Assembly (NCBI GenBank): GCA_035939775.1
Contig: DASZFO010000064.1
Span: forward strand, 1-64,000
Length of the DNA stretch: 64,000 nucleotides
Source of the DNA: Pirellulales bacterium
GTDB taxonomy: Bacteria; Planctomycetota; Planctomycetia; Pirellulales; DATAWG01
Direction of reading: 5' to 3'
The notes below the pieces were generated by a model. It was not told the DNA's origin, made no database searches, and worked only from the letters and a program-made list of their open reading frames with translations. The position numbers and the translations under genes were made by a program. Numbering within the stretch: position 1 is the stretch's first letter; each line of letters opens with the position of its first letter. Below are positions 1 through 64,000 of this stretch, in pieces.

Positions 1-1
1 G

Positions 2-544
2 CACGTGGCCGACGCGAGCAATCCGGCGGCCGGCGATCAGATCGCCGCCGTTTACGACGTGCTCGAGGAGCTGGGGATCGAGGCCAAAGACACGATCCTG
101 GTGCTCAATAAGGTCGATGCCGCGGAACCGCGGAATTTGAATGGTCTGCTGGTTCGCTACCCGAACGCTCTGGCGATCAGCGCGCGAAGCGGCACCGGGT
201 TGCCGCAACTGGCCGGGGCGGTGAGCGACGCCATCAGTCGCGGATTCGTGGATGTCGACGTCGAGACAGGCGTGGAAAACGGGCGGCTGCAGGCGTTCCT
301 CGCCGCGCATGGCGAGGTGCTCTCCAAGAGCTATCAGGACAGCCGCGTCGTGATCCACTGCCGGATCGCCGAGAACCATCTCGGCCGCATCCGCGAGGAG
401 GCGACGGCGATCCGCCCGCGATTGAATGGGCAGAGCAACAACGGGCAAAGCGCGAACGGCCACGCGGAAAACGTACACGTCGACAATGGCCCGCCCCACC
501 CGAGCAAGAACGGCCACGTCCGCCGCAAGATTCCGCCGAGGTAA
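2..544 (+). CDS. hflX: GTPase HflX, C-terminal part (partial)
   Basis: This is the 3' end of a ribosome-associated GTPase of the HflX family, which splits or rescues stalled 70S ribosomes in other bacteria. The gene starts before the window. The visible part opens with the G3-G4 region (VADASNP, then LVLNKVD, the NKxD guanine-specificity motif) and has a G5-like AISARSGTG. A C-terminal domain follows (VVIHCRIAENHLGRIREEA), typical of HflX. The protein ends in an Asn/Gly/His-rich, basic tail of about 40 residues after the conserved domain, which looks disordered. The family call is firm; the N-terminal half cannot be checked. Confidence 0.87.
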   Translation, partial: HVADASNPAAGDQIAAVYDVLEELGIEAKDTILVLNKVDAAEPRNLNGLLVRYPNALAISARSGTGLPQLAGAVSDAISRGFVDVDVETGVENGRLQAFLAAHGEVLSKSYQDSRVVIHCRIAENHLGRIREEATAIRPRLNGQSNNGQSANGHAENVHVDNGPPHPSKNGHVRRKIPPR

Positions 545-576
545 CGATCCGTTGGAGTTCAGGCTTTAGCCTGCGC

Positions 577-705
577 GGGTGCCATGCTCACGCGAGCGCC
601 AACGGAGTATCTCTCGCCAATTCACGCGATCGCTCGCGTGGGCTTGTTCAGTTGACATCGCGTCCACAAAAAACATGCCCACGCAGAGCCGTGGGCATGG
701 CACCC
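577..705. repeat. Palindromic element with GGGTGCCATG ends, copy 1
   Basis: The segment is bounded by a perfect 10-bp inverted repeat, GGGTGCCATG on the left and CATGGCACCC on the right. Its right end contains a second strong hairpin (674-699) with 10-bp arms CATGCCCACG and CGTGGGCATG around a 6-nt loop. The left part has another hairpin based on CACGCGAGCG and CGCTCGCGTG. The same right-hand hairpin occurs at 29248-29273 and again near 63831-63856, so this is a dispersed family. This copy lies between hflX and the SDR gene and is longer and more divergent in its middle than the other two. Confidence 0.75.
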
Positions 706-726
706 CGCACCTACCATTGATTTCCC

Positions 727-1512
727 GTGGCTCATCGCACCATCCCTGGTTCTCGATCACTCATCACGGGCGCCTCCGGAGGGATCGGCCGGGCGATTGC
801 AATTGAATTGGCCCGACAAGGATCGCGTGTCGTGCTGATCGCGCGGCGTGAGGAACAACTCAAACGAGTTGCCGCCGAGATTTCCGCAGCGGGCGGACAA
901 GTGGAATGCGTAACCGGCGACGTGACCGATCTGGCCGTGCGACGAGCCGCGCTCGACCGAGCACAAGAGCGATTCGGCGGTCTCGATATCCTCGTGAACA
1001 ACGCCGGGATCGGCGCCTACGGCCGCTTCGATGAGGCGGATCCCGCGCGGCTGCGGCGGCTGTTTGAGGTCAATTTCTTTGCCGCGGTCGAATTGACCCG
1101 CGAGGCCTTGCCGCTCCTAAAGCAAGGCGATCGGCCGATTGTCGTCAACATCGGCTCGATCCTCGGTCATTTCGCCACGCCGCGAACCAGCGAATACTGC
1201 GCGACCAAGTTCGCTCTGCGCGGTTTCACGGATTCGCTGCGGGCGGAGCTGTCCAAGCTTGGCATCGACGTGCTCTTGGTGAGCCCCGGCACGACCGAGA
1301 CCGAATTTTCCGAGCACGTCGTCGAGCGCACCAGCGGCACGCTCTGGCCGGAGCAACGGGGAGTTTCGGCTGACGCGGTCGCTCGAGCCACCGTGCGAGC
1401 CATCCGCAAGGGCCGCCACGAGACTATTCCCAATTCGCTTGGCCGCCTGATCTGCGCGTTGAACCGCCTCTTCCCCGGCGTCGTCCGGCGAATCCTCGCG
1501 CGATACGGCTGA
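727..1512 (+). CDS. Short-chain dehydrogenase/reductase (SDR)
   Basis: A 261-residue classical SDR oxidoreductase that uses NAD(P)H on an unknown alcohol or ketone substrate. It shows the cofactor-binding TGASGGIG motif near residue 15, the NNAG motif around residue 90, and the catalytic YxxxK as YCATK near residue 158 with a Ser in the preceding strand (NIGSIL). The R-R pair after the second strand (IARREEQ) suggests NADP preference by analogy with the family. GTG at 727 is used as start because the Rossmann fold begins 12 residues later. The C-terminus carries a basic, hydrophobic stretch (LICALNRLFPGVVRRIL) that may contact the membrane. It stands alone between hflX and a minus-strand gene. 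Confidence 0.88.
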   Translation: MAHRTIPGSRSLITGASGGIGRAIAIELARQGSRVVLIARREEQLKRVAAEISAAGGQVECVTGDVTDLAVRRAALDRAQERFGGLDILVNNAGIGAYGRFDEADPARLRRLFEVNFFAAVELTREALPLLKQGDRPIVVNIGSILGHFATPRTSEYCATKFALRGFTDSLRAELSKLGIDVLLVSPGTTETEFSEHVVERTSGTLWPEQRGVSADAVARATVRAIRKGRHETIPNSLGRLICALNRLFPGVVRRILARYG

Positions 1513-1522
1513 CATCCTCGCT

Positions 1523-1569
1523 CCGAGGCTCCGCCTCGGAATGCACTGCCGCGAAGGCTCTGCCTTCGC
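1523..1569. repeat. Two tandem 3-nt-loop hairpins
   Basis: Two perfect short palindromes lie just after the SDR stop codon. The first is CCGAGGC-TCC-GCCTCGG at 1523-1539; the second is GCGAAGGC-TCT-GCCTTCGC at 1551-1569. Their shared pattern (purine-rich arm, GGCTCxGCC centre) suggests they belong to one repeat family. They could help end transcription between the convergent SDR and DUF1559 genes, but no T-run follows either one. Confidence 0.6.
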
Positions 1570-1612
1570 ATTCATGGCGATGCAAACTTCTCGGCAGCCA
1601 ACCATTCGGCAA

Positions 1613-2221
1613 CTAGTTGCCTGGATAAAACGTAACGCCGCCACTACTACTCGCAATGTGATAGCCTCCTGAATGCGGTCCTTCGCCAGCAGGTTGCGAC
1701 AATAAATCTACTTCGGGACTTTGCACCCAAGCAATGCGGGACTTGAGCGTAACGTCGCCCAAAAGGAACGAGTAAGGCGGTTGGGGCAAGAATGCGTAAT
1801 GGCTCGCTGGAACGGACGGGACGTTACTGTCTCCTTCCCAAGCAAATGGGCAGCTCATTATCCGTGGTCGGCGACCAATAATCGGCAAGAGAGATTGCTG
1901 ATTGACGTTCGGGTTACCTGTCAATTGAGCAGCGAGCAATCTGTCCTCCATAAACGGCAGGATTGCGATCGCCCATCCGCTCACGGCGTTCGGCTGAGGA
2001 GGGTCGGGTAATTTCTTTCTCGCCTCCAAAAGGTGCGCCATTGCCGACGCGAGTTGGTGAAGGTTGTTCTTGCATACGGCATTCATCGCCGCCTCTCGCG
2101 CTCGTTGAACCGCTGGCAGTAGAATGGCGAGCAGCGCTGCAATAATGAATAGCACGACAAGGGTTTCGATCAGCGTGGCCCCTCGCCGCGAATCAGACGG
2201 CTTTGCAATTCCCTGGATCAT
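1613..2221 (-). CDS. Short DUF1559-type pseudopilin-like protein
   Basis: A 202-residue secreted protein with a type IV pilin-like N-terminus. A short basic leader (residues 1-13) ends in RRG and is followed by [11 protein letters not shown], where the +5 Glu of prepilins is kept, then a long hydrophobic helix and [11 protein letters not shown], the standard start of the DUF1559 domain. The following [14 protein letters not shown] segment is also typical. The C-terminal half is shorter than in full DUF1559 proteins (usually 300 or more residues), and the expected H-x9-DG motif is only weakly recalled by [18 protein letters not shown]1559 proteins are abundant in planctomycetes and their function is unknown. 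Confidence 0.75.
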
Positions 2222-2406
2222 GCCCCATGCTTCCCCGTGTGTGATGGGCCGGGAATCGAACGAATCTCAGAATGTCCATCAGTCTAACATTCTGGCAACT
2301 GAGAATGAATGCTCATCGGACCTTGAAGGGAATTCAGCGGCGATCGTATGGCAGGGCCGTTCATGCAACGCGTTTCCTGGCGAAGCCGGCGAACGACGGC
2401 GCAGAA

Positions 2407-5400
2407 TCAAATGTCCGAAGTGTCGCCGTTGAGGTCTTCCTCGGCGACGTGCCCGTCGGCCGCGAAGACGCCGGCGACGCGGTCTTCGAGTTCGCCCTCG
2501 AATTCCTCGGCCGACCAGCCGCGGCGAATGCGGCCCAAGATGATCCGCTTATGCGCCGGATCGGCCCGATGTTGGAGAACGACCGCCGGCCGTCGCACGG
2601 GAGGTTTCATCGGCTCGACGATCACGCTCGGAACAATCGGCTCACGGGCGACGATCTCCGTGGCGATCGGCAGAGCGGCCGGCGGCGCCTCGCGCCGCGG
2701 TGGCTCCGGTGCGATCGCAACGGGTGCAACGACGGGTTCCGGCTTGGGCCGGGACCGCCGTCGCTTCGGCGGTTCCGCCGGCGCGGCTTCCAACTCCGCG
2801 TGCGGCTCCGGCAACTCCGAAAGATCGGCATTGCTCGGCAAGCGGCGCACGCGAACGTCGAGCGATTTGAACATCGCGGCCAAATGCTCGTGGCAAGTGA
2901 AGACGAGGAGCTGATGCCCATCGGCGGCGAAGTCGCGGAGCACGGCGGCCGCCGCCCGCGCCCGGTCCATGTCGAAATTCACCAGCACGTCGTCGAGCAC
3001 CAGCGGCATCGAAGCCCCGCGGCGGGCATACGAGCCGACCAACGCCATCCGCAGGCTCAAGAACAACTGCTCGCGCGTGCCGCGGCTGAGCACTTCGATC
3101 GGCAAGGCGTGGCCCGTCGAATCATCCACCCGCAGCACGTCTTCGCCCAACGGCGTCCAGACGCGGCGATACCGCCCCCCGGTCATCCGGGCCAAATAGG
3201 CGGAGGCCTCGCGGAGCGTCTCGGGCTGACGGTTTCGCTCGTAATCGTTCTTGATGGATTCCAATATCATTCGTGTCGTGGCGAGCACCTGCCACCGCGA
3301 TACAGCCTCTTTCAATCGCTCTTCAATCACGCTCAACTCCAACTGTTTGCGGCCGATGCCGTGATCGTCCGCGAGCGCCCGCAACTGCTCATTAAACTGG
3401 CCGCGTTGCTCGAAGAGGCTGTTCAGTGCACGGCGAGCCGTTTGCAAGCGCTCGGCGGCGTCCGCGCGATGCTGGGGAAACTGCTGCCGAGCGGCGCCGC
3501 CAAGCAAGCCGGTCAACTCCGCGTCGGCGCAAACGCCCGCGCAGGCATCCTTCAACTCCCGGTCGAGAGCGTTGCGGCGGCGGTGCAATTGGTCGACTTG
3601 GCCGCGTTCGGCGGCGCGGCGGGCAAATTCCGCTTCGTCGCTAACTCCCGCCCAATGCAAGAGCGTCGAGCGCCGCCGCTTGAGGCGACTGAGTGTCAGC
3701 CGGTATTTCTTCCGCCCTCGCCGCAGCTTGCGAAGTCGCCGGCGGATCGAATCGCGGCGCGCGACCAGCTTCTCCTGTTCCGCTGCCTGGCGCCGCAGTT
3801 GACGAATCTGCTCGACGGGTGATGCACTGTCGGGCAACAACTCCGCGTCAACAAACAGCGGCTCGATTCGCGCGGCGAAGGCAGCCAGCTCGCGCTTCCG
3901 GCGATCGCGCTCGTCGCACGCTTCGCGCAACCGGCGCTGGGAATCGTTTGTCATCGAGCTATGGCGAATGAGTTGGCCAATCTGTTTGGGTGCGAGATTC
4001 TTCGGCAAGCCGGCGGCAATCAGTGCCGCTTGCCAGCGGCGGTGGGCCGCCTTGAGTTCATCGCGAGCTTCGGCCGCCCGCTTTTCGGCGGAGCCGGCCT
4101 CTTGCCCAGCGGTGGCGCGTTTGGCGTCGTGCGGCATCAGGTCTTCGAGCTTTGCCAGATCGGCTTCGGCCGCTTGGAGGCGCACCGTGAGATTGCCGCC
4201 CCCTTTGGGCAATTGCTCGTCGAGCGTGTCGCGCTCTTGCTGAGCTTGCTTGGTTTGGGCTTCGAGCATCGTAAGCTGCTTGCGGCACGAGTCGAGCTGC
4301 CGCGCCGCCGATTTTTCCAAGAGCCACTTCGCGGCTGCGGCCGCCCCGAAAGCGAGAATGCCCAGCACGGCGAGGGTCCCGCCGAACGAGCCGAAGATTT
4401 TCGTCGGCAAGAACAGTCCGATCACCACCAGCAGCACGCCCAGCACGAACACGCCACCGAGGCTGGCCAGAATCCACCCCGGCAGAATCTGCCGTTCGAG
4501 CAGCTCGTGGCTCTGCTCTTCCAAGTCGGCCCGATGCCGAACCATGCGATCCAGGCGGTCGTCGAGTTGCACGCGGCGGCGGAGCTGCGAGGTCAGATTG
4601 CCCGCCCTTTCGAGCGCGGCGGGCAAATCGGTCTGGCCGGCCGCGAGCAACGCTTTTTCCACGGTCTCATGGTGATCGGTCGCCTGCTCATGGAATTGAC
4701 CGACCGCCTGCTTGGCTTCGCGCGCCGCACGGCTTTTGGTCCGCAGATCGGCGGCCGGGGCGCGCAGCGCGGCAATCGCTTTATGGGAAACGCCTGCTGG
4801 CAGTTTCGCGACGCTCGAGCCCGGCGAAGCGGCGCTCTTGCCAGCCCCGGTTTCCCGTTGCTCGACTTTCGCAACGGCCGCCTCGGCGTCGCGTAGCTGT
4901 TGCTCGGCGGCGACGATCCACGACTCATTTTCCGCCAAGGCCAAAATCCGCGGAGATTGCTTCCAGAGGGGCTCGTTGACTTGGAGGCTAGCGAGCTGAT
5001 TGCGCTGCTCCTTCCATCTGCGGCCGATCCGCTTCAACATCCGGCGGCAGCCATGGAGCCGTTCTTTCAGCCGATCCATCCGCGCCAGCGCATTCGGAGG
5101 CAAACTACTCGGCGGGCCCACCGCGGCGATCTGCTCGTCGAGCGCGGCGCGGGCCTGCCACTTCGGCTCGAGCGAAGCGGCCAACTCGACGACGCGTGCT
5201 TCGCGCTCCGCTTCCGCGGCTTCGGTTTCCGCGCGGGCAATCTCCTGCGCGAGACGATCTCGATCGCCGGCCAACCGCCAATGCCGTGCCGTCAACGTGC
5301 TGAGTTCATCCAGTTCGCCTCGCAGCTTGCCGCGCTTCGCCACCAGCTCACCGATTTGCGACGGACGATCGTCGGGCGAAAGGAGCCGCATGCGCGACGA

Positions 5401-5907
5401 TTCGAGTTCGCGCATCACTTCGCCCAGCGACACGCGGTCCAAGCCGGTGGAAAGATCGTAGAGCAGTCGGGCGACCGCCGTTCCATCGAGTGTTCCAAGT
5501 TCCTGCATTTCGCCAAGGCCGACGGCAAACACATTATTGAAAACGCTCTCGTCCACGTCCGCCAGCAGGTCTCGCAACTGCGGATCGCCTTGGATCGTGC
5601 CATCGGCGGCGGCGACCGTGACCTCGCCCAACGGCACGTTCGGGCGATCGATGCGGCTCACGCGAAACCGGCCTGCCGGACTCGTGATGCCGAGCGAGCC
5701 GCTGCCACGGCCACCGTGCACCGGCGGCAGATACCGCGCTCGTCGCTCGGGCGAGAATCCATACAGCATCGCGCGCGCGAACTGCAGCAGCGTCGTCTTG
5801 CCGGCCTCGTTCGGACCGTAGAACACGTTCAATCCGGCGGAAAGCTCCTGCAATTCGAGGCCGCTCCACACGCCGAAACCGTCAATCTTCAGATCGTCGA
5901 ATTTCAT
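2407..5907 (-). CDS. YhaN/SbcC-like SMC-type ATPase with internal membrane segment
   Basis: A 1166-residue ATPase of the SMC/Rad50-like ABC class, closest in layout to YhaN. Walker A is GPNEAGKT at residues 31-38. Long Arg/Glu-rich coiled coils follow, interrupted by two hydrophobic helices (LGGVFVLGVLLVVIGLF and GTLAVLGILAFGAAAAA), a YhaN-like feature that suggests membrane anchoring. Near the C-terminus come the signature LSRGTREQLFL and Walker B PLVLDDVLVNFD, so the ATPase looks intact. A Pro/Arg-rich tail of about 150 residues ending in acidic sequence follows the ATPase. ATG at 5907 overlaps the stop of the upstream gene by one base (TGATG), so the two genes are translationally coupled. 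The family handles DNA ends or repair; the exact role here is unknown. Confidence 0.8.
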   Translation of the reverse strand: MKFDDLKIDGFGVWSGLELQELSAGLNVFYGPNEAGKTTLLQFARAMLYGFSPERRARYLPPVHGGRGSGSLGITSPAGRFRVSRIDRPNVPLGEVTVAAADGTIQGDPQLRDLLADVDESVFNNVFAVGLGEMQELGTLDGTAVARLLYDLSTGLDRVSLGEVMRELESSRMRLLSPDDRPSQIGELVAKRGKLRGELDELSTLTARHWRLAGDRDRLAQEIARAETEAAEAEREARVVELAASLEPKWQARAALDEQIAAVGPPSSLPPNALARMDRLKERLHGCRRMLKRIGRRWKEQRNQLASLQVNEPLWKQSPRILALAENESWIVAAEQQLRDAEAAVAKVEQRETGAGKSAASPGSSVAKLPAGVSHKAIAALRAPAADLRTKSRAAREAKQAVGQFHEQATDHHETVEKALLAAGQTDLPAALERAGNLTSQLRRRVQLDDRLDRMVRHRADLEEQSHELLERQILPGWILASLGGVFVLGVLLVVIGLFLPTKIFGSFGGTLAVLGILAFGAAAAAKWLLEKSAARQLDSCRKQLTMLEAQTKQAQQERDTLDEQLPKGGGNLTVRLQAAEADLAKLEDLMPHDAKRATAGQEAGSAEKRAAEARDELKAAHRRWQAALIAAGLPKNLAPKQIGQLIRHSSMTNDSQRRLREACDERDRRKRELAAFAARIEPLFVDAELLPDSASPVEQIRQLRRQAAEQEKLVARRDSIRRRLRKLRRGRKKYRLTLSRLKRRRSTLLHWAGVSDEAEFARRAAERGQVDQLHRRRNALDRELKDACAGVCADAELTGLLGGAARQQFPQHRADAAERLQTARRALNSLFEQRGQFNEQLRALADDHGIGRKQLELSVIEERLKEAVSRWQVLATTRMILESIKNDYERNRQPETLREASAYLARMTGGRYRRVWTPLGEDVLRVDDSTGHALPIEVLSRGTREQLFLSLRMALVGSYARRGASMPLVLDDVLVNFDMDRARAAAAVLRDFAADGHQLLVFTCHEHLAAMFKSLDVRVRRLPSNADLSELPEPHAELEAAPAEPPKRRRSRPKPEPVVAPVAIAPEPPRREAPPAALPIATEIVAREPIVPSVIVEPMKPPVRRPAVVLQHRADPAHKRIILGRIRRGWSAEEFEGELEDRVAGVFAADGHVAEEDLNGDTSDI

Positions 5908-7181
5908 CACGCGAGTTCCTTTGCACCGGCGTCGTCGGGACGAAGCAGCTCGGACCCCAAGAGCGCGGCCTTTCGCAAGATCGAGCGGCGCACGGCCGGC
6001 TCGACGATCGTCGCCAAACCGGCCCATGTTCCGGCCCGTTGCTTCTCCGAAAGATAGGGCTGCACGTCCAGCGGCTCGGCGTCCGAAATCTCTCGGCTCC
6101 GCACAGCCCGCAAGAACTCGCCCAGCAATGTTTCTTGCTCGAACCATTCGTCGGGCAATGCTGGCGGCTCAATTTCGATCGATAAGGTCCAGGCTGCCGG
6201 CGCACGAAAGCCGTATTCGACGCGCAAGCTCGATATCAATTCGGCCGGCAAGGCGGTCCGGCGGGCTTCCTTCAGCAGCGGCCCGTCGCCGGAGATGGTC
6301 CAATGGATTAGCAGCGTACGGTCGGGCGTCGCGGCCGTGAGCGCTTTCAATCGTTCATGGAATAGAGGGTCCAACTCGTCGCGCGACGTGCCGGCGGCGA
6401 CGATAATCCGCTCCTGATGCCATCGAACCACGTCGGTCGCCACGGGAACCAATTGAAACTGCGACGCCTCGTCAACCTTTACGAGCGTGCAGCCGTGCGG
6501 GCCGATTTGCGCGGGGCAGCGTCCTTGAGGGCTACCGGCAACGTGGGCCACGCGCTGCGGATTTGAGAGCGCGAGCGGCGTTGCGCCGTTCGCGGCGCCA
6601 CCGAGGGCCCAATAGTGCACCGAATGTGCGGCTAGCGCAGTGAAGTCCAACTCGCGCGGCACCACCGCAATCGTGAACTGGTCGTCGGCGCCCGCGGCGA
6701 ATTCGTCGAGAAACACCGCAGCGGTCTCGCCCGTTCCGTCGGAGACGGTTTCATCGAAGCTGCGACCAGAAATCTGACAAATGGGAATTCCATCGCGAGA
6801 GTGGACCAATCGCTCGACGCGGTGCCCAGAAAAAACATGCACGTTTCGCGGCCAAACCAAGCTCGGCGGCCATTGTGGACGACAATCGGTCTCGCTGGCC
6901 GCCCAGTAAACGGCGATGCCGCGCTCGGCCAGGCGCGCGAACTGCTCATACAAGAATGCCAGGCCCCGTGGGCCGGAGCGATTGGGATGCACCAGGTTGC
7001 CCGCCAGCAGAACGAAATCGACCGTTTCGGAAATCGCCAGATCGAAGACTCGCGTCGCCGCGCGGTAGGGAGCGTCGGCGAGCAATTCGGCCAGATGATC
7101 GGGAACTTCCGTCAACCCATAAGGGGGCTGTTCCAGATGAAAACCCGACGCCTGAAGAAATCGAAACGGCTTGCTCAGCAT
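5907..7181 (-). CDS. SbcD/YhaO-like metallophosphoesterase-fold protein, catalytic residues lost
   Basis: A 424-residue partner of the downstream YhaN-like ATPase, arranged like the Mre11/Rad50 and YhaO/YhaN pairs. The fold signature is clear (VDFVLLAGNLVHP, YWALGG, AGSPQGRCPAQIGPHGCTLVKVD), but the metal ligands are gone. Motif I, normally SDxHLG, is ASGFHLE at residues 11-17; motif II, normally GDLFD, is GNLVH at 61-65; the GNHD motif is ASETD at 95-99; the H before the third strand is missing in IAVVPRE; GHxH is GGAAN near residue 195. It is therefore likely catalytically dead and structural or regulatory. ATG at 7181 is chosen over an upstream TTG because GGGAGG sits 5 nt before it. Confidence 0.75.
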   Translation of the reverse strand: MLSKPFRFLQASGFHLEQPPYGLTEVPDHLAELLADAPYRAATRVFDLAISETVDFVLLAGNLVHPNRSGPRGLAFLYEQFARLAERGIAVYWAASETDCRPQWPPSLVWPRNVHVFSGHRVERLVHSRDGIPICQISGRSFDETVSDGTGETAAVFLDEFAAGADDQFTIAVVPRELDFTALAAHSVHYWALGGAANGATPLALSNPQRVAHVAGSPQGRCPAQIGPHGCTLVKVDEASQFQLVPVATDVVRWHQERIIVAAGTSRDELDPLFHERLKALTAATPDRTLLIHWTISGDGPLLKEARRTALPAELISSLRVEYGFRAPAAWTLSIEIEPPALPDEWFEQETLLGEFLRAVRSREISDAEPLDVQPYLSEKQRAGTWAGLATIVEPAVRRSILRKAALLGSELLRPDDAGAKELA

Positions 7182-7476
7182 ATACGCCTCCCTGCGCAAT
7201 GGACGATGACTGCACCGTGTCTGCAGGGAACGCCCTCCGCGGCGCTCCGGGCCGAGTGCGGCAAACGACGCAGCCGTGCCGCGACAATTGGGGAGTTTAG
7301 CGGAGCACGGGAGATCGTGCTATGCCGTTTGGGCTTGCAGATGCTAGCAGTCCGCTTGTACTGCCTTGGAGCGGCCAATTAAGATGAAGTGGTCGGTGGC
7401 TCGACAACACAATCTGCCTCGCAGCCGCACGATCATTCCTCGCTTACCCGCCAATTCCCCGATTCTCCGATCGAGC

Positions 7477-10074
7477 ATGCCTAAGTTCGCTGTAGTCTTT
7501 TGCCTAGCGGTCAGCTTTGGCGCGACGATGCTGGCAGCCAGTTCGATCTTGGCGGAAGACATGCACTATACGGCCGTCTTCACCGACGGCAACCGGATCA
7601 CGGGTGGGCATCTAACCGACTGGGCGAACAGCAATCAGCCGCGGCTCAACGGCAAGCCGCTGTTCGATCAATCCAATCAAATCCGCTGGCTCAAGAAGGA
7701 GACACCTGAGCAGGCGACGCAGCCGGCCGCGTTTGTCGAAATGTTCGGCGGCGATTGCCTGCCGGGGCGGGTGAGCGGCTGCGGCAGCAACTCGACGCTC
7801 GAAGAAGGGGAGTTGCCGGCGCATCTGATCGTCGAGCCGACGATTCCTTTGACGTTCCTCGATGGCATGCAGCCATCGTCGAGTGTGCGCGTGCTAACCC
7901 GATGGTTGCGCCGGATCGTCTGGGAGCGGCGATCGAGCGACCAATACGAGCCGGCCACGCTCTTCTTCAAGGATGGCCGGCAGCTTTCGTTTCGCGCCAT
8001 CCGGTTCAATGCCACGGGTGTCTCGGTGCTGACGGAGAGCGAGCGGCGCGAAGTGCGCTTCGCCGATCTGGCCGAATTGCACATGCCGCGGCTGGATTGG
8101 TGGGACGCCTATTTCGAACAAGTGGCGCTGCTCACGCCCGATTGCAAAGAACGCCTGACGAGATTGGAAACGCTCGACGGGCTGAAGGTCACTGCGTCGG
8201 CCGACCGCGTTCAGCCGATGTTTTGGGGCGATCCAAACAATCCCGAAAGCTGGCTCCCCTGCGTGCAACCGGCCTGGTCGCTCGATCCGCTTTGGGTTCG
8301 CTATCCGCGGGTGCTGACGCGGCGATTCTTCGGGCCGCATCAGGTGCCGCTGTCGCTCGTCGAACCGAGCGACATCAAATTGCGATCGGCCCTAGCAGCC
8401 GGCTGGCGGCCGCAGATCGATCGAAACGTGCAGGGAGGCCCACTGCAAAGTGGCGGGCAAGAAGCGGGTTGGGGTTTGGGGATGCACGCCTACACGGAGA
8501 TGCACTTCCCATTGCCGGCATGCGTCCAATCATTCCGGAGCCGCGTCGGCTTGGATCAGGTCGTCGGCAAGGGAGGCTGCGCGCGAGCGATCGTTTACGC
8601 CAACCAGGCAGAGGGCGAGCCGCTATTTCGCAGCAAACACTTGATCGGCTCCGACGAGACGGTCGACACGGGCACGTTGCCGGTGGGCGGGTCGGCCGGA
8701 GCGGAGTTGATCCTGGTCGCACATCCGGCCCACGCCGACCGTCCCGAGGGGGCCGATCCATTCGACATTCGCGACGTGGTCGATTGGCTCGAGCCGCAGG
8801 TGAATCTCGATCTCGGCTCGCTCCGCACGGAGGTTCACGACCGCTTGGATCGCTTGCTGCCGGGCTGGGACGGGTGGACTGTTGCCGGCGGCGGCAAGGA
8901 AAAGATGACCTGGCTCAGTCGCTGGGACGGCGCGAACCCTTACGATCGGCGATTTCACTTCGAGTTCCGTCCGCAAGACGCCTCGCTCACGCTCACCCGC
9001 AATCTGCAATTGGAATCCGATCAGAACTGGTTGCTGTTCTACGCCAGCCGCAATCCGGACGGCGGGCAAACCTCGCCCACCCAAATGATCGTCCGCATCG
9101 ACGGAAAGCAAGTCGGCGATTTCGACGTGCCGGCCCGCTGGGGACCGACCACGCCGCTGGCCGTGCCGGTCGATCGATTCCACAACCGTCCCATTGCGCT
9201 GGAGGTGCGATTTGTTTCGCGAGGAGACAAATCATTCGTGGATTGGCGGTCGATGGCGATCGTCGATAAGCTGCCGAGCCTGGCGGAAGTGTTCGAAGAT
9301 GCGCCCCAGCCGCCGATTCAATTGAAATCGAGCGACGGGCCGAATACGGGCGACGGACGCAGCAGCGTCGTCCCGCTCGACCGTTTCTCCGGCGACACCA
9401 GCATCAAGGTCGCCGGCGAAAAAACGCAGGTCACGCTGACGAACCTGAGTCTACCGATCCGCGAAAACCCGCGATTCGGCGAATACCGCTATATCTGCTT
9501 CGCCTGGCGAAAGAAGGGCGGGTCGCAGATTGCCGTGGATCTGGATTCTGTTCTCGGCGCCGATCTCGGCCCGCAGCGCGAAGACCGCACGCAGCTATTG
9601 AAGCAGATCAAGCGATTGAACAATTCGTTGGCACAGGGACGGAAGCAGCTCGACGCATTGCAAGCGCTGCAAAAGGAGCATACGCTCTCGCCGGCGCAAG
9701 CCGGAACGCTTCAGAACTTGGAGCAGCGCGAGCAATCGGGTCACGTCGATCTTCAGCAACTCGAGCTGGACTTGGCCGGCGGCGCGAATGCCGCGCGCGG
9801 CGGCACGACCATGCACTCGCGGTATTTCGCCGGCAATCCGCCGCAGACGCCGCCCGAGCTGCGCGCCATCCGCCTGGCAGATCGCGCGCCGGAGCAATGG
9901 ACGCTGGTCGTTCGCGATCTCTATCAGGACTTCGGCGGCGGCGAGCTGAATGGCATCACTCTCGCCAGTCCCGACGGCGACTACGCGCTTTTCGACCACA
10001 TCTATCTCGCGCGAACTCAGCAAGATTTCGAGCGTTGCCCGCGGCAAGCCCCACCAATTTCGGTCGGCAACTAA
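7477..10074 (+). CDS. Secreted NPCBM-domain protein
   Basis: An 865-residue exported protein. ATG at 7477 opens a good signal peptide (MPKFAVVFCLAVSFGATMLAA...). A middle region carries a beta-sandwich of the NPCBM type: WGLGMHAYTEMHFPLPACVQSFRSRVGLD-like sequence around residues 330-400, with the usual GSDETVDTG segment after it. NPCBM domains are carbohydrate-binding accessory modules. Toward the C-terminus there is a short predicted coiled coil (LLKQIKRLNNSLAQGRKQLD), then another beta-rich region ending near LFDHIYLARTQQDFE. No enzymatic motif was recognised. It is transcribed divergently from the SbcD-like gene with about 295 bp between the starts. Such proteins are common in planctomycetes, usually with unknown ligands. 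Confidence 0.75.
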   Translation: MPKFAVVFCLAVSFGATMLAASSILAEDMHYTAVFTDGNRITGGHLTDWANSNQPRLNGKPLFDQSNQIRWLKKETPEQATQPAAFVEMFGGDCLPGRVSGCGSNSTLEEGELPAHLIVEPTIPLTFLDGMQPSSSVRVLTRWLRRIVWERRSSDQYEPATLFFKDGRQLSFRAIRFNATGVSVLTESERREVRFADLAELHMPRLDWWDAYFEQVALLTPDCKERLTRLETLDGLKVTASADRVQPMFWGDPNNPESWLPCVQPAWSLDPLWVRYPRVLTRRFFGPHQVPLSLVEPSDIKLRSALAAGWRPQIDRNVQGGPLQSGGQEAGWGLGMHAYTEMHFPLPACVQSFRSRVGLDQVVGKGGCARAIVYANQAEGEPLFRSKHLIGSDETVDTGTLPVGGSAGAELILVAHPAHADRPEGADPFDIRDVVDWLEPQVNLDLGSLRTEVHDRLDRLLPGWDGWTVAGGGKEKMTWLSRWDGANPYDRRFHFEFRPQDASLTLTRNLQLESDQNWLLFYASRNPDGGQTSPTQMIVRIDGKQVGDFDVPARWGPTTPLAVPVDRFHNRPIALEVRFVSRGDKSFVDWRSMAIVDKLPSLAEVFEDAPQPPIQLKSSDGPNTGDGRSSVVPLDRFSGDTSIKVAGEKTQVTLTNLSLPIRENPRFGEYRYICFAWRKKGGSQIAVDLDSVLGADLGPQREDRTQLLKQIKRLNNSLAQGRKQLDALQALQKEHTLSPAQAGTLQNLEQREQSGHVDLQQLELDLAGGANAARGGTTMHSRYFAGNPPQTPPELRAIRLADRAPEQWTLVVRDLYQDFGGGELNGITLASPDGDYALFDHIYLARTQQDFERCPRQAPPISVGN

Positions 10075-10089
10075 CGGCAAGCGTCGTGC

Positions 10090-10911
10090 CTAGGCCGTGA
10101 GCGGCGGCTCGGATTCGGCGAATTCCTGATAAGCCCGCGAGATCGCCGCGAGATCGGTTTCGGCGGCGGCAAAGATCCCCCGAATCCGCGAGCGGAGGAT
10201 GACGCCTTTTTCCAGGCGCTCGGCGAAGAGGCGGTGAGCCAGGCGCAACGTGCCGCTCTGGCCAACGCGTTCGAGCGTCGAGTGACGGAAGTCGGCCGGG
10301 TGGACCATCTCGATGTAAACCATGCGAGCATTCGCCGGACGAAATACGAAGCATCCCGTTGCGAGGTTGGCGTTGACCAACTCGGAAGCGCTGGGGATCG
10401 GCAGATCAACAAAGCGACAATTATTGCTTTCGGTAAGTTGGCTAATCTTGTTCGTCGCGAGGTTTGTCTCGACCGCCAGAGCCGGATCGCTATCGAGCAA
10501 GCTGGTTTGAATCGACAGGATCAATTCCAGGGCGGCGATCGACTGATTCGTGTTGTCGGCCGAGTCGAACGGCAGCGCGGGCAAGAGCCGCCAATAGATC
10601 TGCGCGCGGAATGGATTGCCCGCCGCCTCGCCATAGACGGCGACAAGATCATTGCCGCGCGAAAAGAAGTCGAGCGACCGCTCGTGGGCAGATTGACCCG
10701 ACGCACCGGACGTGGACACCTCTCCGACCGAGTAAGCCGAAGAGAACGGAGGCAGCTTGACGCGAAATAACGCGCCATCGCTTATTGCCGCGCCGCGCAC
10801 CTCGAGACGGCTGACACCGGCCGACGGATTCAGCAGATCGATCTCGGCTCGAAACGTCGCGGACTCAAGCCGCGCCGTGTGGCCGTCGATTCGCCAGGGA
10901 GAGGATTGCAT
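10090..10911 (-). CDS. Hypothetical protein, beta-rich
   Basis: A 273-residue protein of unknown function without signal peptide or membrane helices. The sequence is rich in short alternating hydrophobic segments (TARLESATFRAEIDLL, RFVDLPIPSA, RMVYIEMVHPADFRHSTLERV), compatible with a beta-sandwich such as a mutarotase-like fold, but I recognise no catalytic motif. It converges on the NPCBM gene with 15 bp between the stops. A strong minus-strand terminator lies 40 bp upstream of its start, so its own promoter must sit between the two or it must be expressed by read-through. Confidence 0.6.
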   Translation of the reverse strand: MQSSPWRIDGHTARLESATFRAEIDLLNPSAGVSRLEVRGAAISDGALFRVKLPPFSSAYSVGEVSTSGASGQSAHERSLDFFSRGNDLVAVYGEAAGNPFRAQIYWRLLPALPFDSADNTNQSIAALELILSIQTSLLDSDPALAVETNLATNKISQLTESNNCRFVDLPIPSASELVNANLATGCFVFRPANARMVYIEMVHPADFRHSTLERVGQSGTLRLAHRLFAERLEKGVILRSRIRGIFAAAETDLAAISRAYQEFAESEPPLTA

Positions 10912-10945
10912 CGCGCGTTTGCCGGCTCCGCGAGAAGGTCACTCA

Positions 10946-11100
10946 ACGAAAAAACCCCGCCGTCCACTTGCGTGAAACGGCGGGGCCGGAACAGAGAAGA
11001 GGCCAAGCTTGGCGACGAATAATGTTATAAGGCGTTCGCACTCGATCGGCCCAAATTCGCCGATCTCTTCACTCGCTTGAAACCCTTCAACTCGCAACAC
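10946..11100 (-). ncRNA. Candidate small RNA or attenuated leader upstream of the hypothetical gene
   Basis: No gene lies upstream on this strand, yet a strong intrinsic terminator ends here. A possible promoter is TGGACA, 16 nt, TATCAT (11133-11128 and 11111-11106), placing a start near 11100. Between them the RNA would contain a stem GATCGGC/GCCGATC and a TTGAA/TTCAA hairpin. An open frame from GTG at 11100 to TGA at 10939 (53 codons) also spans the terminator, so a leader peptide is a second option. In the remainder of the 466-bp gap up to 11377 I see nothing else except a TTGACA (11156-11151) without a matching -10. Confidence 0.4.
10951..10985 (-). terminator. Intrinsic terminator on the minus strand
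   Basis: Read on the minus strand, CCCCGCCGT and ACGGCGGGG form a perfect 9-bp stem with a 13-nt loop, followed directly by six T residues. This is a textbook Rho-independent terminator. No coding sequence precedes it on that strand, which is the basis for the small RNA or attenuator proposal at this locus. Confidence 0.8.
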
Positions 11101-11377
11101 CCCTGATGATACCAGCTTCGATGCCAGTGTCCAGCATCTTGCGAAAAAATTGTCAAAATTATTTTGCTCGGCCGGGTTTGATCGCCGCGAGCGAGATTCG
11201 AGACGGATCGTGAATGGCCACCGGGCTAGTGGATATTGTCGCAGCCCAGGTCATGGCGGCCGGCATAGTACGGTGCAAATCGATTCCGTCAACAGAGACT
11301 TGCCCTTGTTCGCCTCGCATTGCGTCCGGCCAGCATTATAATCGAAGCGAAACTCAACTCGGCCCGGAAGCAACCTA

Positions 11378-12187
11378 ATGCCCGATTTCCTAGCGATTTG
11401 CGAACAGGCGGCCCGAGCCGGAGGGGCCGTGCTGCTGGAATGGGCAGATCGGTTCAGCGTCCGCGAAAAGGCGCCGTCCGACCTGGTGACGGAGGCCGAC
11501 ATCGCTTCCCAGGAGGTCGTGCGCAGCATCCTCCTGACGGCGTTTCCCGACCACGATTTCTTGAGCGAGGAGGATCCAGTTCTACCGGCAATCGCCGGCC
11601 AAGCGCGCGATTCCGCCCGCCCAGCCGGCCAGTTGAACGGCCGTTACCGTTGGATTGTCGATCCGCTCGACGGAACGACCAATTACGTTCATCATGTGCC
11701 GGAGTTCGCGGTTTCCATCGCCTTGGAACAAGCTGGCGAAGTGCTGGTCGGCTGCGTATTCAATCCGGTGGCCGGGGAATGCTTCACCGCCGTCCAGGGC
11801 GGCGGGGCGTTTTTGAACGGTCGGCGATTGGCCGTGAGCCAAGCGACCGAATTGTCTCACGCGTTGGTCGCGGCCAGTTTTCCGCCCAAGGTCGAACCCG
11901 GCTCGCGCGTGCTGAAGGACTTCGCCGAGGTGATCGTCGCCTGCCAGTCGGTCCGCCGGACGGGATCGGCGGCCTTGAACCTCTGCTACGTCGCCGCCGG
12001 CCGATTCGACGCCTATTGGGCCCGCGAGACGAAGATTTGGGACGTCGCCGCCGGATCGCTCCTGATCCGAGAAGCCGGCGGCCTAATCACGGGCTTAGAT
12101 GGCGCCCCTTTCCACCTCGATCGCCCGCAATTCATTAGCGCCGCGACCGAGCACCTTCACCGGCAATTGCGGGCGATCGTCGGCTGA
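11378..12187 (+). CDS. Inositol monophosphatase family protein
   Basis: A 269-residue Mg-dependent, Li-sensitive-type sugar phosphatase (inositol-1-monophosphatase / fructose-1,6-bisphosphatase / CysQ superfamily). The metal-binding motifs are all present: DLVTEAD near residue 30, the EED acid pair (LSEEDP) near 67, WIVDPLDGTTNYVH around 93-106, and the C-terminal WDVAAGSLLIREAGG around residue 219. The GTTN version of the second motif is typical of SuhB-like inositol monophosphatases. The start at ATG 11378 gives the usual family length. No operon partner is visible, and the physiological substrate cannot be assigned from sequence. Confidence 0.9.
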   Translation: MPDFLAICEQAARAGGAVLLEWADRFSVREKAPSDLVTEADIASQEVVRSILLTAFPDHDFLSEEDPVLPAIAGQARDSARPAGQLNGRYRWIVDPLDGTTNYVHHVPEFAVSIALEQAGEVLVGCVFNPVAGECFTAVQGGGAFLNGRRLAVSQATELSHALVAASFPPKVEPGSRVLKDFAEVIVACQSVRRTGSAALNLCYVAAGRFDAYWARETKIWDVAAGSLLIREAGGLITGLDGAPFHLDRPQFISAATEHLHRQLRAIVG

Positions 12188-12519
12188 AGCGATTCCGTCG
12201 GACAGAAACACGGGTCGCGGACCGACAGCAATCGCAGCATTAAAGGCAATACCAAAAGCGGGTGAGCGCCGCCAGACTTCTGCGTTTCTTACGCTCGCGA
12301 AGCCATGCTGTGCGGGCCGTGGCGGTCACGCGGGTCAGACCGGGACAATTGGACATACCGCTTGTCTCTAATGCTCTACACCCCCGCTCGTCGCCCGCCG
12401 CGGTGTGCTAGCTTTTCAATACGGGTGCCGACACTCGATCTCAGCGCCAGAGATCGCAATAACCACCGCAACGCGCGCTCGCCCACTCGCGCTTCCCTCT
12501 CCAAATTGAGGACTCTGCA
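12188..12519. other. 332-bp intergenic region, nothing recognised
   Basis: This stretch separates the phosphatase gene from the small membrane protein gene. I see no convincing reading frame, hairpin-plus-T-run or -35/-10 pair. The last bases contain GAGGA seven nucleotides before the ATG at 12520, a normal ribosome binding site. Confidence 0.5.
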
Positions 12520-12777
12520 ATGAAGAAGGTATTATTTGCATTTCTATGGTTTGTCGTGCTTTACTTCGTCGCTTGCTTCCTGATAGGGGCCGTCGCCGGC
12601 GGCATCGCCGGCTCACACCATCCGGAAAGCGTCGCGGCGGCCCAACAGGCTGGAATGATTGCCGGCGCTCGAGCCGTGAGCGAATATCGTCTCCTGATTG
12701 TCGCCGGAGCCATGTTGCTATCCGCAATGGGAAGTGTTGCCGGTGTGCTGCCCGGGACGCGCGAACGCACGGCTTAA
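12520..12777 (+). CDS. Small membrane protein with two helices
   Basis: An 85-residue protein with two predicted transmembrane helices, FAFLWFVVLYFVACFLIGAV at about residues 6-25 and LLIVAGAMLLSAMGSVAGV at 58-76. The helices are joined by a loop with HHPESVAAAQQAGM. The glycine-rich end of the first helix (GAVAGGIAG) could support helix packing. A GAGGA site 7 nt before the ATG supports the start. I do not recognise the family; function is unknown. Confidence 0.7.
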   Translation: MKKVLFAFLWFVVLYFVACFLIGAVAGGIAGSHHPESVAAAQQAGMIAGARAVSEYRLLIVAGAMLLSAMGSVAGVLPGTRERTA

Positions 12778-12828
12778 TCCTGGCCAAGCCATCGATAATA
12801 AATCGTCCTGGTCGATTCATGTGCTGCC

Positions 12829-13257
12829 ATGGGAAGTTTGCTAATAGATGGACTCCGGCTTGAGGCGCCGCAGGCATGGATGTTCCGTTCGATGGGCAAT
12901 ATGATTCTCGCACGGCGAGATTCAGGCATCGGTTGCCTTCAGATATCGCAAGTCTACCGTCACGATCTGCGCGGCGCAGCGACACCTGAGGCTTGCTTGT
13001 CGCTGGCACAAAAGTTTGTCTCTCGTGCCGGGATGAGTGCGCCATTCGACGCCACACAGATTGCCGATGGCGGATCGATGTTCGGCGGATTCAGCTATCT
13101 AATTGGCAAAGATTTTGGCAGAGTCTGGTATCGGCTAGCGCATGAGGAACTTGTATTGGGCGCGTATGGCTGCTCACGAGAGAAGCAGCAGGCGTCAGAG
13201 ATAACCGAGTGCGAGTCTATCATGATGTCAGCGCACTACGCGGAGTCAGACGCCTGA
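12829..13257 (+). CDS. Hypothetical protein
   Basis: A 142-residue protein without signal peptide. It begins MGSLLIDGLRLEAPQAWMF and contains segments such as GGFSYLIGKDFGRVWYRLAHEELVLGAYGC, suggesting a small alpha/beta domain. It follows the small membrane protein gene by 51 bp in the same direction and may be co-transcribed. Codon usage looks a little less GC-rich than that of its neighbours. No family was recognised and there is no obvious ribosome binding site, so the start is uncertain. Confidence 0.5.
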   Translation: MGSLLIDGLRLEAPQAWMFRSMGNMILARRDSGIGCLQISQVYRHDLRGAATPEACLSLAQKFVSRAGMSAPFDATQIADGGSMFGGFSYLIGKDFGRVWYRLAHEELVLGAYGCSREKQQASEITECESIMMSAHYAESDA

Positions 13258-13398
13258 CCATGCGCCGTAGGCGGGGAAAAGAGGGATAAGGGAAAAGAAA
13301 GCGGAAAGAGGGGCCAAAACTTTTGAGCCCTTTTTCTTTCGATCGCTTGTATGCCGCAGCCGCTTGATTGCGCTGCTGGCCCGGCATATAAGCTATTC

Positions 13399-15726
13399 AT
13401 GCCTAAATCGCCGTTCTGGCTGGTGTTTGCCGTGCTGCTGTGGCGTTCGTTGCTTGCCGCGGGGGCGGAGCCGGAAGTGCCCCGCGATCCGTTGCAGAAT
13501 CTCGAGCGCACTTGTTTTCAGACAAGTCATGCCTATAGCGACGCCGCGGATTTACGATCCGACGTCGCGATTGTATACGGCATCGATCGCAGATTGCCCG
13601 AGCGAATCCAATCGTGGCGCGAGCACGGTTATCGCGTCCACGTGATGACGGGCGCGGCTTGGGGCAACTATCGCGAGTATCTCGACGGCCGGTTCGACGG
13701 CGCGAGCCACGACGACGAAGCTCAGACCGACCGCGACGGGAACAAAATCCTTCACAACCGCGACATTCCTTACATGTGTCCCACGGAGGGTTACGGCAAG
13801 TTTCTTTGTGCCGGAGTGCAGCGAGCGCTGGATGCGGGCGCTGAGGCGATTCACCTCGAAGAGCCGGAGTTTTGGGTCCGCGCAGGCTACTCCAAAGCAT
13901 TCCAGAAAGAATGGCGCAGTTACTACGGCGAAGATTGGCAGTCACCCGAGACGTCGGTCGATGCCCAATGGCGATCGGCGAAGCTCAAATACTATCTCTA
14001 CCGACGAACGCTTCAGCAGATCTTCAACTACGTGCAGGATTACAATCGCCGCACCGGCCGCCATGTGCGCTGCTACGTCCCCACGCACAGCCTGCTCAAC
14101 TACGCTCAATGGCACATCGTGAGCCCGGAATCGAGCCTCGCGCGGCTGGCCGGCTGCGATGGTTATATTGCCCAGGTCTGGACCGGCACCGCGCGCACTC
14201 CCAACGTGTTTCGCGGGCAGCTTCGCGAACGGACGTTCGAGACGGCGTTTCTCGAATACGGGGCGGCTCAAAACCTGGTCCGCGCCACCGGGCGGACCGT
14301 TTGGTATCTGAACGACCCAGTTGAAGACAATCCCCGGCACAGTTGGGACGACTACCGGCGGAATTGGGAATCGACGCTCACCGCCTCGCTCTTGCAGCCG
14401 GAGGTTTGGCGCTATGAGGTGAGCCCCTGGCCCGAGCGGGTCTTCGCCGGGCATTACCCAGCCGCCGGCAATCCGGAGGTTCGCGAACCGATTCCGCCGG
14501 CCTACGCCACCGAGGTGCAAACGGTCATCAACTCGCTCAACGACATGAATCAGCCGGCGGTGGCGTGGGACTGCGGTACGGCGGGGATCGGACTGCTCGT
14601 GAGCGATTCGCTGATGTTCGAGCGCGGCGAGCCGGGTTCGAGCGACCTGCACCTGAGCAACGTCTACGGCCTGGCGTTGCCCTTGTTGAAGCGCGGAATG
14701 CCGATCGCGCCCGTCCAGCTTGAAAACGTCACGGTCCCGAACTATCTCGACGGATTCCGCGTGCTGCTCCTCTCCTATCACGGCATGAAGCCGCTCGACC
14801 CCCGGGTTCATGCGCCGTTGGTCGATTGGGTGAAGCATGGCGGAGTGCTGATCGTGTGCGACGACGATGGCGATCCTTACAATCGCGTTCACGAATGGTG
14901 GAACAGCGACGAGAACCGCCGGGGACCGTCCACGACTTCTCCCTCTCCCTTGACGGGAGAGGGCCGGCCTGCCGTGAGCTTGTCGAACGGGGGTGAGGGT
15001 GTGGCGGAAAAAAAGGGGACTGTCCCCCTCTCTGTGGGCGGTTCTCGGAAAGGCTACAACTACGCGACGCCTCGCGAGCACCTGTTCGAGCAATTTGGAC
15101 TGAACGCAACTGAAGCGGCTTCGCTGCAAGAAGGCAAACTGGCCACGGTCGGAAACGGTCGCGTGATTTGGCTGCGCGAGGATCCGGCCGGGCTTGCTGC
15201 GAGCGCGAAAGGGGAAGCCCGACTGATCGAAACCGTCAAGAAGGCCGCCGCGAGTGCCAGCATCGCCTGGCGCGAGACGAATTTTCTGCTGCTTCGTCGT
15301 GGACCTTATGTCATCGCGGCCGGCTTGGATGAATCGATCGGCGGCGAAACGAAGCTGCTGCTGGGACGCTGGATCAACCTGTTCGATCCGGAGCTGCGAG
15401 TCCAGGAGACGATCGAACTCGCTCCCGGTTCGCGATACTTCTTGCGCGATCTCATGGCTACCAAGGTCGCCGCGCCGCAGCTCCTGGCGTCGGCCTGCAA
15501 GGCGGTGCCGCGCGAAGGCGATGGCGCATCGTTCACATTGACGGTCGAGGGAGTCGGCGACACCCCGGCCATCGTCCTACTCCATTCGCCGAAAGAGCCA
15601 CGCTCGATCACTCTCGCCGGCCAGCCGCTGGATTCCAAGTCGTTCAAATACTCCTCCGGCGATCACTTGCTCTGGATTCGTTTCGCCAATCAAGCCAAGC
15701 CCCGCGAACTCGTCGTACTTTATTGA
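13399..15726 (+). CDS. Secreted glycoside-hydrolase-like protein carrying a palindromic insert
   Basis: A 775-residue exported protein. ATG at 13399 opens a signal peptide (FWLVFAVLLWRSLLAAGAEP). The N-terminal 350 residues resemble a TIM-barrel glycosidase: YRVHVMTGAAWGNYREYLDG, then AIHLEEPEFW with acidic residues at a barrel-strand end, and YIAQVWTGTAR. A second domain around 390-500 (LLVSDSLMFERG, LLLSYHGMKPLDP, HGGVLIVCDDDGDPYNR) looks like the flavodoxin-like trimerisation module of beta-galactosidases. Residues about 505-549 are encoded by a dispersed palindromic element read in frame (RRGPS ... KKGTVPLSVGGS), after which the protein resumes. Substrate is unknown; the glycosidase call is by resemblance only. 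Confidence 0.65.
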   Translation: MPKSPFWLVFAVLLWRSLLAAGAEPEVPRDPLQNLERTCFQTSHAYSDAADLRSDVAIVYGIDRRLPERIQSWREHGYRVHVMTGAAWGNYREYLDGRFDGASHDDEAQTDRDGNKILHNRDIPYMCPTEGYGKFLCAGVQRALDAGAEAIHLEEPEFWVRAGYSKAFQKEWRSYYGEDWQSPETSVDAQWRSAKLKYYLYRRTLQQIFNYVQDYNRRTGRHVRCYVPTHSLLNYAQWHIVSPESSLARLAGCDGYIAQVWTGTARTPNVFRGQLRERTFETAFLEYGAAQNLVRATGRTVWYLNDPVEDNPRHSWDDYRRNWESTLTASLLQPEVWRYEVSPWPERVFAGHYPAAGNPEVREPIPPAYATEVQTVINSLNDMNQPAVAWDCGTAGIGLLVSDSLMFERGEPGSSDLHLSNVYGLALPLLKRGMPIAPVQLENVTVPNYLDGFRVLLLSYHGMKPLDPRVHAPLVDWVKHGGVLIVCDDDGDPYNRVHEWWNSDENRRGPSTTSPSPLTGEGRPAVSLSNGGEGVAEKKGTVPLSVGGSRKGYNYATPREHLFEQFGLNATEAASLQEGKLATVGNGRVIWLREDPAGLAASAKGEARLIETVKKAAASASIAWRETNFLLLRRGPYVIAAGLDESIGGETKLLLGRWINLFDPELRVQETIELAPGSRYFLRDLMATKVAAPQLLASACKAVPREGDGASFTLTVEGVGDTPAIVLLHSPKEPRSITLAGQPLDSKSFKYSSGDHLLWIRFANQAKPRELVVLY
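14911..15046. repeat. GGGGACTGTCCCC element A, in frame inside the GH-like gene
   Basis: The element is bounded by 10-bp inverted repeats GAGAACCGCC (14911-14920) and GGCGGTTCTC (15037-15046). It has a degenerate left core (GGGGACCGTCC) and an intact right core GGGGACTGTCCCC at 15015-15027. Nested inside is a different common repeat (CCCTCTCCC with GGGAGAGGG, then GTGAGGGTG). The reading frame of the host gene stays open across all of it. Confidence 0.85.
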
Positions 15727-15727
15727 C

Positions 15728-15811
15728 GAAAAGAAAGCCCCGCGTGCAGGAGGCTGCAGCGCGGGGCGTTACAGGGCTTGAAAAACCCGCCGGTCCGGAG
15801 CGGGCTTCCAT
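15728..15811 (-). ncRNA. Candidate double-hairpin small RNA on the minus strand
   Basis: A consensus-like promoter (15846-15818) is followed within about 85 nt by two stem-loops that each end in a T-rich tract on the minus strand. The first is CCCGC ... GCGGG (15803-15785) followed by TTTTT; the second is a longer stem GCCCCGCG/CGCGGGGC with CTGCAG/CTGCA-type inner pairing (15767-15737) followed by TTTCTTTT. No protein gene lies between promoter and terminators. The RNA would end at the 3' end of the plus-strand GH-like gene. Alternatively the hairpins only stop antisense transcription. The plus strand between 15727 and 16014 holds no gene. Confidence 0.5.
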
Positions 15812-15817
15812 CTCGAA

Positions 15818-15846
15818 ATCTAACTCGGTCCCATCGTTCGTGTCAA
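15818..15846 (-). promoter_or_regulatory. Minus-strand promoter for the candidate small RNA
   Basis: On the minus strand TTGACA (15846-15841) is followed after exactly 17 nt by TTAGAT (15823-15818), a close match to a sigma-70-type promoter. Expected start of transcription is near 15811. Confidence 0.55.
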
Positions 15847-16014
15847 TAAAACTTGCGCGGCCGGCGAATCGCGGACGCAATCAGAAATGCAGTCCCTTCC
15901 TACGCGAAGAATCTTGTCCGGCGCGAACGAGATTTGGCAATCTCCTGTCGGCAGGGCTGCACATCGCAACCCGCCCGCACATTGCAACGCTGTACGCTAC
16001 AGCAGGAGTGAATT

Positions 16015-16458
16015 ATGTCTCGACTCGGCAGGTTCTCGACCATTGTCGCCGCCAGCATCGCGGCGATCGGGTGCTTCGCGTTCGTAGGAGCCGGTTCGGC
16101 GCAAGCCGGTTGTCCGACGACGTGTTACAGCCATTGCCATCACTACCACCACGGCGGATGTGGGTACTATGGATGTTACCATCCGTCGTGTGGCGTATTC
16201 ATTGGCGGCGCAGCCGCTTGCAACGGCGGCAGTTGCGTCGCCGTGCAAGCGCCGCCACAGACGGCGAATGTTTACGTGTACGACCTGTACTTCACCGACC
16301 CCAAGGGACAACAGCAATCCGGCGGCCGGTTCGTCGTCACCTCGTCCACGATCAGCACCGACTGGGGTGGATTCGACGTAGCACAAAACGCTCTGACGGC
16401 CGCGGGCCTGAAGACCACCTACGCGGCCCAATTCTGGAAGACCACCGCCATCAATTGA
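16015..16458 (+). CDS. Small secreted Cys/His/Tyr/Gly-rich protein
   Basis: A 147-residue exported protein. AGGAG lies 7 nt before ATG 16015. A clear signal peptide (residues 1-31, ending GAGSAQA) is followed by a region of about 45 residues dense in Cys, His, Tyr and Gly (PTTCYSHCHHYHHGGCGYYG), containing roughly eight cysteines, which could bind metal or form disulfides. The C-terminal half (NVYVYDLYFTDPKGQQQSGGRFVVTSS) looks like a compact beta domain. Family unknown; planctomycete genomes often encode short secreted Cys-rich proteins. Two hairpins follow the stop codon. Confidence 0.7.
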   Translation: MSRLGRFSTIVAASIAAIGCFAFVGAGSAQAGCPTTCYSHCHHYHHGGCGYYGCYHPSCGVFIGGAAACNGGSCVAVQAPPQTANVYVYDLYFTDPKGQQQSGGRFVVTSSTISTDWGGFDVAQNALTAAGLKTTYAAQFWKTTAIN

Positions 16459-16470
16459 GCGTGCTGACCC

Positions 16471-16525
16471 GCTCGGCCACAACGCCGAGCGACTGCAAGA
16501 GTCGCTGGGACGCCAGCGGCTCTTG
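16471..16525 (+). terminator. Two hairpins after the small secreted protein gene
   Basis: GCTCGGC/GCCGAGC (16471-16490) is followed by a 13-bp stem CAAGAGTCGCTGG/CCAGCGGCTCTTG (16496-16525) with one mismatch and a 4-nt loop. Only a weak T-rich tail (TCTTG) follows, so termination is plausible but not certain. Confidence 0.5.
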
Positions 16526-16542
16526 TCTTGCGTTGCCAGGAA

Positions 16543-16636
16543 CCTATCCGAGAACCGCCAGGGCAAAGGGGACAGTCCCCGTTTTGCTCCGCGGACTGCG
16601 CAAAAGGGGGACAGTCCCCGGCGGTTGTCGGATAGG
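16543..16636. repeat. GGGGACTGTCCCC element B, intergenic
   Basis: The 94-bp element has 17-bp inverted ends starting CCTATCCGAGAACCGCC and closing GGCGGTTGTCGGATAGG with one mismatch, and two inner cores GGGGACAGTCCCC at 16568-16580 and 16607-16619. This intergenic copy shows the full outer arms best for the GAGAACCGCC subtype. Confidence 0.85.
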
Positions 16637-16695
16637 CTCAGGCCGGTTGATCTTGGGCCGCCGCGTCGGCTATGCTCGCGGCGGAGACTTGCACC

Positions 16696-17154
16696 ATGAT
16701 TCTCGACGCACTGGCCGCCGCCGAGCCGTATTTCGCGCTGCATCGCGGTTTTTCGGCCGCCTTCGCGTACTTGCGGTCCGTCTCGCCGGGCCAGCTTCTT
16801 GAAGGACGGCACGAGTTGGAAGGCAACCGACTCTTTGCCCTCGTCGCCCACGACTCCGGACGCGGGCGGCAAGCGGCGAAGCTCGAGGTTCACCGGAAAT
16901 TCATCGACATTCAATGCTGCCTCTCGGGACAGGAATCGATCGGCTGGCGGCCGTTGGCCGACTGCGCCGCGCCGGAAGCGCCGTTCGACTCGACCCGCGA
17001 CATACAGTTCTTTGCGGACCGGCCCGAGAGTTGGCTCGATCTGCATCCTGGCCGGTTCGCCATCTTCTATCCGAGCGACGCGCACGCGCCGCTGGCGGGC
17101 GACGGGGAGGTGTTGAAGGTGGTCGTCAAGGTGGCTGTGGATTGGGCGCTTTGA
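16696..17154 (+). CDS. YhcH/YjgK/YiaL family protein (DUF386)
   Basis: A 152-residue member of the YhcH/YjgK/YiaL beta-barrel family (TabA-like), whose members are tied to sialic acid, biofilm or sugar-acid metabolism. The diagnostic stretches are KLEVHRKFIDIQCCLSGQE near residue 65 and, near the C-terminus, GRFAIFYPSDAHAP and VLKVVVKV. The His of EVHRKFID and the Asp/His of PSDAHAP are the likely metal ligands. ATG at 16696 is preferred to an upstream ATG because the family starts at MILDAL. Its stop overlaps the start of the next gene by one base (TGATG), implying co-translation. Confidence 0.8.
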   Translation: MILDALAAAEPYFALHRGFSAAFAYLRSVSPGQLLEGRHELEGNRLFALVAHDSGRGRQAAKLEVHRKFIDIQCCLSGQESIGWRPLADCAAPEAPFDSTRDIQFFADRPESWLDLHPGRFAIFYPSDAHAPLAGDGEVLKVVVKVAVDWAL

Positions 17155-17885
17155 TGCGAGTGCTGAGCTACAACATGCACAAAGGGATCGGCGGCCGGGA
17201 TCGCCGCTATCGGCTCGATCGGATTATCGACGTGATCGAGACGGAGAATCCGGATTTAGTTTGTCTGCAAGAAGTCGATCGCCACGTGCGGCGGTCGGGG
17301 TTCGACGATCAGCCGCGGCTGTTGGCCGAGTATTTCAAGTCGGCCGCCGTCCTCTATCAGCCGAACGTGCATCTGCGCCGCGGCGCGTACGGCAATCTAA
17401 TCTTGTCGCGCTGGCCGCTAACGAGCAAGCATCAGATTTCCCTGCGGCTGAAGGCGAAGAAGCCCCGCGGGGCGCAGTTGGCCGTCGTCCAAACTCCCGA
17501 GGGCCCGCTGCATTTGGTCAACCTGCACCTCGGGCTGGCGGAGCGAGAACGGCATTGGCAGATCGGGCATTTGCTGGGGCATCATCTGTTCCGCGAGTCG
17601 GCCGCGTTGCCGACGATCCTGGTCGGTGATTACAACGATTGGCGGAATACGCTGCCGCGCGCGGCTCTCGGGCATTTGGGTTTCGCGCACATGACGGCGC
17701 CGGCCTCGCGGTTCCGCTCGTTTCCTGCTTATTTACCATTGGGATCGCTCGACAAAATGTTCGTTCGCGGCACGGTTTTTGTTCGCCACGTGCGCATCAT
17801 TCACTCGTGGCTCGCGCGGCGAGCGTCGGACCATCTGCCGCTGGTTGTCGACTTTCACCTGGATTCCGCGCTGGCAGGGCCGTAG
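17154..17885 (+). CDS. Endonuclease/exonuclease/phosphatase (EEP) family protein
   Basis: A 243-residue EEP-superfamily phosphoesterase. Motifs in order are: MRVLSYNMHKGIGG with the Asn of the first metal-site strand, LVCLQEVDR with the catalytic Glu, HLVNLHLGLAERERHWQ with the His/Asn region, ILVGDYNDW (GDxN), and the C-terminal ASDHLPLVVDF (SDHxP). Substrates of this branch range from lipids and sugars to nucleic acids and cannot be told apart here. It is translationally coupled to the YhcH-family gene. The intact motif set suggests an active enzyme. Confidence 0.87.
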   Translation: MRVLSYNMHKGIGGRDRRYRLDRIIDVIETENPDLVCLQEVDRHVRRSGFDDQPRLLAEYFKSAAVLYQPNVHLRRGAYGNLILSRWPLTSKHQISLRLKAKKPRGAQLAVVQTPEGPLHLVNLHLGLAERERHWQIGHLLGHHLFRESAALPTILVGDYNDWRNTLPRAALGHLGFAHMTAPASRFRSFPAYLPLGSLDKMFVRGTVFVRHVRIIHSWLARRASDHLPLVVDFHLDSALAGP

Positions 17886-17900
17886 CATGAAGCGATAGAC

Positions 17901-17935
17901 GATTCTCGATTTTGGATTCTCGATTTTGGATTTTG
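17901..17935. repeat. Short tandem repeat, GATTCTCGATTTTG unit
   Basis: Two full copies of the 14-bp unit GATTCTCGATTTTG plus a partial third lie between the EEP gene and the next gene. The tract is AT-rich compared with its surroundings and may contribute to a promoter, though no clear -35/-10 pair was found. Confidence 0.7.
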
Positions 17936-17990
17936 GATTGGGGAATCGAAAACCGGCAGGCGGTTATCCGACCGATCAAGGAGGGCTATC

Positions 17991-20837
17991 GTGATGTTTC
18001 GAGGCGTTGCATTGAATCGACTTGTCGGCGCGGCGGTGGGGGTTGCCGTGTCGCTGTGTGCCGCTTCAGCCGTCGCACAGCGCCCGCGGCTGTTGCAACT
18101 TCGCGCTCAGCCGGCACAGGAGGAGATCGTCGCGGCAGCGGGAAGCCCCTTCGGCGTCGGCAAGTTGACGGTCGCGCTGCCGCGCGGAGTCGGCGCTCCT
18201 TCAGTGCCCGAGGACGAATTTACGCTCGCCGAGAAGAATGGTCGAGCGCTTTATTCGACCTTTGGACAAGCACCGCTTCGAGGACTGTTGCGCGACTTCC
18301 TGGACCGTCCGCAGAGTGTGACGGTCTATTTCCTGTTCAAAGGAGACTCGCCGCTCGAACTCACGCTTTATGCTCCGACAGCCATCGAGCGGCAGATCGC
18401 GCCGCAAAACGACGCAAGTCTGCACGCCCGCTTGCTCGGCGAATGGTGGCGGGAATACGCAACCCGTTCGCGCCCCTTGGCCGATTTGGCTGGTCAAATC
18501 CTGCCGATCCCGATTCGGACGAACCGCAATGATGAGTATCCGCATTTAGTCGACACATATCTCGCGGCGATGCTCTCGCGTCGGCTTTCGCTGCCGGCGC
18601 CCGAGGAGCCGAATCGGTCGCTGCTTGGTGGGCGGCAATCCGACATCGGCCAGGCCGCCGGGCTCTTAGCTGGAACCGAGGCGACCCGGGCCGCGATGGA
18701 ACGCGAGATCATGCTCGGCAGCGGATCGAACCCCGAAGCCGCCGACCAGCCGGTTCCGCAGCCGGTTCAGATGACGGCGCTCGAGGAAGTGCCGCCGCCG
18801 CGCGAACTAAGGATCGAGCCGATCGCCGCGCACGTTCCCGCCGAGTGCCTATATCTCCGGTTCGGCAGCTTCGACAACTATCAATGGTTTCGCCGGCGGC
18901 TTGACGAGTGGGGGGGCGATTTGCGGAACCTGATGACGGCCCGCGGAGTGAATTACAACATGAACGCGCGGCTCGAGCGGCAGCTTTCCTTGCATGAGAC
19001 GCCGCTCTCCGCGCTGCTCGGGCCGACCGTGATTGCCGACGTGGCCCTGATCGGCGACGACACGTTCTTCCGCGAAGGGGCTGCGATTGGAATGCTATTC
19101 CAGGCCCGCAACAATTTCGGCCTCTCATCCGACTTCAATCGGCAGCGAGAAGAGGCCCTGAAGAACGAACCGGGCTGCACCGACCAGAAAGTCGAAGTCT
19201 CCGGCCACACGGTGTCGTTCCTGTCCACGCCCGACAATCGCGTGCGGTCGTTCTATGCCATCGATGGCGATTTCCATTTGGTGACCACCTCGCGAGCGGT
19301 GGTCGAGCGATTCTTCGCGGCTGGCAGCGGCAAGGGAGCGCTGGCCGACGCGGCCGATTTTCGTTACGGCCGGACGATCTTGCCGGAGGACCGCAACGAC
19401 ACCGTGTTCGCGTTTCTCTCGGAGGAATTCTTTCGGCAGTTGGCCAGTCCCGCCTATCAGATTGAAATGACGCGGCGGCTGCGATCGGCCACCGAAATCA
19501 ATCTCGTCGAGATGGCCCGCCTCGCCGCTCAGGCCGAAGGGGCGCCGAGCGCGACGCTCGAGCAGCTCGTCGCCGGCGGCTACTTGCCGAAAGGCGTTCT
19601 TGAGCGGCCAGACGGCAGCCGGCTAGTTCTCGAACAGGATGGCCAGGCGAGCGATTCGCTCCGCGGGGCGGAAGGCTCGTTCGTCCCGGTGCCGGACGTG
19701 AACCTGCGCGGCGTGACCCGTGCCGAGACGGCTGCATACGCCCGCTTCGCCGAATCGTTTCAAAGCCAGCTTGGCCGAATGGACCCGATCGTCGCCTCGG
19801 TAAAACAGCTTGGGGTCGAAAACGATCGCGAGCGAGTCGGCATTGCGGTGCGGATGCTCCCGCTCGCGCCGCAACACTATTCGCTGGCGATGCGTTTGCT
19901 TGGACCAGCCGAGCGGCAGCGGCTCGCCCCGATTCCCAGTGACGTGCTGACCGTCGAAGGTTTCGTGTCGGGAAGCGTTTTGTCGCTGTTTCAGTCGATC
20001 ATTCCCGGCGGCGTGGCGCAAGGCGGGCCGTATCACCTATTCGTCGGTGTCCGTAATGCCGAGCCATTCGATGCGCGCAATGGCCCTGCGGAGCCGCGCG
20101 GCGGTTTGTTGAGTTCGATCCCGTTCTATGTCGGCGCCTGGCCGACGCCGGGCATCCTGGGGCTGCTCGGCCTCGGGCGGGCTGATCAGCCACACGATCC
20201 GGATGGTTACGTTCAGACGAGACTCATGTGGGAGCGACAGATCGGACCGATCACCGTCGCCGCACCGCAACGGGAAACTCTCGCGGCCGTGACCCCGCAG
20301 TTGAAGATCGTCGATTCCGAGAGGCCGGCCCAATTGTGGCTGCACGTCGGAGACGTGACGCAATCGAAGCTCGCTGAGTTCAGCAATTCGCACGGCTACT
20401 CGCGGGCCCGACAAATCGCCGAGGGAAACTCGCGCTTTCTGCACTCGCTGACCACGCAACTCGGCGTCGCGCCGGAGCAGGCGATGACCATCGGCGAGCG
20501 GCTGCTGGATGCTAATCTCGTCTCACCCGTCGGCGGCCATTTTGAACTCGTGAAGCCCGAAGGGGAGTTTCCGATCTGGACTTCCACGGCGATGAAGGGC
20601 GAGAACCGCCGGGGACTGTCCCCTTTTGTGGGGCGGGCACTATCGCAAGATGGTCGGGAACAAAAGGGGACTGTCCCCCTCTCCGCTGGCGGTTCTCCGC
20701 CCGACGGATTTCAATCGCCGCCGCTCGACTGGTTTCGCGGGCTGGACGCGGAATTGGCCGTGGAGCAAGGCAAGCTCTCATTCGACGCTCAACTCCAAAT
20801 GCAGCGCCGTAATCGCGAAGGCAAGATCGCTCCGTAA
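17991..20837 (+). CDS. Large secreted protein of unknown function with C-terminal palindromic insert
   Basis: A 948-residue exported protein. GTG 17991 and ATG 17994 are both possible starts; AAGGAGGG lies 5-8 nt upstream. A signal peptide ends near SAVAQRP. Recognisable tracts include EPIAAHVPAECLYLRFGSFDNY at about residue 275, SLHETPLSALLGPTVIADVALIGDDTFFREG at 325, and YRSFYAIDGDFHLVTTSRAVVERF-like sequence near 420. These look like a planctomycete-specific conserved protein, but I cannot name the family. Residues about 871-903 come from a palindromic element read in frame (RRGLSPF ... QKGTVPLSAGGS), after which about 45 native-looking residues end the protein. It may have a surface or periplasmic role. 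Confidence 0.7.
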   Translation: MMFRGVALNRLVGAAVGVAVSLCAASAVAQRPRLLQLRAQPAQEEIVAAAGSPFGVGKLTVALPRGVGAPSVPEDEFTLAEKNGRALYSTFGQAPLRGLLRDFLDRPQSVTVYFLFKGDSPLELTLYAPTAIERQIAPQNDASLHARLLGEWWREYATRSRPLADLAGQILPIPIRTNRNDEYPHLVDTYLAAMLSRRLSLPAPEEPNRSLLGGRQSDIGQAAGLLAGTEATRAAMEREIMLGSGSNPEAADQPVPQPVQMTALEEVPPPRELRIEPIAAHVPAECLYLRFGSFDNYQWFRRRLDEWGGDLRNLMTARGVNYNMNARLERQLSLHETPLSALLGPTVIADVALIGDDTFFREGAAIGMLFQARNNFGLSSDFNRQREEALKNEPGCTDQKVEVSGHTVSFLSTPDNRVRSFYAIDGDFHLVTTSRAVVERFFAAGSGKGALADAADFRYGRTILPEDRNDTVFAFLSEEFFRQLASPAYQIEMTRRLRSATEINLVEMARLAAQAEGAPSATLEQLVAGGYLPKGVLERPDGSRLVLEQDGQASDSLRGAEGSFVPVPDVNLRGVTRAETAAYARFAESFQSQLGRMDPIVASVKQLGVENDRERVGIAVRMLPLAPQHYSLAMRLLGPAERQRLAPIPSDVLTVEGFVSGSVLSLFQSIIPGGVAQGGPYHLFVGVRNAEPFDARNGPAEPRGGLLSSIPFYVGAWPTPGILGLLGLGRADQPHDPDGYVQTRLMWERQIGPITVAAPQRETLAAVTPQLKIVDSERPAQLWLHVGDVTQSKLAEFSNSHGYSRARQIAEGNSRFLHSLTTQLGVAPEQAMTIGERLLDANLVSPVGGHFELVKPEGEFPIWTSTAMKGENRRGLSPFVGRALSQDGREQKGTVPLSAGGSPPDGFQSPPLDWFRGLDAELAVEQGKLSFDAQLQMQRRNREGKIAP
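20601..20697. repeat. GGGGACTGTCCCC element C, in frame in the 948-aa gene
   Basis: Bounded by GAGAACCGCC (20601-20610) and GGCGGTTCTC (20688-20697), with two perfect cores GGGGACTGTCCCC at 20611-20623 and 20666-20678. The host frame stays open for about 33 codons across it. Confidence 0.88.
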
Positions 20838-20894
20838 CGGCCTGCATGCCTCACTGGCAGCGGAACAGTGTGGCGTTGGCGAGCTTAGAGTGTG

Positions 20895-20998
20895 GCACTG
20901 GCCAGCGAAGTCGGCCAGTGCGGGCCCGCGAGCTGAGATGACCGCACGATCGCGTCTCGAATGGTGACTCGGCACTGGCCGACGTTGCTGGCCAGTGG
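20895..20998. repeat. Two hairpins of a GCACTGGCC/GGCCAGTGC repeat family
   Basis: The first copy, GCACTGGCC ... GGCCAGTGC (20895-20921), is a perfect 9-bp stem. The second (20972-20998) has the same arms in a related context with one end mismatch. A third member lies at 23156-23179. They fill the first part of the roughly 500-bp gap between the 948-aa gene and the acetyltransferase gene; apart from a possible promoter near 21219 I see nothing else in that gap. Confidence 0.7.
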
Positions 20999-21218
20999 CA
21001 CCTGGTACAAAGCGCAATGAGCGTCCAAAAGGCATGATCTGCCGGTTCTTACGGCGACAGGCGAAAAGTCGCCGCGGCGGGATGGCGGCGGCCGATCAAA
21101 GAATTGGCTTTAAATGGCGGCTTCAGGCCGCGATTCGCACCACAAGAAAGTTGACGCCGCATACGGACATCCGAGAGCTGACGCCACCCGGCTCGTTGCG
21201 ATTCTTTCCAAAAAAAAG

Positions 21219-21247
21219 TTGACCCCCGCACACCCACCCGATAGATT
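21219..21247 (+). promoter_or_regulatory. Possible promoter of the acetyltransferase gene
   Basis: TTGACC (21219-21224) is followed after 17 nt by TAGATT (21242-21247), with an A8 tract just upstream of the -35. The expected start near 21254 would give a leader of about 80 nt before the ATG at 21336. Confidence 0.4.
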
Positions 21248-21335
21248 ACTCTTGGCACTCGATTTGCATAATTTCGACGCCCCAGAGCCGGTATTTGCGC
21301 TCGTTTCCGTGGGAGCCTTCGCAAGGCTTCGTCAG

Positions 21336-21893
21336 ATGGGTCTGACCTATTTCAAACGCTTCCGGATGGAAATCGACTTGGCCGGTCGTGATTTCTCCAA
21401 TGCGGCTCTGCCCCCAGACTTTTCCTTCGTTCGCTGGGACGAGTCGCTTCTGGAAACCCATGCTGAAACAAAGTATTCGAGCTTCCGTTTCGAGATCGAT
21501 GCCAATGTATTTCCCTGCCTGGGAGAACTGCCCGGCTGCATTCGGCTGATGAGCGAGATTGCCGAAAAACCTGGGTTTTTGCCCGCCGCGACTTGGCTGG
21601 TGGCCCGCACCTTCCCCAATGGCGAACCGGAGTATTGTGGAACGATCCAAGGGATCATCGATCGCAACGGGATGGGGGCCGTGCAGAATCTAGGGGTCGT
21701 GCCGGAGTACCGCGATCAGGGGCTGGGTCGAGCGCTGATGCTCAAGGCTTTGCAAGGTTTTCAAAGCGCCGGGCTGCGACAGGTGTTTCTTGAGGTGACA
21801 TCGCAAAACGACGGGGCGATCCGCCTCTATCGGCGGATGGGGTTTCAGAAAGTCCGCACCATCTATAAGGTAGTGGAGGTTGCGTACTCCTGA
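21336..21893 (+). CDS. GNAT family N-acetyltransferase
   Basis: A 185-residue acetyltransferase of the GNAT fold, using acetyl-CoA on an unknown amine. The acetyl-CoA binding motif A is NLGVVPEYRDQGLGRALM around residues 117-134 (R/Q-x-x-G-x-G/A), followed by FLEVTSQNDGAIRLYRRMGFQKV, the standard C-terminal GNAT motif. The N-terminal region begins MGLTYFKRFRMEIDL. ATG 21336 is chosen because it opens directly into this conserved-looking start; the frame extends upstream without a clear site. It lies 25 bp before the M16 peptidase gene in the same direction and may share its transcript. Confidence 0.83.
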   Translation: MGLTYFKRFRMEIDLAGRDFSNAALPPDFSFVRWDESLLETHAETKYSSFRFEIDANVFPCLGELPGCIRLMSEIAEKPGFLPAATWLVARTFPNGEPEYCGTIQGIIDRNGMGAVQNLGVVPEYRDQGLGRALMLKALQGFQSAGLRQVFLEVTSQNDGAIRLYRRMGFQKVRTIYKVVEVAYS

Positions 21894-21918
21894 CCTCCAC
21901 CCCTGACCCCCGCTCCTC

Positions 21919-23148
21919 GTGTCGCAAGACATCCAAACGCGTCAGTTCGCCAACGGATTGGTATTGGTCGCCGAGCCAATGCAATCACTGGAATCGGCAG
22001 CCTTTACGGTGCTGGTTCCGGCCGGCGCCGCCTACGACCCTCCCGATCGCGGCGGACTCGGCACGCTCGTGTGTGAAATGTCGCTCCGCGGGGCCGGGAG
22101 CCGCGACAGCCGGCGGTTTATCGAAGACCTCGAGAACCTCGGCGTGCAGCGCGGCGAATCCGTCTCGACGATGCACACCAGCTTTAGCGGCGCAACGCTC
22201 GCGAAGAACCTCCCCGCCGCTCTGACGATTTATGCCGATCTGCTCCGTTCGGCCCACCTTCCAGCCGACCAACTCGAGGCCGGCCGCCTGGTAGCGATTC
22301 AGGAACTCCGGGCCATCGAAGACGAGCCGGGACACAAGGTCATGCTCGAGCTTCGGCGGCGGCATTATCCCGACCCCTTGGGCAAGCCGAGCGAAGGGGA
22401 AATGCAATCGCTCGAAGCGATCAGCATCGAGGAAATTCGGCGGCAATACGCCCGCCTCTATCGCCCCAACGGCGTGATTCTCGGCGTTGCCGGCCGGATT
22501 GATTGGAAGCGGCTCGTCGACTTAATCGGCGGCTTGCTCGGCGATTGGGAGCCGCTCGATCGTCCCGAGATCGAGCCGGGGCCGCTCGGCGCGAGGGTCG
22601 ATCACGTCGCGCATGAGGGGAATCAGACGCACGTCGGCATCGCCTACGACAGCGTGCCGTATCGCCACCCCGATTACTTTCAGGCCTCGGGCGCCGTCGG
22701 CGTGCTGAGCGGCGGGATGAGTTCGCGGTTGTTCACTGAGGTTCGCGAGAAGCGTGGCCTCTGCTACACGGTCTACGCCTCGTATCATACGCTCCGCGAT
22801 CGAGCGAGCGTGCTCTGCTATGCCGGGACGACGGCCGAACGGGCACAAGAAACGCTCGACGTGACGCTCGGCGAACTCAAGCGGCTCGCGGCGGGAATCG
22901 AACCCAACGAATTGTCCCGGCTCAAGGCACGCGTGAAGAGTTCGCTCGTGATGCAGCAAGAATCGAGTTCTTCGCGCAGCTCGTCGATCGCCCGCGATTG
23001 GTATCACCTTGGGCGGGTGCGCACGCTGGACGAGATCGGTCAGTTGGTCGACGCTCTGACATGCGATTCGATCAACGCTTATCTCGCCGCCCATCCGCCG
23101 AGCGATTTTACGATCGTCACCCTCGGACCGCGAGCGCTTGCGGTTTAA
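21919..23148 (+). CDS. M16 peptidase-like protein, non-catalytic subunit
   Basis: A 409-residue homologue of M16 zinc peptidases (pitrilysin / mitochondrial processing peptidase class). At the position of the HxxEH zinc site it has TLVCEM within GGLGTLVCEMSLRG, so the catalytic His and zinc ligands are missing. The C-terminal half keeps the substrate-binding R-Y type signature (LFTEVREKRGLCYTVYASY), which is normal for the inactive partner. The next gene encodes an M16 protein with the intact zinc site, so the two probably form a heterodimer, as in MPP alpha/beta. GTG at 21919 is the likely start. Confidence 0.83.
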   Translation: MSQDIQTRQFANGLVLVAEPMQSLESAAFTVLVPAGAAYDPPDRGGLGTLVCEMSLRGAGSRDSRRFIEDLENLGVQRGESVSTMHTSFSGATLAKNLPAALTIYADLLRSAHLPADQLEAGRLVAIQELRAIEDEPGHKVMLELRRRHYPDPLGKPSEGEMQSLEAISIEEIRRQYARLYRPNGVILGVAGRIDWKRLVDLIGGLLGDWEPLDRPEIEPGPLGARVDHVAHEGNQTHVGIAYDSVPYRHPDYFQASGAVGVLSGGMSSRLFTEVREKRGLCYTVYASYHTLRDRASVLCYAGTTAERAQETLDVTLGELKRLAAGIEPNELSRLKARVKSSLVMQQESSSSRSSSIARDWYHLGRVRTLDEIGQLVDALTCDSINAYLAAHPPSDFTIVTLGPRALAV

Positions 23149-23153
23149 CTTGC

Positions 23154-23181
23154 CGGCACTGGCCGACTTCGCTGGCCAGCG
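23154..23181. repeat. GCACTGGCC-type hairpin between the M16 genes
   Basis: A third copy of the hairpin family seen at 20895-20998, here GGCACTGGCC ... GGCCAGCGCC with a mismatch in the right arm. It lies in the short gap between the two M16 genes and could affect transcript stability. Confidence 0.6.
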
Positions 23182-23221
23182 CCACCCAATTGCGATGAAC
23201 ATCCAGTCATAGGGGGTCCAA

Positions 23222-24460
23222 GTGGAATTCCGCAACACAACGCTCGGCAACGGGCTGGAAATCGTCGCCGAGTGCAACGCCGAGGCTCATTCCTCGGCCT
23301 TGGGCTTCTTCGTTCAGACGGGCGCTCGCGATGAAACAGCCGATGTGGCCGGCGTGAGCCATTTCCTCGAGCACATGATGTTCAAGGGAACGGCCAAACG
23401 CAGCGCCGAGGACGTGAACCGCGAGTTCGACGAAATGGGGGCGCATTACAACGCCTTCACCAGCGAAGAGAGCACGGTCTATTACGCCGCGGTGCTGCCT
23501 GAGTTTCAGGAGCCAATCGTGCAGCTCCTCGGCGACATCCTCCGCCCGGCGCTGCGGAAGGAGGATTTCGACACCGAGAAGCAAGTGATCATCGAAGAGA
23601 TCAAGATGTACGAAGACCAGCCGCCGTTCGGGGCGGACGATAAATGCCGGGCCGCCCATTTTGGCCGGCACCCGCTCGGCCATAGCGTGCTGGGAACGGC
23701 CGAGAGCATCGCGGCGCTGCCGGTCGAGGCGATGCGGAAGTATTTTGCCCGCCGCTATTCGCCGGCCAATATCGTGCTCGCGGCGGCCGGGCGGATCGAC
23801 TTCGACGCCTTGGTCGGCACCACGGAAAAAGTTTGCGGCGGCTGGGAACAGGTAGATGCCCCGCGTGAGATTTCGCGGGTCGCAACGAAATCGGGATTCG
23901 AAGTGATCGCCAAGCCTTCGGCCACGCAGGAGTATTTGCTCGAAATGTCGGACGCCCCGTCCGCGACCGACGACGACCGCTATGCCGCCAAGCTGCTCAC
24001 CACCATCCTAGGCGACGATTCCGGCAGCCGGCTGTATTGGGAGTTGGTCGATCCGGGATTGGCGGAGAATGCCAGCTTGCACCATTACGAGTACATGGGC
24101 GCGGGAGCATTCTTGACGTATCTGAGCTGCGATCCCGAATTCGCCGCGAAAAACCTGCAGCGCGTGCTCGACATCTACCGCCAAGCCGAGCAAGACGGCT
24201 TCACCGCCCCCGAGTTGGCTCAGGCCAAGAGCAAGATCAACTCGCGGGTGGTGTTGGGGAGCGAACGGCCGCGGGGCCGGCTATTCTCAGTCGGCACGAA
24301 TTGGACGCATCGGCGGGCTTATCGCAGCGTGTCGGACGATCTGGACGCGGTCGAAGCGATCACCTTGGAGCAGCTTGCGACTGTCTTGGCCAAGTACCCG
24401 CTCAGCCGCTCGACTTCCGTGGCCATCGGCCCACTCGACCGTCTCCCGCCGCCGAATTGA
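23222..24460 (+). CDS. M16 zinc metallopeptidase, catalytic subunit
   Basis: A 412-residue M16 peptidase with the inverted zinc motif intact: HFLEH at residues 47-51, followed by VNREFDEMGAHYNAFTSEESTVYYA and the downstream Glu-rich segment EKQVIIEEIKMYED that supplies the third ligand about 75 residues later. The family cleaves small proteins or peptides in a closed chamber. The preceding gene encodes an inactive homologue, probably its partner. GTG at 23222 is used, with GGGGGT upstream. The C-terminal domain (DDSGSRLYWELVDPGLAENASLHHYEYMGAG) is of normal length. Confidence 0.88.
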   Translation: MEFRNTTLGNGLEIVAECNAEAHSSALGFFVQTGARDETADVAGVSHFLEHMMFKGTAKRSAEDVNREFDEMGAHYNAFTSEESTVYYAAVLPEFQEPIVQLLGDILRPALRKEDFDTEKQVIIEEIKMYEDQPPFGADDKCRAAHFGRHPLGHSVLGTAESIAALPVEAMRKYFARRYSPANIVLAAAGRIDFDALVGTTEKVCGGWEQVDAPREISRVATKSGFEVIAKPSATQEYLLEMSDAPSATDDDRYAAKLLTTILGDDSGSRLYWELVDPGLAENASLHHYEYMGAGAFLTYLSCDPEFAAKNLQRVLDIYRQAEQDGFTAPELAQAKSKINSRVVLGSERPRGRLFSVGTNWTHRRAYRSVSDDLDAVEAITLEQLATVLAKYPLSRSTSVAIGPLDRLPPPN

Positions 24461-24516
24461 TCGGTGGAATTGATCGGGCGGCGAACTCCGCTTTATCCGG
24501 CTGCGTAGGAAGGTCC

Positions 24517-24573
24517 GTAGCGGAATTCGCTGGTCGCACGTGGGGCACATGAATTCTTGCGAGTCAGCTACGA
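24517..24573. repeat. GTAGCGGAATTC-type dispersed repeat
   Basis: GTAGCGGAATTCGC (24517-24530) and GAATTCTTGCGAGTCAGCTAC about 20 bp later form an imperfect inverted pair. Closely similar sequence, as a tight hairpin, recurs at 55829-55852 between galK and galE. It lies in the 203-bp gap before the acylphosphatase gene, which otherwise shows only that gene's AGGAG site. Confidence 0.5.
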
Positions 24574-24663
24574 GCCAAGGTATCCGGCCGCTGGAATCGG
24601 CGCTCGTTCGCCCGTATACTGGACGCTTCACCTTCGACCGAACGGCCGAGAGGAGAGCGTGCG

Positions 24664-24951
24664 GTGAGCGGTGGCGAGTCGCGTGAGCGGCGGGTGGTGC
24701 ATTTTCGCGGCCAGGTCCAGGGCGTGGGCTTTCGCTACACGGCCGCGCGGATCGCCGGCCATTTCGACGTGAATGGGTATGTGCAGAATCTTCCCGACGG
24801 CCGGGTGCTTGTCGTCGCCGAAGGGCGAGCCGCCGAACTCGATCGTTTACTTCAGCGAATCCAAGTCGAAATGGGGCGTTATATCCGGGATGCGAACACC
24901 ACCACCGGACCCGCCAGCGGCGAGTTTCAGGGCTTTGATGTGCGGTACTAA
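24664..24951 (+). CDS. acyP: Acylphosphatase
   Basis: A 95-residue enzyme that hydrolyses acyl phosphates such as acetyl phosphate or 1,3-bisphosphoglycerate. The active-site loop is VQGVGFRYT at about residues 18-26 (catalytic Arg), and the second signature GYVQNLPDGRVLVVAEG carries the catalytic Asn. The length is normal for the family. GTG 24664 follows an AGGAG-containing site. Three bases separate its stop from the start of the ABC permease gene, so they may be co-transcribed, without an evident functional link. Confidence 0.9.
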   Translation: MSGGESRERRVVHFRGQVQGVGFRYTAARIAGHFDVNGYVQNLPDGRVLVVAEGRAAELDRLLQRIQVEMGRYIRDANTTTGPASGEFQGFDVRY

Positions 24952-24954
24952 AGC

Positions 24955-26460
24955 ATGATGAATCTCCCTGTCCTGCCGCTTCCATTGGCCGCGCTTTCAA
25001 CCTGGCTCACGCCGCCGTGGTTGATCGGCGCCGGGGCCTTCGCGGGCTTGCTTATCCTTGCCGTGGCGTACGGTCTAATTCGGCTCGTCTCGCGCAAAGC
25101 GGGCATGTTTCTCAACGACAGCCCGCGCGAAGGGTTCCTTACGCCGGTTCTGCTTTTGGCCGTGATCCTCGCGGTCGGTGCGGTGGCGGCCTCGCCCGTC
25201 GTACCAGTCCGCGATCTGCTGCGGTCGCTCCGTCGGCTCCCAACGGCCGGACTACTGGATATATCGGAGACGATCATCCCCGGCGCGAAAGATCAGCGGG
25301 TCGAACTCGACATTCGCCCGTCGGAGTTGAAAACGCTCAAGATTGAAAGCGACCAGGACCTCACGCTAACCCTCGTCGAATATGGCATCATCAAGGAAGC
25401 CAAGGAATCGCGGATCGAATTGGTGCACAAGGAACCGTATGAATGGAAGCGGGCCGAGCATGAGAACAACCTGTTTTATGGCGACAGTTCGATCCTGGCA
25501 GTGAAGAACCTCAGCGACAAACCGGCCCAAATCCAGTTCACCGGCACGACGACCGAAGAGTATCCCGAGGTCGCCGCGATTCCGAACACCGCGGCCGCAC
25601 TCGTCGGGCTGGTCGCGTTCTTTTTGCTCTTCAAGTTGCTCTGCCCGAAGATCTCGGCGATCGGCCTGGCCACGGCGCGAGAGGTCATGGTCCAGCCGTT
25701 GTTTCAGGTAGTGATGGCGCTGGGGGCCTTCGCGATCGTGATGGCGGTGTTCATCCCCTACAACACGTTCGGCGAAGACGTCAAGATGCTCAAGCTCTCC
25801 GACGTGACGCTCATCAAGGTGCTGGCGATCATCGTGGCGATCTGGACGGCCAGCGAATCGATCTCGAGCGAACTCGAGGGGCGCACGGCGATGACCGTTC
25901 TCTCCAAGCCGATTGGCCGGCGGCAGTTCATTCTCGGAAAATTCCTCGGCGTCACGCTCCCGGCCGCCCTTATGTTCCTGTTTCTCGGGGCGCTGTTTCT
26001 CGTGACCGTCTCCTATAAAGTGGTCTACGACGCCCGCGAGAGCGCGCAGCTCGAGCCGATCTGGCAGAGTTGCTTCCAGCCGATGATGAGTTCCGTTCCG
26101 GGCCTGTTGCTGGCCTTCTTCGAGACGGTAATGCTGGCCGCCGTCGGCGTGGCCCTCTCGACCCGGCTCCCGATGCTGGCGAACCTGATCGTCTGCTCGT
26201 CGGTTTACGTCGTCGGGCACTTGGTCCCCATGCTCGTCATGTCGCGGATCGGCGACACGTACGGCATCATCCGCTTCGTCGGCCGCTTGATCGCCGCCGT
26301 CTTTCCGGTGCTCGACCATTTCGACATCGAGGCCACCGTCTCGACCGGCAATCCCGTGCCGGCGATCTATCTCTACGCCACCCTGGGCTATTGCCTGCTG
26401 TATAGCACCGTCGCCATGCTGCTGGCGCTGGTGCTGTTTGAGGACCGGGATTTGGCGTGA
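24955..26460 (+). CDS. ABC-2 type transporter permease
   Basis: A 501-residue integral membrane protein. There is an N-terminal helix pair (AGAFAGLLILAVAYGLI, FLTPVLLLAVILAVGAVAA), a soluble domain of roughly residues 85-210, then about six further helices in the ABC-2 pattern, including the cytosolic SSELEGRTAMTVLSKPIGRRQFILGKFLG segment that is highly characteristic of ABC-2/NatB-type permeases. No ATP-binding subunit is encoded next to it, so the ATPase must be elsewhere in the genome. The export substrate is unknown. Confidence 0.82.
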   Translation: MMNLPVLPLPLAALSTWLTPPWLIGAGAFAGLLILAVAYGLIRLVSRKAGMFLNDSPREGFLTPVLLLAVILAVGAVAASPVVPVRDLLRSLRRLPTAGLLDISETIIPGAKDQRVELDIRPSELKTLKIESDQDLTLTLVEYGIIKEAKESRIELVHKEPYEWKRAEHENNLFYGDSSILAVKNLSDKPAQIQFTGTTTEEYPEVAAIPNTAAALVGLVAFFLLFKLLCPKISAIGLATAREVMVQPLFQVVMALGAFAIVMAVFIPYNTFGEDVKMLKLSDVTLIKVLAIIVAIWTASESISSELEGRTAMTVLSKPIGRRQFILGKFLGVTLPAALMFLFLGALFLVTVSYKVVYDARESAQLEPIWQSCFQPMMSSVPGLLLAFFETVMLAAVGVALSTRLPMLANLIVCSSVYVVGHLVPMLVMSRIGDTYGIIRFVGRLIAAVFPVLDHFDIEATVSTGNPVPAIYLYATLGYCLLYSTVAMLLALVLFEDRDLA

Positions 26461-26546
26461 GAACTGGTAGGTCGCTCCTATCGCATGGGTCCCTCGCTCG
26501 GTGGTAGAATTGAGTCTGTAACAGACTTGCCGGGGGTTTCGGCAAT

Positions 26547-26792
26547 ATGCCCTATTACGAATTCCTCTGGACTGACGACATTATGGAGCATCTTGCTGAG
26601 CACGGTATTGCCCAGGATGACTTCGAGCATGTCGTTTGCAACCCGACGTCCAAGGGTATTAGTCGTTCGTCGAACCTTCCGGCCGCCTGGGGCCACACTT
26701 CGGACGGCCGATACATCATTGCGGTTTACGAAGAATTGGACGAGTTGACGATTCTTCCGGTGACCGCGTACATGGTTCCCGAGCCCGATTGA
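26547..26792 (+). CDS. BrnT-like putative toxin
   Basis: An 81-residue basic-to-neutral protein with a pattern like BrnT/RelE-type toxins: LAEHGIAQDDFEHVV (helix with HG, then acidic residues), WGHTSDGRYIIAVYEEL (beta hairpin around DGRYI) and a closing ILPVTAYMV strand. The gene directly downstream encodes an XRE-like HTH protein with a 3-9-nt gap, the usual arrangement of a toxin with an HTH antitoxin. The BrnT assignment is by pattern only; a housekeeping role is possible. Confidence 0.55.
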   Translation: MPYYEFLWTDDIMEHLAEHGIAQDDFEHVVCNPTSKGISRSSNLPAAWGHTSDGRYIIAVYEELDELTILPVTAYMVPEPD

Positions 26793-26801
26793 GGTGTGCG
26801 C

Positions 26802-27134
26802 ATGACCCAACGACAAATCAAGCGATTCACTCGCCCACTCACCGAGTCCGAGCACGATCGCTTGCAGCGATACCGCGCTCAGATCGCCGCGGAGTTGCCG
26901 GAGCTTCAGTCACGAGATCAGATGCGAAAAGAAGCGCGGGAAGAGCCCACCCTCAGTGGCGAACTCCGCCGCGCGATCCACGCCAGCGAGCATTCGTTGG
27001 CCGAGGTTGGAGCCCTGGCGGGCCTCACGCCAATCATGCTCGACGATTTCCTGACCGGCGAACGTACTTTGCGGTCTGATGTCTTGGATCGCCTCGCCGC
27101 GGCAGTTGGCTACGAACTGCACCGTACACCCTGA
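26802..27134 (+). CDS. XRE-like HTH protein, putative antitoxin
   Basis: A 110-residue DNA-binding protein (ATG 26802; a GTG six bases earlier is an alternative). The C-terminal half is a helix-turn-helix of the Cro/XRE class: LRRAIHASEHSLAEVGALAGLT, then MLDDFLTGERTLRSDVLDRLAAAVGYEL. The N-terminal half is charged and helical (TESEHDRLQRYRAQIAAELPEL). It follows the BrnT-like gene almost without a gap and would repress that operon if the two form a toxin-antitoxin pair. Confidence 0.65.
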   Translation: MTQRQIKRFTRPLTESEHDRLQRYRAQIAAELPELQSRDQMRKEAREEPTLSGELRRAIHASEHSLAEVGALAGLTPIMLDDFLTGERTLRSDVLDRLAAAVGYELHRTP

Positions 27135-27216
27135 TCATCGCACGGTCTCAATCTCGAAGAGATGCCGACACTTCATCCGCGGGCCCGACTTTTCCTGTCA
27201 CTTTCGGTCTCTCACT

Positions 27217-29175
27217 ATGCATTGGAATTCGTTTCATCGGGCCCGTCGCTTCGGGCCGCCGCCGCTGGGAATGCGGCTGGCCGTTTATGGGTCGAGCCTG
27301 CTGGCGGCGGCGCTGATGGTGCTGCTGATCGTGGCCTTGGGCGCGATCGCTGATCTGGCGACCAGTCGCGGCAATCTGTCGATCGATGCTCGCGCGAAGG
27401 AGCAACTTCAAGAGATCGAGCGGCTCTCTGGCAGCCCTGACGCCTCGGTCGGCGAGCAGGTCCGGTATGACGGCCGCGGGCTATTGCCGGCCGTTTGGCG
27501 GTTGCACGGCACTTGGCTCGGGAAGATTAGCGACGGTCTGTATGCGAGTTGGCCCGCCTTGCAGCGCAACGACTCTTGCGTGCCGGCAATCGTCGTCACG
27601 GGATGGTGCCTTTCGCTATTGCTGGCGGTCGCCTTGTATTTGCTCGAACGGTCCGCACGCGTTTCGACCCGAAATGCCGTGCAGCGATTGCGGCTCGCGC
27701 TCTATCAACAATCGGTTCAACTTGGGGCGGGTGACCTGTTGCTAGGACAAAGGCAAAGCGTCGTGGAACTGTTCGTCGATCGTGTCGAGGCGCTCGCCAG
27801 AGGATTGGTGCGCTGGTCGCGGGCCGTGCCGCTTGCGGTCGTGCTGTTGCTGTTGTTGGCCGTCACCGCGATGTACGTCGACTTCTGGCTCACTCTGGCC
27901 GCGATCCTGTTGGCCGTTCTAAGCCGGCTGATGCTCGAAGGGCTGCGAAACAGCTCGAAGCGGCGCGGGACGTTTTGGGCCGACGTGGCCGCTCAACAAT
28001 GCGATACGCTCGTCGAAGACTTGCAGCAGGCGCGGTCGCTGGGCAACTTCGCCCCGGCCACCGTTTTGCCCGGCGGATCAGTTCCGGAGCGATTGCAGCA
28101 TTGCCACGCTGCCTCGGTTCGACAGCACATAAGCCCCGCGGTGAACGAGCCGGCAGTGCTGATGTTCGTACTTTTCGGGGCGTGGTTGATTCTCTTGCTC
28201 GCCGGGTTGAATGTGCTCAGAGATCCGCCGCGAGTGCTGTTCGCTGGGACGGTTGTATTGGGAGCGTCCGTGGTTTCGATGGTCTTTCCGTTGCGGCTCT
28301 TGCAACGATTGCTGCAAGAATTGCCCGAGGCCGATCGCGCGGCGGCCGACATCATGGGGTATCTCGATCGCCAGCCAAGCGTGGGGCAGGTGCCCGAGGC
28401 GAAGCCGATCACTCCGCCGATGAAGCAACTGGCGCTGGTGAACGTTCGGCTCTCGGATGCCGCCGGCATGAAGCTGCTCGACGACGTGTCGCTCACGATC
28501 CCTTGCGGCAGCCGCACGGCGGTGATTGCCTCCGACCGAGAAACGCCGTTCGCCGTGGCCGGGCTGCTGCCCCGGTTTTACGATCCGACGGCGGGAAGAG
28601 TGCTGTTCGATGGGCAAGAAATTGGCCGGGGAACGCTCGCTTCGCTGCGCGGGCACGTCGGGTTGTTACTGCCGGGGCGAATCCTGGCGACGGGAACAGT
28701 TAGCGAGAACATTTCCGGCGGCGATCCGCGGTATTCAGCCCGCGAAGTGATCGAGGCGGCTCGGCAGGCGCTGGCCTACGATTTCATCCAGAAACTGCCG
28801 CACGGCTTCGACACCGTCGTGGGCGAGCATGGCCTGCATCTCTCGGCGCCCGAGGCGATGCTGCTGGGCGTCGCTCGGATTCTGATTCATGATCCGGCGG
28901 TGGCGATCCTGGGTGAAACAGCCGATCGCTACGACGCGACGACCGAGGACACGCTTAACGCGGCCACGGGCCGGCTGGCTGCCGGCCGGACGCTGATCGT
29001 GTTGGCACGCCGCCTCGCCACCTTGCGATCCGTCGAACGGATCTTATTGTTCCACGAAGGAAAGCTGCACGCCGACGGCAGCCATGGCGAGCTGCTCGAA
29101 CAGTCTGAGTTGTATCGCCATTTGAACTACGTGCGGTTCAACGAATTCCGCAATCAGGTCAGCGGCGATTGGTAA
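27217..29175 (+). CDS. ABC exporter homologue with degenerate nucleotide-binding domain
   Basis: A 652-residue protein with the layout of a half-size ABC exporter: membrane helices in residues 20-370 (for example LLAAALMVLLIVALGAI, AVVLLLLLAVTAMY, LMFVLFGAWLILLLAGL) and an NBD-like domain from about 405. The NBD keeps flanking sequence (LLPRFYDPTAGRVLFDG, LARRLATLRSVERILLFHEGKLHADGSHGEL) but not the catalytic motifs. The P-loop is ASDRETPF at 438-445 with no Lys, the LSGGQ position is LSAPE at 542-546, Walker B has Gly in place of Asp (AILGE), and the H-loop His is Arg598. ATP hydrolysis is unlikely. The start at ATG 27217 is the first one compatible with the membrane domain. Confidence 0.72.
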   Translation: MHWNSFHRARRFGPPPLGMRLAVYGSSLLAAALMVLLIVALGAIADLATSRGNLSIDARAKEQLQEIERLSGSPDASVGEQVRYDGRGLLPAVWRLHGTWLGKISDGLYASWPALQRNDSCVPAIVVTGWCLSLLLAVALYLLERSARVSTRNAVQRLRLALYQQSVQLGAGDLLLGQRQSVVELFVDRVEALARGLVRWSRAVPLAVVLLLLLAVTAMYVDFWLTLAAILLAVLSRLMLEGLRNSSKRRGTFWADVAAQQCDTLVEDLQQARSLGNFAPATVLPGGSVPERLQHCHAASVRQHISPAVNEPAVLMFVLFGAWLILLLAGLNVLRDPPRVLFAGTVVLGASVVSMVFPLRLLQRLLQELPEADRAAADIMGYLDRQPSVGQVPEAKPITPPMKQLALVNVRLSDAAGMKLLDDVSLTIPCGSRTAVIASDRETPFAVAGLLPRFYDPTAGRVLFDGQEIGRGTLASLRGHVGLLLPGRILATGTVSENISGGDPRYSAREVIEAARQALAYDFIQKLPHGFDTVVGEHGLHLSAPEAMLLGVARILIHDPAVAILGETADRYDATTEDTLNAATGRLAAGRTLIVLARRLATLRSVERILLFHEGKLHADGSHGELLEQSELYRHLNYVRFNEFRNQVSGDW

Positions 29176-29202
29176 CAGCACGGACGGCAATGCCGAATCG
29201 AC

Positions 29203-29311
29203 GGGTGCCATGGCCACTGCCCTGAGTGGCCATGCCTCGTTGCGGCTCATGCCCACGCCGAGCCGTGGGCATGGCACCCTACGTGTCAAAACAGTTTTAA
29301 AGCTCCACTAG
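29203..29311. repeat. 109-bp palindromic element, copy 2
   Basis: Starts GGGTGCCATG and includes two hairpins, GGCCACT/AGTGGCC and CATGCCCACG/CGTGGGCATG, then CATGGCACCC and a tail CAAAACAGTTTT ending CTCCACTAG. The copy at 63787-63895 has the same length and order of parts. Its last bases provide the TAG stop codon (29310-29308) of the minus-strand DUF1697 gene. Confidence 0.8.
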
Positions 29312-29835
29312 GCGCGTTTCAAGATTTCGCAAACGGCCGCGATCGTGTTCCACTTGCGCGTGGTGGCGGGCACGCCGAGGCACTTCTCGACGACCTCGTT
29401 GGGATAGACGAGCGTCCGCCCGAGCCGCCGGTGAAGACTCAGCGCAAAGCGGCCGCGGATCGCGATGGCTTTCACCTGCCACTCGTCGCCTGCCGGTCGG
29501 CAGATGGGAAGCCGAACCGATGTGCGCAGGCGTTTTGCCAACACGCTCACGTAGCGAACTACGTCATCGCCGACCGATTCAACCTCGAACGGCTCGCTGG
29601 CCGCGAGTTCGAGCACCTCGCGCGCTTGACAGACCATGAGTTCGGGTACAAACGACAGTCTCTTCAAGAATTCGGCCCGCAGTGCCGCTTGGCCGACCCT
29701 CTTGCGGATCACAAACGTTCCTGCCGCGCCGACGCTCACCACGTCGAGCGCCGCCAGATCCTTGGCGAGAACGCTGGGCTTGAACGCCTTGTGCCCGCCG
29801 ACGTTCACGCCTCGCAAGAATACGATCAAGGCCAT
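29308..29835 (-). CDS. DUF1697 family protein
   Basis: A 175-residue protein of the DUF1697 family, a small alpha/beta domain of unknown function. The typical opening ALIVFLRGVNVGGH and the C-terminal TRKWNTIAAVCEIL (usually TRNWNTV) are both present. It is the last gene of a run on the minus strand, 5 bp after the 96-residue protein gene. Its stop codon lies in a dispersed repeat, so the final residues KRA may differ from those of relatives. Confidence 0.8.
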   Translation of the reverse strand: MALIVFLRGVNVGGHKAFKPSVLAKDLAALDVVSVGAAGTFVIRKRVGQAALRAEFLKRLSFVPELMVCQAREVLELAASEPFEVESVGDDVVRYVSVLAKRLRTSVRLPICRPAGDEWQVKAIAIRGRFALSLHRRLGRTLVYPNEVVEKCLGVPATTRKWNTIAAVCEILKRA

Positions 29836-29840
29836 GGACT

Positions 29841-30131
29841 TCAGCCCCCGAAAATGACGGCTTCCCGCGCCGGTTCGTATCGGCCCATTACGCCGTCATG
29901 GCATTTCGAGCAGTAGAAGCCGCGCTCTTGGCCGTCGTGCGTGCCTCGATGCACATGGTCTTCGACGCAATCGTCAAGCGCTACGCGGCTCCGTACCGCT
30001 TCCGTGTCGATGAAGCAATCGAAATAGACCCACTCCCGGCAATTGTCCGTCCAGGCTTGTCCGCGGTATGTTTCGCTGATGCCGCGAGCCCTGATTGCTT
30101 GCTCGAGTGCCTTCAGATGCTCGCAAACCAT
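29841..30131 (-). CDS. Hypothetical protein with Cys pairs
   Basis: A 96-residue soluble protein. It begins MVCEHLKALEQAI, contains NCREWVYFDCFIDTEAV, and near the C-terminus has FYCSKCHDGVMG, a CxxC pair that could bind zinc. I do not recognise the family. Gaps of 7 bp to the cytochrome gene and 5 bp to the DUF1697 gene suggest one operon. A shared function is not evident. Confidence 0.65.
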   Translation of the reverse strand: MVCEHLKALEQAIRARGISETYRGQAWTDNCREWVYFDCFIDTEAVRSRVALDDCVEDHVHRGTHDGQERGFYCSKCHDGVMGRYEPAREAVIFGG

Positions 30132-30138
30132 TCGTCAT

Positions 30139-32679
30139 TCACTTTTGGAACATCTTGTGGTTCTTGTCGCCACCCGAAAAGAGAAATGCGATCAGGTCGA
30201 GCACCTCGTCTTGGTTCAATGTGCTCAACAGTCCGGTCGGCATCGGCGAGATCGGGGAGGGGCGGATCGATTCGATGTGATGGCGGTTGATTGTCACCTG
30301 ATCGTCCGGAGCAAGGAGGTTTTGGGCGATCGAGATGCCGTCGCCGTGGAGGTTGACGATCCGGCCGGCGACTTCGCGGCCGTCGTCGAGCGTGAAGATG
30401 CTGGCCTTGTATTGGTCGGCGATCACCTTGCTCGGATCGATGATCGATTCCAAGAGGTCGTGAGCGTTAAAACGGCCGGCGACGCCCGTCAGATCGGGCC
30501 CGCCGGAACTTCCTTCTCCTTGAAAGCGATGGCAATGGAAGCACATCGCCGCGGCGAACGTCGTGCGGCCCCGGTCGAAGTTCCGCCCCTTCAAGCCGGC
30601 TTGCACGACCGGCAGCAGTTCATCCATCGTGTAATTCTTCACGAACGGACGCGGCGGCAGCACCGGGCCGGCAGCGGCCGGCATGTCTTTCAGCACTTCG
30701 GCCAGCGCCAGTTTGTCGTCGGCGCTCAAATGGCCGATCGCTTCTTCCTTCATGTGCCGGAGATAGGGGGCGAAGCTATGGCCCCCTTTTAACTCGGTCG
30801 CGCGATGGAACCAATTGAAATACGCTTTGCGCTCGTCTAGCGATGCCCAGCCGCTCTGGGCAGTCCGCAGCACGTAGGCGCACCAAATCTGCTCTTCCTG
30901 CACGGGAGATGTTTCCAGCAGCTTGACCGTCCGCGAAACAGAATTCGGCGCTTCCAAATAAACTAGCAGCGCACTCAGCTCGCGGTTGAACGCGACTTCG
31001 GTCGATGGGAAGAGCGGATCGAGCTTTGAAATAACCGGCGCCGCGATCGAAGCCGAGGGCTTCCCCATCCGCGCGAACGCCAGTCCATAAGCTCGCAGCA
31101 ATTCCAACTGCTGCGGCTGGCTGAGCTGATTCCAATTCAAGCGGTCCAATGCCGCGACCATCCGCGGCTGGAGCGATTTGTCGCCGCAACGAGCCAGCGC
31201 CACCATCGCCGTCAACAAGGCCTGCGGATCCTTTTCGCTAAGCGCCTGCTCCTGCCATTCGGCCACCGGCTGGCTTTCAATCGCCGTGCGGGCCGCCCAG
31301 CGGATGAAACGATCTCGATGGCCCAAGCTCGGCCAGGCGGCCGAAACAGCAGTGGGATCCTCATGGCCGTGGAATGCTTCGAGGCGGTGCCGCAGGGCCC
31401 GCGCCTGCTCCGCATTCGGATTCAACTGCGGCTTGGCCGGCGCAACGGATTCCGTGCCTGAATAGGTGACGCGATACAACCCCGACTGTGTCTTTCGCCC
31501 GCCGATCGCGAAATAAAGCGCCCCGTCGTTGCCGACCACGATATCCGTTACGGGCAGCGGCTGGCCGGAGATGAATCGCTCGAAAGTTCCCTCGTAGGTC
31601 GAGCCATGTGGCTCCAAGTGAACGGCATAAATCACGCCGTAGGTCCAATCGAGAATGTAGAGCGCCTGCTGGTATTTGGCGGGGTACTTCGTGCCATAGC
31701 CGAACACGATCCCGGTCGGCGCTCCAACGCCGATATCCACGACCGCGGGCAGGTTATCCGGATAGTAGACGGGAAACTTACCCGAGCCGTTCCGCCAACC
31801 CGAATCCGAGCCGTTCGTGAGATGGCAAACGCGGGTCGGGCGATACCAGGGCAGCCCGATGTCCCATTCCATGTCGTTGTCGTAGGTGAACAGCTCGCCG
31901 TCGGCATTGAAGGCGATGTCGTAGCAGTTCCGCATACCGATATTGGTCAGCTCCCATGTCTTGCCGTCGGAATCGGTCCGGCAGACCCAACCGGCCGGTG
32001 CGAAAATGTTGGCCGCGAATCCGTTTCCATCGGGCATCCGCGGGAGCAACTGATCTTCGCCCCAAACTTTCGGCGCGCGAAAAACTTCGGGATCCGGCGT
32101 CGCCGTAAAATTCCCGGCCACGACGTATAACGATTTGCCGTCCGGCCCAAGGATGACGGCATGCGGACCGTGCTCACCGCTTCCTTTGAACGGCCGCAGC
32201 AATTCGATGCTGTCGAATTGATCGGTCCCCTTGGTGTCGCGGAGGCGATAGAGTCCGCTTGGCTTTGCCGCAATCTCGCGCCCCTCATTCACGACGACAT
32301 AGAGGCTGTCGAAGGCGTAGAGCAGTCCTTGCGCCCCGCCGATTGCCGCTTTGAGCCGCTCAACCTTGGTTTCGCCCGTGCCGCCGTTCGGTGATGGCGT
32401 GATTCGATAAAGTGCTCCGTATTGATCGGACGCAATCAGTCGGCCTTTGTTGTCGACAGTGAGCGCGACCCAAGAACCCTCCTTGTCCGCGGGCACGGAG
32501 TAGAGCCGCTCGACTTTGAAGCCGGGCAAAGTCTGGATGGCCTCGACCGGCGTGGCCGTTTGGGCGACGGCAGTGACCGGCTTGATGGCCGTTTGCTTCG
32601 CTTCTTCCGGCACGGCTCGCGCGACGAGCAGACCGATCGTCAACGACGCCAACAGACAACCGACGGCAATCCGCCTCAT
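30139..32679 (-). CDS. PVC-type beta-propeller CxxCH cytochrome
   Basis: An 846-residue exported protein of the planctomycete-verrucomicrobia group of large cytochrome-dehydrogenase-like proteins. A signal peptide starts at ATG 32679 (RRIAVGCLLASLTIGLLVA). Then comes a six-bladed propeller of the glucose/sorbosone dehydrogenase kind (GPHAVILGPDGKSLYVVAGN, NCYDIAFNADGELFTYDNDME, TDIVVGNDGALYFAIGG), a helical HEAT-like middle, and a C-terminal haem-binding domain with CFHCH around residue 715 and GGPDLTGVAGRF. The distal ligand Met may be in SPMPTGLLS. Its likely role is periplasmic oxidation of an organic substrate; the substrate is unknown. A second ATG/GTG start 15 nt upstream is possible. 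Confidence 0.87.
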   Translation of the reverse strand: MRRIAVGCLLASLTIGLLVARAVPEEAKQTAIKPVTAVAQTATPVEAIQTLPGFKVERLYSVPADKEGSWVALTVDNKGRLIASDQYGALYRITPSPNGGTGETKVERLKAAIGGAQGLLYAFDSLYVVVNEGREIAAKPSGLYRLRDTKGTDQFDSIELLRPFKGSGEHGPHAVILGPDGKSLYVVAGNFTATPDPEVFRAPKVWGEDQLLPRMPDGNGFAANIFAPAGWVCRTDSDGKTWELTNIGMRNCYDIAFNADGELFTYDNDMEWDIGLPWYRPTRVCHLTNGSDSGWRNGSGKFPVYYPDNLPAVVDIGVGAPTGIVFGYGTKYPAKYQQALYILDWTYGVIYAVHLEPHGSTYEGTFERFISGQPLPVTDIVVGNDGALYFAIGGRKTQSGLYRVTYSGTESVAPAKPQLNPNAEQARALRHRLEAFHGHEDPTAVSAAWPSLGHRDRFIRWAARTAIESQPVAEWQEQALSEKDPQALLTAMVALARCGDKSLQPRMVAALDRLNWNQLSQPQQLELLRAYGLAFARMGKPSASIAAPVISKLDPLFPSTEVAFNRELSALLVYLEAPNSVSRTVKLLETSPVQEEQIWCAYVLRTAQSGWASLDERKAYFNWFHRATELKGGHSFAPYLRHMKEEAIGHLSADDKLALAEVLKDMPAAAGPVLPPRPFVKNYTMDELLPVVQAGLKGRNFDRGRTTFAAAMCFHCHRFQGEGSSGGPDLTGVAGRFNAHDLLESIIDPSKVIADQYKASIFTLDDGREVAGRIVNLHGDGISIAQNLLAPDDQVTINRHHIESIRPSPISPMPTGLLSTLNQDEVLDLIAFLFSGGDKNHKMFQK

Positions 32680-32757
32680 AAGGTGCGACTCCACGAACGA
32701 TGTGCGGTTCTTGAACTACGCTTCGGCACGAGCGTAACAATACAACGGCCGACGCCT

Positions 32758-32967
32758 TCATTTCGGGGCCGGTTCGGCCGGTTTGCCCTTGTTCAACTCC
32801 TGATCCAAACCGGCTTTCGCCTTCCCGGTCTCTTCCTTGATCTTCTCGACCGCCCTTTGCTCATCCTCTTTGATTTTTTCCTTATTGACGGTGAACCAAC
32901 CGCGGTAAATGCCGACAACGATGATCACGACCAGCACAAAGAACAAGAAAAACCAACCCCTTCTCAT
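32758..32967 (-). CDS. Small single-pass membrane protein with charged tail
   Basis: A 69-residue protein: an N-terminal transmembrane helix (GWFFLFFVLVVIIVVGIY at about 4-21), the aromatic WFTV junction, then a Lys/Glu-rich helical tail (IKEDEQRAVEKIKEETGKAK). ATG 32967 is supported by GGGGGAGGG 8 nt upstream; longer upstream frames lack such a site. It precedes the cytochrome gene by 78 bp on the same strand. Short membrane-anchored coiled coils of this type are common in planctomycetes; function unknown. Confidence 0.75.
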   Translation of the reverse strand: MRRGWFFLFFVLVVIIVVGIYRGWFTVNKEKIKEDEQRAVEKIKEETGKAKAGLDQELNKGKPAEPAPK

Positions 32968-33098
32968 ATAGATTCCCTCCCCCTTAGGTTTCGAGGTCCG
33001 TCCCGCGACAAATGGACCGATGGACTTGCCGCGTCCATTTTGGTCTGCCGGAGGCGATCGTTTTCGCCGGTTTTGATTCTCGTCCGCCGACGCCAAGT

Positions 33099-33127
33099 TT
33101 GCAAGCGTGCTGGCGTTACGGTATTCT
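33099..33127 (+). promoter_or_regulatory. Possible promoter of the carbonic anhydrase gene
   Basis: TTGCAA (33099-33104) is spaced by 17 nt from TATTCT (33122-33127). Transcription would start near 33134, giving a leader of about 136 nt. The rest of the 302-bp divergent gap holds no gene. Confidence 0.4.
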
Positions 33128-33269
33128 TGGATTGTGGTGCGGGGCCGACCGTGAAGGCCGGTGGCGAGGGTGCAACGGCCAGCGCGTGGCCCCCGCTATC
33201 GTCCGTGAAGATGATCCATCCGAATTGCCCCTTCGTCAACACAGCGTTTCGCCAGAATCCGAACTACCT

Positions 33270-33917
33270 ATGAGCGCCCTCAGCCAACTCTTCGCGCGCA
33301 ACCGCGCCTGGGCGGCGGAGATGACCCGCCACGACCCTGAGTTTTTTGCCCGCCTCTGCCGCCAACAGAAGCCGCAGTTTCTCTGGATCGGCTGCTCGGA
33401 TAGCCGCGTGCCAGCCAATGAAATCGTCGGTCTGCCCCCCGGTGAGATGTTTGTCCATCGCAATGTAGCCAATGTCGTGGTCCATGCCGATCTCAACTGC
33501 CTCTCGACCATACAATACGCGGTGGACGTGCTCCGCGTGCGGCACATCATCGTTTGCGGCCACTATGGCTGCGGAGGCGTGCTGGCGGCGCTCCGAGACG
33601 ACAAGCTCGGCCTCATCGACAATTGGCTGCGCCACGTGCAGGACGTTCGCAATCAACATCGCCACCAACTCGAATTCCTCGGCAGCCAACAAGAGCGTCA
33701 CAACCGGCTCTGCGAGCTGAACGTCATCGAGCAAACGCGAAATGTCGGACACACCACCGTGGTCCGCGACGCTTGGTCTCGCGGGCAATCGTTGGCCGTG
33801 CACGGCTGGATCTACGATGTCGCCGACGGCCTGCTCCGCGATCTGGGCATCTGCCTCGTCGGCGAGAGGGGAGCGTCCGAGAGTTATGAAGCGGCCCTCA
33901 CTGGGCAAGCGAGTTGA
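33270..33917 (+). CDS. Beta-class carbonic anhydrase
   Basis: A 215-residue beta-carbonic anhydrase that interconverts CO2 and bicarbonate in the cytoplasm. The zinc ligands and the Asp/Arg dyad are in place: C42-S-D44-S-R46 in WIGCSDSRVPAN, and H98/C101 in VCGHYGCGG. The family motif GEMFVHRNVANVV is present as well. The start at ATG 33270 gives the typical length; upstream frame is open but not conserved-looking. No sulfate-permease or cyanate partner is adjacent. Confidence 0.92.
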   Translation: MSALSQLFARNRAWAAEMTRHDPEFFARLCRQQKPQFLWIGCSDSRVPANEIVGLPPGEMFVHRNVANVVVHADLNCLSTIQYAVDVLRVRHIIVCGHYGCGGVLAALRDDKLGLIDNWLRHVQDVRNQHRHQLEFLGSQQERHNRLCELNVIEQTRNVGHTTVVRDAWSRGQSLAVHGWIYDVADGLLRDLGICLVGERGASESYEAALTGQAS

Positions 33918-33943
33918 GAGAGGGCGGCTTTGTCCGCTCCGCA

Positions 33944-35581
33944 TCAAGGATGGATGCCATTGAGCCGGCAACAAAGCGGCACGATCGGCGAGGAGTCGAA
34001 AAAGTCGCAGATGACCACGTTGATCTTCTCGTGCCCCGGCCAGCGCTCGATGCCGCGCATCGCACTGCCTTGGCCGCCGCGGGTGAGGTATTCGAGATCA
34101 AACGACGGGTTCGTGGCCGAGCCGCGGTTGGCCAGATCGATGCCGATGACCTCTTGATTGGCGGTCACGGTCCAGGACAAGACAAACAACTTGCCCGGCT
34201 TTTGAGCCGCGAGCTTTGCCTTCTGGTCCGCCTCGACCTGTGTCCAGATAGCGCGGTTCGCGTAGCTACCGCCGAAAGCCTCATTGGCATCGAAGGCGAA
34301 CGGCGCGTGATCCGTATGTCCCTGGAAAAACACGATCACGCGACTTTTCGAGCCAGTTAGGAGGTCGACCAAGCGAGTCTTCAGGACCGCGGCTTCACTC
34401 TGAGCGTTGTTTGAGCCGTCTTTCCGATAAACATTCTCCGCGCCTAATTCCGTAAGGATCGCCGCGCTCAACTTTTCCCAAACTTCGCTGGGTGCGTCGT
34501 TCAATCCCTGCCAATTGCAGAATTCCAAGACGATCAACTCGTGCTCGTGGCCCGGCGCTTCGATAAAGGCCCGGATTTGGCGAAGCATGTCTCGCGTCTT
34601 CGGGCCGAGCAGGGCGTGATGGAAGTAAAAATCGCTCCCGTCATACGCCGTTCGCATGTCGAGCCAACGGATGCCCCCTTCGAGTTGCTCCTTGATATCG
34701 AGCCGTTGCGTTTTGGCCCAGGGCTTCGTGATATTGAGGCCCAACCCGGCCAGCCACTCGGCGGTGCTGCGCTCGGGAGATTTGCGGTCGCTGAGGTCGT
34801 AGGCGCCGCTGTCGTGCGTGCCCGGCAGCGCGACCTGCGCGAGCGTTTTGTCGGCGAGCGTCGTGAAGTTTCGAGTCATCCAATTGTCGTAACGCCGAAC
34901 GACGGCCGGGCTGGAATTCGCACCGGGTAACGCTTCGTCTTTGCCGATGATTTGCAGACATCGCGCCAATTCGAGCGACGCAAAATACACGTCGCTTCGC
35001 TCGCCGATGGTCGCCCGAGCGGGACGCAACTCCGACTGCAAAACGGGCTGCCACTCTGGAAGGGTCGCAGAGGAATCGACCGAAGCGAGCAATTCGGGGC
35101 AGGTTGTTCCCGTGGCCTCCTGGTATCGCTGTTTCGATTCGGTGGCCAACTTCGGGGCAGGCGGAAAGTGAACCGTGACGTCGATCTCGCCTCGTTCCTC
35201 GTTCGACAGTTCGCGGAGAGTCCCAGGCTGATGATCGAGGTATCGAATCGCTTGTTGGATATCGACAACCAGCTTGAAACCGGCTGCGGCTTGCTCGCCG
35301 TTCAATACTTCCACGTAATAGGCGCGAATTCTCTTGCCCTCCTCGGGCGCCAATCGGTCATCCCATTGGTCGATGCAGGTGAAATCCCCACCGCCGGCGA
35401 CGGCCGGCGCGATTTCCCTTCCGCTTGAATCATCGTGCCTGATCCGCACGCTGTATCCCGATTCGCGCGAAACCGCGGGATCGAGTCGGATGCAGAGTTT
35501 GGTTGCCGCCAATAGGGGCATCGCCGGCGCGAGCGCGAGGGCGCCGGCCAACAAGACTCGTCGGATCGGAAGCAGCATCAT
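33944..35581 (-). CDS. Secreted PI-PLC X-domain-like phosphodiesterase
   Basis: A 545-residue exported protein with a signal peptide (RRVLLAGALALAPAMPLLAA). The C-terminal two thirds carry a phosphatidylinositol-specific phospholipase C X domain: LPGTHDSGAYDL (first catalytic His), QLEGGIRWLDMRTAYDG, and FYFHHALLGPKT (second His region). It then has VIVFFQGH and a C-terminal LFVLSWTVTANQE. The N-terminal 200 residues look like a beta-sandwich of unknown role. It is divergent from the FAD oxidoreductase with 84 bp between the starts. Confidence 0.8.
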   Translation of the reverse strand: MMLLPIRRVLLAGALALAPAMPLLAATKLCIRLDPAVSRESGYSVRIRHDDSSGREIAPAVAGGGDFTCIDQWDDRLAPEEGKRIRAYYVEVLNGEQAAAGFKLVVDIQQAIRYLDHQPGTLRELSNEERGEIDVTVHFPPAPKLATESKQRYQEATGTTCPELLASVDSSATLPEWQPVLQSELRPARATIGERSDVYFASLELARCLQIIGKDEALPGANSSPAVVRRYDNWMTRNFTTLADKTLAQVALPGTHDSGAYDLSDRKSPERSTAEWLAGLGLNITKPWAKTQRLDIKEQLEGGIRWLDMRTAYDGSDFYFHHALLGPKTRDMLRQIRAFIEAPGHEHELIVLEFCNWQGLNDAPSEVWEKLSAAILTELGAENVYRKDGSNNAQSEAAVLKTRLVDLLTGSKSRVIVFFQGHTDHAPFAFDANEAFGGSYANRAIWTQVEADQKAKLAAQKPGKLFVLSWTVTANQEVIGIDLANRGSATNPSFDLEYLTRGGQGSAMRGIERWPGHEKINVVICDFFDSSPIVPLCCRLNGIHP

Positions 35582-35665
35582 TTCAATGGACGGAATCGCA
35601 AGATCCGAGAGCGCCGATTACAATATGGAATCGCACTTTATTTCTTCCGCGTTGTTCGCAACGAC

Positions 35666-37273
35666 ATGAAACCAATTCTTGTCCCCGTCATTGCCGTTTC
35701 GATCTTCGGTTTGCTTGCGATGAGCGCCGAAGCCGCCGAGATGCCGCGCAAGCCGCAGTATTACTATACCGTTCCCGCAGCCGGTCCGCCGCAAACCATC
35801 GATGCCGATGTTTGCGTTTACGGCGCGACACCCGCCGGGATCATTGCCGCGATCCAGGCTCGCCGGATGGGTAAAGCGGCGGTGCTTGTCGAATTCGGCC
35901 GGCATTTAGGCGGGATGACGGCGAGCGGACTGTCAAAAACAGACGGCGGCAAGCACGCTGCCGGCATCTCGCGCGAGTTCTACAAAGTGGTCGGCGATCG
36001 CGATTTTTCGCCGGCCGCCGCGGAGGCTCAGTTCCTGCACATGCTCGAAGCGGACGAGGTTCGCCTTTTCCGGGAGCATCGCCTGACGGCCGTTGCGAAG
36101 GATGCAAACCGGATTACTGAAATCGAAACGGAAAACGGCAATCGCTTTCGTGCCCGCGTGTTTATCGACGCGACATACGAGGGCGATCTGCTCGCCAAGG
36201 CCGGTGTCTCGTTTACGGTCGGCCGCGAGGCGAATTCGCTCTATCGCGAGACGATCGACGGCATCACGGCGGGCAGCGCGGCCCACAACTTTCGTTTTCC
36301 CGTCGATCCCTACCGCACTCCGTGCGATGCAGCCAGCGGGTTGCTCGAAGGCATTTCTGCCGCCGGGCCTGGCACGGTCGGCTCCGGCGATCGGCACGTG
36401 CAGGCGTACAACTTTCGCATGTATCTGAGCAAAGGGCCGAATCGAATTCCGTTTCCGAAGCCGCAAAACTACGATCCCGAGCGTTACACGCTTTTGGCCC
36501 GCTACATCGCCGCTGGGGCCGCGATCCCCGATTTCATGCAGCTTCAAGAGGGAGATTCCAACAATCAAGGGGGCTTCTCAACCGACAACATCGGCGCGAG
36601 CGACCGTTGGCCCGAGGCCGATTACGCCGAGCGCGAGACGATCTATCAGGATCACATCAGCTATCAGCAAGGGATGATGTGGTTTCTTACGCATGACGAG
36701 CGCGTGCCGGAAGCGATCCGCCGCGCGGTCGGCGCGTATGGTCTCTCGCCGACCGATTTTCAGGAGACCGGCGGCTGGCCGCATCAGTTGTACGTTCGCG
36801 AGGGGCGGCGAATGGTCGCCGACTACGTGATGACCGAGCACAATTGCCGCGGCCAGATCGTGGCCGAGGATTCGATCGGGCTGGCGGAATACAATATGGA
36901 TTCGCACCATTGCCAGCGCTGCCTCCTCATGGATAAGGACGCGAAGACCGGCGAGTCGCGGGCGATCGTCAGGAATGAGGGAGACGTGCAGGTGCACGTG
37001 CCGGGACCGTATCCTGTTGCGTATCGCTCGATCGTGCCGAAACAGGCCGAGTGCTCGAACTTGCTCGTCCCCGTTTGCCTTTCGGCCAGCCACATCGCTT
37101 ACGGATCGATCCGCATGGAGCCGGTCTTTATGGTGCTTGGCCAAAGCGCCGGCACTGCCGCCGCGCTGGCGATCGACGCCGACGCCCCGGTGCAACAAGT
37201 CGATTACGCGAAACTGCGCGCCCGTCTGTTGGCGGACCATCAAATGTTGAACGTCCCGGCAAAGAAACCTTGA
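35666..37273 (+). CDS. Secreted FAD-dependent oxidoreductase
   Basis: A 535-residue protein with signal peptide (residues 1-23, ILVPVIAVSIFGLLAMSAEA) and an FAD-binding fold: DVCVYGATPAGIIAAIQARRMG (GxxPAG variant of GxGxxG), VLVEFGRHLGGMTASGLSKTD, and a C-terminal SASHIAYGSIRMEPVFMVLGQSAGTAAALA, the standard end of this family. The family often carries FAD covalently or non-covalently and oxidises sugars or unknown small molecules; the substrate is not known. It precedes bioA by 64 bp without obvious functional connection. Confidence 0.84.
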   Translation: MKPILVPVIAVSIFGLLAMSAEAAEMPRKPQYYYTVPAAGPPQTIDADVCVYGATPAGIIAAIQARRMGKAAVLVEFGRHLGGMTASGLSKTDGGKHAAGISREFYKVVGDRDFSPAAAEAQFLHMLEADEVRLFREHRLTAVAKDANRITEIETENGNRFRARVFIDATYEGDLLAKAGVSFTVGREANSLYRETIDGITAGSAAHNFRFPVDPYRTPCDAASGLLEGISAAGPGTVGSGDRHVQAYNFRMYLSKGPNRIPFPKPQNYDPERYTLLARYIAAGAAIPDFMQLQEGDSNNQGGFSTDNIGASDRWPEADYAERETIYQDHISYQQGMMWFLTHDERVPEAIRRAVGAYGLSPTDFQETGGWPHQLYVREGRRMVADYVMTEHNCRGQIVAEDSIGLAEYNMDSHHCQRCLLMDKDAKTGESRAIVRNEGDVQVHVPGPYPVAYRSIVPKQAECSNLLVPVCLSASHIAYGSIRMEPVFMVLGQSAGTAAALAIDADAPVQQVDYAKLRARLLADHQMLNVPAKKP

Positions 37274-37337
37274 ACCGGCGCAACCGTAGGGTGCATCAAG
37301 CGGTCCTCCGCGCAGACGCACCGCGCCCGGCCCTGTC

Positions 37338-38756
37338 ATGCCCACTCACGACGAACTCCGCCGCTGGGACCGCGAGTTGGTTTGGCACGCCTTCACTCAG
37401 ATGGCCGAGTACGAGCCGCTGGTGATCGAGCGGGCCGAGGGGTGCACGCTGTTCGACATCGATGGCCGCGCGTATCTCGACGGCACGAGCAGCCTGTGGT
37501 GCAACATTCACGGGCATCGCCATCCGCGGATCGATGCCGCCATCCGCCTGCAGTTGGATCGGGTCGCCCACGTCACGAATCTCGGCTCGTCAAATCCGAC
37601 AACAATTGAGCTTGCCAAGCGGCTCGTCGATCTGGCCCCGGCGGGGCTCGGCCACGTGTTCTTCTCCGACGACGGGGCGACGGCGGTCGAGGTGGCGCTC
37701 AAGATGGCGTTTCAGTATTGGCGGCAGCGGCAGGGACTGTCCCCGTTTGCGGAGTCCGCGCAGCAAAAGGGGACTGTCCCTTTCCGCCCGAACATCGATA
37801 AAGGCCCGCAGCCGCGGAAGCGGCTGTTCGTCGCGCTCGAAGGGGCGTATCACGGCGACACGCTCGGGAGCGTCAGCGTCGGCGGGGTCGAGCGGTTTCA
37901 TGCCATGTTTCGCCCGCTGTTGTTCGAGGTGCTTCGGCTGCCGGCCCCCGACTCGTATCGACGTCCGCCGGGCGTGCTTCCCGAGCAGGCCGCGGCTCAC
38001 TACCTAGCGCCGATGGAGCAACTTCTCGCCGCCCGGCATGACGAGATCGCGGCGGTCGTGATCGAACCGCTATTGCAAGCCGCGGCCGGCATGATCATGC
38101 ACCCGCCCGGCTATTTGCGCGGTGTGCGCGAACTGACGCGGCGGTACGGCGTGCTGTTGATCGCCGATGAAGTGGCTGTAGCCTTCGGCCGCACGGGCAC
38201 GATGTTCGCCTGCGAGCAGGAATCCGTGTCGCCCGATTTCTTGTGTCTGGCCAAAGGACTTACCGGCGGCTATCTCCCGCTGGCTGCGACCCTCACGACC
38301 GACGAAATCTGGCGCGCATTTCTCGGCACGTATGCCGAAGGAAGGGCCTTCTTCCATGGTCACACCTACGGGGGCAACCCGCTCGGCGCCGCGGCCGCGC
38401 TGGCCACGCTCGATGTCTTTGAAGAAGAACAAACGCTCGCCGGTTTGCAGCCGAAGATCGCCCGCCTCGCGGAGCACCTCGACCACATCGGCCAACTCCC
38501 GCACGTCGGCAATGTCCGCCAGCGCGGCCTGATCGCCGGCATCGAATTGGTTCGCGACGTAGCGACAAAGCAGCAATACGGCTGGGAAGAAAAACGGGGC
38601 CAGAGAGTCTGCGACGCCGCGAGATCCGAAGGCGTCCTCCTGCGGCCGCTCGGCAACGTGATCGTCATCATGCCGCCGCTGGCGATCACGCTCGATGAAC
38701 TTGACCGCATCTGTCTTGCCGTCGAGCGCGGCATTCACGGCGCGACGATCGATTAG
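37338..38756 (+). CDS. bioA: Adenosylmethionine-8-amino-7-oxononanoate aminotransferase with in-frame insert
   Basis: A 472-residue PLP enzyme that makes 7,8-diaminononanoate from KAPA using S-adenosylmethionine in biotin synthesis. Features: FTQMAEYEPLVIERAEG, SSLWCNIHGHRHPRIDAA, FFSDDGATAVEVALKMAFQYW, IADEVAVAFGRTGTMFAC, and the Schiff-base Lys306 in LCLAKGLTGGYLPLAA. Between FQYW and KRLFVALEGAYHGDT, residues about 130-151 are encoded by a short palindromic repeat (GLSPF ... QKGTVPF). The insert falls in a surface-exposed loop of known BioA structures by inference. No other bio gene is adjacent. Confidence 0.85.
   Translation: MPTHDELRRWDRELVWHAFTQMAEYEPLVIERAEGCTLFDIDGRAYLDGTSSLWCNIHGHRHPRIDAAIRLQLDRVAHVTNLGSSNPTTIELAKRLVDLAPAGLGHVFFSDDGATAVEVALKMAFQYWRQRQGLSPFAESAQQKGTVPFRPNIDKGPQPRKRLFVALEGAYHGDTLGSVSVGGVERFHAMFRPLLFEVLRLPAPDSYRRPPGVLPEQAAAHYLAPMEQLLAARHDEIAAVVIEPLLQAAAGMIMHPPGYLRGVRELTRRYGVLLIADEVAVAFGRTGTMFACEQESVSPDFLCLAKGLTGGYLPLAATLTTDEIWRAFLGTYAEGRAFFHGHTYGGNPLGAAAALATLDVFEEEQTLAGLQPKIARLAEHLDHIGQLPHVGNVRQRGLIAGIELVRDVATKQQYGWEEKRGQRVCDAARSEGVLLRPLGNVIVIMPPLAITLDELDRICLAVERGIHGATID
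37726..37788. repeat. GGGGACTGTCCCC element D, in frame in bioA
   Basis: A short, degenerate member: AGGGACTGTCCCC on the left and GGGGACTGTCCC on the right with an inner GCGGAGTCCGC hairpin. The outer arms (GGCAG and TTCCGCC) are mostly lost. It adds about 21 codons to bioA without breaking the frame. Confidence 0.75.
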
Positions 38757-38766
38757 ACGCGGAACA

Positions 38767-41700
38767 TTACCCTCGTTCTAACTCCGCAAGCGCCACCGTA
38801 GTGCTTTTTAGGCGGTCGTATAGCCCGGCGAGGCTCTCGCGCTCCTTTTGCACCACGTCGGCCGGGGCGCGGCTGATGAAGTTTTCGTTCGATAGCTTTT
38901 TTTCTTTTGCTTCGATTTGCTGGCGCAGCTTTTCCGCTTCCTTCTCGTTACGGGCGATTTCGGCATCGATGTCGATATGCTCCGCCAGATCGACAAACAC
39001 TTCACAGCCGGCGGCCGTAACATTGGCCGAGCGGGCAGGCGGCTGGACCTCCGGCCCCCAAGCCGTCGCGGTGGCGCCGGCCATCGACGCGAAGTATGGG
39101 GCCATGGGTTCGAGCAGCTTCCTCGTTGCCGCGTCCGTTTTCACGGCGAAATGGATTGGCGTCTTCGGCGGAATGCTCTGCCGACTCCTCACTTCGCCCA
39201 AGCCTGCGAGCACCGCCTGAAACTTCGCAAACTGGGCTTCAATCTCGGCGTCTTGCAGACCGCGCTCGACTTCCGGCCAAGCGGCAATCATCACGCTCCC
39301 TGCACAACGAGCCGGGGCCATCAGGCCTCGGATGGGCGCCGCCTCCGCCAATCGCTGCCAAATCTCTTCCGTGATAAACGGCACCATCGGATGCAGCAAC
39401 CGCACGATCGTATCAAGCAGATGGGCCAAGATTCGCTGCGCGACCGGCCGCGACGAAGCGTCTGCGAGCCGCGTCTTCACCATCTCCAGGTAGTAGCTGC
39501 AAAACTCATCCCAGGCAAAGTCGTAGAGCAGCCGCGCCGCCTGGGCGAACTTGAAATTCTCGAGTGCCGCGGTCACTTGCTCCGTCACTGTCGAAAGCCG
39601 GCTCAGAATCCAGCAATCTTCCGTCGCCAGTGCCGACATATCGACCGGCTCCGGCGTATACCCGTCGAGATTCAAGAGCGTAAATCGGGCCGCATTCCAG
39701 AGCTTGTTGCAAAAGTTGCGGGCCAGCTCAAAGCGCTCGCTGATCACCGGCGCGCGCGGCAGCGCGGCATCCTCCGGCTTGGTCGCCCATTGCGTCGAAA
39801 ACTCTGCGCCGCAATGCGGGCATTTCACGCGCGGCAGCACGCGATTCTTTTGCGTCTGTTCGATTGCCTTGTGGCAGTGCGGGCATTCGAACTCGACCGG
39901 CATCCGCACGTCTTGCGTCTCGGTCGCCATGAACGCCAGCCCGAACCGCAGTGCATCCGCCCCGAATTTGCCGATCACGTCGAGCGGATCGACCCCGTTC
40001 CCCTTCGATTTCGACATCGTCTCGCCGTAACCGTCGAGAATCGTGGGATGAATATACACGTCGCGAAACGGCACTTCGCCGATGTTGTACAGCCCTGCTA
40101 GCACCATCCGCGCGACCCACAGCGTGATGATCCCGCGACTGGTCAACAGGGCGCTCGTCGGATAGTAATAGCGCTGCTCACTCCAATCCGGATTTCCGGG
40201 TCCCCTTGGCTCGTCGGGGAGTGTAGGACCCGGCCAACCCAAAGTGCTATGTGGCCATAATGCGGAACTGAACCAGGTGTCGAGCACGTCCGAATCCTGC
40301 TCGAAGCCGGCCGCCTCAAGCAACTCAATGACTTCACAATCGTCTTGATCTCGAACGCAGACAAGGATTTCTTCATCCTCGTCGCTTGGTTCAATCAGGT
40401 CGAATCGGATCGACCAACTCTTCGAATCGACTTCCAAGAACGACTTGGTTCCCCACGAGGCTGCGGCGCGATCACTTGCCACCCAGGAAGCAAGCGTTTC
40501 GATTCGTTGGCCAAGCCTCGCTCCGAGCGGGATGCTTGCATTCTTAGCCAACCGCCAAACTGGGACGCGATGCCCCCACCACAATTGGCGCCCGATGCAC
40601 CAATCGCGCTTTTCGCCGAGCCAATCGAGATACGTCTTGGCATATCGCTCAGGATGAATCTTCACTCGCCCGCTCGTCACGGCGTCCATCGCCGATTGCG
40701 AAAGCTGCTCCATCCGCACGAACCATTGATCGGCCAGATACGGCTCGATCGGCGTCTTCGAGCGGTCGGAATGAGCCAGGTCGATTTCGCGGTCTTCGAT
40801 CTTCTCGATCAAACCGGCTGTTTCCAGATCCGCGACGACGCGCTTGCGGGCCTCGGGCACCTTCAATCCTTTATACGGCCCGGCGGCGTCGTTCAGTGTG
40901 CCATCCGGATTGAGGATATTGATCGCGCCGATTTCCTTGTGCCGCTGCCAAACGTCATAGTCGTTCGCGTCGTGGGCCGGAGTGATCTTCACGCAGCCGC
41001 TGCCGAGTTCCGGCTTGGCCCATTCGTCGGCGATGAGCGGAATCTCGCGGTTCAACAGCGGCAAACGCAGTTTCCGTCCGGCTCGCGCCATATCGCGCAG
41101 TTTTTCCAATCGCGGCAACATGCTGTGGCGGCGATCGGCGAGGTCGTCGATTTGCGCTTGAAGGTCGAGTTTATCTTTCGCTGGCGAGGCAGCCAGTCGC
41201 TCGCGCAGCTCACGCTCTGCCTTGTCGAGCGCCGCGGCCGGATCGGGATGCACCGCCACCGCGGTGTCGCCGAGCATCGTCTCGGGCCGCGTCGTGGCGA
41301 TCGTCACGTGCGTTGGTTCGCCGGGCAGCGGCTCAATCGCAGGATAGCGGAAATGCCAAAAGTGTCCCTTCACCGTCTCGTGGAAGACCTCGTCGTCGCT
41401 CACGGCCGTTTGCAGGAACGTATCCCAATTCACGAGCCGCTTGCCGCGATAGATCATCCCGTCGTTGAACATGCGGAAGAAAGTGTGCCGCACGGCCCGG
41501 GCGCACTGGGCGTCGAGCGTGAACCGCGTCCGCCGCCAGTCGCAACTGCAACCCATCTGCTTGAGCTGCGCGAGAATGCGGGCCTCGTACTCCTCCTTCC
41601 ACGACCAGATGCGGGCCACGAGCGCCTCGCGCCCCAAATCGTGCCGGCTCAGTTTTTCTTCCGAGAGCAGCCGCCGCTCGACGACTGCTTGCGTGGCGAT

Positions 41701-41979
41701 CCCGGCGTGATCGGTCCCCGGCATCCAGAGCGCGTTAAAGCCCTGCATCCGCTTCGAGCGGATGAGAATGTCTTGCAGAGTATTGTTGAGCGCATGGCCG
41801 AGGTGCAGTGCGCCGGTGACATTCGGCGGCGGGATGACGATCGTATAAGGCTCGCGGCGCTTCGGATCGCCTGGTGGCCGCGGATCGGGATCGCTTGCGA
41901 AATAGCCGCGCGATTCCCAAAACGGATACCACTGTCGCTCGGCCGCGAGATGATCGTATTGCTTGGGGAGTTCGGACAC
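38767..41979 (-). CDS. valS: Valyl-tRNA synthetase
   Basis: A 1070-residue class I aminoacyl-tRNA synthetase that charges tRNA-Val. The HIGH motif is HLGH at residues 59-62 in PPPNVTGALHLGHALN, the editing domain has TTRPETMLGDTAVAVHP, and KMSKS appears as MSKSKGNGVDP. The ValRS C-terminal coiled coil (EKEAEKLRQQIEAKEKKLSNENFISRAP) is intact. After KMSKS there is a zinc-ribbon-like insert with two CPHC motifs about 22 residues apart (ECPHCHKAI and KCPHCGAEF). It overlaps no other gene; its stop is 11 bp from that of bioA (convergent). No T-box is visible upstream. Confidence 0.95.
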   Translation of the reverse strand: MSELPKQYDHLAAERQWYPFWESRGYFASDPDPRPPGDPKRREPYTIVIPPPNVTGALHLGHALNNTLQDILIRSKRMQGFNALWMPGTDHAGIATQAVVERRLLSEEKLSRHDLGREALVARIWSWKEEYEARILAQLKQMGCSCDWRRTRFTLDAQCARAVRHTFFRMFNDGMIYRGKRLVNWDTFLQTAVSDDEVFHETVKGHFWHFRYPAIEPLPGEPTHVTIATTRPETMLGDTAVAVHPDPAAALDKAERELRERLAASPAKDKLDLQAQIDDLADRRHSMLPRLEKLRDMARAGRKLRLPLLNREIPLIADEWAKPELGSGCVKITPAHDANDYDVWQRHKEIGAINILNPDGTLNDAAGPYKGLKVPEARKRVVADLETAGLIEKIEDREIDLAHSDRSKTPIEPYLADQWFVRMEQLSQSAMDAVTSGRVKIHPERYAKTYLDWLGEKRDWCIGRQLWWGHRVPVWRLAKNASIPLGARLGQRIETLASWVASDRAAASWGTKSFLEVDSKSWSIRFDLIEPSDEDEEILVCVRDQDDCEVIELLEAAGFEQDSDVLDTWFSSALWPHSTLGWPGPTLPDEPRGPGNPDWSEQRYYYPTSALLTSRGIITLWVARMVLAGLYNIGEVPFRDVYIHPTILDGYGETMSKSKGNGVDPLDVIGKFGADALRFGLAFMATETQDVRMPVEFECPHCHKAIEQTQKNRVLPRVKCPHCGAEFSTQWATKPEDAALPRAPVISERFELARNFCNKLWNAARFTLLNLDGYTPEPVDMSALATEDCWILSRLSTVTEQVTAALENFKFAQAARLLYDFAWDEFCSYYLEMVKTRLADASSRPVAQRILAHLLDTIVRLLHPMVPFITEEIWQRLAEAAPIRGLMAPARCAGSVMIAAWPEVERGLQDAEIEAQFAKFQAVLAGLGEVRSRQSIPPKTPIHFAVKTDAATRKLLEPMAPYFASMAGATATAWGPEVQPPARSANVTAAGCEVFVDLAEHIDIDAEIARNEKEAEKLRQQIEAKEKKLSNENFISRAPADVVQKERESLAGLYDRLKSTTVALAELERG

Positions 41980-42024
41980 GGCGGGAAGAGCGCGAGTGGG
42001 AGCTAAAGTGGTGACTGGAGGAAT

Positions 42025-42456
42025 TCACTTGGCATCGAAATACTTCACGTGAATTAGCTGATGGCCGACCATGTCTACTGCCGCCAGGGATTGTTCCAGC
42101 ACAATATAGCCAACCAGCGGCTCGTATCGGTCGTCTTTCGGCTTCATGTCGAGAAACAACACTTCGCTGGAAACGGCACGGAAGCCCTCAATTTGGACCT
42201 TCACCGGGCCGCGGATTTCTCCCCGAAGGATCGATTGATCGGCAACCTCAACGTCCACTTTTTCAAGCAACTGCAATTCTCCCAAACGCTCTCTCCATGC
42301 ACTCGGCAGAACCAGATGCGATGCACCGGTATCCACGAGTGCATCGCACCGCAACGTAAACTGCGGGCTGGCGAAGTTTTCGACGGTGACCGATGTAATT
42401 ATCCGGCCCATGTTCGGTGTGCTCCGGTATCTGAGCTTTATTGTGGTCGTCGCCAT
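42025..42456 (-). CDS. Retropepsin-like aspartyl protease family protein
   Basis: A 143-residue single-domain protein with a retroviral-type aspartic protease signature, ALVDTGASHLVLP near residues 39-51, and a later hydrophobic flap-end strand (YEPLVGYIVLEQ). Such proteins act as dimers and contribute one Asp each. It sits between valS and cimA on the same strand (45 bp to valS, 24 bp from cimA). The substrate is unknown; single-domain bacterial relatives are poorly studied. Confidence 0.72.
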   Translation of the reverse strand: MATTTIKLRYRSTPNMGRIITSVTVENFASPQFTLRCDALVDTGASHLVLPSAWRERLGELQLLEKVDVEVADQSILRGEIRGPVKVQIEGFRAVSSEVLFLDMKPKDDRYEPLVGYIVLEQSLAAVDMVGHQLIHVKYFDAK

Positions 42457-42480
42457 ACATCTTCCTCCTTTACCAACTCG

Positions 42481-44052
42481 CTACTTTGGTTGCCCTTTGC
42501 TCTCGTCTTTATACAGCTTGTACTCAATCGCATCGACCAGAGCGATCCAGCTTGCTTCGATGATGTTTTCGCTCACTCCCACTGTGCCCCAGACATCATG
42601 TTGATCGCGGCTTTCGATCACGACGCGGACTCCCGCCGCCGTGCCCGCCTCGGAATTGATCACGCGGACTTTATAATCGACCAGGTGCATTTCGACCAGC
42701 TTGGGAAACAGGCCCCCGAGCGCCTTCCGCATCGCGGCGTCCAGGGCGTTTACCGGGCCGTCTCCTTCGGCCACCTCGTGGCGCATCAGGTCGCCGGCCC
42801 GCAGCTTGACGGTCGCTTCGGTTTGCAATCCGCGTTCGTCGCGTCCCACACCGACGTGGTAGCTGATCCGCTCGAAATGCGGCCGGAACGTGCCGGCCGC
42901 GCGGCGGACCAACAGATCGAACGACGCCTCGGCCGCCTCGAATTGGTAGCCCGCGTTTTCCAGCGACACCACTTGGGCCAGAATCTTGTCCATCAATTGG
43001 CGGTCATCTTGGATGTTGTGCCGGCTGGTGAGGGCCATGATGTTCGAGCGGCCCGACAACTCGCTCACCAAAATCCGCCGCTCGTTTCCGACGACCGCCG
43101 GATCGATATGTTCGTAGCTCGCGGTGGCCCGAGCGACCGCGTGGACGTGCATGCCTCCCTTGTGAGCGAAAGCACTCTGGCCGACGAACGGCTGATTGGA
43201 CCGATAGTTCATGTTGGCCGTTTCATAGACATAGCGCGACAGCTCGGTGAGCCGGCGAATGCCGTTGGGTTCGAGCACCTCGTGGCCCTTCTTCTTCACG
43301 GCCAGGTTGGCGATCGTCGAGATCAGATCGGCATTGCCGCAGCGCTCGCCGATGCCGTTGATCGTGCCTTGCACGTGCACGGCTCCGGCGTCGATCGCAG
43401 AGAGCGAATTGGCAACCGCCATCTCACAATCGTTGTGGCAATGGATGCCGACTGGGACCGGCAAAGCGGCATGCGCCTCCTTCGTCAGTGCGGCGATCTC
43501 TTCGGGCATGCTGCCTCCGTTCGTGTCGCAGAGCACAACGAGCCGCGCGCCGGCCGCTGCGGCGGTTTGGATGGTCTGACGGGCGTAATCCGGATTGCTC
43601 TTCCAGCCGTCGAAGAAGTGCTCGGCATCGTAGATCACCTCGCGCCCCGCCTGCCGCAAGAAGCGAACGCTGTCGGCGATCATCGCGAGATTCTCGTCGA
43701 GCGAGACTCGCAGTACCTCGGTGGCATGGAAGGCCGATGTTTTGCCGACGAGCGTGATCGTCTCGGCGCCGGAATCGAGCAGCGCTTTCATCCCCGGATC
43801 GTCTTCAGCCCGCACTCCTTTCCGCCGCGTCATACCGAAGGCGCAGACCCGCGCGCGGCGCAGGTTCAATTGCTTCACGCGCTGGAAAAACTGGGCGTCC
43901 TTTTCGTTCGAGAGCGGATAGCCCCCCTCGACGTAGTCGAAGCACATTTCGTCGAGCCGCTGGGCAATGAGCAGCTTGTCGTCGAGCGAAAAGTTCACCC
44001 CTTCGCCCTGGCTGCCGTCGCGGAGGGTCGTATCGTAGATTTCGATTCGCAT
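42481..44052 (-). CDS. cimA: (R)-citramalate synthase
   Basis: A 523-residue enzyme of the isopropylmalate/citramalate synthase family that joins pyruvate and acetyl-CoA into citramalate, giving 2-oxobutyrate for isoleucine synthesis without threonine. MRIEIYDTTLRDGSQGEGVNF is the family start with the catalytic Arg-Asp; GIHCHNDCEMAVANSLSAIDAGA and VQGTINGIGERCGNADL hold the metal His pair and the acetyl-CoA site. The FDYVEGGYPLSNEKD tract marks the CimA rather than LeuA branch. A C-terminal allosteric LeuA-type dimer domain (VRVINSEAGTAAGVRVVIES) is present. ATG 44052 is taken as start. An apparent Ile-codon attenuator lies upstream. Confidence 0.9.
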   Translation of the reverse strand: MRIEIYDTTLRDGSQGEGVNFSLDDKLLIAQRLDEMCFDYVEGGYPLSNEKDAQFFQRVKQLNLRRARVCAFGMTRRKGVRAEDDPGMKALLDSGAETITLVGKTSAFHATEVLRVSLDENLAMIADSVRFLRQAGREVIYDAEHFFDGWKSNPDYARQTIQTAAAAGARLVVLCDTNGGSMPEEIAALTKEAHAALPVPVGIHCHNDCEMAVANSLSAIDAGAVHVQGTINGIGERCGNADLISTIANLAVKKKGHEVLEPNGIRRLTELSRYVYETANMNYRSNQPFVGQSAFAHKGGMHVHAVARATASYEHIDPAVVGNERRILVSELSGRSNIMALTSRHNIQDDRQLMDKILAQVVSLENAGYQFEAAEASFDLLVRRAAGTFRPHFERISYHVGVGRDERGLQTEATVKLRAGDLMRHEVAEGDGPVNALDAAMRKALGGLFPKLVEMHLVDYKVRVINSEAGTAAGVRVVIESRDQHDVWGTVGVSENIIEASWIALVDAIEYKLYKDESKGQPK

Positions 44053-44214
44053 GGGACGGGACTCGGTATTCGGGATTCGATCGCCGGCACGCTCCACGTG
44101 CCGTCCGCTCTGCGATTCCTTAGTTCTCTGTTTAGCCGCGACCGCCGCGGGAGTGCGTCGCGACGGGATAAATCGGCCGACGTCTCATTCCAATGAAAAA
44201 GCTCTCACTCCAAC

Positions 44215-44249
44215 AAAAAAGCCCTGGGGTCGCTGGCGACCTCAGGGCT
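44215..44249 (-). terminator. Attenuator terminator upstream of cimA
   Basis: On the minus strand a 14-bp stem AGCCCTGAGGTCGC/GCGACCCCAGGGCT with one G-T mismatch is followed immediately by six T residues. It lies 30 nt after the stop of the leader peptide and about 163 nt before the cimA start, so full-length cimA mRNA must read through it. Confidence 0.85.
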
Positions 44250-44278
44250 GTGGTAAACAACGACTCGCCACGGCGCCC

Positions 44279-44383
44279 TTACGGCCGCACCTCCCGAATA
44301 ATAATTCGTACGCCGACCGCTCGCCCGCCTGGGCCAGCGTCGGTTGGGGCATGCGTTACGATAGAGGCAGCCAGCTTGCTCAT
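44279..44383 (-). CDS. Putative cimA leader peptide with Ile-Ile-Ile run
   Basis: A 34-residue reading frame from ATG 44383 to TAA 44279. The C-terminal end is VRIIIREVRP, with three consecutive ATT codons at 44305-44297 and Val codons on both sides, 15 nt before the stop. GAGG lies 6 nt before the ATG. Leader peptides rich in the regulated amino acid precede many ilv/leu operons, and citramalate synthase feeds isoleucine synthesis. A 6-nt segment TGGCGA (44270-44265) can pair with TCGCCA (44239-44234) inside the terminator stem, a possible antiterminator. Ribosome stalling at Ile codons would favour it. Confidence 0.65.
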   Translation of the reverse strand: MSKLAASIVTHAPTDAGPGGRAVGVRIIIREVRP

Positions 44384-44418
44384 TAGAGCCTCGTCAATCG
44401 ATTTACAATCTCACTCCA

Positions 44419-44447
44419 AACATACCTTTCAACCCGCCGACTGTCAA
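44419..44447 (-). promoter_or_regulatory. Promoter of the cimA leader
   Basis: TTGACA (44447-44442) is separated by 17 nt from TATGTT (44424-44419). Transcription from about 44412 would include the whole leader peptide with an untranslated start of about 30 nt. Together with the leader and terminator this fills the gap between cimA and the FHA gene. Confidence 0.6.
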
Positions 44448-44553
44448 CGACGCCATCCGGCCCTTGTCGAGCGCGTAGTTGACGGCCCCGACAAGCAAGG
44501 CATAAAATCGGCTGCTTGAGCCACTAGTGTTGTTCGCGCTGTCGGGGCTGTCG

Positions 44554-46239
44554 ATGGCCATTTTGCAATCAATCACTGGAGACAACGCCGGGGAACGGCA
44601 TACCCTCAATGGCCCCAAGGCCATTCTCGGCCGCCATCCCGACTGCCAGATCGTACTCGATTCCGGCGCGGTCAGCCGGCAGCACGCTGAGATCACCTGC
44701 ACCGACGGCGATTTTTTCATCCAGGATCTGGGCAGCCGCAACGGCACGATCGTCAATGGCCAGGCGATTCAGGCCCGCCACCGACTCCAGGATGGAGACC
44801 GGCTGAAAATCTGCGACCTCTCGTTTGCCTTCTATCGCGATCAGCCGAGCGACCGCGCTCCTGTCCCCGGCATCGCGCCGCTGGCCGACGCCATGCTCAT
44901 CGACGACGCCGATGAGCACACCGGCAAATCGACGATCATGTCGAAGCTCGACATCAGCAGCGGCACCGCTGGCGTGCGCGTGAGCGTGAACCCCGAGGTC
45001 AAGCTGCGGGCGGTGATTGAAATCACCGAGAACCTTCGCAGCGCTCTCTCCGTCGATTCCGTCCTTCCGAAGCTGCTCGAAAGTTTGTTCAAAATCTTCG
45101 TGCAGGCCGATCGGGGATTCGTCGTGCTCCGGGGGGCGAACCCAGGCCAACTGCTCATCAAGGCGGTCAAGCAGCGGCGGGCCGATAGCGAAGACATGAT
45201 CCGCATCAGCCGCACGATCGTCAACTCGGTGCTCGACGGCAAGCAAGCCATCCTTTCGGCGGACGCGGCCGCCGATTCGCGCTTCGAGATGAGCCAGAGC
45301 ATCGCCGATTTCCGCATTCGCTCGATGATGTGCGCGCCGTTGGTGAATAGCGAGGGGGATGCGCTGGGGGTGATTCAGATCGACACGATCGACCAACGGG
45401 CACGCTTTCAGCAGGACGATCTGGACGTGCTGGCGAGTGTGGCCAATCAGGCGGCCTTCGCACTGGAAAACGCTCAGCTCCACGAGCGGTCTCTCAAGCA
45501 ACGGGAGGTGGAGAAGGAACTCGAGCTGGCTCACAAGGTGCAGCAGAGCCTCTTGCCGAGCGCCCCGCCAATACTCGAGGGCTATTGCTTCTTCGATTTC
45601 TACGAGCCGGCGAATCAGGTCGGTGGAGACTTTTACGACTACATTCCTTTGCCCGGTGGTCGGCTGGCGATCGTGCTGGCAGACGTTTCCGGCAAGGGAG
45701 TTCCCGCGGCCCTGGTGATGGCGCGCGTTTCGTCCGAGGTCCGCTACTGCCTGGCCAGCGAGCCGTCGGTGGCCGAAGCGGTGAGCCGAGTTAATGCGTC
45801 GTTTTGCAAGGCCGGTTGGGACGACAAGTTCGTGACCTTTGTGCTCACGCTCATCGACCCGGCCCGCGAGGAGGCAACCATCGTCAACGCCGGCCACATG
45901 GCGCCCCTCTTGCGGCGCGGCAGCGGAAAAGTCGTAGCAGTCGGTGAAGGGGACGACGACGGAGGGCCGCCGCTGGGGATCGACGCAGACTTCCAGTACA
46001 CCGCCATCACGCACCCGCTTGCCCGCGGCGACTTTCTCACGATGTTCACCGATGGCATCAGCGAGGCCATGAATCCCGACAACAAGCTTTATGGCCTGGA
46101 CCGTCTGTCCACTCAAATGGGCCGCGCGGTGGAAAACGTTTCCGACCTCGGCCGGGAAATCCTCGCCGACGTGAAGCGCTTCGTCAGCGGCCGCCCCCAA
46201 AGCGATGACATGTGCCTGGTTTGCTTCGGGCGCGAATGA
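44554..46239 (+). CDS. FHA-GAF-PP2C (SpoIIE-type) phosphatase
   Basis: A 561-residue signalling protein with three modules. An N-terminal FHA domain (ILGRHPDCQIVLDSGAVSRQHAEI, DLGSRNGTIVNG, residues about 20-95) binds phosphothreonine; a GAF domain (about 140-300; GFVVLRGANPGQLL, MMCAPLVNSEGDALGVIQID) follows; then a coiled linker (EKELELAHKVQQSLLP) and a PP2C/SpoIIE phosphatase (NQVGGDFYDYIPLPGGRLAIVLADVSGKG, MFTDGISEAMN, DDMCLVCF) with the metal Asp residues kept. ATG 44554 is preferred to GTG 44527. Such proteins act in anti-sigma or serine/threonine kinase networks; no partner gene is nearby. Confidence 0.9.
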   Translation: MAILQSITGDNAGERHTLNGPKAILGRHPDCQIVLDSGAVSRQHAEITCTDGDFFIQDLGSRNGTIVNGQAIQARHRLQDGDRLKICDLSFAFYRDQPSDRAPVPGIAPLADAMLIDDADEHTGKSTIMSKLDISSGTAGVRVSVNPEVKLRAVIEITENLRSALSVDSVLPKLLESLFKIFVQADRGFVVLRGANPGQLLIKAVKQRRADSEDMIRISRTIVNSVLDGKQAILSADAAADSRFEMSQSIADFRIRSMMCAPLVNSEGDALGVIQIDTIDQRARFQQDDLDVLASVANQAAFALENAQLHERSLKQREVEKELELAHKVQQSLLPSAPPILEGYCFFDFYEPANQVGGDFYDYIPLPGGRLAIVLADVSGKGVPAALVMARVSSEVRYCLASEPSVAEAVSRVNASFCKAGWDDKFVTFVLTLIDPAREEATIVNAGHMAPLLRRGSGKVVAVGEGDDDGGPPLGIDADFQYTAITHPLARGDFLTMFTDGISEAMNPDNKLYGLDRLSTQMGRAVENVSDLGREILADVKRFVSGRPQSDDMCLVCFGRE

Positions 46240-46245
46240 TTCGAG

Positions 46246-46578
46246 CTAATGCCGCGAGTGTAAATCCGCCGACTCAACCGCTTCGTCGTCGGCAAATCCG
46301 GCCTCGCCGAAGCCACACGCCAGAATCTGCTTCGACTCCAAGTGACAGTAGTGGGCCTTCCAGGTGCGCGGGGTCGTCTCGGTGTAGAACAGCGCCGAGT
46401 CGGCCATCGCCGAATCGCCGTGAAAAGGATCGCCAAGCAGCACGAACAGCGCACCGGCCGTTGGCCAGCCGCCGCGAGTTTCTACCGCGTGGTTGCCCGC
46501 CGCCAATTCGGCATTGAACAACTGCCGAAGTTCAGGGCATAGCGCATCGAGATGAGTCTGGTCAATGGTTTTTAGCAT
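46246..46578 (-). CDS. Hypothetical protein
   Basis: A 110-residue soluble protein starting MLKTIDQTHLDALCPELRQLFNAELAAGN. A middle segment GGWPTAGALFVLLGDPF and a C-terminal half with acidic, His-containing residues (FADDEAVESADLHSRH) follow. No family is recognised. It converges on the FHA gene with 6 bp between the stops. A start 30 nt further upstream (46608) is also possible. Confidence 0.6.
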   Translation of the reverse strand: MLKTIDQTHLDALCPELRQLFNAELAAGNHAVETRGGWPTAGALFVLLGDPFHGDSAMADSALFYTETTPRTWKAHYCHLESKQILACGFGEAGFADDEAVESADLHSRH

Positions 46579-46644
46579 GCCCTCATCGTAGCAGATTGAA
46601 CGGGGCAACGGGCTTTAAATCCGCGAATCTGCAGAATTGCGTGG

Positions 46645-46663
46645 CGGGAGCATCCTGCTCCCG
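46645..46663. repeat. Perfect hairpin CGGGAGCA/TGCTCCCG
   Basis: An 8-bp perfect stem with a 3-nt loop in the 140-bp gap between the hypothetical gene and the helicase gene stop. No T-run follows on either strand, so it looks like a short dispersed palindrome rather than a terminator. Confidence 0.55.
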
Positions 46664-46718
46664 TAAACCTGCGGCTGGAAGCAACAGCTACCATACGCAT
46701 CCAGATGCTGACGAAGCA

Positions 46719-48200
46719 CTAACGCTCGCTAGCCGCAATTCCGCCGCGACGCTTCCGCTCGTCTCGGTGACGGCCGGCGCGACTCGTGTGCGTCCGCTTT
46801 CGTTTGATCCGGCTCGCGGTGGCTCGCCCGGTCCCGCCACGGCGCGGCTGCCTCTTTTGCTGTGAACTCTTCGCCCCGTCTGGCAGCTCCTGAGCTGGGG
46901 CAACGATCGCACTGGCCGGATGGTTCGCGTCGACGCGCAGCTTCTGGCGGATAAGCCGCTCGATCGCATGCAAGTGCGTGCGTTCCTCATGATCGCAGAA
47001 CGAAACGGCAATGCCGGCGACGCCTGCCCGTCCCGTTCGGCCAATTCGATGCACGTACATTTCCGGCTCGTGCGGCAAGTCGTAGTTCAGCACGTGGGAG
47101 ACCCCCTCGACGTCGATCCCGCGCGCGGCGACGTCGGTGGCCACCAGCACCTGCATCCCATTCCGATTCGCTTTGAACCCGGCGAGCGCCCGCTGCCGGG
47201 CCGCCTGAGTCTTGTCGCCATGTATTGCGGCGGCCGAAACTCCTGCCTGATTCAACTGCCGCGTGACGCGGTCGGCCCTGTGCTTGGTGCGCGTGAATAC
47301 GATCGCCCGCGTGACCGGATTCGAGGTCAGGAAGTCAGCGAGCTTTTGTGGCTTCTGCAGACTGGTCACGTGGCAGACGGACTGCTCGATCAGGTCGGTG
47401 GTCGCCTTAACCGGCGCGATCCGAACTTGGACCGGGTTTCGGAGAATCGTGTCGGCGAGCCGCTGAATTGGCTCCGGCATGGTCGCGGAAAACAACAGGG
47501 TCTGCCGACGCGCCGGCAATTTGGCAATCACGCGCCGCAGATCGGGCAGGAACCCCATATCGAGCATCCGATCGGCCTCGTCCAGCACGAAAATCTCGAC
47601 TGCGGCGAGATCGATGAACCCCTGATTCATCAGGTCGAGCAACCTGCCCGGCGTCGCAATCAGGATGTCAACGCCCTGTTGCAAGTCGCGCACCTGCGGC
47701 CGTTGGCTGACTCCGCCGAAGACGACCGTGTGTCTCATGCCTGTATGCCGTCCATACGCTCGAAAGCTATCGCCGATCTGCGCGGCCAGTTCGCGCGTCG
47801 GCGAAAGCACTAAGACGCGAACGTTGCGCTTTCTACTTGTTGTAGCACGGTCTCCCGACCGTGCTACTGCGGCGCCAAGCAGCCGATGCAGAATCGGCAG
47901 CGCAAAAGCCGCCGTCTTGCCCGTGCCCGTCTGGGCACAACCGAGCAGATCGCGGCCGGCCACGATGTGGGGAATCGCCTGCAATTGAATCGGAGTCGGA
48001 GCGGTGTAGCCTTCCGCAGTAACGGCGCGCAATATGGGGGGCGCAAGCCCGAATTCCGAAAACAGCCGGGGACTGTCCCCGTCATTCTCTCCCTCGCCCT
48101 TGATGGGAGAGGGTCGGGGTGAGGGTGGTGAGGTTGTCTCGGAATAAAAGGGGACTGTCCCCTTCTCAGCAGGCATTTTTCGCGCAATATCAAGAGTCAT
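46719..48200 (-). CDS. DEAD-box RNA helicase, RhlE type, with two palindromic inserts
   Basis: A 493-residue ATP-dependent RNA helicase. The Q motif region is FSEFGLAPPIL ... TPIQLQAIP, motif I AQTGTGKT, motif II DEAD (VLDEADRMLDMGF), motif III SAT, and motif VI HRIGRTGR, all intact. A basic, Arg/Lys-rich tail follows (QQKRQPRRGGTGR), usual for RhlE and involved in RNA binding. The N-terminal 45 residues are mostly palindromic repeat (KGTVPF ... GDSPR), and a second palindrome codes for AVARSGDRATT between motif I and Ia. ATG 48200 is the best start; a start beyond the repeat is not available (no ATG, GTG or TTG). Confidence 0.9.
   Translation of the reverse strand: MTLDIARKMPAEKGTVPFYSETTSPPSPRPSPIKGEGENDGDSPRLFSEFGLAPPILRAVTAEGYTAPTPIQLQAIPHIVAGRDLLGCAQTGTGKTAAFALPILHRLLGAAVARSGDRATTSRKRNVRVLVLSPTRELAAQIGDSFRAYGRHTGMRHTVVFGGVSQRPQVRDLQQGVDILIATPGRLLDLMNQGFIDLAAVEIFVLDEADRMLDMGFLPDLRRVIAKLPARRQTLLFSATMPEPIQRLADTILRNPVQVRIAPVKATTDLIEQSVCHVTSLQKPQKLADFLTSNPVTRAIVFTRTKHRADRVTRQLNQAGVSAAAIHGDKTQAARQRALAGFKANRNGMQVLVATDVAARGIDVEGVSHVLNYDLPHEPEMYVHRIGRTGRAGVAGIAVSFCDHEERTHLHAIERLIRQKLRVDANHPASAIVAPAQELPDGAKSSQQKRQPRRGGTGRATASRIKRKRTHTSRAGRHRDERKRRGGIAASER
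47842..47867. repeat. GTAGCACGGTC/GACCGTGCTAC palindrome inside the helicase gene
   Basis: A perfect 11-bp inverted repeat with a 4-nt loop (TCCC). It is read in frame by the helicase gene and produces the residues AVARSGDRAT between the DEAD-box motifs I and Ia, where relatives have a short loop. It belongs to a repeat type different from the GGGGACTGTCCCC family. Confidence 0.75.
48061..48174. repeat. GGGGACTGTCCCC element E, in frame at the helicase N-terminus
   Basis: Two perfect cores lie at 48068-48080 and 48150-48162. Between them is the same CCCTC ... GGGAGAGGG / GTGAGGGTG repeat that is nested in element A. The outer arms are eroded (CAGCC and GCAGGC). It forms most of the N-terminal 45 codons of the helicase. 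Confidence 0.82.
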
Positions 48201-48407
48201 GTTCGATCTCGTGGGAGTGTCCCAGGACCGAATGCGATGAACGCAAAGCGCGTTCAGAGAAAACCATTGGACCTGGCCGTTATCCAATGGCCTGTTGCGC
48301 CGAAAGGATTCAACAACTCCTTTATACCGTGCCGCCGAAATAAGTCCAGGGCAAATCAGAGCCGCCAACACTGTTGCGGCGATTTCCGGTGTCCATCCGT
48401 TGACGGA

Positions 48408-48923
48408 CTAGCTCAGGAACGTGATCGACAGCGGGTATTTCCAAAGTTCGCCGTTGTTGGCTTTCACGGCACCGATGATCGGGAAGACGATATGGAGCAC
48501 CGCCAGGGCGAGCAGCATCGGAATGCCAATTAGAACCACACAGAGGATCCCGGAAACGATCGCGTAGATGATCGCCGAGATGATCCAGTTGACGACCACC
48601 TTCCCGTGAGCGTCGATCCCCGGCAGTTCGTTCTTCTTGAGCTGCCAGATGATGATCGGTACGACGAGCCCGCCGAATGGAACGACAAATCCGGCCAATA
48701 GGGAGATGTGCAAGAGCATCGCCCATTGACGGGTTTGCTGCTCGATATCGACCGGTTGGCCCGAGGCGCCGCCGAACAGTGGGGCGGTCTGCACGGGAGG
48801 CACGCCCGGTTGCGGCGCGGAACCATCGAGCAACCGCGCTTTGGCCTTGGTATATTCGTCGTCGGTTAACGCGCCGCGCTGGCGCAGTTCATCGAGCTTG
48901 TGAATTTCGTCAGCTAGTGCCAT
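48408..48923 (-). CDS. SHOCT-DUF4870 membrane protein
   Basis: A 171-residue protein with an N-terminal SHOCT motif (LADEIHKLDELRQRGALTDDEYTKAKARLL, residues 2-33), a short linker, and a C-terminal DUF4870 domain with three transmembrane helices (ISLLAGFVVPFGGLVVPIII, NWIISAIIYAIVSGIL, IPMLLALAVLHIVFPII). ATG 48923 is used because SHOCT starts there. SHOCT is an oligomerisation motif; the DUF4870 role is unknown. The stop is 209 bp from the helicase start. Confidence 0.85.
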   Translation of the reverse strand: MALADEIHKLDELRQRGALTDDEYTKAKARLLDGSAPQPGVPPVQTAPLFGGASGQPVDIEQQTRQWAMLLHISLLAGFVVPFGGLVVPIIIWQLKKNELPGIDAHGKVVVNWIISAIIYAIVSGILCVVLIGIPMLLALAVLHIVFPIIGAVKANNGELWKYPLSITFLS

Positions 48924-49081
48924 GGATGGCCTCGAATTGTTCCGTGGACGGATGGACAAGAACCTCGAGAGTCGAACGGAGGTGTTTCTACACCGCGGCC
49001 TCCTGGTCCTGATTCCTACGTCATTTATTTCGGCCGGCGCGACCGGATATTTCCAAAAAAACTGGGAATCTCGCCTCTAAC

Positions 49082-50869
49082 CTAGGGACGGGCATTGGGA
49101 TCGGTGGAGTTGCGATCGGTACGCTTCTCGAGGATCTTCTCGCCACCTTCAATGGTCTTGCCACCGTCGGGCCTTTCGCGGGTCTTCTCGATACGCTTAA
49201 TTTCGCTCCCTTCGATGTCATTGGGATTGATCGGTTCACCGCCGGCGCGGGTGAACAGCGCCTTGAGCACCGCCGGGTCGATCGACTTGGAGAGCGTTCT
49301 CGCGCTGCCGTCGGCGAGCAGCACGGCGAAGCCGTTCGGCTCGGCGTCGCCTAGTCCGTCAAGCGGTTTGCTCAAGTCCACGTCCAGATCATCCGGCTTG
49401 GTCCACTCGACCGCTCGATCGTCGTTGACTTCGACCAGCAAAATCGTGTTGCTGGTGCCGTCCGAAAAGTCAGGAAGTCGAAGTCCCTGCGCGCCCTCGA
49501 ACGCCAAACCTTTGCCAACGGGAACTTGAAACGGGGTCTTGCCATCGTTCGGGCGGTTTGGTTTCGCATAAATGAGAGGCATTTGCGAAATCAGGGTCTT
49601 GTTGTGCTCGCTGTCCCACGGCTCGTCGAGGCGGAATTGCTGAAAGAGGTTGTTTTGTTCAATGAAGGGTAGAATCTGCACGCGCCAGCTCAAGAGCGGC
49701 TTGCCCTGCTTATCGAAGATGGCGTGGGCCGGAAGTCGCCGATTGACGGACTCGAAGTTCAGTATGGCCAAACCGATCTGCTTCATGTTGTTCATCGACT
49801 GGACTCGAATGGCCGCCCCGCGCGCCGCCTCCATCGCCGGCAGTAGAAGCCCCATCATCACGCCGATCGAGCCGACGCTCGAATTCGCCTCAACCGAGAC
49901 GCTCAGATTTTGCCCGCGCCGGACCGGCTTGACGCGCGCGAACATCTGGTTGACCATCCGCGTCGCATATTTGGCCGACGCTTGTTGCACCGGATCGCTG
50001 CTCTGTCCTCCCGTGACGGCGATCTGGACCATCACGGCCTGCTGCGCCATCGCCAGACCCAATTTGACGATTCGCTCGGTCTCTTGCGCGGAGGTTTCAT
50101 CGATGCTTCGCAGAGTCAATTCCCCGTTGAACTTTGCTCCAATGTTGACTCGCACCAGAATGGCAGACAAAAGATCGGGCAACTTCAGAAAATCCTGAAA
50201 CGGCGGGGGCACCGGCGGCACCGCCGCCACCGCTTGCTTCATGATCGGGCGCACGGCATCGATCGAAAACACGGCCGTCAAGTGCGACGAGACGTCGACC
50301 TTCTTCAGCAAGCGGATCAGCGGACTATCCACGTCTTTGGCCGCCAGCATCTTTTGCACCAGCGGCGTCATGCCGATCACGATCGTTTTGTCATCCGGCA
50401 AATAGAGCCACATCGCGCGCGGCGCCAGCACTTCGACGACCGTTTTCCCGTCGATGTTCATCTCCTTGCCGGGAGGAAGGATTGCCGTCACGGCCGCCTT
50501 GGAGTACGGCTCCGAAAAGCGGAGCACGGCGGCGAAATCCGGGTCGGTGCCGCTCGTCGGCGAGGCGAAAATCACAACCGCCTCCTTCACTTTCAGCGGA
50601 TCGATCCCCGCCTGTTTCATGCCTGCGGCGGTGATGATCTCGATCGGCAGCCATTCCGCGTCGGGCCCAGTCAGCACCGCCTCCGGATGCGCGACAATCG
50701 CCGCGACGGCCTCGGCGGGTATGAACGTGAGATCGAGATGCTCGGGTGCCTCCGGCGATTTCACAGCCGGATCGGTTGCGCCGGGATGGTCCGCCAAGCA
50801 AACGCTTGCAGGAGAGATCAACATCCCAAAACAAGCGATTGCCGTCAGCCAGGAATGAAAGCAAGACAC
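49082..50869 (-). CDS. DUF1559 protein with secretory signal instead of prepilin leader
   Basis: A 595-residue exported protein. The N-terminus is a signal peptide (WLTAIACFGMLISPASVCLA). An N-terminal unknown domain of about 320 residues (LTFIPAEAVAAIVAHPEAVL, LYLPDDKTIVIGM) precedes a pilin-helix remnant (SIGVMMGLLLPAMEAARGAA) and a DUF1559 domain from about 345 (NNMKQIGLAILNFESVNRRLPAHAIF, LLSWRVQILPFIEQNNLF). The closing motif is FAVLLADGSARTLSKSIDPAVLKALFTRAGGE. It is adjacent to and related to the lipoprotein gene upstream on the same strand, 72 bp apart. Confidence 0.83.
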   Translation of the reverse strand: MSCFHSWLTAIACFGMLISPASVCLADHPGATDPAVKSPEAPEHLDLTFIPAEAVAAIVAHPEAVLTGPDAEWLPIEIITAAGMKQAGIDPLKVKEAVVIFASPTSGTDPDFAAVLRFSEPYSKAAVTAILPPGKEMNIDGKTVVEVLAPRAMWLYLPDDKTIVIGMTPLVQKMLAAKDVDSPLIRLLKKVDVSSHLTAVFSIDAVRPIMKQAVAAVPPVPPPFQDFLKLPDLLSAILVRVNIGAKFNGELTLRSIDETSAQETERIVKLGLAMAQQAVMVQIAVTGGQSSDPVQQASAKYATRMVNQMFARVKPVRRGQNLSVSVEANSSVGSIGVMMGLLLPAMEAARGAAIRVQSMNNMKQIGLAILNFESVNRRLPAHAIFDKQGKPLLSWRVQILPFIEQNNLFQQFRLDEPWDSEHNKTLISQMPLIYAKPNRPNDGKTPFQVPVGKGLAFEGAQGLRLPDFSDGTSNTILLVEVNDDRAVEWTKPDDLDVDLSKPLDGLGDAEPNGFAVLLADGSARTLSKSIDPAVLKALFTRAGGEPINPNDIEGSEIKRIEKTRERPDGGKTIEGGEKILEKRTDRNSTDPNARP

Positions 50870-50941
50870 AGCTCACCTGCCTTTCAAATGGGATCAGCAA
50901 AGACCGATTAACCCGAAGCCAAGGGCGACGGAATGCCAACA

Positions 50942-51607
50942 TCAATAATCATTTGGATCGATCGCCTTATCCCCCTGATAGTTGAAGAGCGCCTTGAGTG
51001 TCGTTTCACTAACCCCAGGGCGGAGCGTCCGCACCGGGCCGTCGCACATTTCTACAAGGATTCCGTCGGAACGAAAATGTCCCAACCCGCAACTTGGATG
51101 ATCCATATCGACATCCAGGTCGCTCGGCTTGGTCCAGATCACGGCTCGATCTTCGTCGGCTTCGACGAACATTATGGTCTTGCTGGCGTCGGCAATCTCT
51201 TTGATTCTCATCCGTTTCCCGCTGCCAAACAGCGTGCCATTGCCGACCGGTAAAAGATAGTTCGTTTTGCCGTCGCGCGGCCGATTGGGATTGGCAAACG
51301 CGGCAGGTATTCTCTCGATCAGCGCCTTATTGTGCTCGCCGTCCCACGGCTCATCCAAATGGAATTGTCTATGCAGATTCTTTTCCTCCATATATGGAAG
51401 AACTGCGACGCGCCAGCTCAACAGCGGCTTACCGTCCTTGTCTTCGATCGACCGCGGCGGAAATCCGCGCCAAATCGATTGATAATTCAGGAGCGCCAAC
51501 TTGATCACGAGCATGTTGTTTTTTGCCAAGGCGTTCGTAGCCGGACGCGACGCGCATCCCGCGATTGCCGGTCCAATCAATGTTCCCGCGCAGACACATG
51601 AGGCCAT
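50942..51607 (-). CDS. DUF1559-like lipoprotein
   Basis: A 221-residue protein sharing long similar tracts with the DUF1559 domain of the neighbouring gene (for example GKPLLSWRVAVLPYMEEKNL and LDEPWDGEHNKALIERIP). The N-terminus from ATG 51607 is a lipoprotein signal with lipobox AIAGC near residues 16-20, so Cys20 would be acylated. There is no prepilin motif. The closing part (RTLRPGVSETTLKALFNYQGDKAIDPND) matches the neighbour's end. The pair looks like a tandem duplication followed by divergence in size and targeting. The 231-bp region upstream shows nothing recognisable. Confidence 0.78.
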   Translation of the reverse strand: MASCVCAGTLIGPAIAGCASRPATNALAKNNMLVIKLALLNYQSIWRGFPPRSIEDKDGKPLLSWRVAVLPYMEEKNLHRQFHLDEPWDGEHNKALIERIPAAFANPNRPRDGKTNYLLPVGNGTLFGSGKRMRIKEIADASKTIMFVEADEDRAVIWTKPSDLDVDMDHPSCGLGHFRSDGILVEMCDGPVRTLRPGVSETTLKALFNYQGDKAIDPNDY

Positions 51608-51838
51608 CCAAATCCGAAGACGCGACAAGAGACCGCTCCCTTCCGAATGGATGCGAAAAGAAATGGTTGGACTCGACGAGTGTACCGGCAGCAACGGCGT
51701 TCAAGCTACCGCTGGCCGGCGGGCGTGTCAATAATTTCTGGAAATGGAACTCTCCGTACGTCTCGTCACATTGCATCCCAGCATATCGCAACGTCGGATT
51801 CTTTTGAGTTTAGCGGCGCCAGAAGTAATCCCGCCGCT

Positions 51839-52888
51839 TCACGCAAGCGCCGGCTGTTGCTGCGTGATGCAGTGAAATGCCCCCAGGCCCCAGACGAGAT
51901 CGATCGCCGGGAGCGGGCAGATTCGCCGATCGGGAAAGAGCTTCGCGAGCACCTCGACCGCGCGGCCATCGGTCGGGTCGCCGAATTGCGGCACGATCAC
52001 CAGCCCGTTGGCGATGTAGAAATTGCAATAGCTGGCGGGCAGCCGCTGCGCTTCATAGGAGAGCGGCCGCGGCATCGGCAGCGGAATCACCTCCAACGGC
52101 GCGCCGTCGGCATCGGTGAGCGACTTGAGACGCGCGAGATTGTCCTTGAGCGGCTCGTAGTTTTCGTCCTTGGGGTCCTCCTCGACCGCCGCGACGACCG
52201 TCTTCGGAGCGACGAATCGGGCCAGCTCGTCGATATGCCCGTCGGTGTCGTCGCCGACAATTCCGCCGCCGAGCCACAGCACCTTGCGGGCACCGAGATA
52301 GCCGGCTAGATAGCGTTCGATGTCGGCGCGGGAAAGCTGCGGATTGCGATTTGGGTTCAACAGACATTGCTCGGTGGTAAGAAACGTGCCGCGGCCATCG
52401 GTGTCGATCGCGCCCCCTTCGAATATGATCCGCGGCTTGTAACAGACGTGGCCGAGCTGGCGAGCGATGAGCCGCGGAATCACGTCATCGTTTTCATACG
52501 GCGGATACTTGCCGCCCCAGGCGTTGTAGCCCCAATCGACGAGCGCGGGCGGGGCGCTGGGCGGGCCGACGAGAAACGTCGGCCCGCTGTCGCGCAGCCA
52601 GGCGTCGTCGGTCGGGATGTCATACAGTTCGACGTTTGGCGCACCGGCGAGCATCACTTTCGCTTGAGCCTTTGCATGCCCGCCCGCCAGAACGCAGACT
52701 TTCTCGGCGGCGGCCAGCGTTCGCACCAGCCGCGCATAAAGCGCCGGGATCGGTTCGAACTTTCCCGGCCAGGACGCCAGCTTATGCGGCCAAGAGAGCC
52801 AGGTGGCGGCGTGCGGCTCCCACTCGGCCGGCATTCGATAGCCGAGCGCGGCAGGGGCGAGAGGAGAGAGGCCAGAGGAGACATTCAT
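51839..52888 (-). CDS. aguA: Agmatine deiminase
   Basis: A 349-residue enzyme of the peptidyl-arginine deiminase superfamily that hydrolyses agmatine to N-carbamoylputrescine and ammonia in putrescine synthesis. Motifs are MPAEWEPHAATWLSWPH near the start, DDAWLRDSGPTFLV, FEGGAIDTDGRGTFLTTEQCLLNPNRN, GIVGDDTDGHIDELARF (catalytic His/Asp), and the C-terminal GLGAFHCITQQQPA with the catalytic Cys. The gene for the next step, aguB, lies 642 bp upstream on the same strand, beyond an inserted toxin-antitoxin pair. Confidence 0.93.
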   Translation of the reverse strand: MNVSSGLSPLAPAALGYRMPAEWEPHAATWLSWPHKLASWPGKFEPIPALYARLVRTLAAAEKVCVLAGGHAKAQAKVMLAGAPNVELYDIPTDDAWLRDSGPTFLVGPPSAPPALVDWGYNAWGGKYPPYENDDVIPRLIARQLGHVCYKPRIIFEGGAIDTDGRGTFLTTEQCLLNPNRNPQLSRADIERYLAGYLGARKVLWLGGGIVGDDTDGHIDELARFVAPKTVVAAVEEDPKDENYEPLKDNLARLKSLTDADGAPLEVIPLPMPRPLSYEAQRLPASYCNFYIANGLVIVPQFGDPTDGRAVEVLAKLFPDRRICPLPAIDLVWGLGAFHCITQQQPALA

Positions 52889-53013
52889 TGGTCTGAGGGC
52901 GGTCAGATTAGGACAAATTGGTTTTCAACTCGCGTTGGTAGGTGGATCGATTGTCGAGTATGATACTTGTTGAGAGAGGTTTCTTTCAAAACCCCGTATT
53001 CGAGCCGCCCGCC

Positions 53014-53253
53014 ATGACGAAGGTAGTCATCGATAAGTCAATTCGATCAACGTTCAGCAATTTGGGGGAACAGATCGAATTGTGCGACGAAACGGGCCGC
53101 ACCCTCGGCTATTTTCTGCCTGCGGAGTTGCACCGGCAGTTGCTTCGCGCCTGGGCGGAAACGCAAATCTCTGACGAGGAATTGGAACGCCGGCGCAATG
53201 AGCCGGGTGGACGAACTCTCGATGAGATTTGGAGCCGCCTGAAGGGAAAATGA
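53014..53253 (+). CDS. Putative antitoxin
   Basis: A 79-residue protein starting MTKVVIDKSIRSTF. It has a short strand-rich N-terminus (EQIELCDETGRTLGYFLP) and a helical, acidic C-terminus with the signature DEELERRRNEPGGRTLDEIWSRL, common in antitoxins paired with ParE/RelE toxins in planctomycetes and cyanobacteria. Its stop overlaps the toxin start by ATGA. ATG 53014 fits the conserved-looking start; an ATG 72 nt upstream is unlikely. Confidence 0.68.
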   Translation: MTKVVIDKSIRSTFSNLGEQIELCDETGRTLGYFLPAELHRQLLRAWAETQISDEELERRRNEPGGRTLDEIWSRLKGK

Positions 53254-53528
53254 ATTGGTCGGCTCTTTGGAAATCCTCGGCCGAAACGGAATTGGCGCGC
53301 CTTTGGACCGAATCGAACGATCGCGAAGCAATCACTCGCGCAGCCGATCGAATCGATGCAGCCCTTCGCACTAATCCGATGTCGCAAGGCGAATCTCGTT
53401 CTGGCCGAACGCGAATCATGTTTGAGCCGCATCTCGCGGTCCTGTTCGATGTATATCCAGAAGAGCAATTAGTCTATGTCTTGGCCGTACAACTCGTCGG
53501 AGCGCAGTCGGGGCCGAAGGATGAATGA
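53250..53528 (+). CDS. ParE/RelE-like putative toxin
   Basis: A 92-residue protein with the ParE/RelE pattern: ARLWTESNDREAITRAADRIDAALRTNP (two helices with a basic patch), GESRSGRTRIMFEPHLAVLFDVYPEEQLVYVLAVQ (beta strands). It is translationally coupled to the antitoxin gene upstream. Its stop at 53528 is 2 bp from the aguB stop (convergent). Activity cannot be proven from sequence; the GESR-x-G-x-R element is typical. Confidence 0.68.
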   Translation: MNWSALWKSSAETELARLWTESNDREAITRAADRIDAALRTNPMSQGESRSGRTRIMFEPHLAVLFDVYPEEQLVYVLAVQLVGAQSGPKDE

Positions 53529-53530
53529 CG

Positions 53531-54430
53531 TCAGTCCAAGTAACGTCGGGTGAGATCGCCATAGGCGTCGATGCGGCGGTCGCGGAGAAAAGGCCAATGG
53601 GTGCGCACAGCGTCGAGCCGGGCCAGATCGCATTCGACCAGCAGCGTCTCCTCGGCGTCGTGCGATGCCCGAGCCAGCACGTTGCCATTTGGATCGCAAA
53701 CGAACGATCCGCCCCAAAACTCGATCCCACCCTCAGTCCCGACCCGATTCGCGGCCGCTACAAACAGGCCGTTGGCGATCGCGTGGCTCCGCATCATCGT
53801 CTCCCAGGCGGAATGCTGGCTCGCGCCGAACTCCGCCTTCTCGTCGGCTAGCCAGCCGATCGCCGTCGGATAGAAAATAATCTTTGCCCCGGCCAGCGCC
53901 GTGAGCCGCGCCGCCTCGGGATACCATTGGTCCCAGCAGACACAGGCGCCAATCGGGCCGAATCGCGTCGTAAAACTTCGAAATCCCAGATCGCCGGGCG
54001 TGAAATAGAATTTCTCGTAATAAAGCGGATCGTCGGGGATGTGCATCTTGCGATAGATGCCCGCCAGGCTGCCGTCGGCGTCGAACAGGACGGCCGTGTT
54101 GTGGTATAGCCCCGGGGCGCGCCGCTCAAAGAGCGAGCCCACGATCGCGACTCCGTGCTCGCGCGCCGCCGCGGCCAAGAGATCGCTCGTTGGGCCGGGG
54201 ATCGACTCGGCTTCGTCGAATCGGCGATGGTCCTCGCTCTGGCAGGGATAGAGTCCGGCGAAGAGTTCCTGAAGGCAGACGACGTTCGCACCGGCCGCCG
54301 CGGCTTGTGCAATCCGGTCGAGAGCTTTTTCGACGTTCGCATGCTTCGGCGCCACGCAGCTCATTTGCACGAGCGCGACCGTCACGCGCTCCGGCGAAGG
54401 GTTCGAGCTTGCTGTGGGTTTGGCGTTCAT
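53531..54430 (-). CDS. aguB: N-carbamoylputrescine amidase
   Basis: A 299-residue nitrilase-superfamily enzyme that turns N-carbamoylputrescine into putrescine, CO2 and ammonia. The catalytic triad is visible: Glu in VVCLQELFAGLYPCQ, Lys in YRKMHIPDDPLYYEKFYFTPGD, and Cys in IGACVCWDQWYPEAAR. The DDP-x-YYEKFYF-x-PGD stretch is the AguB hallmark. ATG 54430 is used; a longer upstream frame runs through a repeat. Together with aguA it completes the arginine-decarboxylase route to putrescine. Confidence 0.92.
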   Translation of the reverse strand: MNAKPTASSNPSPERVTVALVQMSCVAPKHANVEKALDRIAQAAAAGANVVCLQELFAGLYPCQSEDHRRFDEAESIPGPTSDLLAAAAREHGVAIVGSLFERRAPGLYHNTAVLFDADGSLAGIYRKMHIPDDPLYYEKFYFTPGDLGFRSFTTRFGPIGACVCWDQWYPEAARLTALAGAKIIFYPTAIGWLADEKAEFGASQHSAWETMMRSHAIANGLFVAAANRVGTEGGIEFWGGSFVCDPNGNVLARASHDAEETLLVECDLARLDAVRTHWPFLRDRRIDAYGDLTRRYLD

Positions 54431-54460
54431 CGAATCCGGGGATACAATCGGGAATCTGCC

Positions 54461-54523
54461 AGATCGCCTAACAAATCCGGCGGGGAGAAGGGGACAGTCC
54501 CCGCCGGATTTGTTAGGCGATCT
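54461..54523. repeat. GGGGACTGTCCCC element F, perfect 25-bp inverted repeat
   Basis: The 63-bp element has perfect 25-bp arms (starting AGATCGCCTAACAAATCC and ending with its complement) around AGAAGGGGACAGT, with a single core GGGGACAGTCCCC. It lies in the divergent gap between aguB and galK. Its ends define the GCCTAACAAATCCGGC subtype, shared with element G. Confidence 0.9.
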
Positions 54524-54593
54524 AAGGGGGCAGGCCATTCTATTCGACGCCGTGCAGCCGTCAAGGAAATGCATTGATTAGGACGAGGGAGAA

Positions 54594-55802
54594 TTGACGA
54601 ATTCAGCCTCAGAAAATCACTCGCTCGATGAACTCGCGCGAGATGTGGCCGCGCGGTTTGCCGAGCGATTTCGGCGACCACCGCGTTGGATCGCCGCCGC
54701 GCCGGGGCGGGTAAACCTGATCGGCGAGCACGTCGATTATAACGGGGGCTTCGTCTTGCCAATGGCGATCGAGCGGTTCACCGTGATCGCTGCCGACGCC
54801 GCGCCGGAGCATTCGGGCGAAATCCGGCTGGCCAGCGCGGATTTCCAAGAGGAAACCACATTCCGTTTGCATTCCCAAATGACGCCCGGCGCGCCGCCGT
54901 GGTCCAATTATGTGCGCGGCGTGCTGGCCGGCTGTTTGGCGCGGGGATTCGCGATTCCTGGCTTGGATGCGCTCGTGGCGTCGACTGTGCCGATCGGCGG
55001 AGGGCTTTCGAGCAGCGCGGCCTTGGAAGTGGCCACCGCGACGCTTGCCGAAGCGATCGCCGGCGAGTCGCTCGAAACGGCGGCCAAGGCCCTGCTGTGC
55101 CAGCGGGCCGAGCACGAATTCGCCGGCGTGCCGTGCGGAATCATGGACCAGTTCATCGTCGCCGGCGCCCGCCACGATCATGCGATGCTGCTCGATTGCC
55201 GCTCGATGGAGTTCGAGTTCGTTCCGTTTGCGAAGCATGCAGTGACGGTGCTTACAATCAATAGCCACGTGAGGCATTCGCTGGCCGGCGGCGAATACGG
55301 GAAGCGGCGCGCGGAGTGCGAAACGGCGGCCCGGATTCTCGGGATGCCGACGTTGCGCGAGGCGACGCTAGACGACTTGAACCGCCGGCGCAACGAACTC
55401 GGCCCGGAAATCTTCCGCCGCGCGCGGCACGTAGTCGGCGAGATCGAGCGAACGACGGCGGCAGCCCGAGCGATCGCCGCGGAGGATTGGCCCGCGGTGG
55501 GCGCGGCGATGTACGCCAGTCATGCATCATTGCGCGACGATTTCGAGGTAAGCTGCGATGAATTGAACCTGCTGGTCGATTTTGCCGCTGCACTTGGACC
55601 GGAGCGAGGAGTGCTTGGATCGCGGATGACGGGCGGCGGCTTCGGCGGCTGCACGGTAAGCCTCGTGCGAGCGGACGCAGTGGATGCCGTGGCCCGTTCG
55701 ATCGGCCAATCTTACCGCGAGCAAACGGGCATCGAGGCCACGAGTTTCTCGACGCGCCCCGCCGGAGGAGCGCGAGTCTTGCCGTTGACTCACGGAAGCT
55801 GA
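54594..55802 (+). CDS. galK: Galactokinase
   Basis: A 402-residue GHMP kinase that phosphorylates galactose at C1. Motif 1 is APGRVNLIGEHVDYNGGFVLPMAIE, motif 2 VPIGGGLSSSAALEVA (ATP loop), motif 3 GSRMTGGGFGGCTVSLV near the C-terminus, and CGIMDQFIVAGARHDHAMLLDCRS contains the catalytic Asp. TTG 54594 is the probable start, 4-5 nt after GAGGGAG. It converges on galE, the epimerase of the same Leloir pathway, so both are neighbours but not an operon. Confidence 0.95.
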   Translation: MTNSASENHSLDELARDVAARFAERFRRPPRWIAAAPGRVNLIGEHVDYNGGFVLPMAIERFTVIAADAAPEHSGEIRLASADFQEETTFRLHSQMTPGAPPWSNYVRGVLAGCLARGFAIPGLDALVASTVPIGGGLSSSAALEVATATLAEAIAGESLETAAKALLCQRAEHEFAGVPCGIMDQFIVAGARHDHAMLLDCRSMEFEFVPFAKHAVTVLTINSHVRHSLAGGEYGKRRAECETAARILGMPTLREATLDDLNRRRNELGPEIFRRARHVVGEIERTTAAARAIAAEDWPAVGAAMYASHASLRDDFEVSCDELNLLVDFAAALGPERGVLGSRMTGGGFGGCTVSLVRADAVDAVARSIGQSYREQTGIEATSFSTRPAGGARVLPLTHGS

Positions 55803-55828
55803 ATCGTCGGAATTCAGCGCAGGGGCAT

Positions 55829-55848
55829 CGGAATTCTTGCGAATTCCG
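55829..55848. repeat. CGGAATTC/GAATTCCG hairpin between galK and galE
   Basis: A perfect 8-bp stem with a TTGC loop lies in the 46-bp convergent gap. Related sequence (GAATTCTTGCG and GTAGCGGAATTC) occurs at 24517-24573. It may help end both transcripts, although T-runs are missing. Confidence 0.6.
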
Positions 55849-56856
55849 CTACTTGTCTCTTGCCACTTGTCCGTTGCCACTTCGTCCGTATCCGTCGGGA
55901 TGTCGCCGGTGCCAAGCCCAGGCCGTCTCGACAATCTGCTCGAGCTTCGGATAGCGCGGATGCCAGCCGAGTTCGCGGCGAATCTTGTCGCTGCCCGCCA
56001 CGAGCACCGCCGGGTCGCCGGGCCGCCGCGGACCGGTCCGAGCGGGAATGGGATGCCCCGTGATCCGCCGAGCCGTTTCGATCACCTGGCGAACGCTGAA
56101 GCCCTGGCCGTTCCCTAGATTATAGACGCGGCTGCCGCCATCGAGCGCCCGCAGCGCCAGGACGTGGGCCTGGGCCAGATCGACCACGTGGATATAGTCG
56201 CGCACGCAAGTGCCGTCCGGCGTGGCATAATCGTCGCCGAAGATGGTGACGTCCTTTCTCTGTCCGAGGGCGACTTGCAGCACGATCGGGATCAAGTGCA
56301 ATTCCGGATGATGATCTTCCCCGCGATCGGCGCTCGCGCCCGCGGCGTTGAAATATCGCAGGGCGGCATAGCGCAACCCTTGAACTCGATCGAGCCAGTA
56401 GAGCATCCGCTCGAGAATATGTTTCGATTCGCCATACGGGCTGCCCGGCACGATCCGCTCGTCCTCGGCGATCGGAATCCGCTCCGGCGCGTCAAACAGG
56501 TTCGCCGTCGACGAAAGGATGAAGCGCCGTACGCCGTGCTCGCTCATGCTCTGGAGCAGGTTAAGCCCGCCAACGACATTCGCACCGAGATACAAGAACG
56601 GCTGCTGCATCGATTCGCCGACCAGCGTGTGGGACGCGAAGTGCATCACGGCGTCGGGGCGATGCTCGGCCAGCGCGGCATCAATTGCAGCTCGCTCGGT
56701 CAAATCTCCCTCGACGAATGTGGCCCGCGGATGCACGGCGGCGCGATGCCCTTGCGACAGATTGTCGAACACGACGACCGATTCGCCGTCGGCGATGAGC
56801 TGCTCAACGACAACGCTGCCGATATACCCGGCCCCGCCGGTGACGAGGATTTTCAT
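55849..56856 (-). CDS. galE: UDP-glucose 4-epimerase
   Basis: A 335-residue extended SDR that interconverts UDP-galactose and UDP-glucose using bound NAD. The NAD motif is TGGAGYIGS at residues 6-14, followed by [31 protein letters not shown], and the catalytic YGESK with [32 protein letters not shown] and [15 protein letters not shown], all specific to GalE. The usual SSSA-x-VYG segment reads [15 protein letters not shown]. Length and motifs support an active enzyme. It is convergent with galK. Confidence 0.94.
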
Positions 56857-56960
56857 GGTCCGATCGAGCTGGCAACTGGTTGTGTCATCACGTTCCGGTC
56901 ATAATAGTTTCCGCGATTCCCGGCGCACAGAGCATCGGGACCAGAGAATTCAAGGTTTTG

Positions 56961-57078
56961 AGCGCCTAACAAATCCGGCTGGGAGAAGGGGACGGTCCCC
57001 GTTTTGCTCCGCCGACCATCGCCGCGATGGTGCCCGCGCAAAAGGCGGACAGTCCCCGCCGGATTTGTTAGGCGCTCT
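56961..57078. repeat. GGGGACTGTCCCC element G, intergenic
   Basis: A 118-bp element with perfect 20-bp arms (GAGCGCCTAACAAATCCGGC and complement at 57059-57078), cores GGGGACGGTCCCC and a degenerate GCGGACAGTCCCC, and an inner ATCGCCGCGATGG hairpin. It lies just upstream of the glutaminase-M28 fusion gene, ending 17 bp before its start. Confidence 0.88.
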
Positions 57079-57095
57079 TAGCAAGGAAAGACCCT

Positions 57096-60000
57096 GTGTC
57101 CATGCACAAGAACTCAACAACTCTTTCGACGTCCATCGCACTTCTTCTTGCCAATCTAACGTTTTTGCTGCAAGCGAACGTTATTCGCGGCGAATCCGCT
57201 CCGCGCGACGGCGCGTTTCGCCCGCCGGCCGTGCCGCTGGTCACGAGCGATCCCTATCTGAGCATCTGGTCGGAGGCCGACCGACTCACCGACGACGTCA
57301 CTCGGCATTGGACTCACCGCGGCCACCCGCTGGTGAGCCTGATTCGCGTCGACGGCAAAGCCTACCGTCTGATGGGCAATGATCCGAAGGAAGTGCCAGC
57401 CCTACCGCAAGTCGGCCTGCAAGTCTTGCCGACTCGTTCGATCTACGACTTCGACGACGGCCACGTTCACGTAACCTTGACGTTCATGACCCCCGCGTTG
57501 CCGCAGGCTCTTGACGTGTTGGCGCGTCCCGTGACCTATTTCACCTGGTCGGTTCGCTCGATCGATGGCGCGAGCCATGCGGTGGCGATTTACGACAGCA
57601 CGAGTTCACTATTGTCGGTGAATAGTCCCGACCAGAAGGTCGAATGGTCGCGCGAAACCGCCGGCTCGCTGACGTCACTTCGCGTGGGCACGGTCGCTCA
57701 AACGCTCTTGGCGCCCGCCGGCGACGACACGCGGATCGATTGGGGCTATGCCTACGTGGCGGCGCCGCAGGCCGATTCAAGCGCCGCGATCGGTGGCAAC
57801 GGCGCGCTGCTCAATACTTTCATCGCGGAAGGCAAGTTGCCCGCGACTGACGACTCGCGCATGCCCCGCGCCGCGGCAGACGATCAACCGGTGCTGGCGT
57901 TCTCGTTCGATCTTGGCAAAGTCGGCGCGGAGCCGGTCTTGCGTCACTTGAGCGTGGCCTACGACGAGGTCTTTTCGATCAAGCTTCTCGGACAGAAGCT
58001 GCGGCCATATTGGCGCAGAAATGGGGCGTCGGCCGCGGACCTGTTGCAATTCGCCGAACGCGATTATGCGGGCTTGATCGACCGCTGCGAAAAATTCGAT
58101 CGCGAGTTGATGGCCGATCTGACGAAAGTCGGCGGTGCGCGATATGCCCAAATCGCCGCGCTGGCGTACCGTCAGAGCCTGGCGGGCTGCGGGCTGGCGG
58201 CCGACGCGAACAAGCAGCCGTTGTTGTTCACTAAAGAGAACACGAGCAATGGCTGCATTGCGACCGTCGATGTGATTTATCCCGCCGCGCCGCAGTTTCT
58301 GTTGATGGGTCCGACGTATGCCAAGGCCCTGGTGGCGCCGGCGCTGGTTTACAGTGCTTCGCCACAATGGAAGTTTCCCTTTGCTCCTCACGACCTGGGG
58401 ACTTATCCGCAGGCCAAAGGGCAGGACTACGGCGGCGGTGAGAATCCCGGCAACGAAGCCGACAAAATGCCGGTCGAAGAGAGCGCGAACATGATTTTGT
58501 TGTGCGACGCGATTGCCAAGATGGACGGCAACGCGGATTTCGCCTCGCGCTGGTGGCCGCAGCTTACGCAATGGGTCGACTATCTGGTGAAGCACGGAAT
58601 CGACCCGGAGAACCAGCTTTGCACCGATGATTTCATGGGGCACTTGGCGCGCAACGCGAATCTCTCGGTGAAGGCCATATTGGGAATCGCCGCCTATGCC
58701 GATTTGTGCCGCCTTCGCGGCGAGGCGGCCGCCGCGGAAAAACATATTAAATTGGCCAAGGAGGGCGCTGCATTTTGGATAAAAACGGCCGCCGACGGCA
58801 ACCACTCCCGCATTGCCTTCGACAAGGCCAACACCTGGAGCCAGAAATACAATCTCGTATGGGACAAGTTGCTCGGATTGAACGTGTTTCCCGCGAAGGT
58901 CGCGGCCGACGAGGTGGCTTATTATAAGACGAAGATTCAGCCGTTCGGGGTGCCGCTCGATTCGCGCACCCATCTGACGAAGACCGATTGGTCCCTCTGG
59001 TGCGCGACTTTGGCCGACAATCGGGCCGATTTCGAAACGATGGTCTCGCCGATCTACGACTATCTCAATCGCACCACGGCCCGCATGCCGTTTGTCGATT
59101 CCTATATCACCGACAACGCGGCCAGCGACGGGATGCATGCGCGGCCAGTGATCGGCGGCGTGTTCATCACGATGCTTTCCGACCCCGAAATCTGGAAGAA
59201 ATGGTCGGACCGCGATCAGGCCAAGGCCGGCAATTGGGCCGCTGCACCCACGCCGCCGCGGATCACGGAAGTCGTTCCGACCTCGCGGCAGCGCGGAATC
59301 GAATGGCGCTACTCGCTCGAGAAGCCGGCGGGCGATTGGACGAAGCCGGGCTTCGACGATAGCCATTGGCAGAGCGGCCCCGGCGGGTTCGGCACTCACG
59401 GAACGCCCAACGCCGTAGTGGGCACCGTCTGGAACACCGCCGATATTTGGCTCCGCCGCGAAGCCAGTCTGCCCGAGAACGCCGACGTCGGCCATCTCCA
59501 ACTCCTCGTCTATCACGACGAAGACGTCGAGATTTATATCGATGGGGTGCTGGCCGGCAGCGAGGCCGGGTTCGTCAACTCCTACGATCCGATGGACATC
59601 AGCTCCGCGGCGAAGAAGCTGCTCAAGCCGGGCCAAAAGTTCACGCTCGCTGTCCACTGCCATCAGACGGTCGGCGGTCAAGGCGTGGACGTGGGCTTGG
59701 TGGAGGTTGCCGAGGCAGATTCTGCTGCTGCACCGGCCGCGTCGGCTGCGGCGACCGCCCCCTCGACTTCGTCCGACGCTCCCGCCCGCTCCGGATTTCG
59801 AGCGCGAGAGCGCGAGGTCGTCGATCCGGTGATCGTCAAGATCCGCGACGAAGGATTGAATCATTCGCAAGTCATGGCGACTTTGGATTACCTTTGCGAT
59901 GTTATCGGCCAACGACTCACCGGTTCACCCAATGCCAAACGGGCTAACGACTGGACGCGCGGAAAACTGGCCGGCTGGGGTCTGACGAGCGCTCGTTTGG

Positions 60001-61715
60001 AATCGTGGGGACCGTTCGGCCGGGGCTGGGAGCTGAAGCGATTTTCGCTCCAGGTGACCAAACCGCAAACGATTCCGCTGATCGCTTACCCCAAAGCTTG
60101 GACCCCCGGCTTCGACAATCCGCTCGAGGCAGACGTGGTTTGGCTCGATGCGAAAACCGAGGCCGAACTCGAAAAATACAAGGGTAAGCTCAAGGGGATG
60201 ATCGTATTGGCCGATCCAATCCGCGCGCTCAAGCCGCATTTCGACGCGCCCGGCGCTCGAATGACGGATGGCGATTTGCTGACCTACGCCAACTCGACCG
60301 GCCGCCGAGTGCCGCCGGCAGTCCAGCCGCCGAAAGGCACGTCGAGCACGGAATTCTCTCTTGCCGCCGCGACCTCCGTCGCCACCGCGCCCGCTGCAAA
60401 CGGGTCGCCGACGGCGGCGACCACCGCTAGTGGAAACTCGACTCGTGGGACGGCAGCCGATAGCTCAGCCCCGGCGACCGCTGATTCGACTTCGCGCGCA
60501 AACGGCGATGCCACCTCGCCGGCCGGCGGTGATCCGGCTCGTCGCCGCTTCGGCAATCCATTTTCCGGCAAGGTGCTTTCGTTCTGCGCCAAGGAAGAAG
60601 CGGCTCTCGTGCTCACCGTTAGCCCCCAGGGAGACGGCGGGACGATCTTCGTCGCCAGCGCCTCGGTTCCAGGGAGCGACGGCCGCGCGCGCGGAGGACC
60701 TCGACCTTGGTCTGAAGATGCGCCGGCCATGCCTCCCCAAGTCTGCGTCGCCGTGGAAGACTACAACCGCATGGTACGTATGGTGCAGCAGGGGGAGGAG
60801 CTGAAAATCGCCGTCGATCTACAGGTGCAATTCCTCCCAACGGAAATGGCCAACAATACGATCGCCGAGATCGCCGGCAGCGATCTGCGGGACCAGGTGG
60901 TGATGATCGGCGGGCATTTAGACTCATGGCATGCTGGCACCGGGGCGACCGATAACGGCGCCGGCGTGGCCGTGGCGATGGAGACCGTGCGAATCCTGCA
61001 AGCCGTCGGCGTCAAGCCCCGCCGCACGATCCGCATCGGCCTCTGGACTGGCGAGGAAGAAGGGCTGCTCGGTTCGCGGGCCTACGTGACCCAGCATTTC
61101 GGAACCGCCGGCGGAACTGGCGATGGCACCGGCCGGCGCGGACCACGCGATCGGGCGGATGGTTCACAAACGGCCGCGGCGCCCGCAGGCGTTCCACAAG
61201 CGGTGGATGCCAAGGCGACGGGCGAGCTGCAGGCCAACGACACTAAGACGGTGGATTCCAAGCCGACGAGCGATTCCAAGCCAGGGGATTCAAAGCCGTC
61301 GGCGGATGCTAAGCCCGCGCCGCCAATTCGCTTGCCGGAGCACGACAAGCTCTCGATCTACTTCAACCTCGACAACGGCACGGGGCGGATTCGAGGCGTC
61401 TTCACGCAAGGCAACGAAGCGGCGATGCCCTTGTTCCGCAAATGGCTGATCCCATTCCACGACCTGGGGGCTGAGACCGTTAGCCTGGCCAGCACGGGGA
61501 GCACCGATCATGTCTCGTTCGAGGCCGTCGGCCTGCCCGGCTTCGAATTCATGCAAGACCCGATCGAATACATGACCCGCTCACACCATTCCAATCAAGA
61601 TGTATTCGACCGCGTTCCGCCAGACGATCTGAAGCAGGCGGCGATCATCATGGCCGCCTTCGTCTACGACGCGGCCATGATGGAGCAACGCTTCCCGCGC
61701 AAATCCAGCGAGTGA
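57096..61715 (+). CDS. Secreted glutaminase-like / M28 metallopeptidase fusion
   Basis: A 1539-residue exported protein. Residues about 40-700 resemble fungal and planctomycete glutaminase A-type proteins (DUF4964/5127/4965/1793): [21 protein letters not shown] near the start, [63 protein letters not shown], and [19 protein letters not shown]. Residues about 715-835 form a galactose-binding-like beta-sandwich ([22 protein letters not shown]). After an Ala/Thr-rich linker, a complete M28 peptidase follows: H1274 and D1276 in [11 protein letters not shown]1286 in [19 protein letters not shown], and a late [13 protein letters not shown] low-complexity Ala/Ser/Thr insert is in its apical region. 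Fusion of two usually separate enzymes is unusual. Confidence 0.85.
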
Positions 61716-61723
61716 CGGGCCGG

Positions 61724-62701
61724 TTATTTCTCAAGGTCGGTCGGATTGATCAATTGCCCGTCGGCCCGGTTGCCGAGCAGTTTCAAGATCTTTGGATCGA
61801 TGGTCTCGGAAAGATATCGCTGCGAGCCGTCGCCAAACGCCGCGACGACCAGGCCGCCGGCGTGGTCGCTGCCGAACCCGCCTACGTAGGTTGGCGATTC
61901 CCAAACGGGCGATTGCTTCGCTTCCGGGGCAGCCGGTGTGGCGGGTGACGACGGCGTGCCCCGAGGGCCGGTCGCATTCAATTCTGTCCCGGTGTTTCGC
62001 AGCGTCGCCCGAGTGCCCGACATCCAACCAAGGTCGGTCGCGGTCCCTTCGCTCCGCTTCTCGGCGATGAACAGCGTGTAACCCAAGCCGTCGGTGATGT
62101 CTTCCGACCGCAGCTTGCTGTTCAAGAAGAAGACGCCGTGATTGTCGGAGTCGATCGGGCTCTCGGTGTCGTTTTGGCATGCGGCGTAGCTGCTGTGCGG
62201 CCCTTCTTCGACCACGTCGTCCGACGGGCAGAGCAGCTCGACGAGCGGCAGCTTGCGCACCGCGGCGTTCTTGGGATCGTAGACGCTCGCGGCGAAGTCG
62301 ATCTTCGCGTGGGCGGCCCGCTCGTCGAGATACGGCAGCAACCGCTCGATCCAATCGTGGTGCATGCCGACCGCTTGGTTGAGAATCGGGCCCTTGGAAT
62401 CGACGACGCCCGGCGGATAATAGCCGTGAGCTGATTCATAGGAATTGGTGGCCATCGCCAGCCGCAGCAGGTTGTTCGAGCAGGTCGTGCGCCGCCCCGT
62501 CTCGCGAGCCGCTTCAATTGCGGGCAACAGAATCGACGTCAAAATCCCTATGATGGCGATCACCACCAGGAGTTCGACCAGAGTGAATCCGCCGCGGCAA
62601 GAACTGCGGGGGACTGTCCCCTTTTGTGGAGTCTTCGGAACAAAAGGGGACTGTCCCCTTCTCCGCGGGCGGTTCTGGGATAGGCTCTTGGATCTGCTCA
62701 T
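61724..62701 (-). CDS. DUF1559 pseudopilin-like protein with repeat-derived N-terminus
   Basis: A 325-residue secreted protein with a prepilin-type leader RGGFTLVELLVVIAIIGI (Gly cleavage site, +5 Glu) and the DUF1559 region LLPAIEAARETGRRTTCSNNLLRLAMATNSYESAHGYYPPG. The end has GGFGSDHAGGLVVAAFGDGSQRYLSETID, the H-x9-DG-type motif of the family. Residues about 9-34 before the leader are encoded by a palindromic element, making the leader unusually long (about 37 residues). Its ATG overlaps the stop of the upstream gene (TGA at 62700-62698), so they are coupled. Confidence 0.87.
   Translation of the reverse strand: MSRSKSLSQNRPRRRGQSPFVPKTPQKGTVPRSSCRGGFTLVELLVVIAIIGILTSILLPAIEAARETGRRTTCSNNLLRLAMATNSYESAHGYYPPGVVDSKGPILNQAVGMHHDWIERLLPYLDERAAHAKIDFAASVYDPKNAAVRKLPLVELLCPSDDVVEEGPHSSYAACQNDTESPIDSDNHGVFFLNSKLRSEDITDGLGYTLFIAEKRSEGTATDLGWMSGTRATLRNTGTELNATGPRGTPSSPATPAAPEAKQSPVWESPTYVGGFGSDHAGGLVVAAFGDGSQRYLSETIDPKILKLLGNRADGQLINPTDLEK
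62600..62676. repeat. GGGGACTGTCCCC element H, in frame in the DUF1559 leader
   Basis: Perfect cores at 62609-62621 and 62646-62658, with outer arms AGAACTGC and GCGGTTCT and a trailing GGGATAGG like element B. It forms most of the leader peptide that prepilin peptidase would remove. Confidence 0.85.
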
Positions 62702-63183
62702 TTTCCACCGTCCGTTTTGCTGGAATTGGTTTTCGGCGCGCCGCCTTCGTTATTCGTTTTGCCAAGATCGACGATGATTTGCTTGCTCGCGCGAGCGCGG
62801 TGCATCGGCTCGACGGGATAATCGGCCACGACATCGACCGTGCGGCGATCCGGGTGATCGGCGGCCATCGTGACGTGGATCTCAACGGCCGCGGCATCGC
62901 GCGCCGAGAGTTCCTCGGCTGAAATCTTCCACGTTTCGCCCGCATAATCGGGCTTTTCTGCGAGCCGAGCGGCGGCGCGGTCAAGCCCCGCCTCCGCCAG
63001 CCATTCGGCCTGAAGCCGGTCGCCGGCGGCGCGCGCCTGTTGCCGCTCGAGCGCGATGGTCTTGAGCCAGCTAACGAGCAGCAGTGAGGCCACTACAAAG
63101 CAGACCAGCACGCCGACGAGTGCGAAGCCACGGCGGACTGAACGGCTTGTCCGCGCGGATTGTTTCTGATGAACGGTTCTCAT
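62698..63183 (-). CDS. Pseudopilin-like minor component (GspK/PilX-like)
   Basis: A 161-residue protein with an N-terminal basic leader and a hydrophobic helix, RRGFALVGVLVCFVVASLLLVSWL, then ALERQQARAAGDRLQAEWLAEAGLDRAAARL, the helical tract typical of PilX/GspK-like minor pilins, although the +5 Glu is replaced (GFALVGV). The C-terminal region is beta-rich with Lys/Gly-rich end. ATG 63183 lies 5 bp after the stop of the PulJ-like gene and the stop overlaps the DUF1559 start, so the three genes form one operon. Confidence 0.75.
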   Translation of the reverse strand: MRTVHQKQSARTSRSVRRGFALVGVLVCFVVASLLLVSWLKTIALERQQARAAGDRLQAEWLAEAGLDRAAARLAEKPDYAGETWKISAEELSARDAAAVEIHVTMAADHPDRRTVDVVADYPVEPMHRARASKQIIVDLGKTNNEGGAPKTNSSKTDGGK

Positions 63184-63187
63184 CTGA

Positions 63188-63904
63188 CTAGCCCCCACTT
63201 TGCCGATCTGTTGCCTTGGCGAACCGCGAATCTCGGTCAAGCCGCGCTTCGATTCGCAAGATGTAACCAGCCGCGTCGACCGTCGCGTCAGCACTGCGCC
63301 GCACTGACAAACTGGCCTGAGTCGGGTTCTTTTCCGGCTGAAGCTCCAGCCGTGGATCCGCGCCCTGAGGCATTGCAAAGGCGTCGCGGACTTGAACCTT
63401 GTCGCCACGGTATTCGATCCGTTTAAGAACATCCTCATCGGCCTCATACTCGATCCGCAGATCGTCGGCGAGCTTCAGCGTCCATCGAGCTTGACCGCCG
63501 GCCGCCCGGTCAACCGAGACGTTCGCCGCGGCATGGACGTCTGACCGGAATTGCTCGGCCAAGCGCGTCATAACGGCGGTCGAGACAACTCGATCGCGAC
63601 CGCTTTCAGTCGAGTGCATCGTCACCGAGAGCAGCTCGACCGCAATTCCGAAGATCGCGCTGGCCAGAGTGGAAGCGACAATCACTTCGATCAGCGTCAA
63701 TCCGCGCCGATGGCGGTACGATAAAGTTGTCGTCGTTGCGAATGAGCGGCTGCGAATACCTAGTGGAACCTCAAGTCTGATTTGACGGGTGCCAGGGCCA
63801 CTGCTCTGAGTGGCTATGCGCCGGCACAGTCCATGCCCACGCCCTGCCGTGGGCATGGCACTCAAGACATCAAAACAGTTTTGAGGCTCTAGTAGAGTAG
63901 TCAT
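63188..63904 (-). CDS. PulJ/GspJ-like pseudopilin, start uncertain
   Basis: A type II secretion or type IV pilus minor pseudopilin. The prepilin site is HRRGLTLIEVIVASTLASAIFGIAVELLSV with +5 Glu, followed by RDRVVSTAVMTRLAEQFRSDVHAAANV, typical of GspJ. ATG 63904 gives 238 residues, but then the leader would be about 65 residues long and includes a 109-bp repeat read in frame. A start inside the repeat (ATGCCCACGG) is also possible, and the frame continues upstream to 63982. No start codon lies between the repeat and the prepilin site. Confidence 0.7.
   Translation of the reverse strand: MTTLLEPQNCFDVLSAMPTAGRGHGLCRRIATQSSGPGTRQIRLEVPLGIRSRSFATTTTLSYRHRRGLTLIEVIVASTLASAIFGIAVELLSVTMHSTESGRDRVVSTAVMTRLAEQFRSDVHAAANVSVDRAAGGQARWTLKLADDLRIEYEADEDVLKRIEYRGDKVQVRDAFAMPQGADPRLELQPEKNPTQASLSVRRSADATVDAAGYILRIEARLDRDSRFAKATDRQSGG
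63787..63895. repeat. 109-bp palindromic element, copy 3
   Basis: Same length and order of parts as the copy at 29203-29311: GGGTGCCAGG, hairpin GGCCACT/AGTGGCT, hairpin CATGCCCACG/CGTGGGCATG, then CAAAACAGTTTT and CTCTAGTAG. It lies within or immediately before the coding start of the PulJ-like gene. Confidence 0.8.
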
Positions 63905-64000
63905 TGTGGGTCGTTCTTTTTTCAATAGCCTGTCGGGTCGCGGCGAAACGGCGACGCATATTTCAATTCCCTCGCCCCCCATCCCTCGTCCCTCTGCCCT

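Follow-up and report, generated by a model that had tools for sequence, protein, structure and literature searches.

The window, the whole 64,000-nucleotide stretch analyzed (positions 1 to 64,000 of Pirellulales contig DASZFO010000064.1), carries on its reverse strand a gene for an SbcD/YhaO (Mre11)-like protein and, directly downstream, a gene for a YhaN/Rad50-like ATPase (Table 1). The open reading frame (ORF), the five degenerate motif strings and the downstream ATPase described in an earlier note on this sequence are all present as quoted. The translational coupling that the note reported is also evident, as the two genes overlap by one base, the stop codon of the first sharing its A with the ATG of the ATPase gene (TGATG). 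RNA structure at this gene junction gave no signal above shuffled sequences. A pseudogene or frameshift at the locus was ruled out by the full-length ORF, the dN/dS values given below and the presence of orthologues across the order. Adjacent to the pair and divergent from it is a gene for a 902-residue NPCBM-domain protein (window positions 7366-10074, + strand), which is not a recurrent neighbor elsewhere.

Table 1. Positions of the gene pair and its sequence features within the window
Feature	Position	Strand	Remark
SbcD/YhaO (Mre11)-like protein	5907..7181	-	424 aa; dinuclear metal center lost
Motif I, ASGFHLE (residues 11-17)	7131..7151	-	Asp8 to Gly13; His10 kept as His15
Motif II, GNLVH (residues 61-65)	6987..7001	-	bridging Asp49 to Asn62
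Motif III, ASETD (residues 95-99), replaces GNHD	6885..6899	-	Asn84 to Glu97; His85 to Thr98
Motif IV, VVPRE (residues 173-177)	6651..6665	-	His173 to Pro175
Motif V, GGAAN (residues 194-198), replaces GHxH	6588..6602	-	His206 to Gly195; His208 to Ala197
Conserved motif VI, GSPQGR	6519..6536	-	retained
YhaN/Rad50-like ATPase	2407..5907	-	1166 aa
Walker A, GPNEAGKTT	5791..5817	-	intact
Predicted two-helix membrane hairpin (residues 474-532)	4312..4488	-	middle of coiled coil
ABC signature, LSRGTREQL	3064..3090	-	intact
Walker B/D-loop, LVLDDVLVNFD	2971..3003	-	intact

A Predicted Mre11 Fold That Keeps One of Eight Active-Site Residues

Family searches with the single SbcD-like sequence gave weak matches (Metallophos, E 0.048; Mre11, E 0.009). 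Its PF00149 score of 14.5 bits is under the 21.5-bit cut-off, and TIGR00619, with its curated SbcD cut-off, found no match at the locus. An AlphaFold (AF2) model built with 51 sequences had a pLDDT of 92 and a pTM of 0.89, and the Foldseek matches listed for this model were exclusively Mre11 structures from the PDB (best E 1.6e-13, probability 1.0). Because a profile built on orthologues of the window protein also matches solved Mre11 chains (E 8e-10), we consider the predicted Mre11 fold, which the earlier note had proposed, a sound assignment.

In this superfamily, as in the LpxH structure (PMC5016852), the bridging Asp of motif II serves both metals. Metal 1 is further bound by Asp and His of motif I and the second GHxH His, and metal 2 by the GNH Asn, the His of motif IV and the first GHxH His. 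The GNH His (H85) is essential in Mre11 (PMC4996933), and in the proposed Mre11 mechanism the nucleophile is activated by metal 1 (PMC5016852). Aligned to intact relatives and numbered as in Pyrococcus Mre11, the window protein has G, H, N, E, T, P, G and A at D8, H10, D49, N84, H85, H173, H206 and H208, respectively. The statement that every metal-binding motif is lost thus holds for the motifs but not for the individual residues, one of which, the motif-I His15 (H10), is kept. Misalignment of the motifs was ruled out, since these columns carry intact residues in every paralogue examined. The window protein almost certainly lacks the canonical two-metal nuclease.

An Intact Partner ATPase with a Predicted Membrane Hairpin

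The earlier note's reading of the Walker A, signature and Walker B motifs of the ATPase was accurate; the FTCHEH motif is also intact, and the protein matches PF13514 (AAA_27, YhaN-type) with 52 bits, over the cut-off. The window ATPase has no CxxC zinc hook, and in place of the hook is a hydrophobic hairpin that the earlier note overlooked. In a model of moderate quality (pLDDT 75, pTM 0.39), residues 474-532 are predicted, with moderate confidence, to form a helix-turn-helix flanked by coiled coil. The coiled coil is charged on both flanks of the hairpin, and both arms and the heads of the ATPase should therefore be cytoplasmic. Together, these features strongly predict that the coiled coil ends in a two-helix hairpin that anchors the ATPase in the inner membrane, with cytoplasmic heads.

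A hydrophobic hairpin of two segments, located midway along the coiled coil, was found in 73 of 74 partner ATPases of window-protein orthologues, in 7 of 8 hairpin-type reference ATPases (the eighth is a split ORF) and in none of the 24 partners of the intact paralogue clade described below. As it is present in Listeria YhaN too, the hairpin is probably ancestral rather than new. The Walker A, signature, Walker B and FTCHEH motifs are conserved across the partner ATPases with one clear exception, at locus L157 (G247, Planctomycetales). There, a fully degenerate orthologue is paired with an ATPase that has no hairpin and whose Walker B/D-loop is altered (DEALADSD).

Distribution of the Pair and an Intact Paralogue

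Orthologues of the window protein (best E <= 1e-30) occur in about 141 of 197 genomes of the order. In one family (f8), no match to the window protein was found among the genomes listed. The cognate ATPase lies directly downstream at nearly every locus long enough for judgment, and most exceptions are loci truncated by a contig end or by the limits of the retrieved sequence. The gene pair is core to one large planctomycete order. A scan of GTDB genomes added 80 loci from named organisms, every one a planctomycete; among them are Rhodopirellula, Stieleria, Neorhodopirellula and Mariniblastus. No conserved third gene was detected in the flanks of loci with complete pairs. At seven loci only (L086, L087, L089 and four others), a gene for a UvrD/Rep-like helicase lies directly upstream of the pair on the same strand.

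A search of the window genome for another active SbcD, as the earlier note had suggested, turned up another YhaO-like gene, on contig C238, which is fully intact and has a soluble ATPase as partner. No canonical SbcD in this genome scored over the TIGR00619 cut-off. Two other candidates were rejected: an AAA_23 match on C257 is an SMC, and a metallophosphatase on C264 is an unrelated membrane-type enzyme. The intact paralogue is present in 53 of the surveyed genomes of the order, and about 90 sampled genomes have the degenerate pair alone.

Loss of Metal 2 and Repeated Loss of Metal 1

We compared the active-site residues of 142 orthologues from the order and some genomes of the sister order. 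H206, the first GHxH His, is lost in all 142, H85 in 141 and N84 in 139, with the remaining three Asn lying within otherwise altered motifs. H173 is lost in 80 of the 142. The residues of metal 1 are mostly kept: D8 in 135/141, H10 in 123/141, D49 in 115/142 and H208 in 110/142, with the complete metal-1 quartet (D8, H10, D49 and H208) in 105 of 142. Judged from the aligned residues, the dinuclear nuclease center is broken in all 142 orthologues. The earlier note had asked whether planctomycete relatives share the losses of the window protein. Those of N84, H85 and H206 are common to essentially all 142 orthologues, a recurrence that is more than chance. The loss of every motif that the earlier note described applies to the window protein but not to most of its relatives, which have the full metal-1 site; it is a derived minority state. 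The replacements for N84 (E, R, Q, S) and for H85 (V, A, I) show no conservation, and H206 became an almost invariant Gly.

Metal-1 ligands tend to be lost together. H208 is absent in 24 of the 27 sequences without D49, compared to 8 of the 115 with D49 (Fisher 2.7e-17, uncorrected for relatedness). A tree-aware sign test using independent pairs on supported branches gave 8.5 changes in the same direction and 0 in the opposite direction (p 0.004). There was no co-loss link between D49 and H173. In a screen of all alignment columns for association with an intact quartet, H208, D49 and H10 ranked at the top, as ligands do by definition, followed by E225, E17 and G70, which do not rank by definition. 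E17, G70, E225 and H229 (window residue numbers) co-vary with metal-1 retention and may belong to the second shell. Near the motifs, W93, W104 and G195 are conserved and specific to the clade.

On a quick tree, the fewest-changes count gives at least 24 switches between presence and absence of the quartet; as many branches of this tree are weak, we refer to about 20 independent losses. The window protein (GHNETPGA at the eight positions) and its sister from the same family (DLNETPGR) form one lineage without metal 1, and both retain fewer ligands than most relatives do. These patterns are most simply explained if metal site 2 and the proton donor disappeared on the group's stem branch, and a one-metal site persisted as a unit of function that was repeatedly discarded. 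The window lineage would be one of about 20 that later lost the metal-1 site too.

Shared History and Constraint of the Two Genes

Our trees are of a quick type and include some long rows, and we do not rely on details within the window group. The window group, Listeria YhaO and seven YhaO of other planctomycete classes form one branch (SH-aLRT 100), within which the window group is monophyletic (SH-aLRT 99-100; 99 in the tree with intact references). The Listeria and other-class reference YhaO in this branch have kept all eight active-site residues. Three Planctomycetales sequences (L159, L160 and L200) that lie at the base of the window group have lost nearly all ligands. The intact paralogue of the window genome falls in a separate clade. 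As a tree of the ATPases recovers these three groups, with a branch separating each from the rest, the two genes share one history.

By a simple counting method, dN/dS was 0.12, 0.17, 0.24 and 0.38 for pairs without metal 1 and 0.02-0.13 for pairs with it. For the window protein and its sister, dN/dS was 0.26 at a dS near 2, which is close to saturation. By these estimates, the SbcD-like gene is under purifying selection, with constraint relaxed after loss of metal 1.

Discussion

We think it probable that the pair encodes a YhaO/YhaN-type (Mre11-Rad50-like) complex that acts as a membrane-tethered, ATP-gated scaffold or clamp without nuclease activity, holding or sensing DNA or another partner. 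The comparison shows that the group's ancestor lost the metal-2 ligands (N84, H206 and often H173) together with the proton donor H85. Most descendants have kept the metal-1 quartet, in which the single metal would be structural or bind a ligand, and the window lineage is among the many that then lost metal 1. The ATPase motifs have been maintained throughout, with L157 the one clear exception. The hairpin-type YhaN partner points to a membrane-anchored complex, in which the hairpin at the coiled-coil tip would anchor the ATPase in the inner membrane with its heads in the cytoplasm. The metallophosphoesterase-fold subunit would sit on these heads as a structural or regulatory base. ATP binding and hydrolysis may open and close the tethered clamp, so that DNA or another partner is held or sensed uncut.

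Retention of the metal-1 quartet in 105 of 142 orthologues, and its loss as a unit, would also fit a one-metal enzyme, in which the D8/H10/D49/H208 site hydrolyzes or binds another phosphate compound (a nucleotide, a lipid-linked compound or a second messenger) at the membrane and the window copy is a dead derivative that arose later. The activation of the nucleophile by metal 1 in the proposed Mre11 mechanism (PMC5016852), the co-variation of E225, E17 and H229 with the quartet and the membrane hairpin of the partner are all consistent with such an enzyme. However, the group is without metal 2 and the GNH His, by which homologues hold the phosphate and protonate the leaving group, and about 20 lineages dropped the site yet kept the pair, which argues that the activity of the site is not the whole function. 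We regard a one-metal enzyme as unlikely. A nuclease that survives because other residues, or the partner, supply the lost ligands is far less likely still: although the conserved W93, W104 and G195 lie near the motifs, the substitutes for N84 and H85 vary and Gly is almost invariant at the H206 position.

The window genome carries an intact YhaO/YhaN pair, and the window copy could be drifting to loss. The higher dN/dS of lineages without metal 1, and the additional ligand losses of the window protein and its sister, would be expected of such relaxed decay. This explanation is improbable, as the ORF is full length and translationally coupled, dN/dS is 0.26, the partner ATPase is fully intact and identity to orthologues reaches 50%. 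Moreover, the losses are order-wide and ancient, and the degenerate pair is the only one in about 90 sampled genomes. The local decay that the earlier note proposed to check in close relatives is thus not supported. Returning to the membrane-tethered clamp, a broader proposal is that, in Pirellulales and part of Planctomycetales, a hairpin-type YhaO/YhaN nuclease became a core ATP-driven clamp that is anchored in the membrane and dead as a nuclease, with the one-metal site an independent functional unit dropped about 20 times. For this proposal, we consider the chances evenly balanced.

Whether Mre11-Rad50 has nuclease-independent roles has long been asked, mostly by means of point mutants. 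Here, a bacterial order would offer a natural experiment: the pair is widespread, it has lost its nuclease center but not its conserved ATPase, and the metal-1 site has been kept or dropped many times independently. If our reading is true, these orthologues form a natural separation-of-function series for Mre11-Rad50, and the hairpin suggests a membrane link to DNA, or to another partner, in bacteria whose nucleoids and membranes are unusual. The set includes cultured members, such as Rhodopirellula, Stieleria, Neorhodopirellula and others, which make this testable. YhaO/YhaN and the hairpin are already known or follow from known sequences. Our search of the open-access PMC literature on inactive SbcD/YhaO or on YhaN function found nothing directly relevant, and a conserved branch that is nuclease-dead and has a separable one-metal state appears to be new with respect to that literature.

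There is precedent for conversion of an Mre11-like phosphoesterase fold into a catalytically dead scaffold in the B-subunits of eukaryotic replicative DNA polymerases (PMC4996933). Those subunits differ from the window group in having another partner and an OB domain and in lacking an SMC-like ATPase. We know of no retained one-metal state among them. SbcCD and Mre11-Rad50 share the folds of the nuclease subunit and the ATPase heads with the pair; unlike them, the window group lacks the metal-2 ligands and the catalytic His, the window protein also lacks the bridging Asp, and the hairpin replaces the zinc hook. The intact planctomycete YhaO/YhaN pair on C238 has the same family membership and operon layout, but its ligands are all intact, its ATPase has no hairpin and it belongs to a separate clade. 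Closest is the YhaO/YhaN of Bacillota, represented by a 2.9 Mb Listeria record (L179, NZ_CP030101.1) that is filed as a plasmid and is chromosome-like in appearance. It is the nearest group in our trees and has the same gene order and the same combination of an Mre11-type subunit with a Rad50-like ATPase bearing a hydrophobic two-helix hairpin, whereas Listeria YhaO has all eight active-site residues.

Follow-up and report, generated by a model that had tools for sequence, protein, structure and literature searches.

A Type IV ABC Exporter Family with Eroded Nucleotide-Binding Motifs, Conserved beside an ABC-2 Permease in Planctomycetes

Introduction

What remains for an ABC exporter to do once the residues that bind and hydrolyze ATP have gone? 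The question is raised by one gene of the window, the stretch of 64,000 nucleotides from a Pirellulales genome. Degenerate ATP sites are well known in ABC exporters, as one of the two sites of a working pump. A review of such sites deals with exporters in which one of the two is impaired (PMC7756269). No description of planctomycete or fully dead ABC exporter families was found in the open-access literature, to which the search was confined, so this absence is weak evidence. The gene was originally predicted to encode an exporter homologue that had lost all of its nucleotide-binding motifs simultaneously and had been kept for a new function, such as a receptor, a scaffold or a partner of another ABC half. 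The protein, referred to below as the pseudo-exporter, was followed through its relatives, its predicted structure and its gene neighborhood.

Results

Reading Frame, Motifs and Predicted Fold

The features of the locus are collected in Table 1. The reading frame of the pseudo-exporter contains neither a stop nor a frameshift, as originally stated. The frame is open upstream to an alternative ATG at 27079; a start at that position would overlap another small ORF, and the relatives mostly begin near 27217. The five motif changes read from the sequence (a Walker A without Lys, the missing Q-loop Gln, LSAPE, AILGE and the H-loop Arg) were all confirmed. The claim that every motif is eroded holds for the P-loop Lys, the Q-loop, the signature, the Walker B Asp and the H-loop; it is a slight overstatement because E567, the Glu of Walker B, and D573, the Asp of the D-loop, have both been kept.

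Table 1. Features of the Pseudo-Exporter Locus (Window Coordinates)
Feature	Position	Strand	Remarks
Acylphosphatase	24664..24951	+	conserved neighbor of the permease
ABC-2 / NosY-like permease, 501 aa	24955..26460	+	no adjacent ATPase
Two small ORFs between permease and pseudo-exporter	26547..27134	+	81 aa (26547-26789) and 112 aa (26796-27131)
ATP-dead type IV ABC exporter (pseudo-exporter)	27217..29175	+	652 aa; TMD ~residues 1-395, NBD-like domain ~396-644
Extracytoplasmic insertion, TM1-TM2 of pseudo-exporter (~residues 51-117)	27367..27567	+	predicted folded, block pLDDT ~89-93
Eroded Walker A, residues 438-445 ASDRETPF	28528..28551	+	no second Gly, Lys or Ser/Thr
Eroded Q-loop, residues 483-488 LLLPGR	28663..28680	+	P486 at the Gln position
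Eroded signature, residues 542-546 LSAPE	28840..28854	+	
Walker B, residues 563-567 AILGE	28903..28917	+	Gly566 replaces Asp; catalytic Glu567 retained (118/118 in family)
H-loop position, Arg598	29008..29010	+	His in 24/24 canonical paralogues
C-terminal helix LYRHLNYVRFNEFR (residues 632-645), family hallmark	29110..29151	+	R634, H635, Y638 and F641 invariant in 118

The Pfam match of the protein is weak and covers part of the NBD only (29.8 bits); despite this, sequence search places it clearly among the ABC exporters. The best NCBIfam models are MsbA and MsbA_rel, and the score against the MsbA equivalog is 173 bits, far below the cut-off of 602. The AlphaFold2 model is confident (pLDDT 87.7) and predicts the type IV exporter fold, with a six-helix membrane domain and a C-terminal NBD fold. 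The best PDB matches obtained with Foldseek and VIA-align are the type IV exporters MsRv1273c/72c, ABCB10, MsbA and TmrAB. TM287/288 is also among the closest solved folds; like MsRv1273c/72c and TmrAB, it is a heterodimeric exporter with one degenerate site. The insertion between TM1 and TM2 is apparently missing from the shorter (~600 aa) Pirellulaceae-like members of the family.

Extent and Phylogeny of the Family

An alignment query returned 144 relatives, and a protein-only scan of the contigs returned none. After removal of duplicates, the comparison set comprised 118 sequences in which the canonical Walker A is missing and 24 canonical paralogues in which it is kept. The 118 distinct relatives of the pseudo-exporter are all intact. 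Orthologues eroded in the same way were located in related genomes, both in several families of the order to which the window belongs and in further families of its class. From the named records, we take the two carrier groups to be Pirellulales and Planctomycetales; the named records with the C-terminal hallmark are from planctomycetes, including Alienimonas chondri, Gimesia, Schlesneria and Fuerstiella.

In a FastTree phylogeny the pseudo-exporters form a monophyletic clade that contains 0 canonical sequences, and the possibility of canonical relatives concealed within the dead family was therefore rejected. The SH-like support is 0.75 at the crown node of this clade and 1.0 at the node that unites 114 of its 118 members. 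All 13 of the scored motif residues are found in each of the 24 canonical paralogues, and from 2 to 7 of the 13 in the dead family. The motif set of an active pump (GK[S/T], LSGGQ, Walker B DE, Q-loop Gln and H-loop His) is not found in the family: GK[S/T] and the SGG of the signature each occur in 0/118 sequences, the Q-loop Gln persists in 11, the H-loop His in 10, the P-loop Lys in 4 and the Walker B Asp in 3, and the Walker B Glu is present in all 118. The R-H-x-x-Y-x-x-F pattern of the C-terminal helix is family-specific, with H635 and Y638 present in none of the canonical paralogues. Since the same erosion recurs through 118 sequences whereas the paralogues retain the full motif set in 24/24, chance or sequencing error is a very unlikely source.

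Order of Motif Loss and Selection

The deepest clade of the family, with four sequences, retains the Lys of the P-loop, the Gln of the Q-loop and the His of the H-loop, but has neither a signature nor the Asp of Walker B. The erosion was therefore stepwise, and the two features missing from this clade were probably the first to go. The original claim of a simultaneous loss is contradicted by the same clade.

Pairwise values of omega were calculated by the NG86 method for close pairs with usable dS, and those obtained at dS > 1 are rough. For the NBD-like domain, omega is ~0.02-0.06 in most close pairs and reaches ~0.16 in more divergent pairs; in nearly every close pair it is lower than that of the TMD. 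The neighboring ABC-2 permease gives ~0.02-0.05 within the same genus. Purifying selection, which had been proposed as a test in relatives, is thus strong on the dead NBD. Together with the 118 intact relatives, the low omega also led to the rejection of sequencing error as the source of motif loss. The pseudo-exporter has probably been maintained since before the split of its two planctomycete orders.

The Neighboring ABC-2 Permease

The gene order in the window is acylphosphatase, ABC-2 permease, two small ORFs and pseudo-exporter. The AlphaFold2 model of the permease (pLDDT 86.3) has NosY of NosDFY as its best Foldseek match, in agreement with an ABC-2 permease fold, and the Pfam ABC2_membrane_2 match falls just below the cut-off. 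The invariant positions of the permease are E306, G309, T311 and L316-P319; they lie in a strongly conserved EIEGRTALT-LSKP segment, presumably the region through which an ABC-2 permease is coupled to its ATPase. No cognate ATPase of a NosFY-type full system is encoded alongside in the neighborhoods examined, and no conserved ABC ATPase was found within several kb of the permease there. The few loci that do have an ATPase at such a distance hold nonconserved ones: a DrrA-like protein encoded beyond lpxK (L037), a member of an Mla-like set (L105), one beside a MacB-like permease (L109) and a LolD/MacB-like protein (L116).

The permease and the pseudo-exporter are adjacent and on the same strand in nearly all neighborhoods of both groups, and the other flanking genes vary. 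A pseudo-exporter was assigned to 111 distinct permeases; 107 of these lie directly upstream of it and 4 are unlinked. The search for a conserved partner, as had been advised, gave a conserved neighbor, this ABC-2 (NosY-like) permease. The permease is present in 274 of the 296 genomes of the window's order and the pseudo-exporter in 31, a lower bound set by a strict threshold; the permease accompanies the pseudo-exporter in every one of the 31 and adjoins it in 28. In the remaining class, 28/28 sampled genomes have both genes, which are unlinked in 2. The two genes are unlinked in at least five genomes.

The two small ORFs are an insertion in the window's genome and are not found in the nearest relative (L031), where the gap is 235 bases. 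The 81-aa ORF has no clear family, the 112-aa ORF has a weak HTH_31 match, and the layout resembles a toxin-antitoxin pair.

At loci without a pseudo-exporter, the acylphosphatase and the permease are usually still together. An acylphosphatase also adjoins a NosY-like permease in distant planctomycetes without a pseudo-exporter (L230 and L231), an old linkage that is unexplained.

On the permease tree, the pseudo-exporter was lost ~10-15 times in Pirellulales, since a single-gain model requires ~15 losses and plain parsimony 13 changes; the count is given as a range because some nodes are weakly supported and two loci scored as absent have the gene nearby. Absence or breakage in relatives had been named as the sign of decay. 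Whole-gene absence from many Pirellulales was indeed found; no broken copies were seen. Most Pirellulales have kept the permease and have no pseudo-exporter; in these genomes the permease is thus independent of it.

The distances of the pseudo-exporter and the permease are highly correlated (r = 0.90). Such congruence points to joint vertical descent and, taken alone, is no evidence of contact. Permeases with and without a pseudo-exporter look alike. When the two sets were compared, no permease position conserved only in the presence of the pseudo-exporter was found, and hence no coevolutionary trace of direct contact.

Flanking Genes

The identities of the lpx genes given here rest on our own reading of the sequences. 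A cluster of a Gfo/Idh oxidoreductase, (lpxA), lpxC and an ompH/skp-like gene is located near, or convergent to, the acylphosphatase-permease operon in many Pirellulales. The lpx-ompH cluster appears at loci with or without the pseudo-exporter (L032, L033, L034, L036, L115 and L117; also L221, L222, L225-L227 and L237). In one genome (G049), an lpxK-like gene (L037, 7749-8882, -) immediately follows the pseudo-exporter gene and shares its strand. This order resembles msbA-lpxK of E. coli, and as a general arrangement it was rejected because it is present at L037 alone. The genes for lipid A synthesis are essential in the planctomycete Planctopirus limnophila (PMC10632474). A link of the pseudo-exporter to envelope lipids is weakly suggested by the lpxA-lpxC-ompH cluster, the single lpxK case and this essentiality.

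Tandem M16 peptidase genes are located upstream of the operon (21919-24460, +), in an order conserved at L032, L033 and L035. The window also contains two large ORFs without any Pfam match, at 17991-20837 (+, 948 aa) and 33944-35581 (-, 545 aa).

Discussion

The explanation that best fits these results, to which we assign about an even chance, is that the pseudo-exporter functions as an ATP-independent accessory subunit or regulator of an inner-membrane ABC-2 permease system. The protein, a half-transporter of the type IV ABC class, would presumably form a homodimer. Judged from the family-wide motif loss, it would not use ATP in the standard way because the P-loop, signature, Q-loop and H-loop are gone. 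The membrane domain and the NBD-fold scaffold may hold or gate the permease, or may hand over a membrane-borne substrate; the invariant C-terminal helix is a likely docking surface, and any energy would come from an ATPase encoded elsewhere. An envelope lipid is a reasonable, though tentative, guess for the substrate, since the lipid A gene cluster adjoins the operon in many Pirellulales. In favor of this explanation are the intact and monophyletic family, the low omega of the NBD-like domain, the family-specific C-terminal helix, the adjacency of the permease across two orders and the lack of a conserved ABC ATPase beside it. Against it stand the persistence of the permease alone in most Pirellulales, the lack of any permease position tied to the presence of the pseudo-exporter, and the genomes, at least five, in which the two genes are unlinked.

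A more specific proposal is a hybrid ABC complex, in which the nucleotide-free type IV pseudo-exporter would be a structural or regulatory subunit of the type V (ABC-2) permease in two planctomycete orders. We advance this tentatively, as a possibility that falls short of an even chance. If it is true, an ABC exporter fold has taken on a new role in both orders, as a subunit that is not an ATPase.

The protein might instead act alone as an ATP-independent facilitator of lipids or solutes, a channel or a receptor, and its linkage to the permease would then reflect a shared pathway (co-expression) with no complex. The membrane domain is intact and conserved, many members have the folded extracytoplasmic insertion, and both the lack of detected coevolution and the five genomes with unlinked genes are as expected for such a protein. 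A pure channel would not, however, require the NBD-like domain to be its most constrained part, and the adjacency to the permease is tight (107/111); we consider this alternative somewhat unlikely.

A dead half of a heterodimeric exporter, with the live half encoded elsewhere as in TAP, TM287/288 or MsRv1273c/72c and with all motifs of the one half gone, is an unlikely identity for the pseudo-exporter. It would agree with the degenerate-site exporters among the closest solved folds, with the canonical exporters present in the same genomes, and with the D-loop Asp and the signature remnant (the second Gly and the Gln) that most members have kept. A live half would, however, need the signature in trans, and SGG is intact in 0/118; no canonical exporter adjoins the pseudo-exporter in any neighborhood examined. 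The original suggestion of a partner of another ABC half is accordingly not upheld in its usual heterodimeric sense, the neighbor being an ABC-2 permease.

A sensor that still binds a nucleotide or other ligand at a remodeled site, without hydrolysis, would account for the strong constraint on the domain and for the Walker B Glu, which is found in 118/118 sequences and in 116/118 has a Pro after it, as part of a new EEP motif, but it is very improbable given the divergent Gly and Ser/Thr positions of the P-loop (GK[S/T] in 0/118) and a Lys in only 4/118. Simple decay, in which a pseudogene was caught before loss of its frame, would be consistent with the many losses in Pirellulales and is dismissed in view of the 118 intact relatives, the low omega and the presence of the gene in 28/28 sampled genomes of the remaining class. 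The part of the original prediction that concerned a retained function is instead supported by intact orthologues in two orders, low omega and a conserved neighbor.

An accessory or regulatory role beside the permease is the preferred reading. Family-wide loss of the ATP machinery, with the dead domain the most constrained, would make the pseudo-exporter an ABC pseudoenzyme of a kind not found described. The family offers a test of what the NBD fold does once it is free of ATP, its conserved gene pair brings the type IV and type V architectures of ABC proteins together, and it may bear on the envelope biology of planctomycetes.

Comparison with Known Systems

In SUR1 and SUR2, too, a protein with the ABC exporter fold is a subunit that regulates a different membrane protein. 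The partner there is a K+ channel, and SUR itself binds nucleotides, whereas the pseudo-exporter has no P-loop and neighbors an ABC-2 permease. The permease of the window is NosY-like by fold, as in the ABC-2 (type V) systems NosFY and NosDFY. Unlike in NosFY, no NosF-type ATPase adjoins it, and a dead type IV exporter stands there instead, an arrangement that to our knowledge is not known from the Nos system. With TAP1/2, TM287/288 and MsRv1273c/72c the pseudo-exporter has in common both the fold and deviations in the NBD motifs. The degenerate half of heterodimeric exporters generally keeps its P-loop. One site stays catalytic in those exporters, whereas the NBD of the pseudo-exporter is wholly dead and no live half is adjacent. 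The type IV exporters MsbA, ABCB10, TmrAB and Atm1 resemble it over the whole fold (Z ~30, rmsd 5-8 over ~570 residues) and are homologous in NBD sequence; the pseudo-exporters differ from them as a family without the motifs for ATP binding and hydrolysis and with a C-terminal helix of its own.
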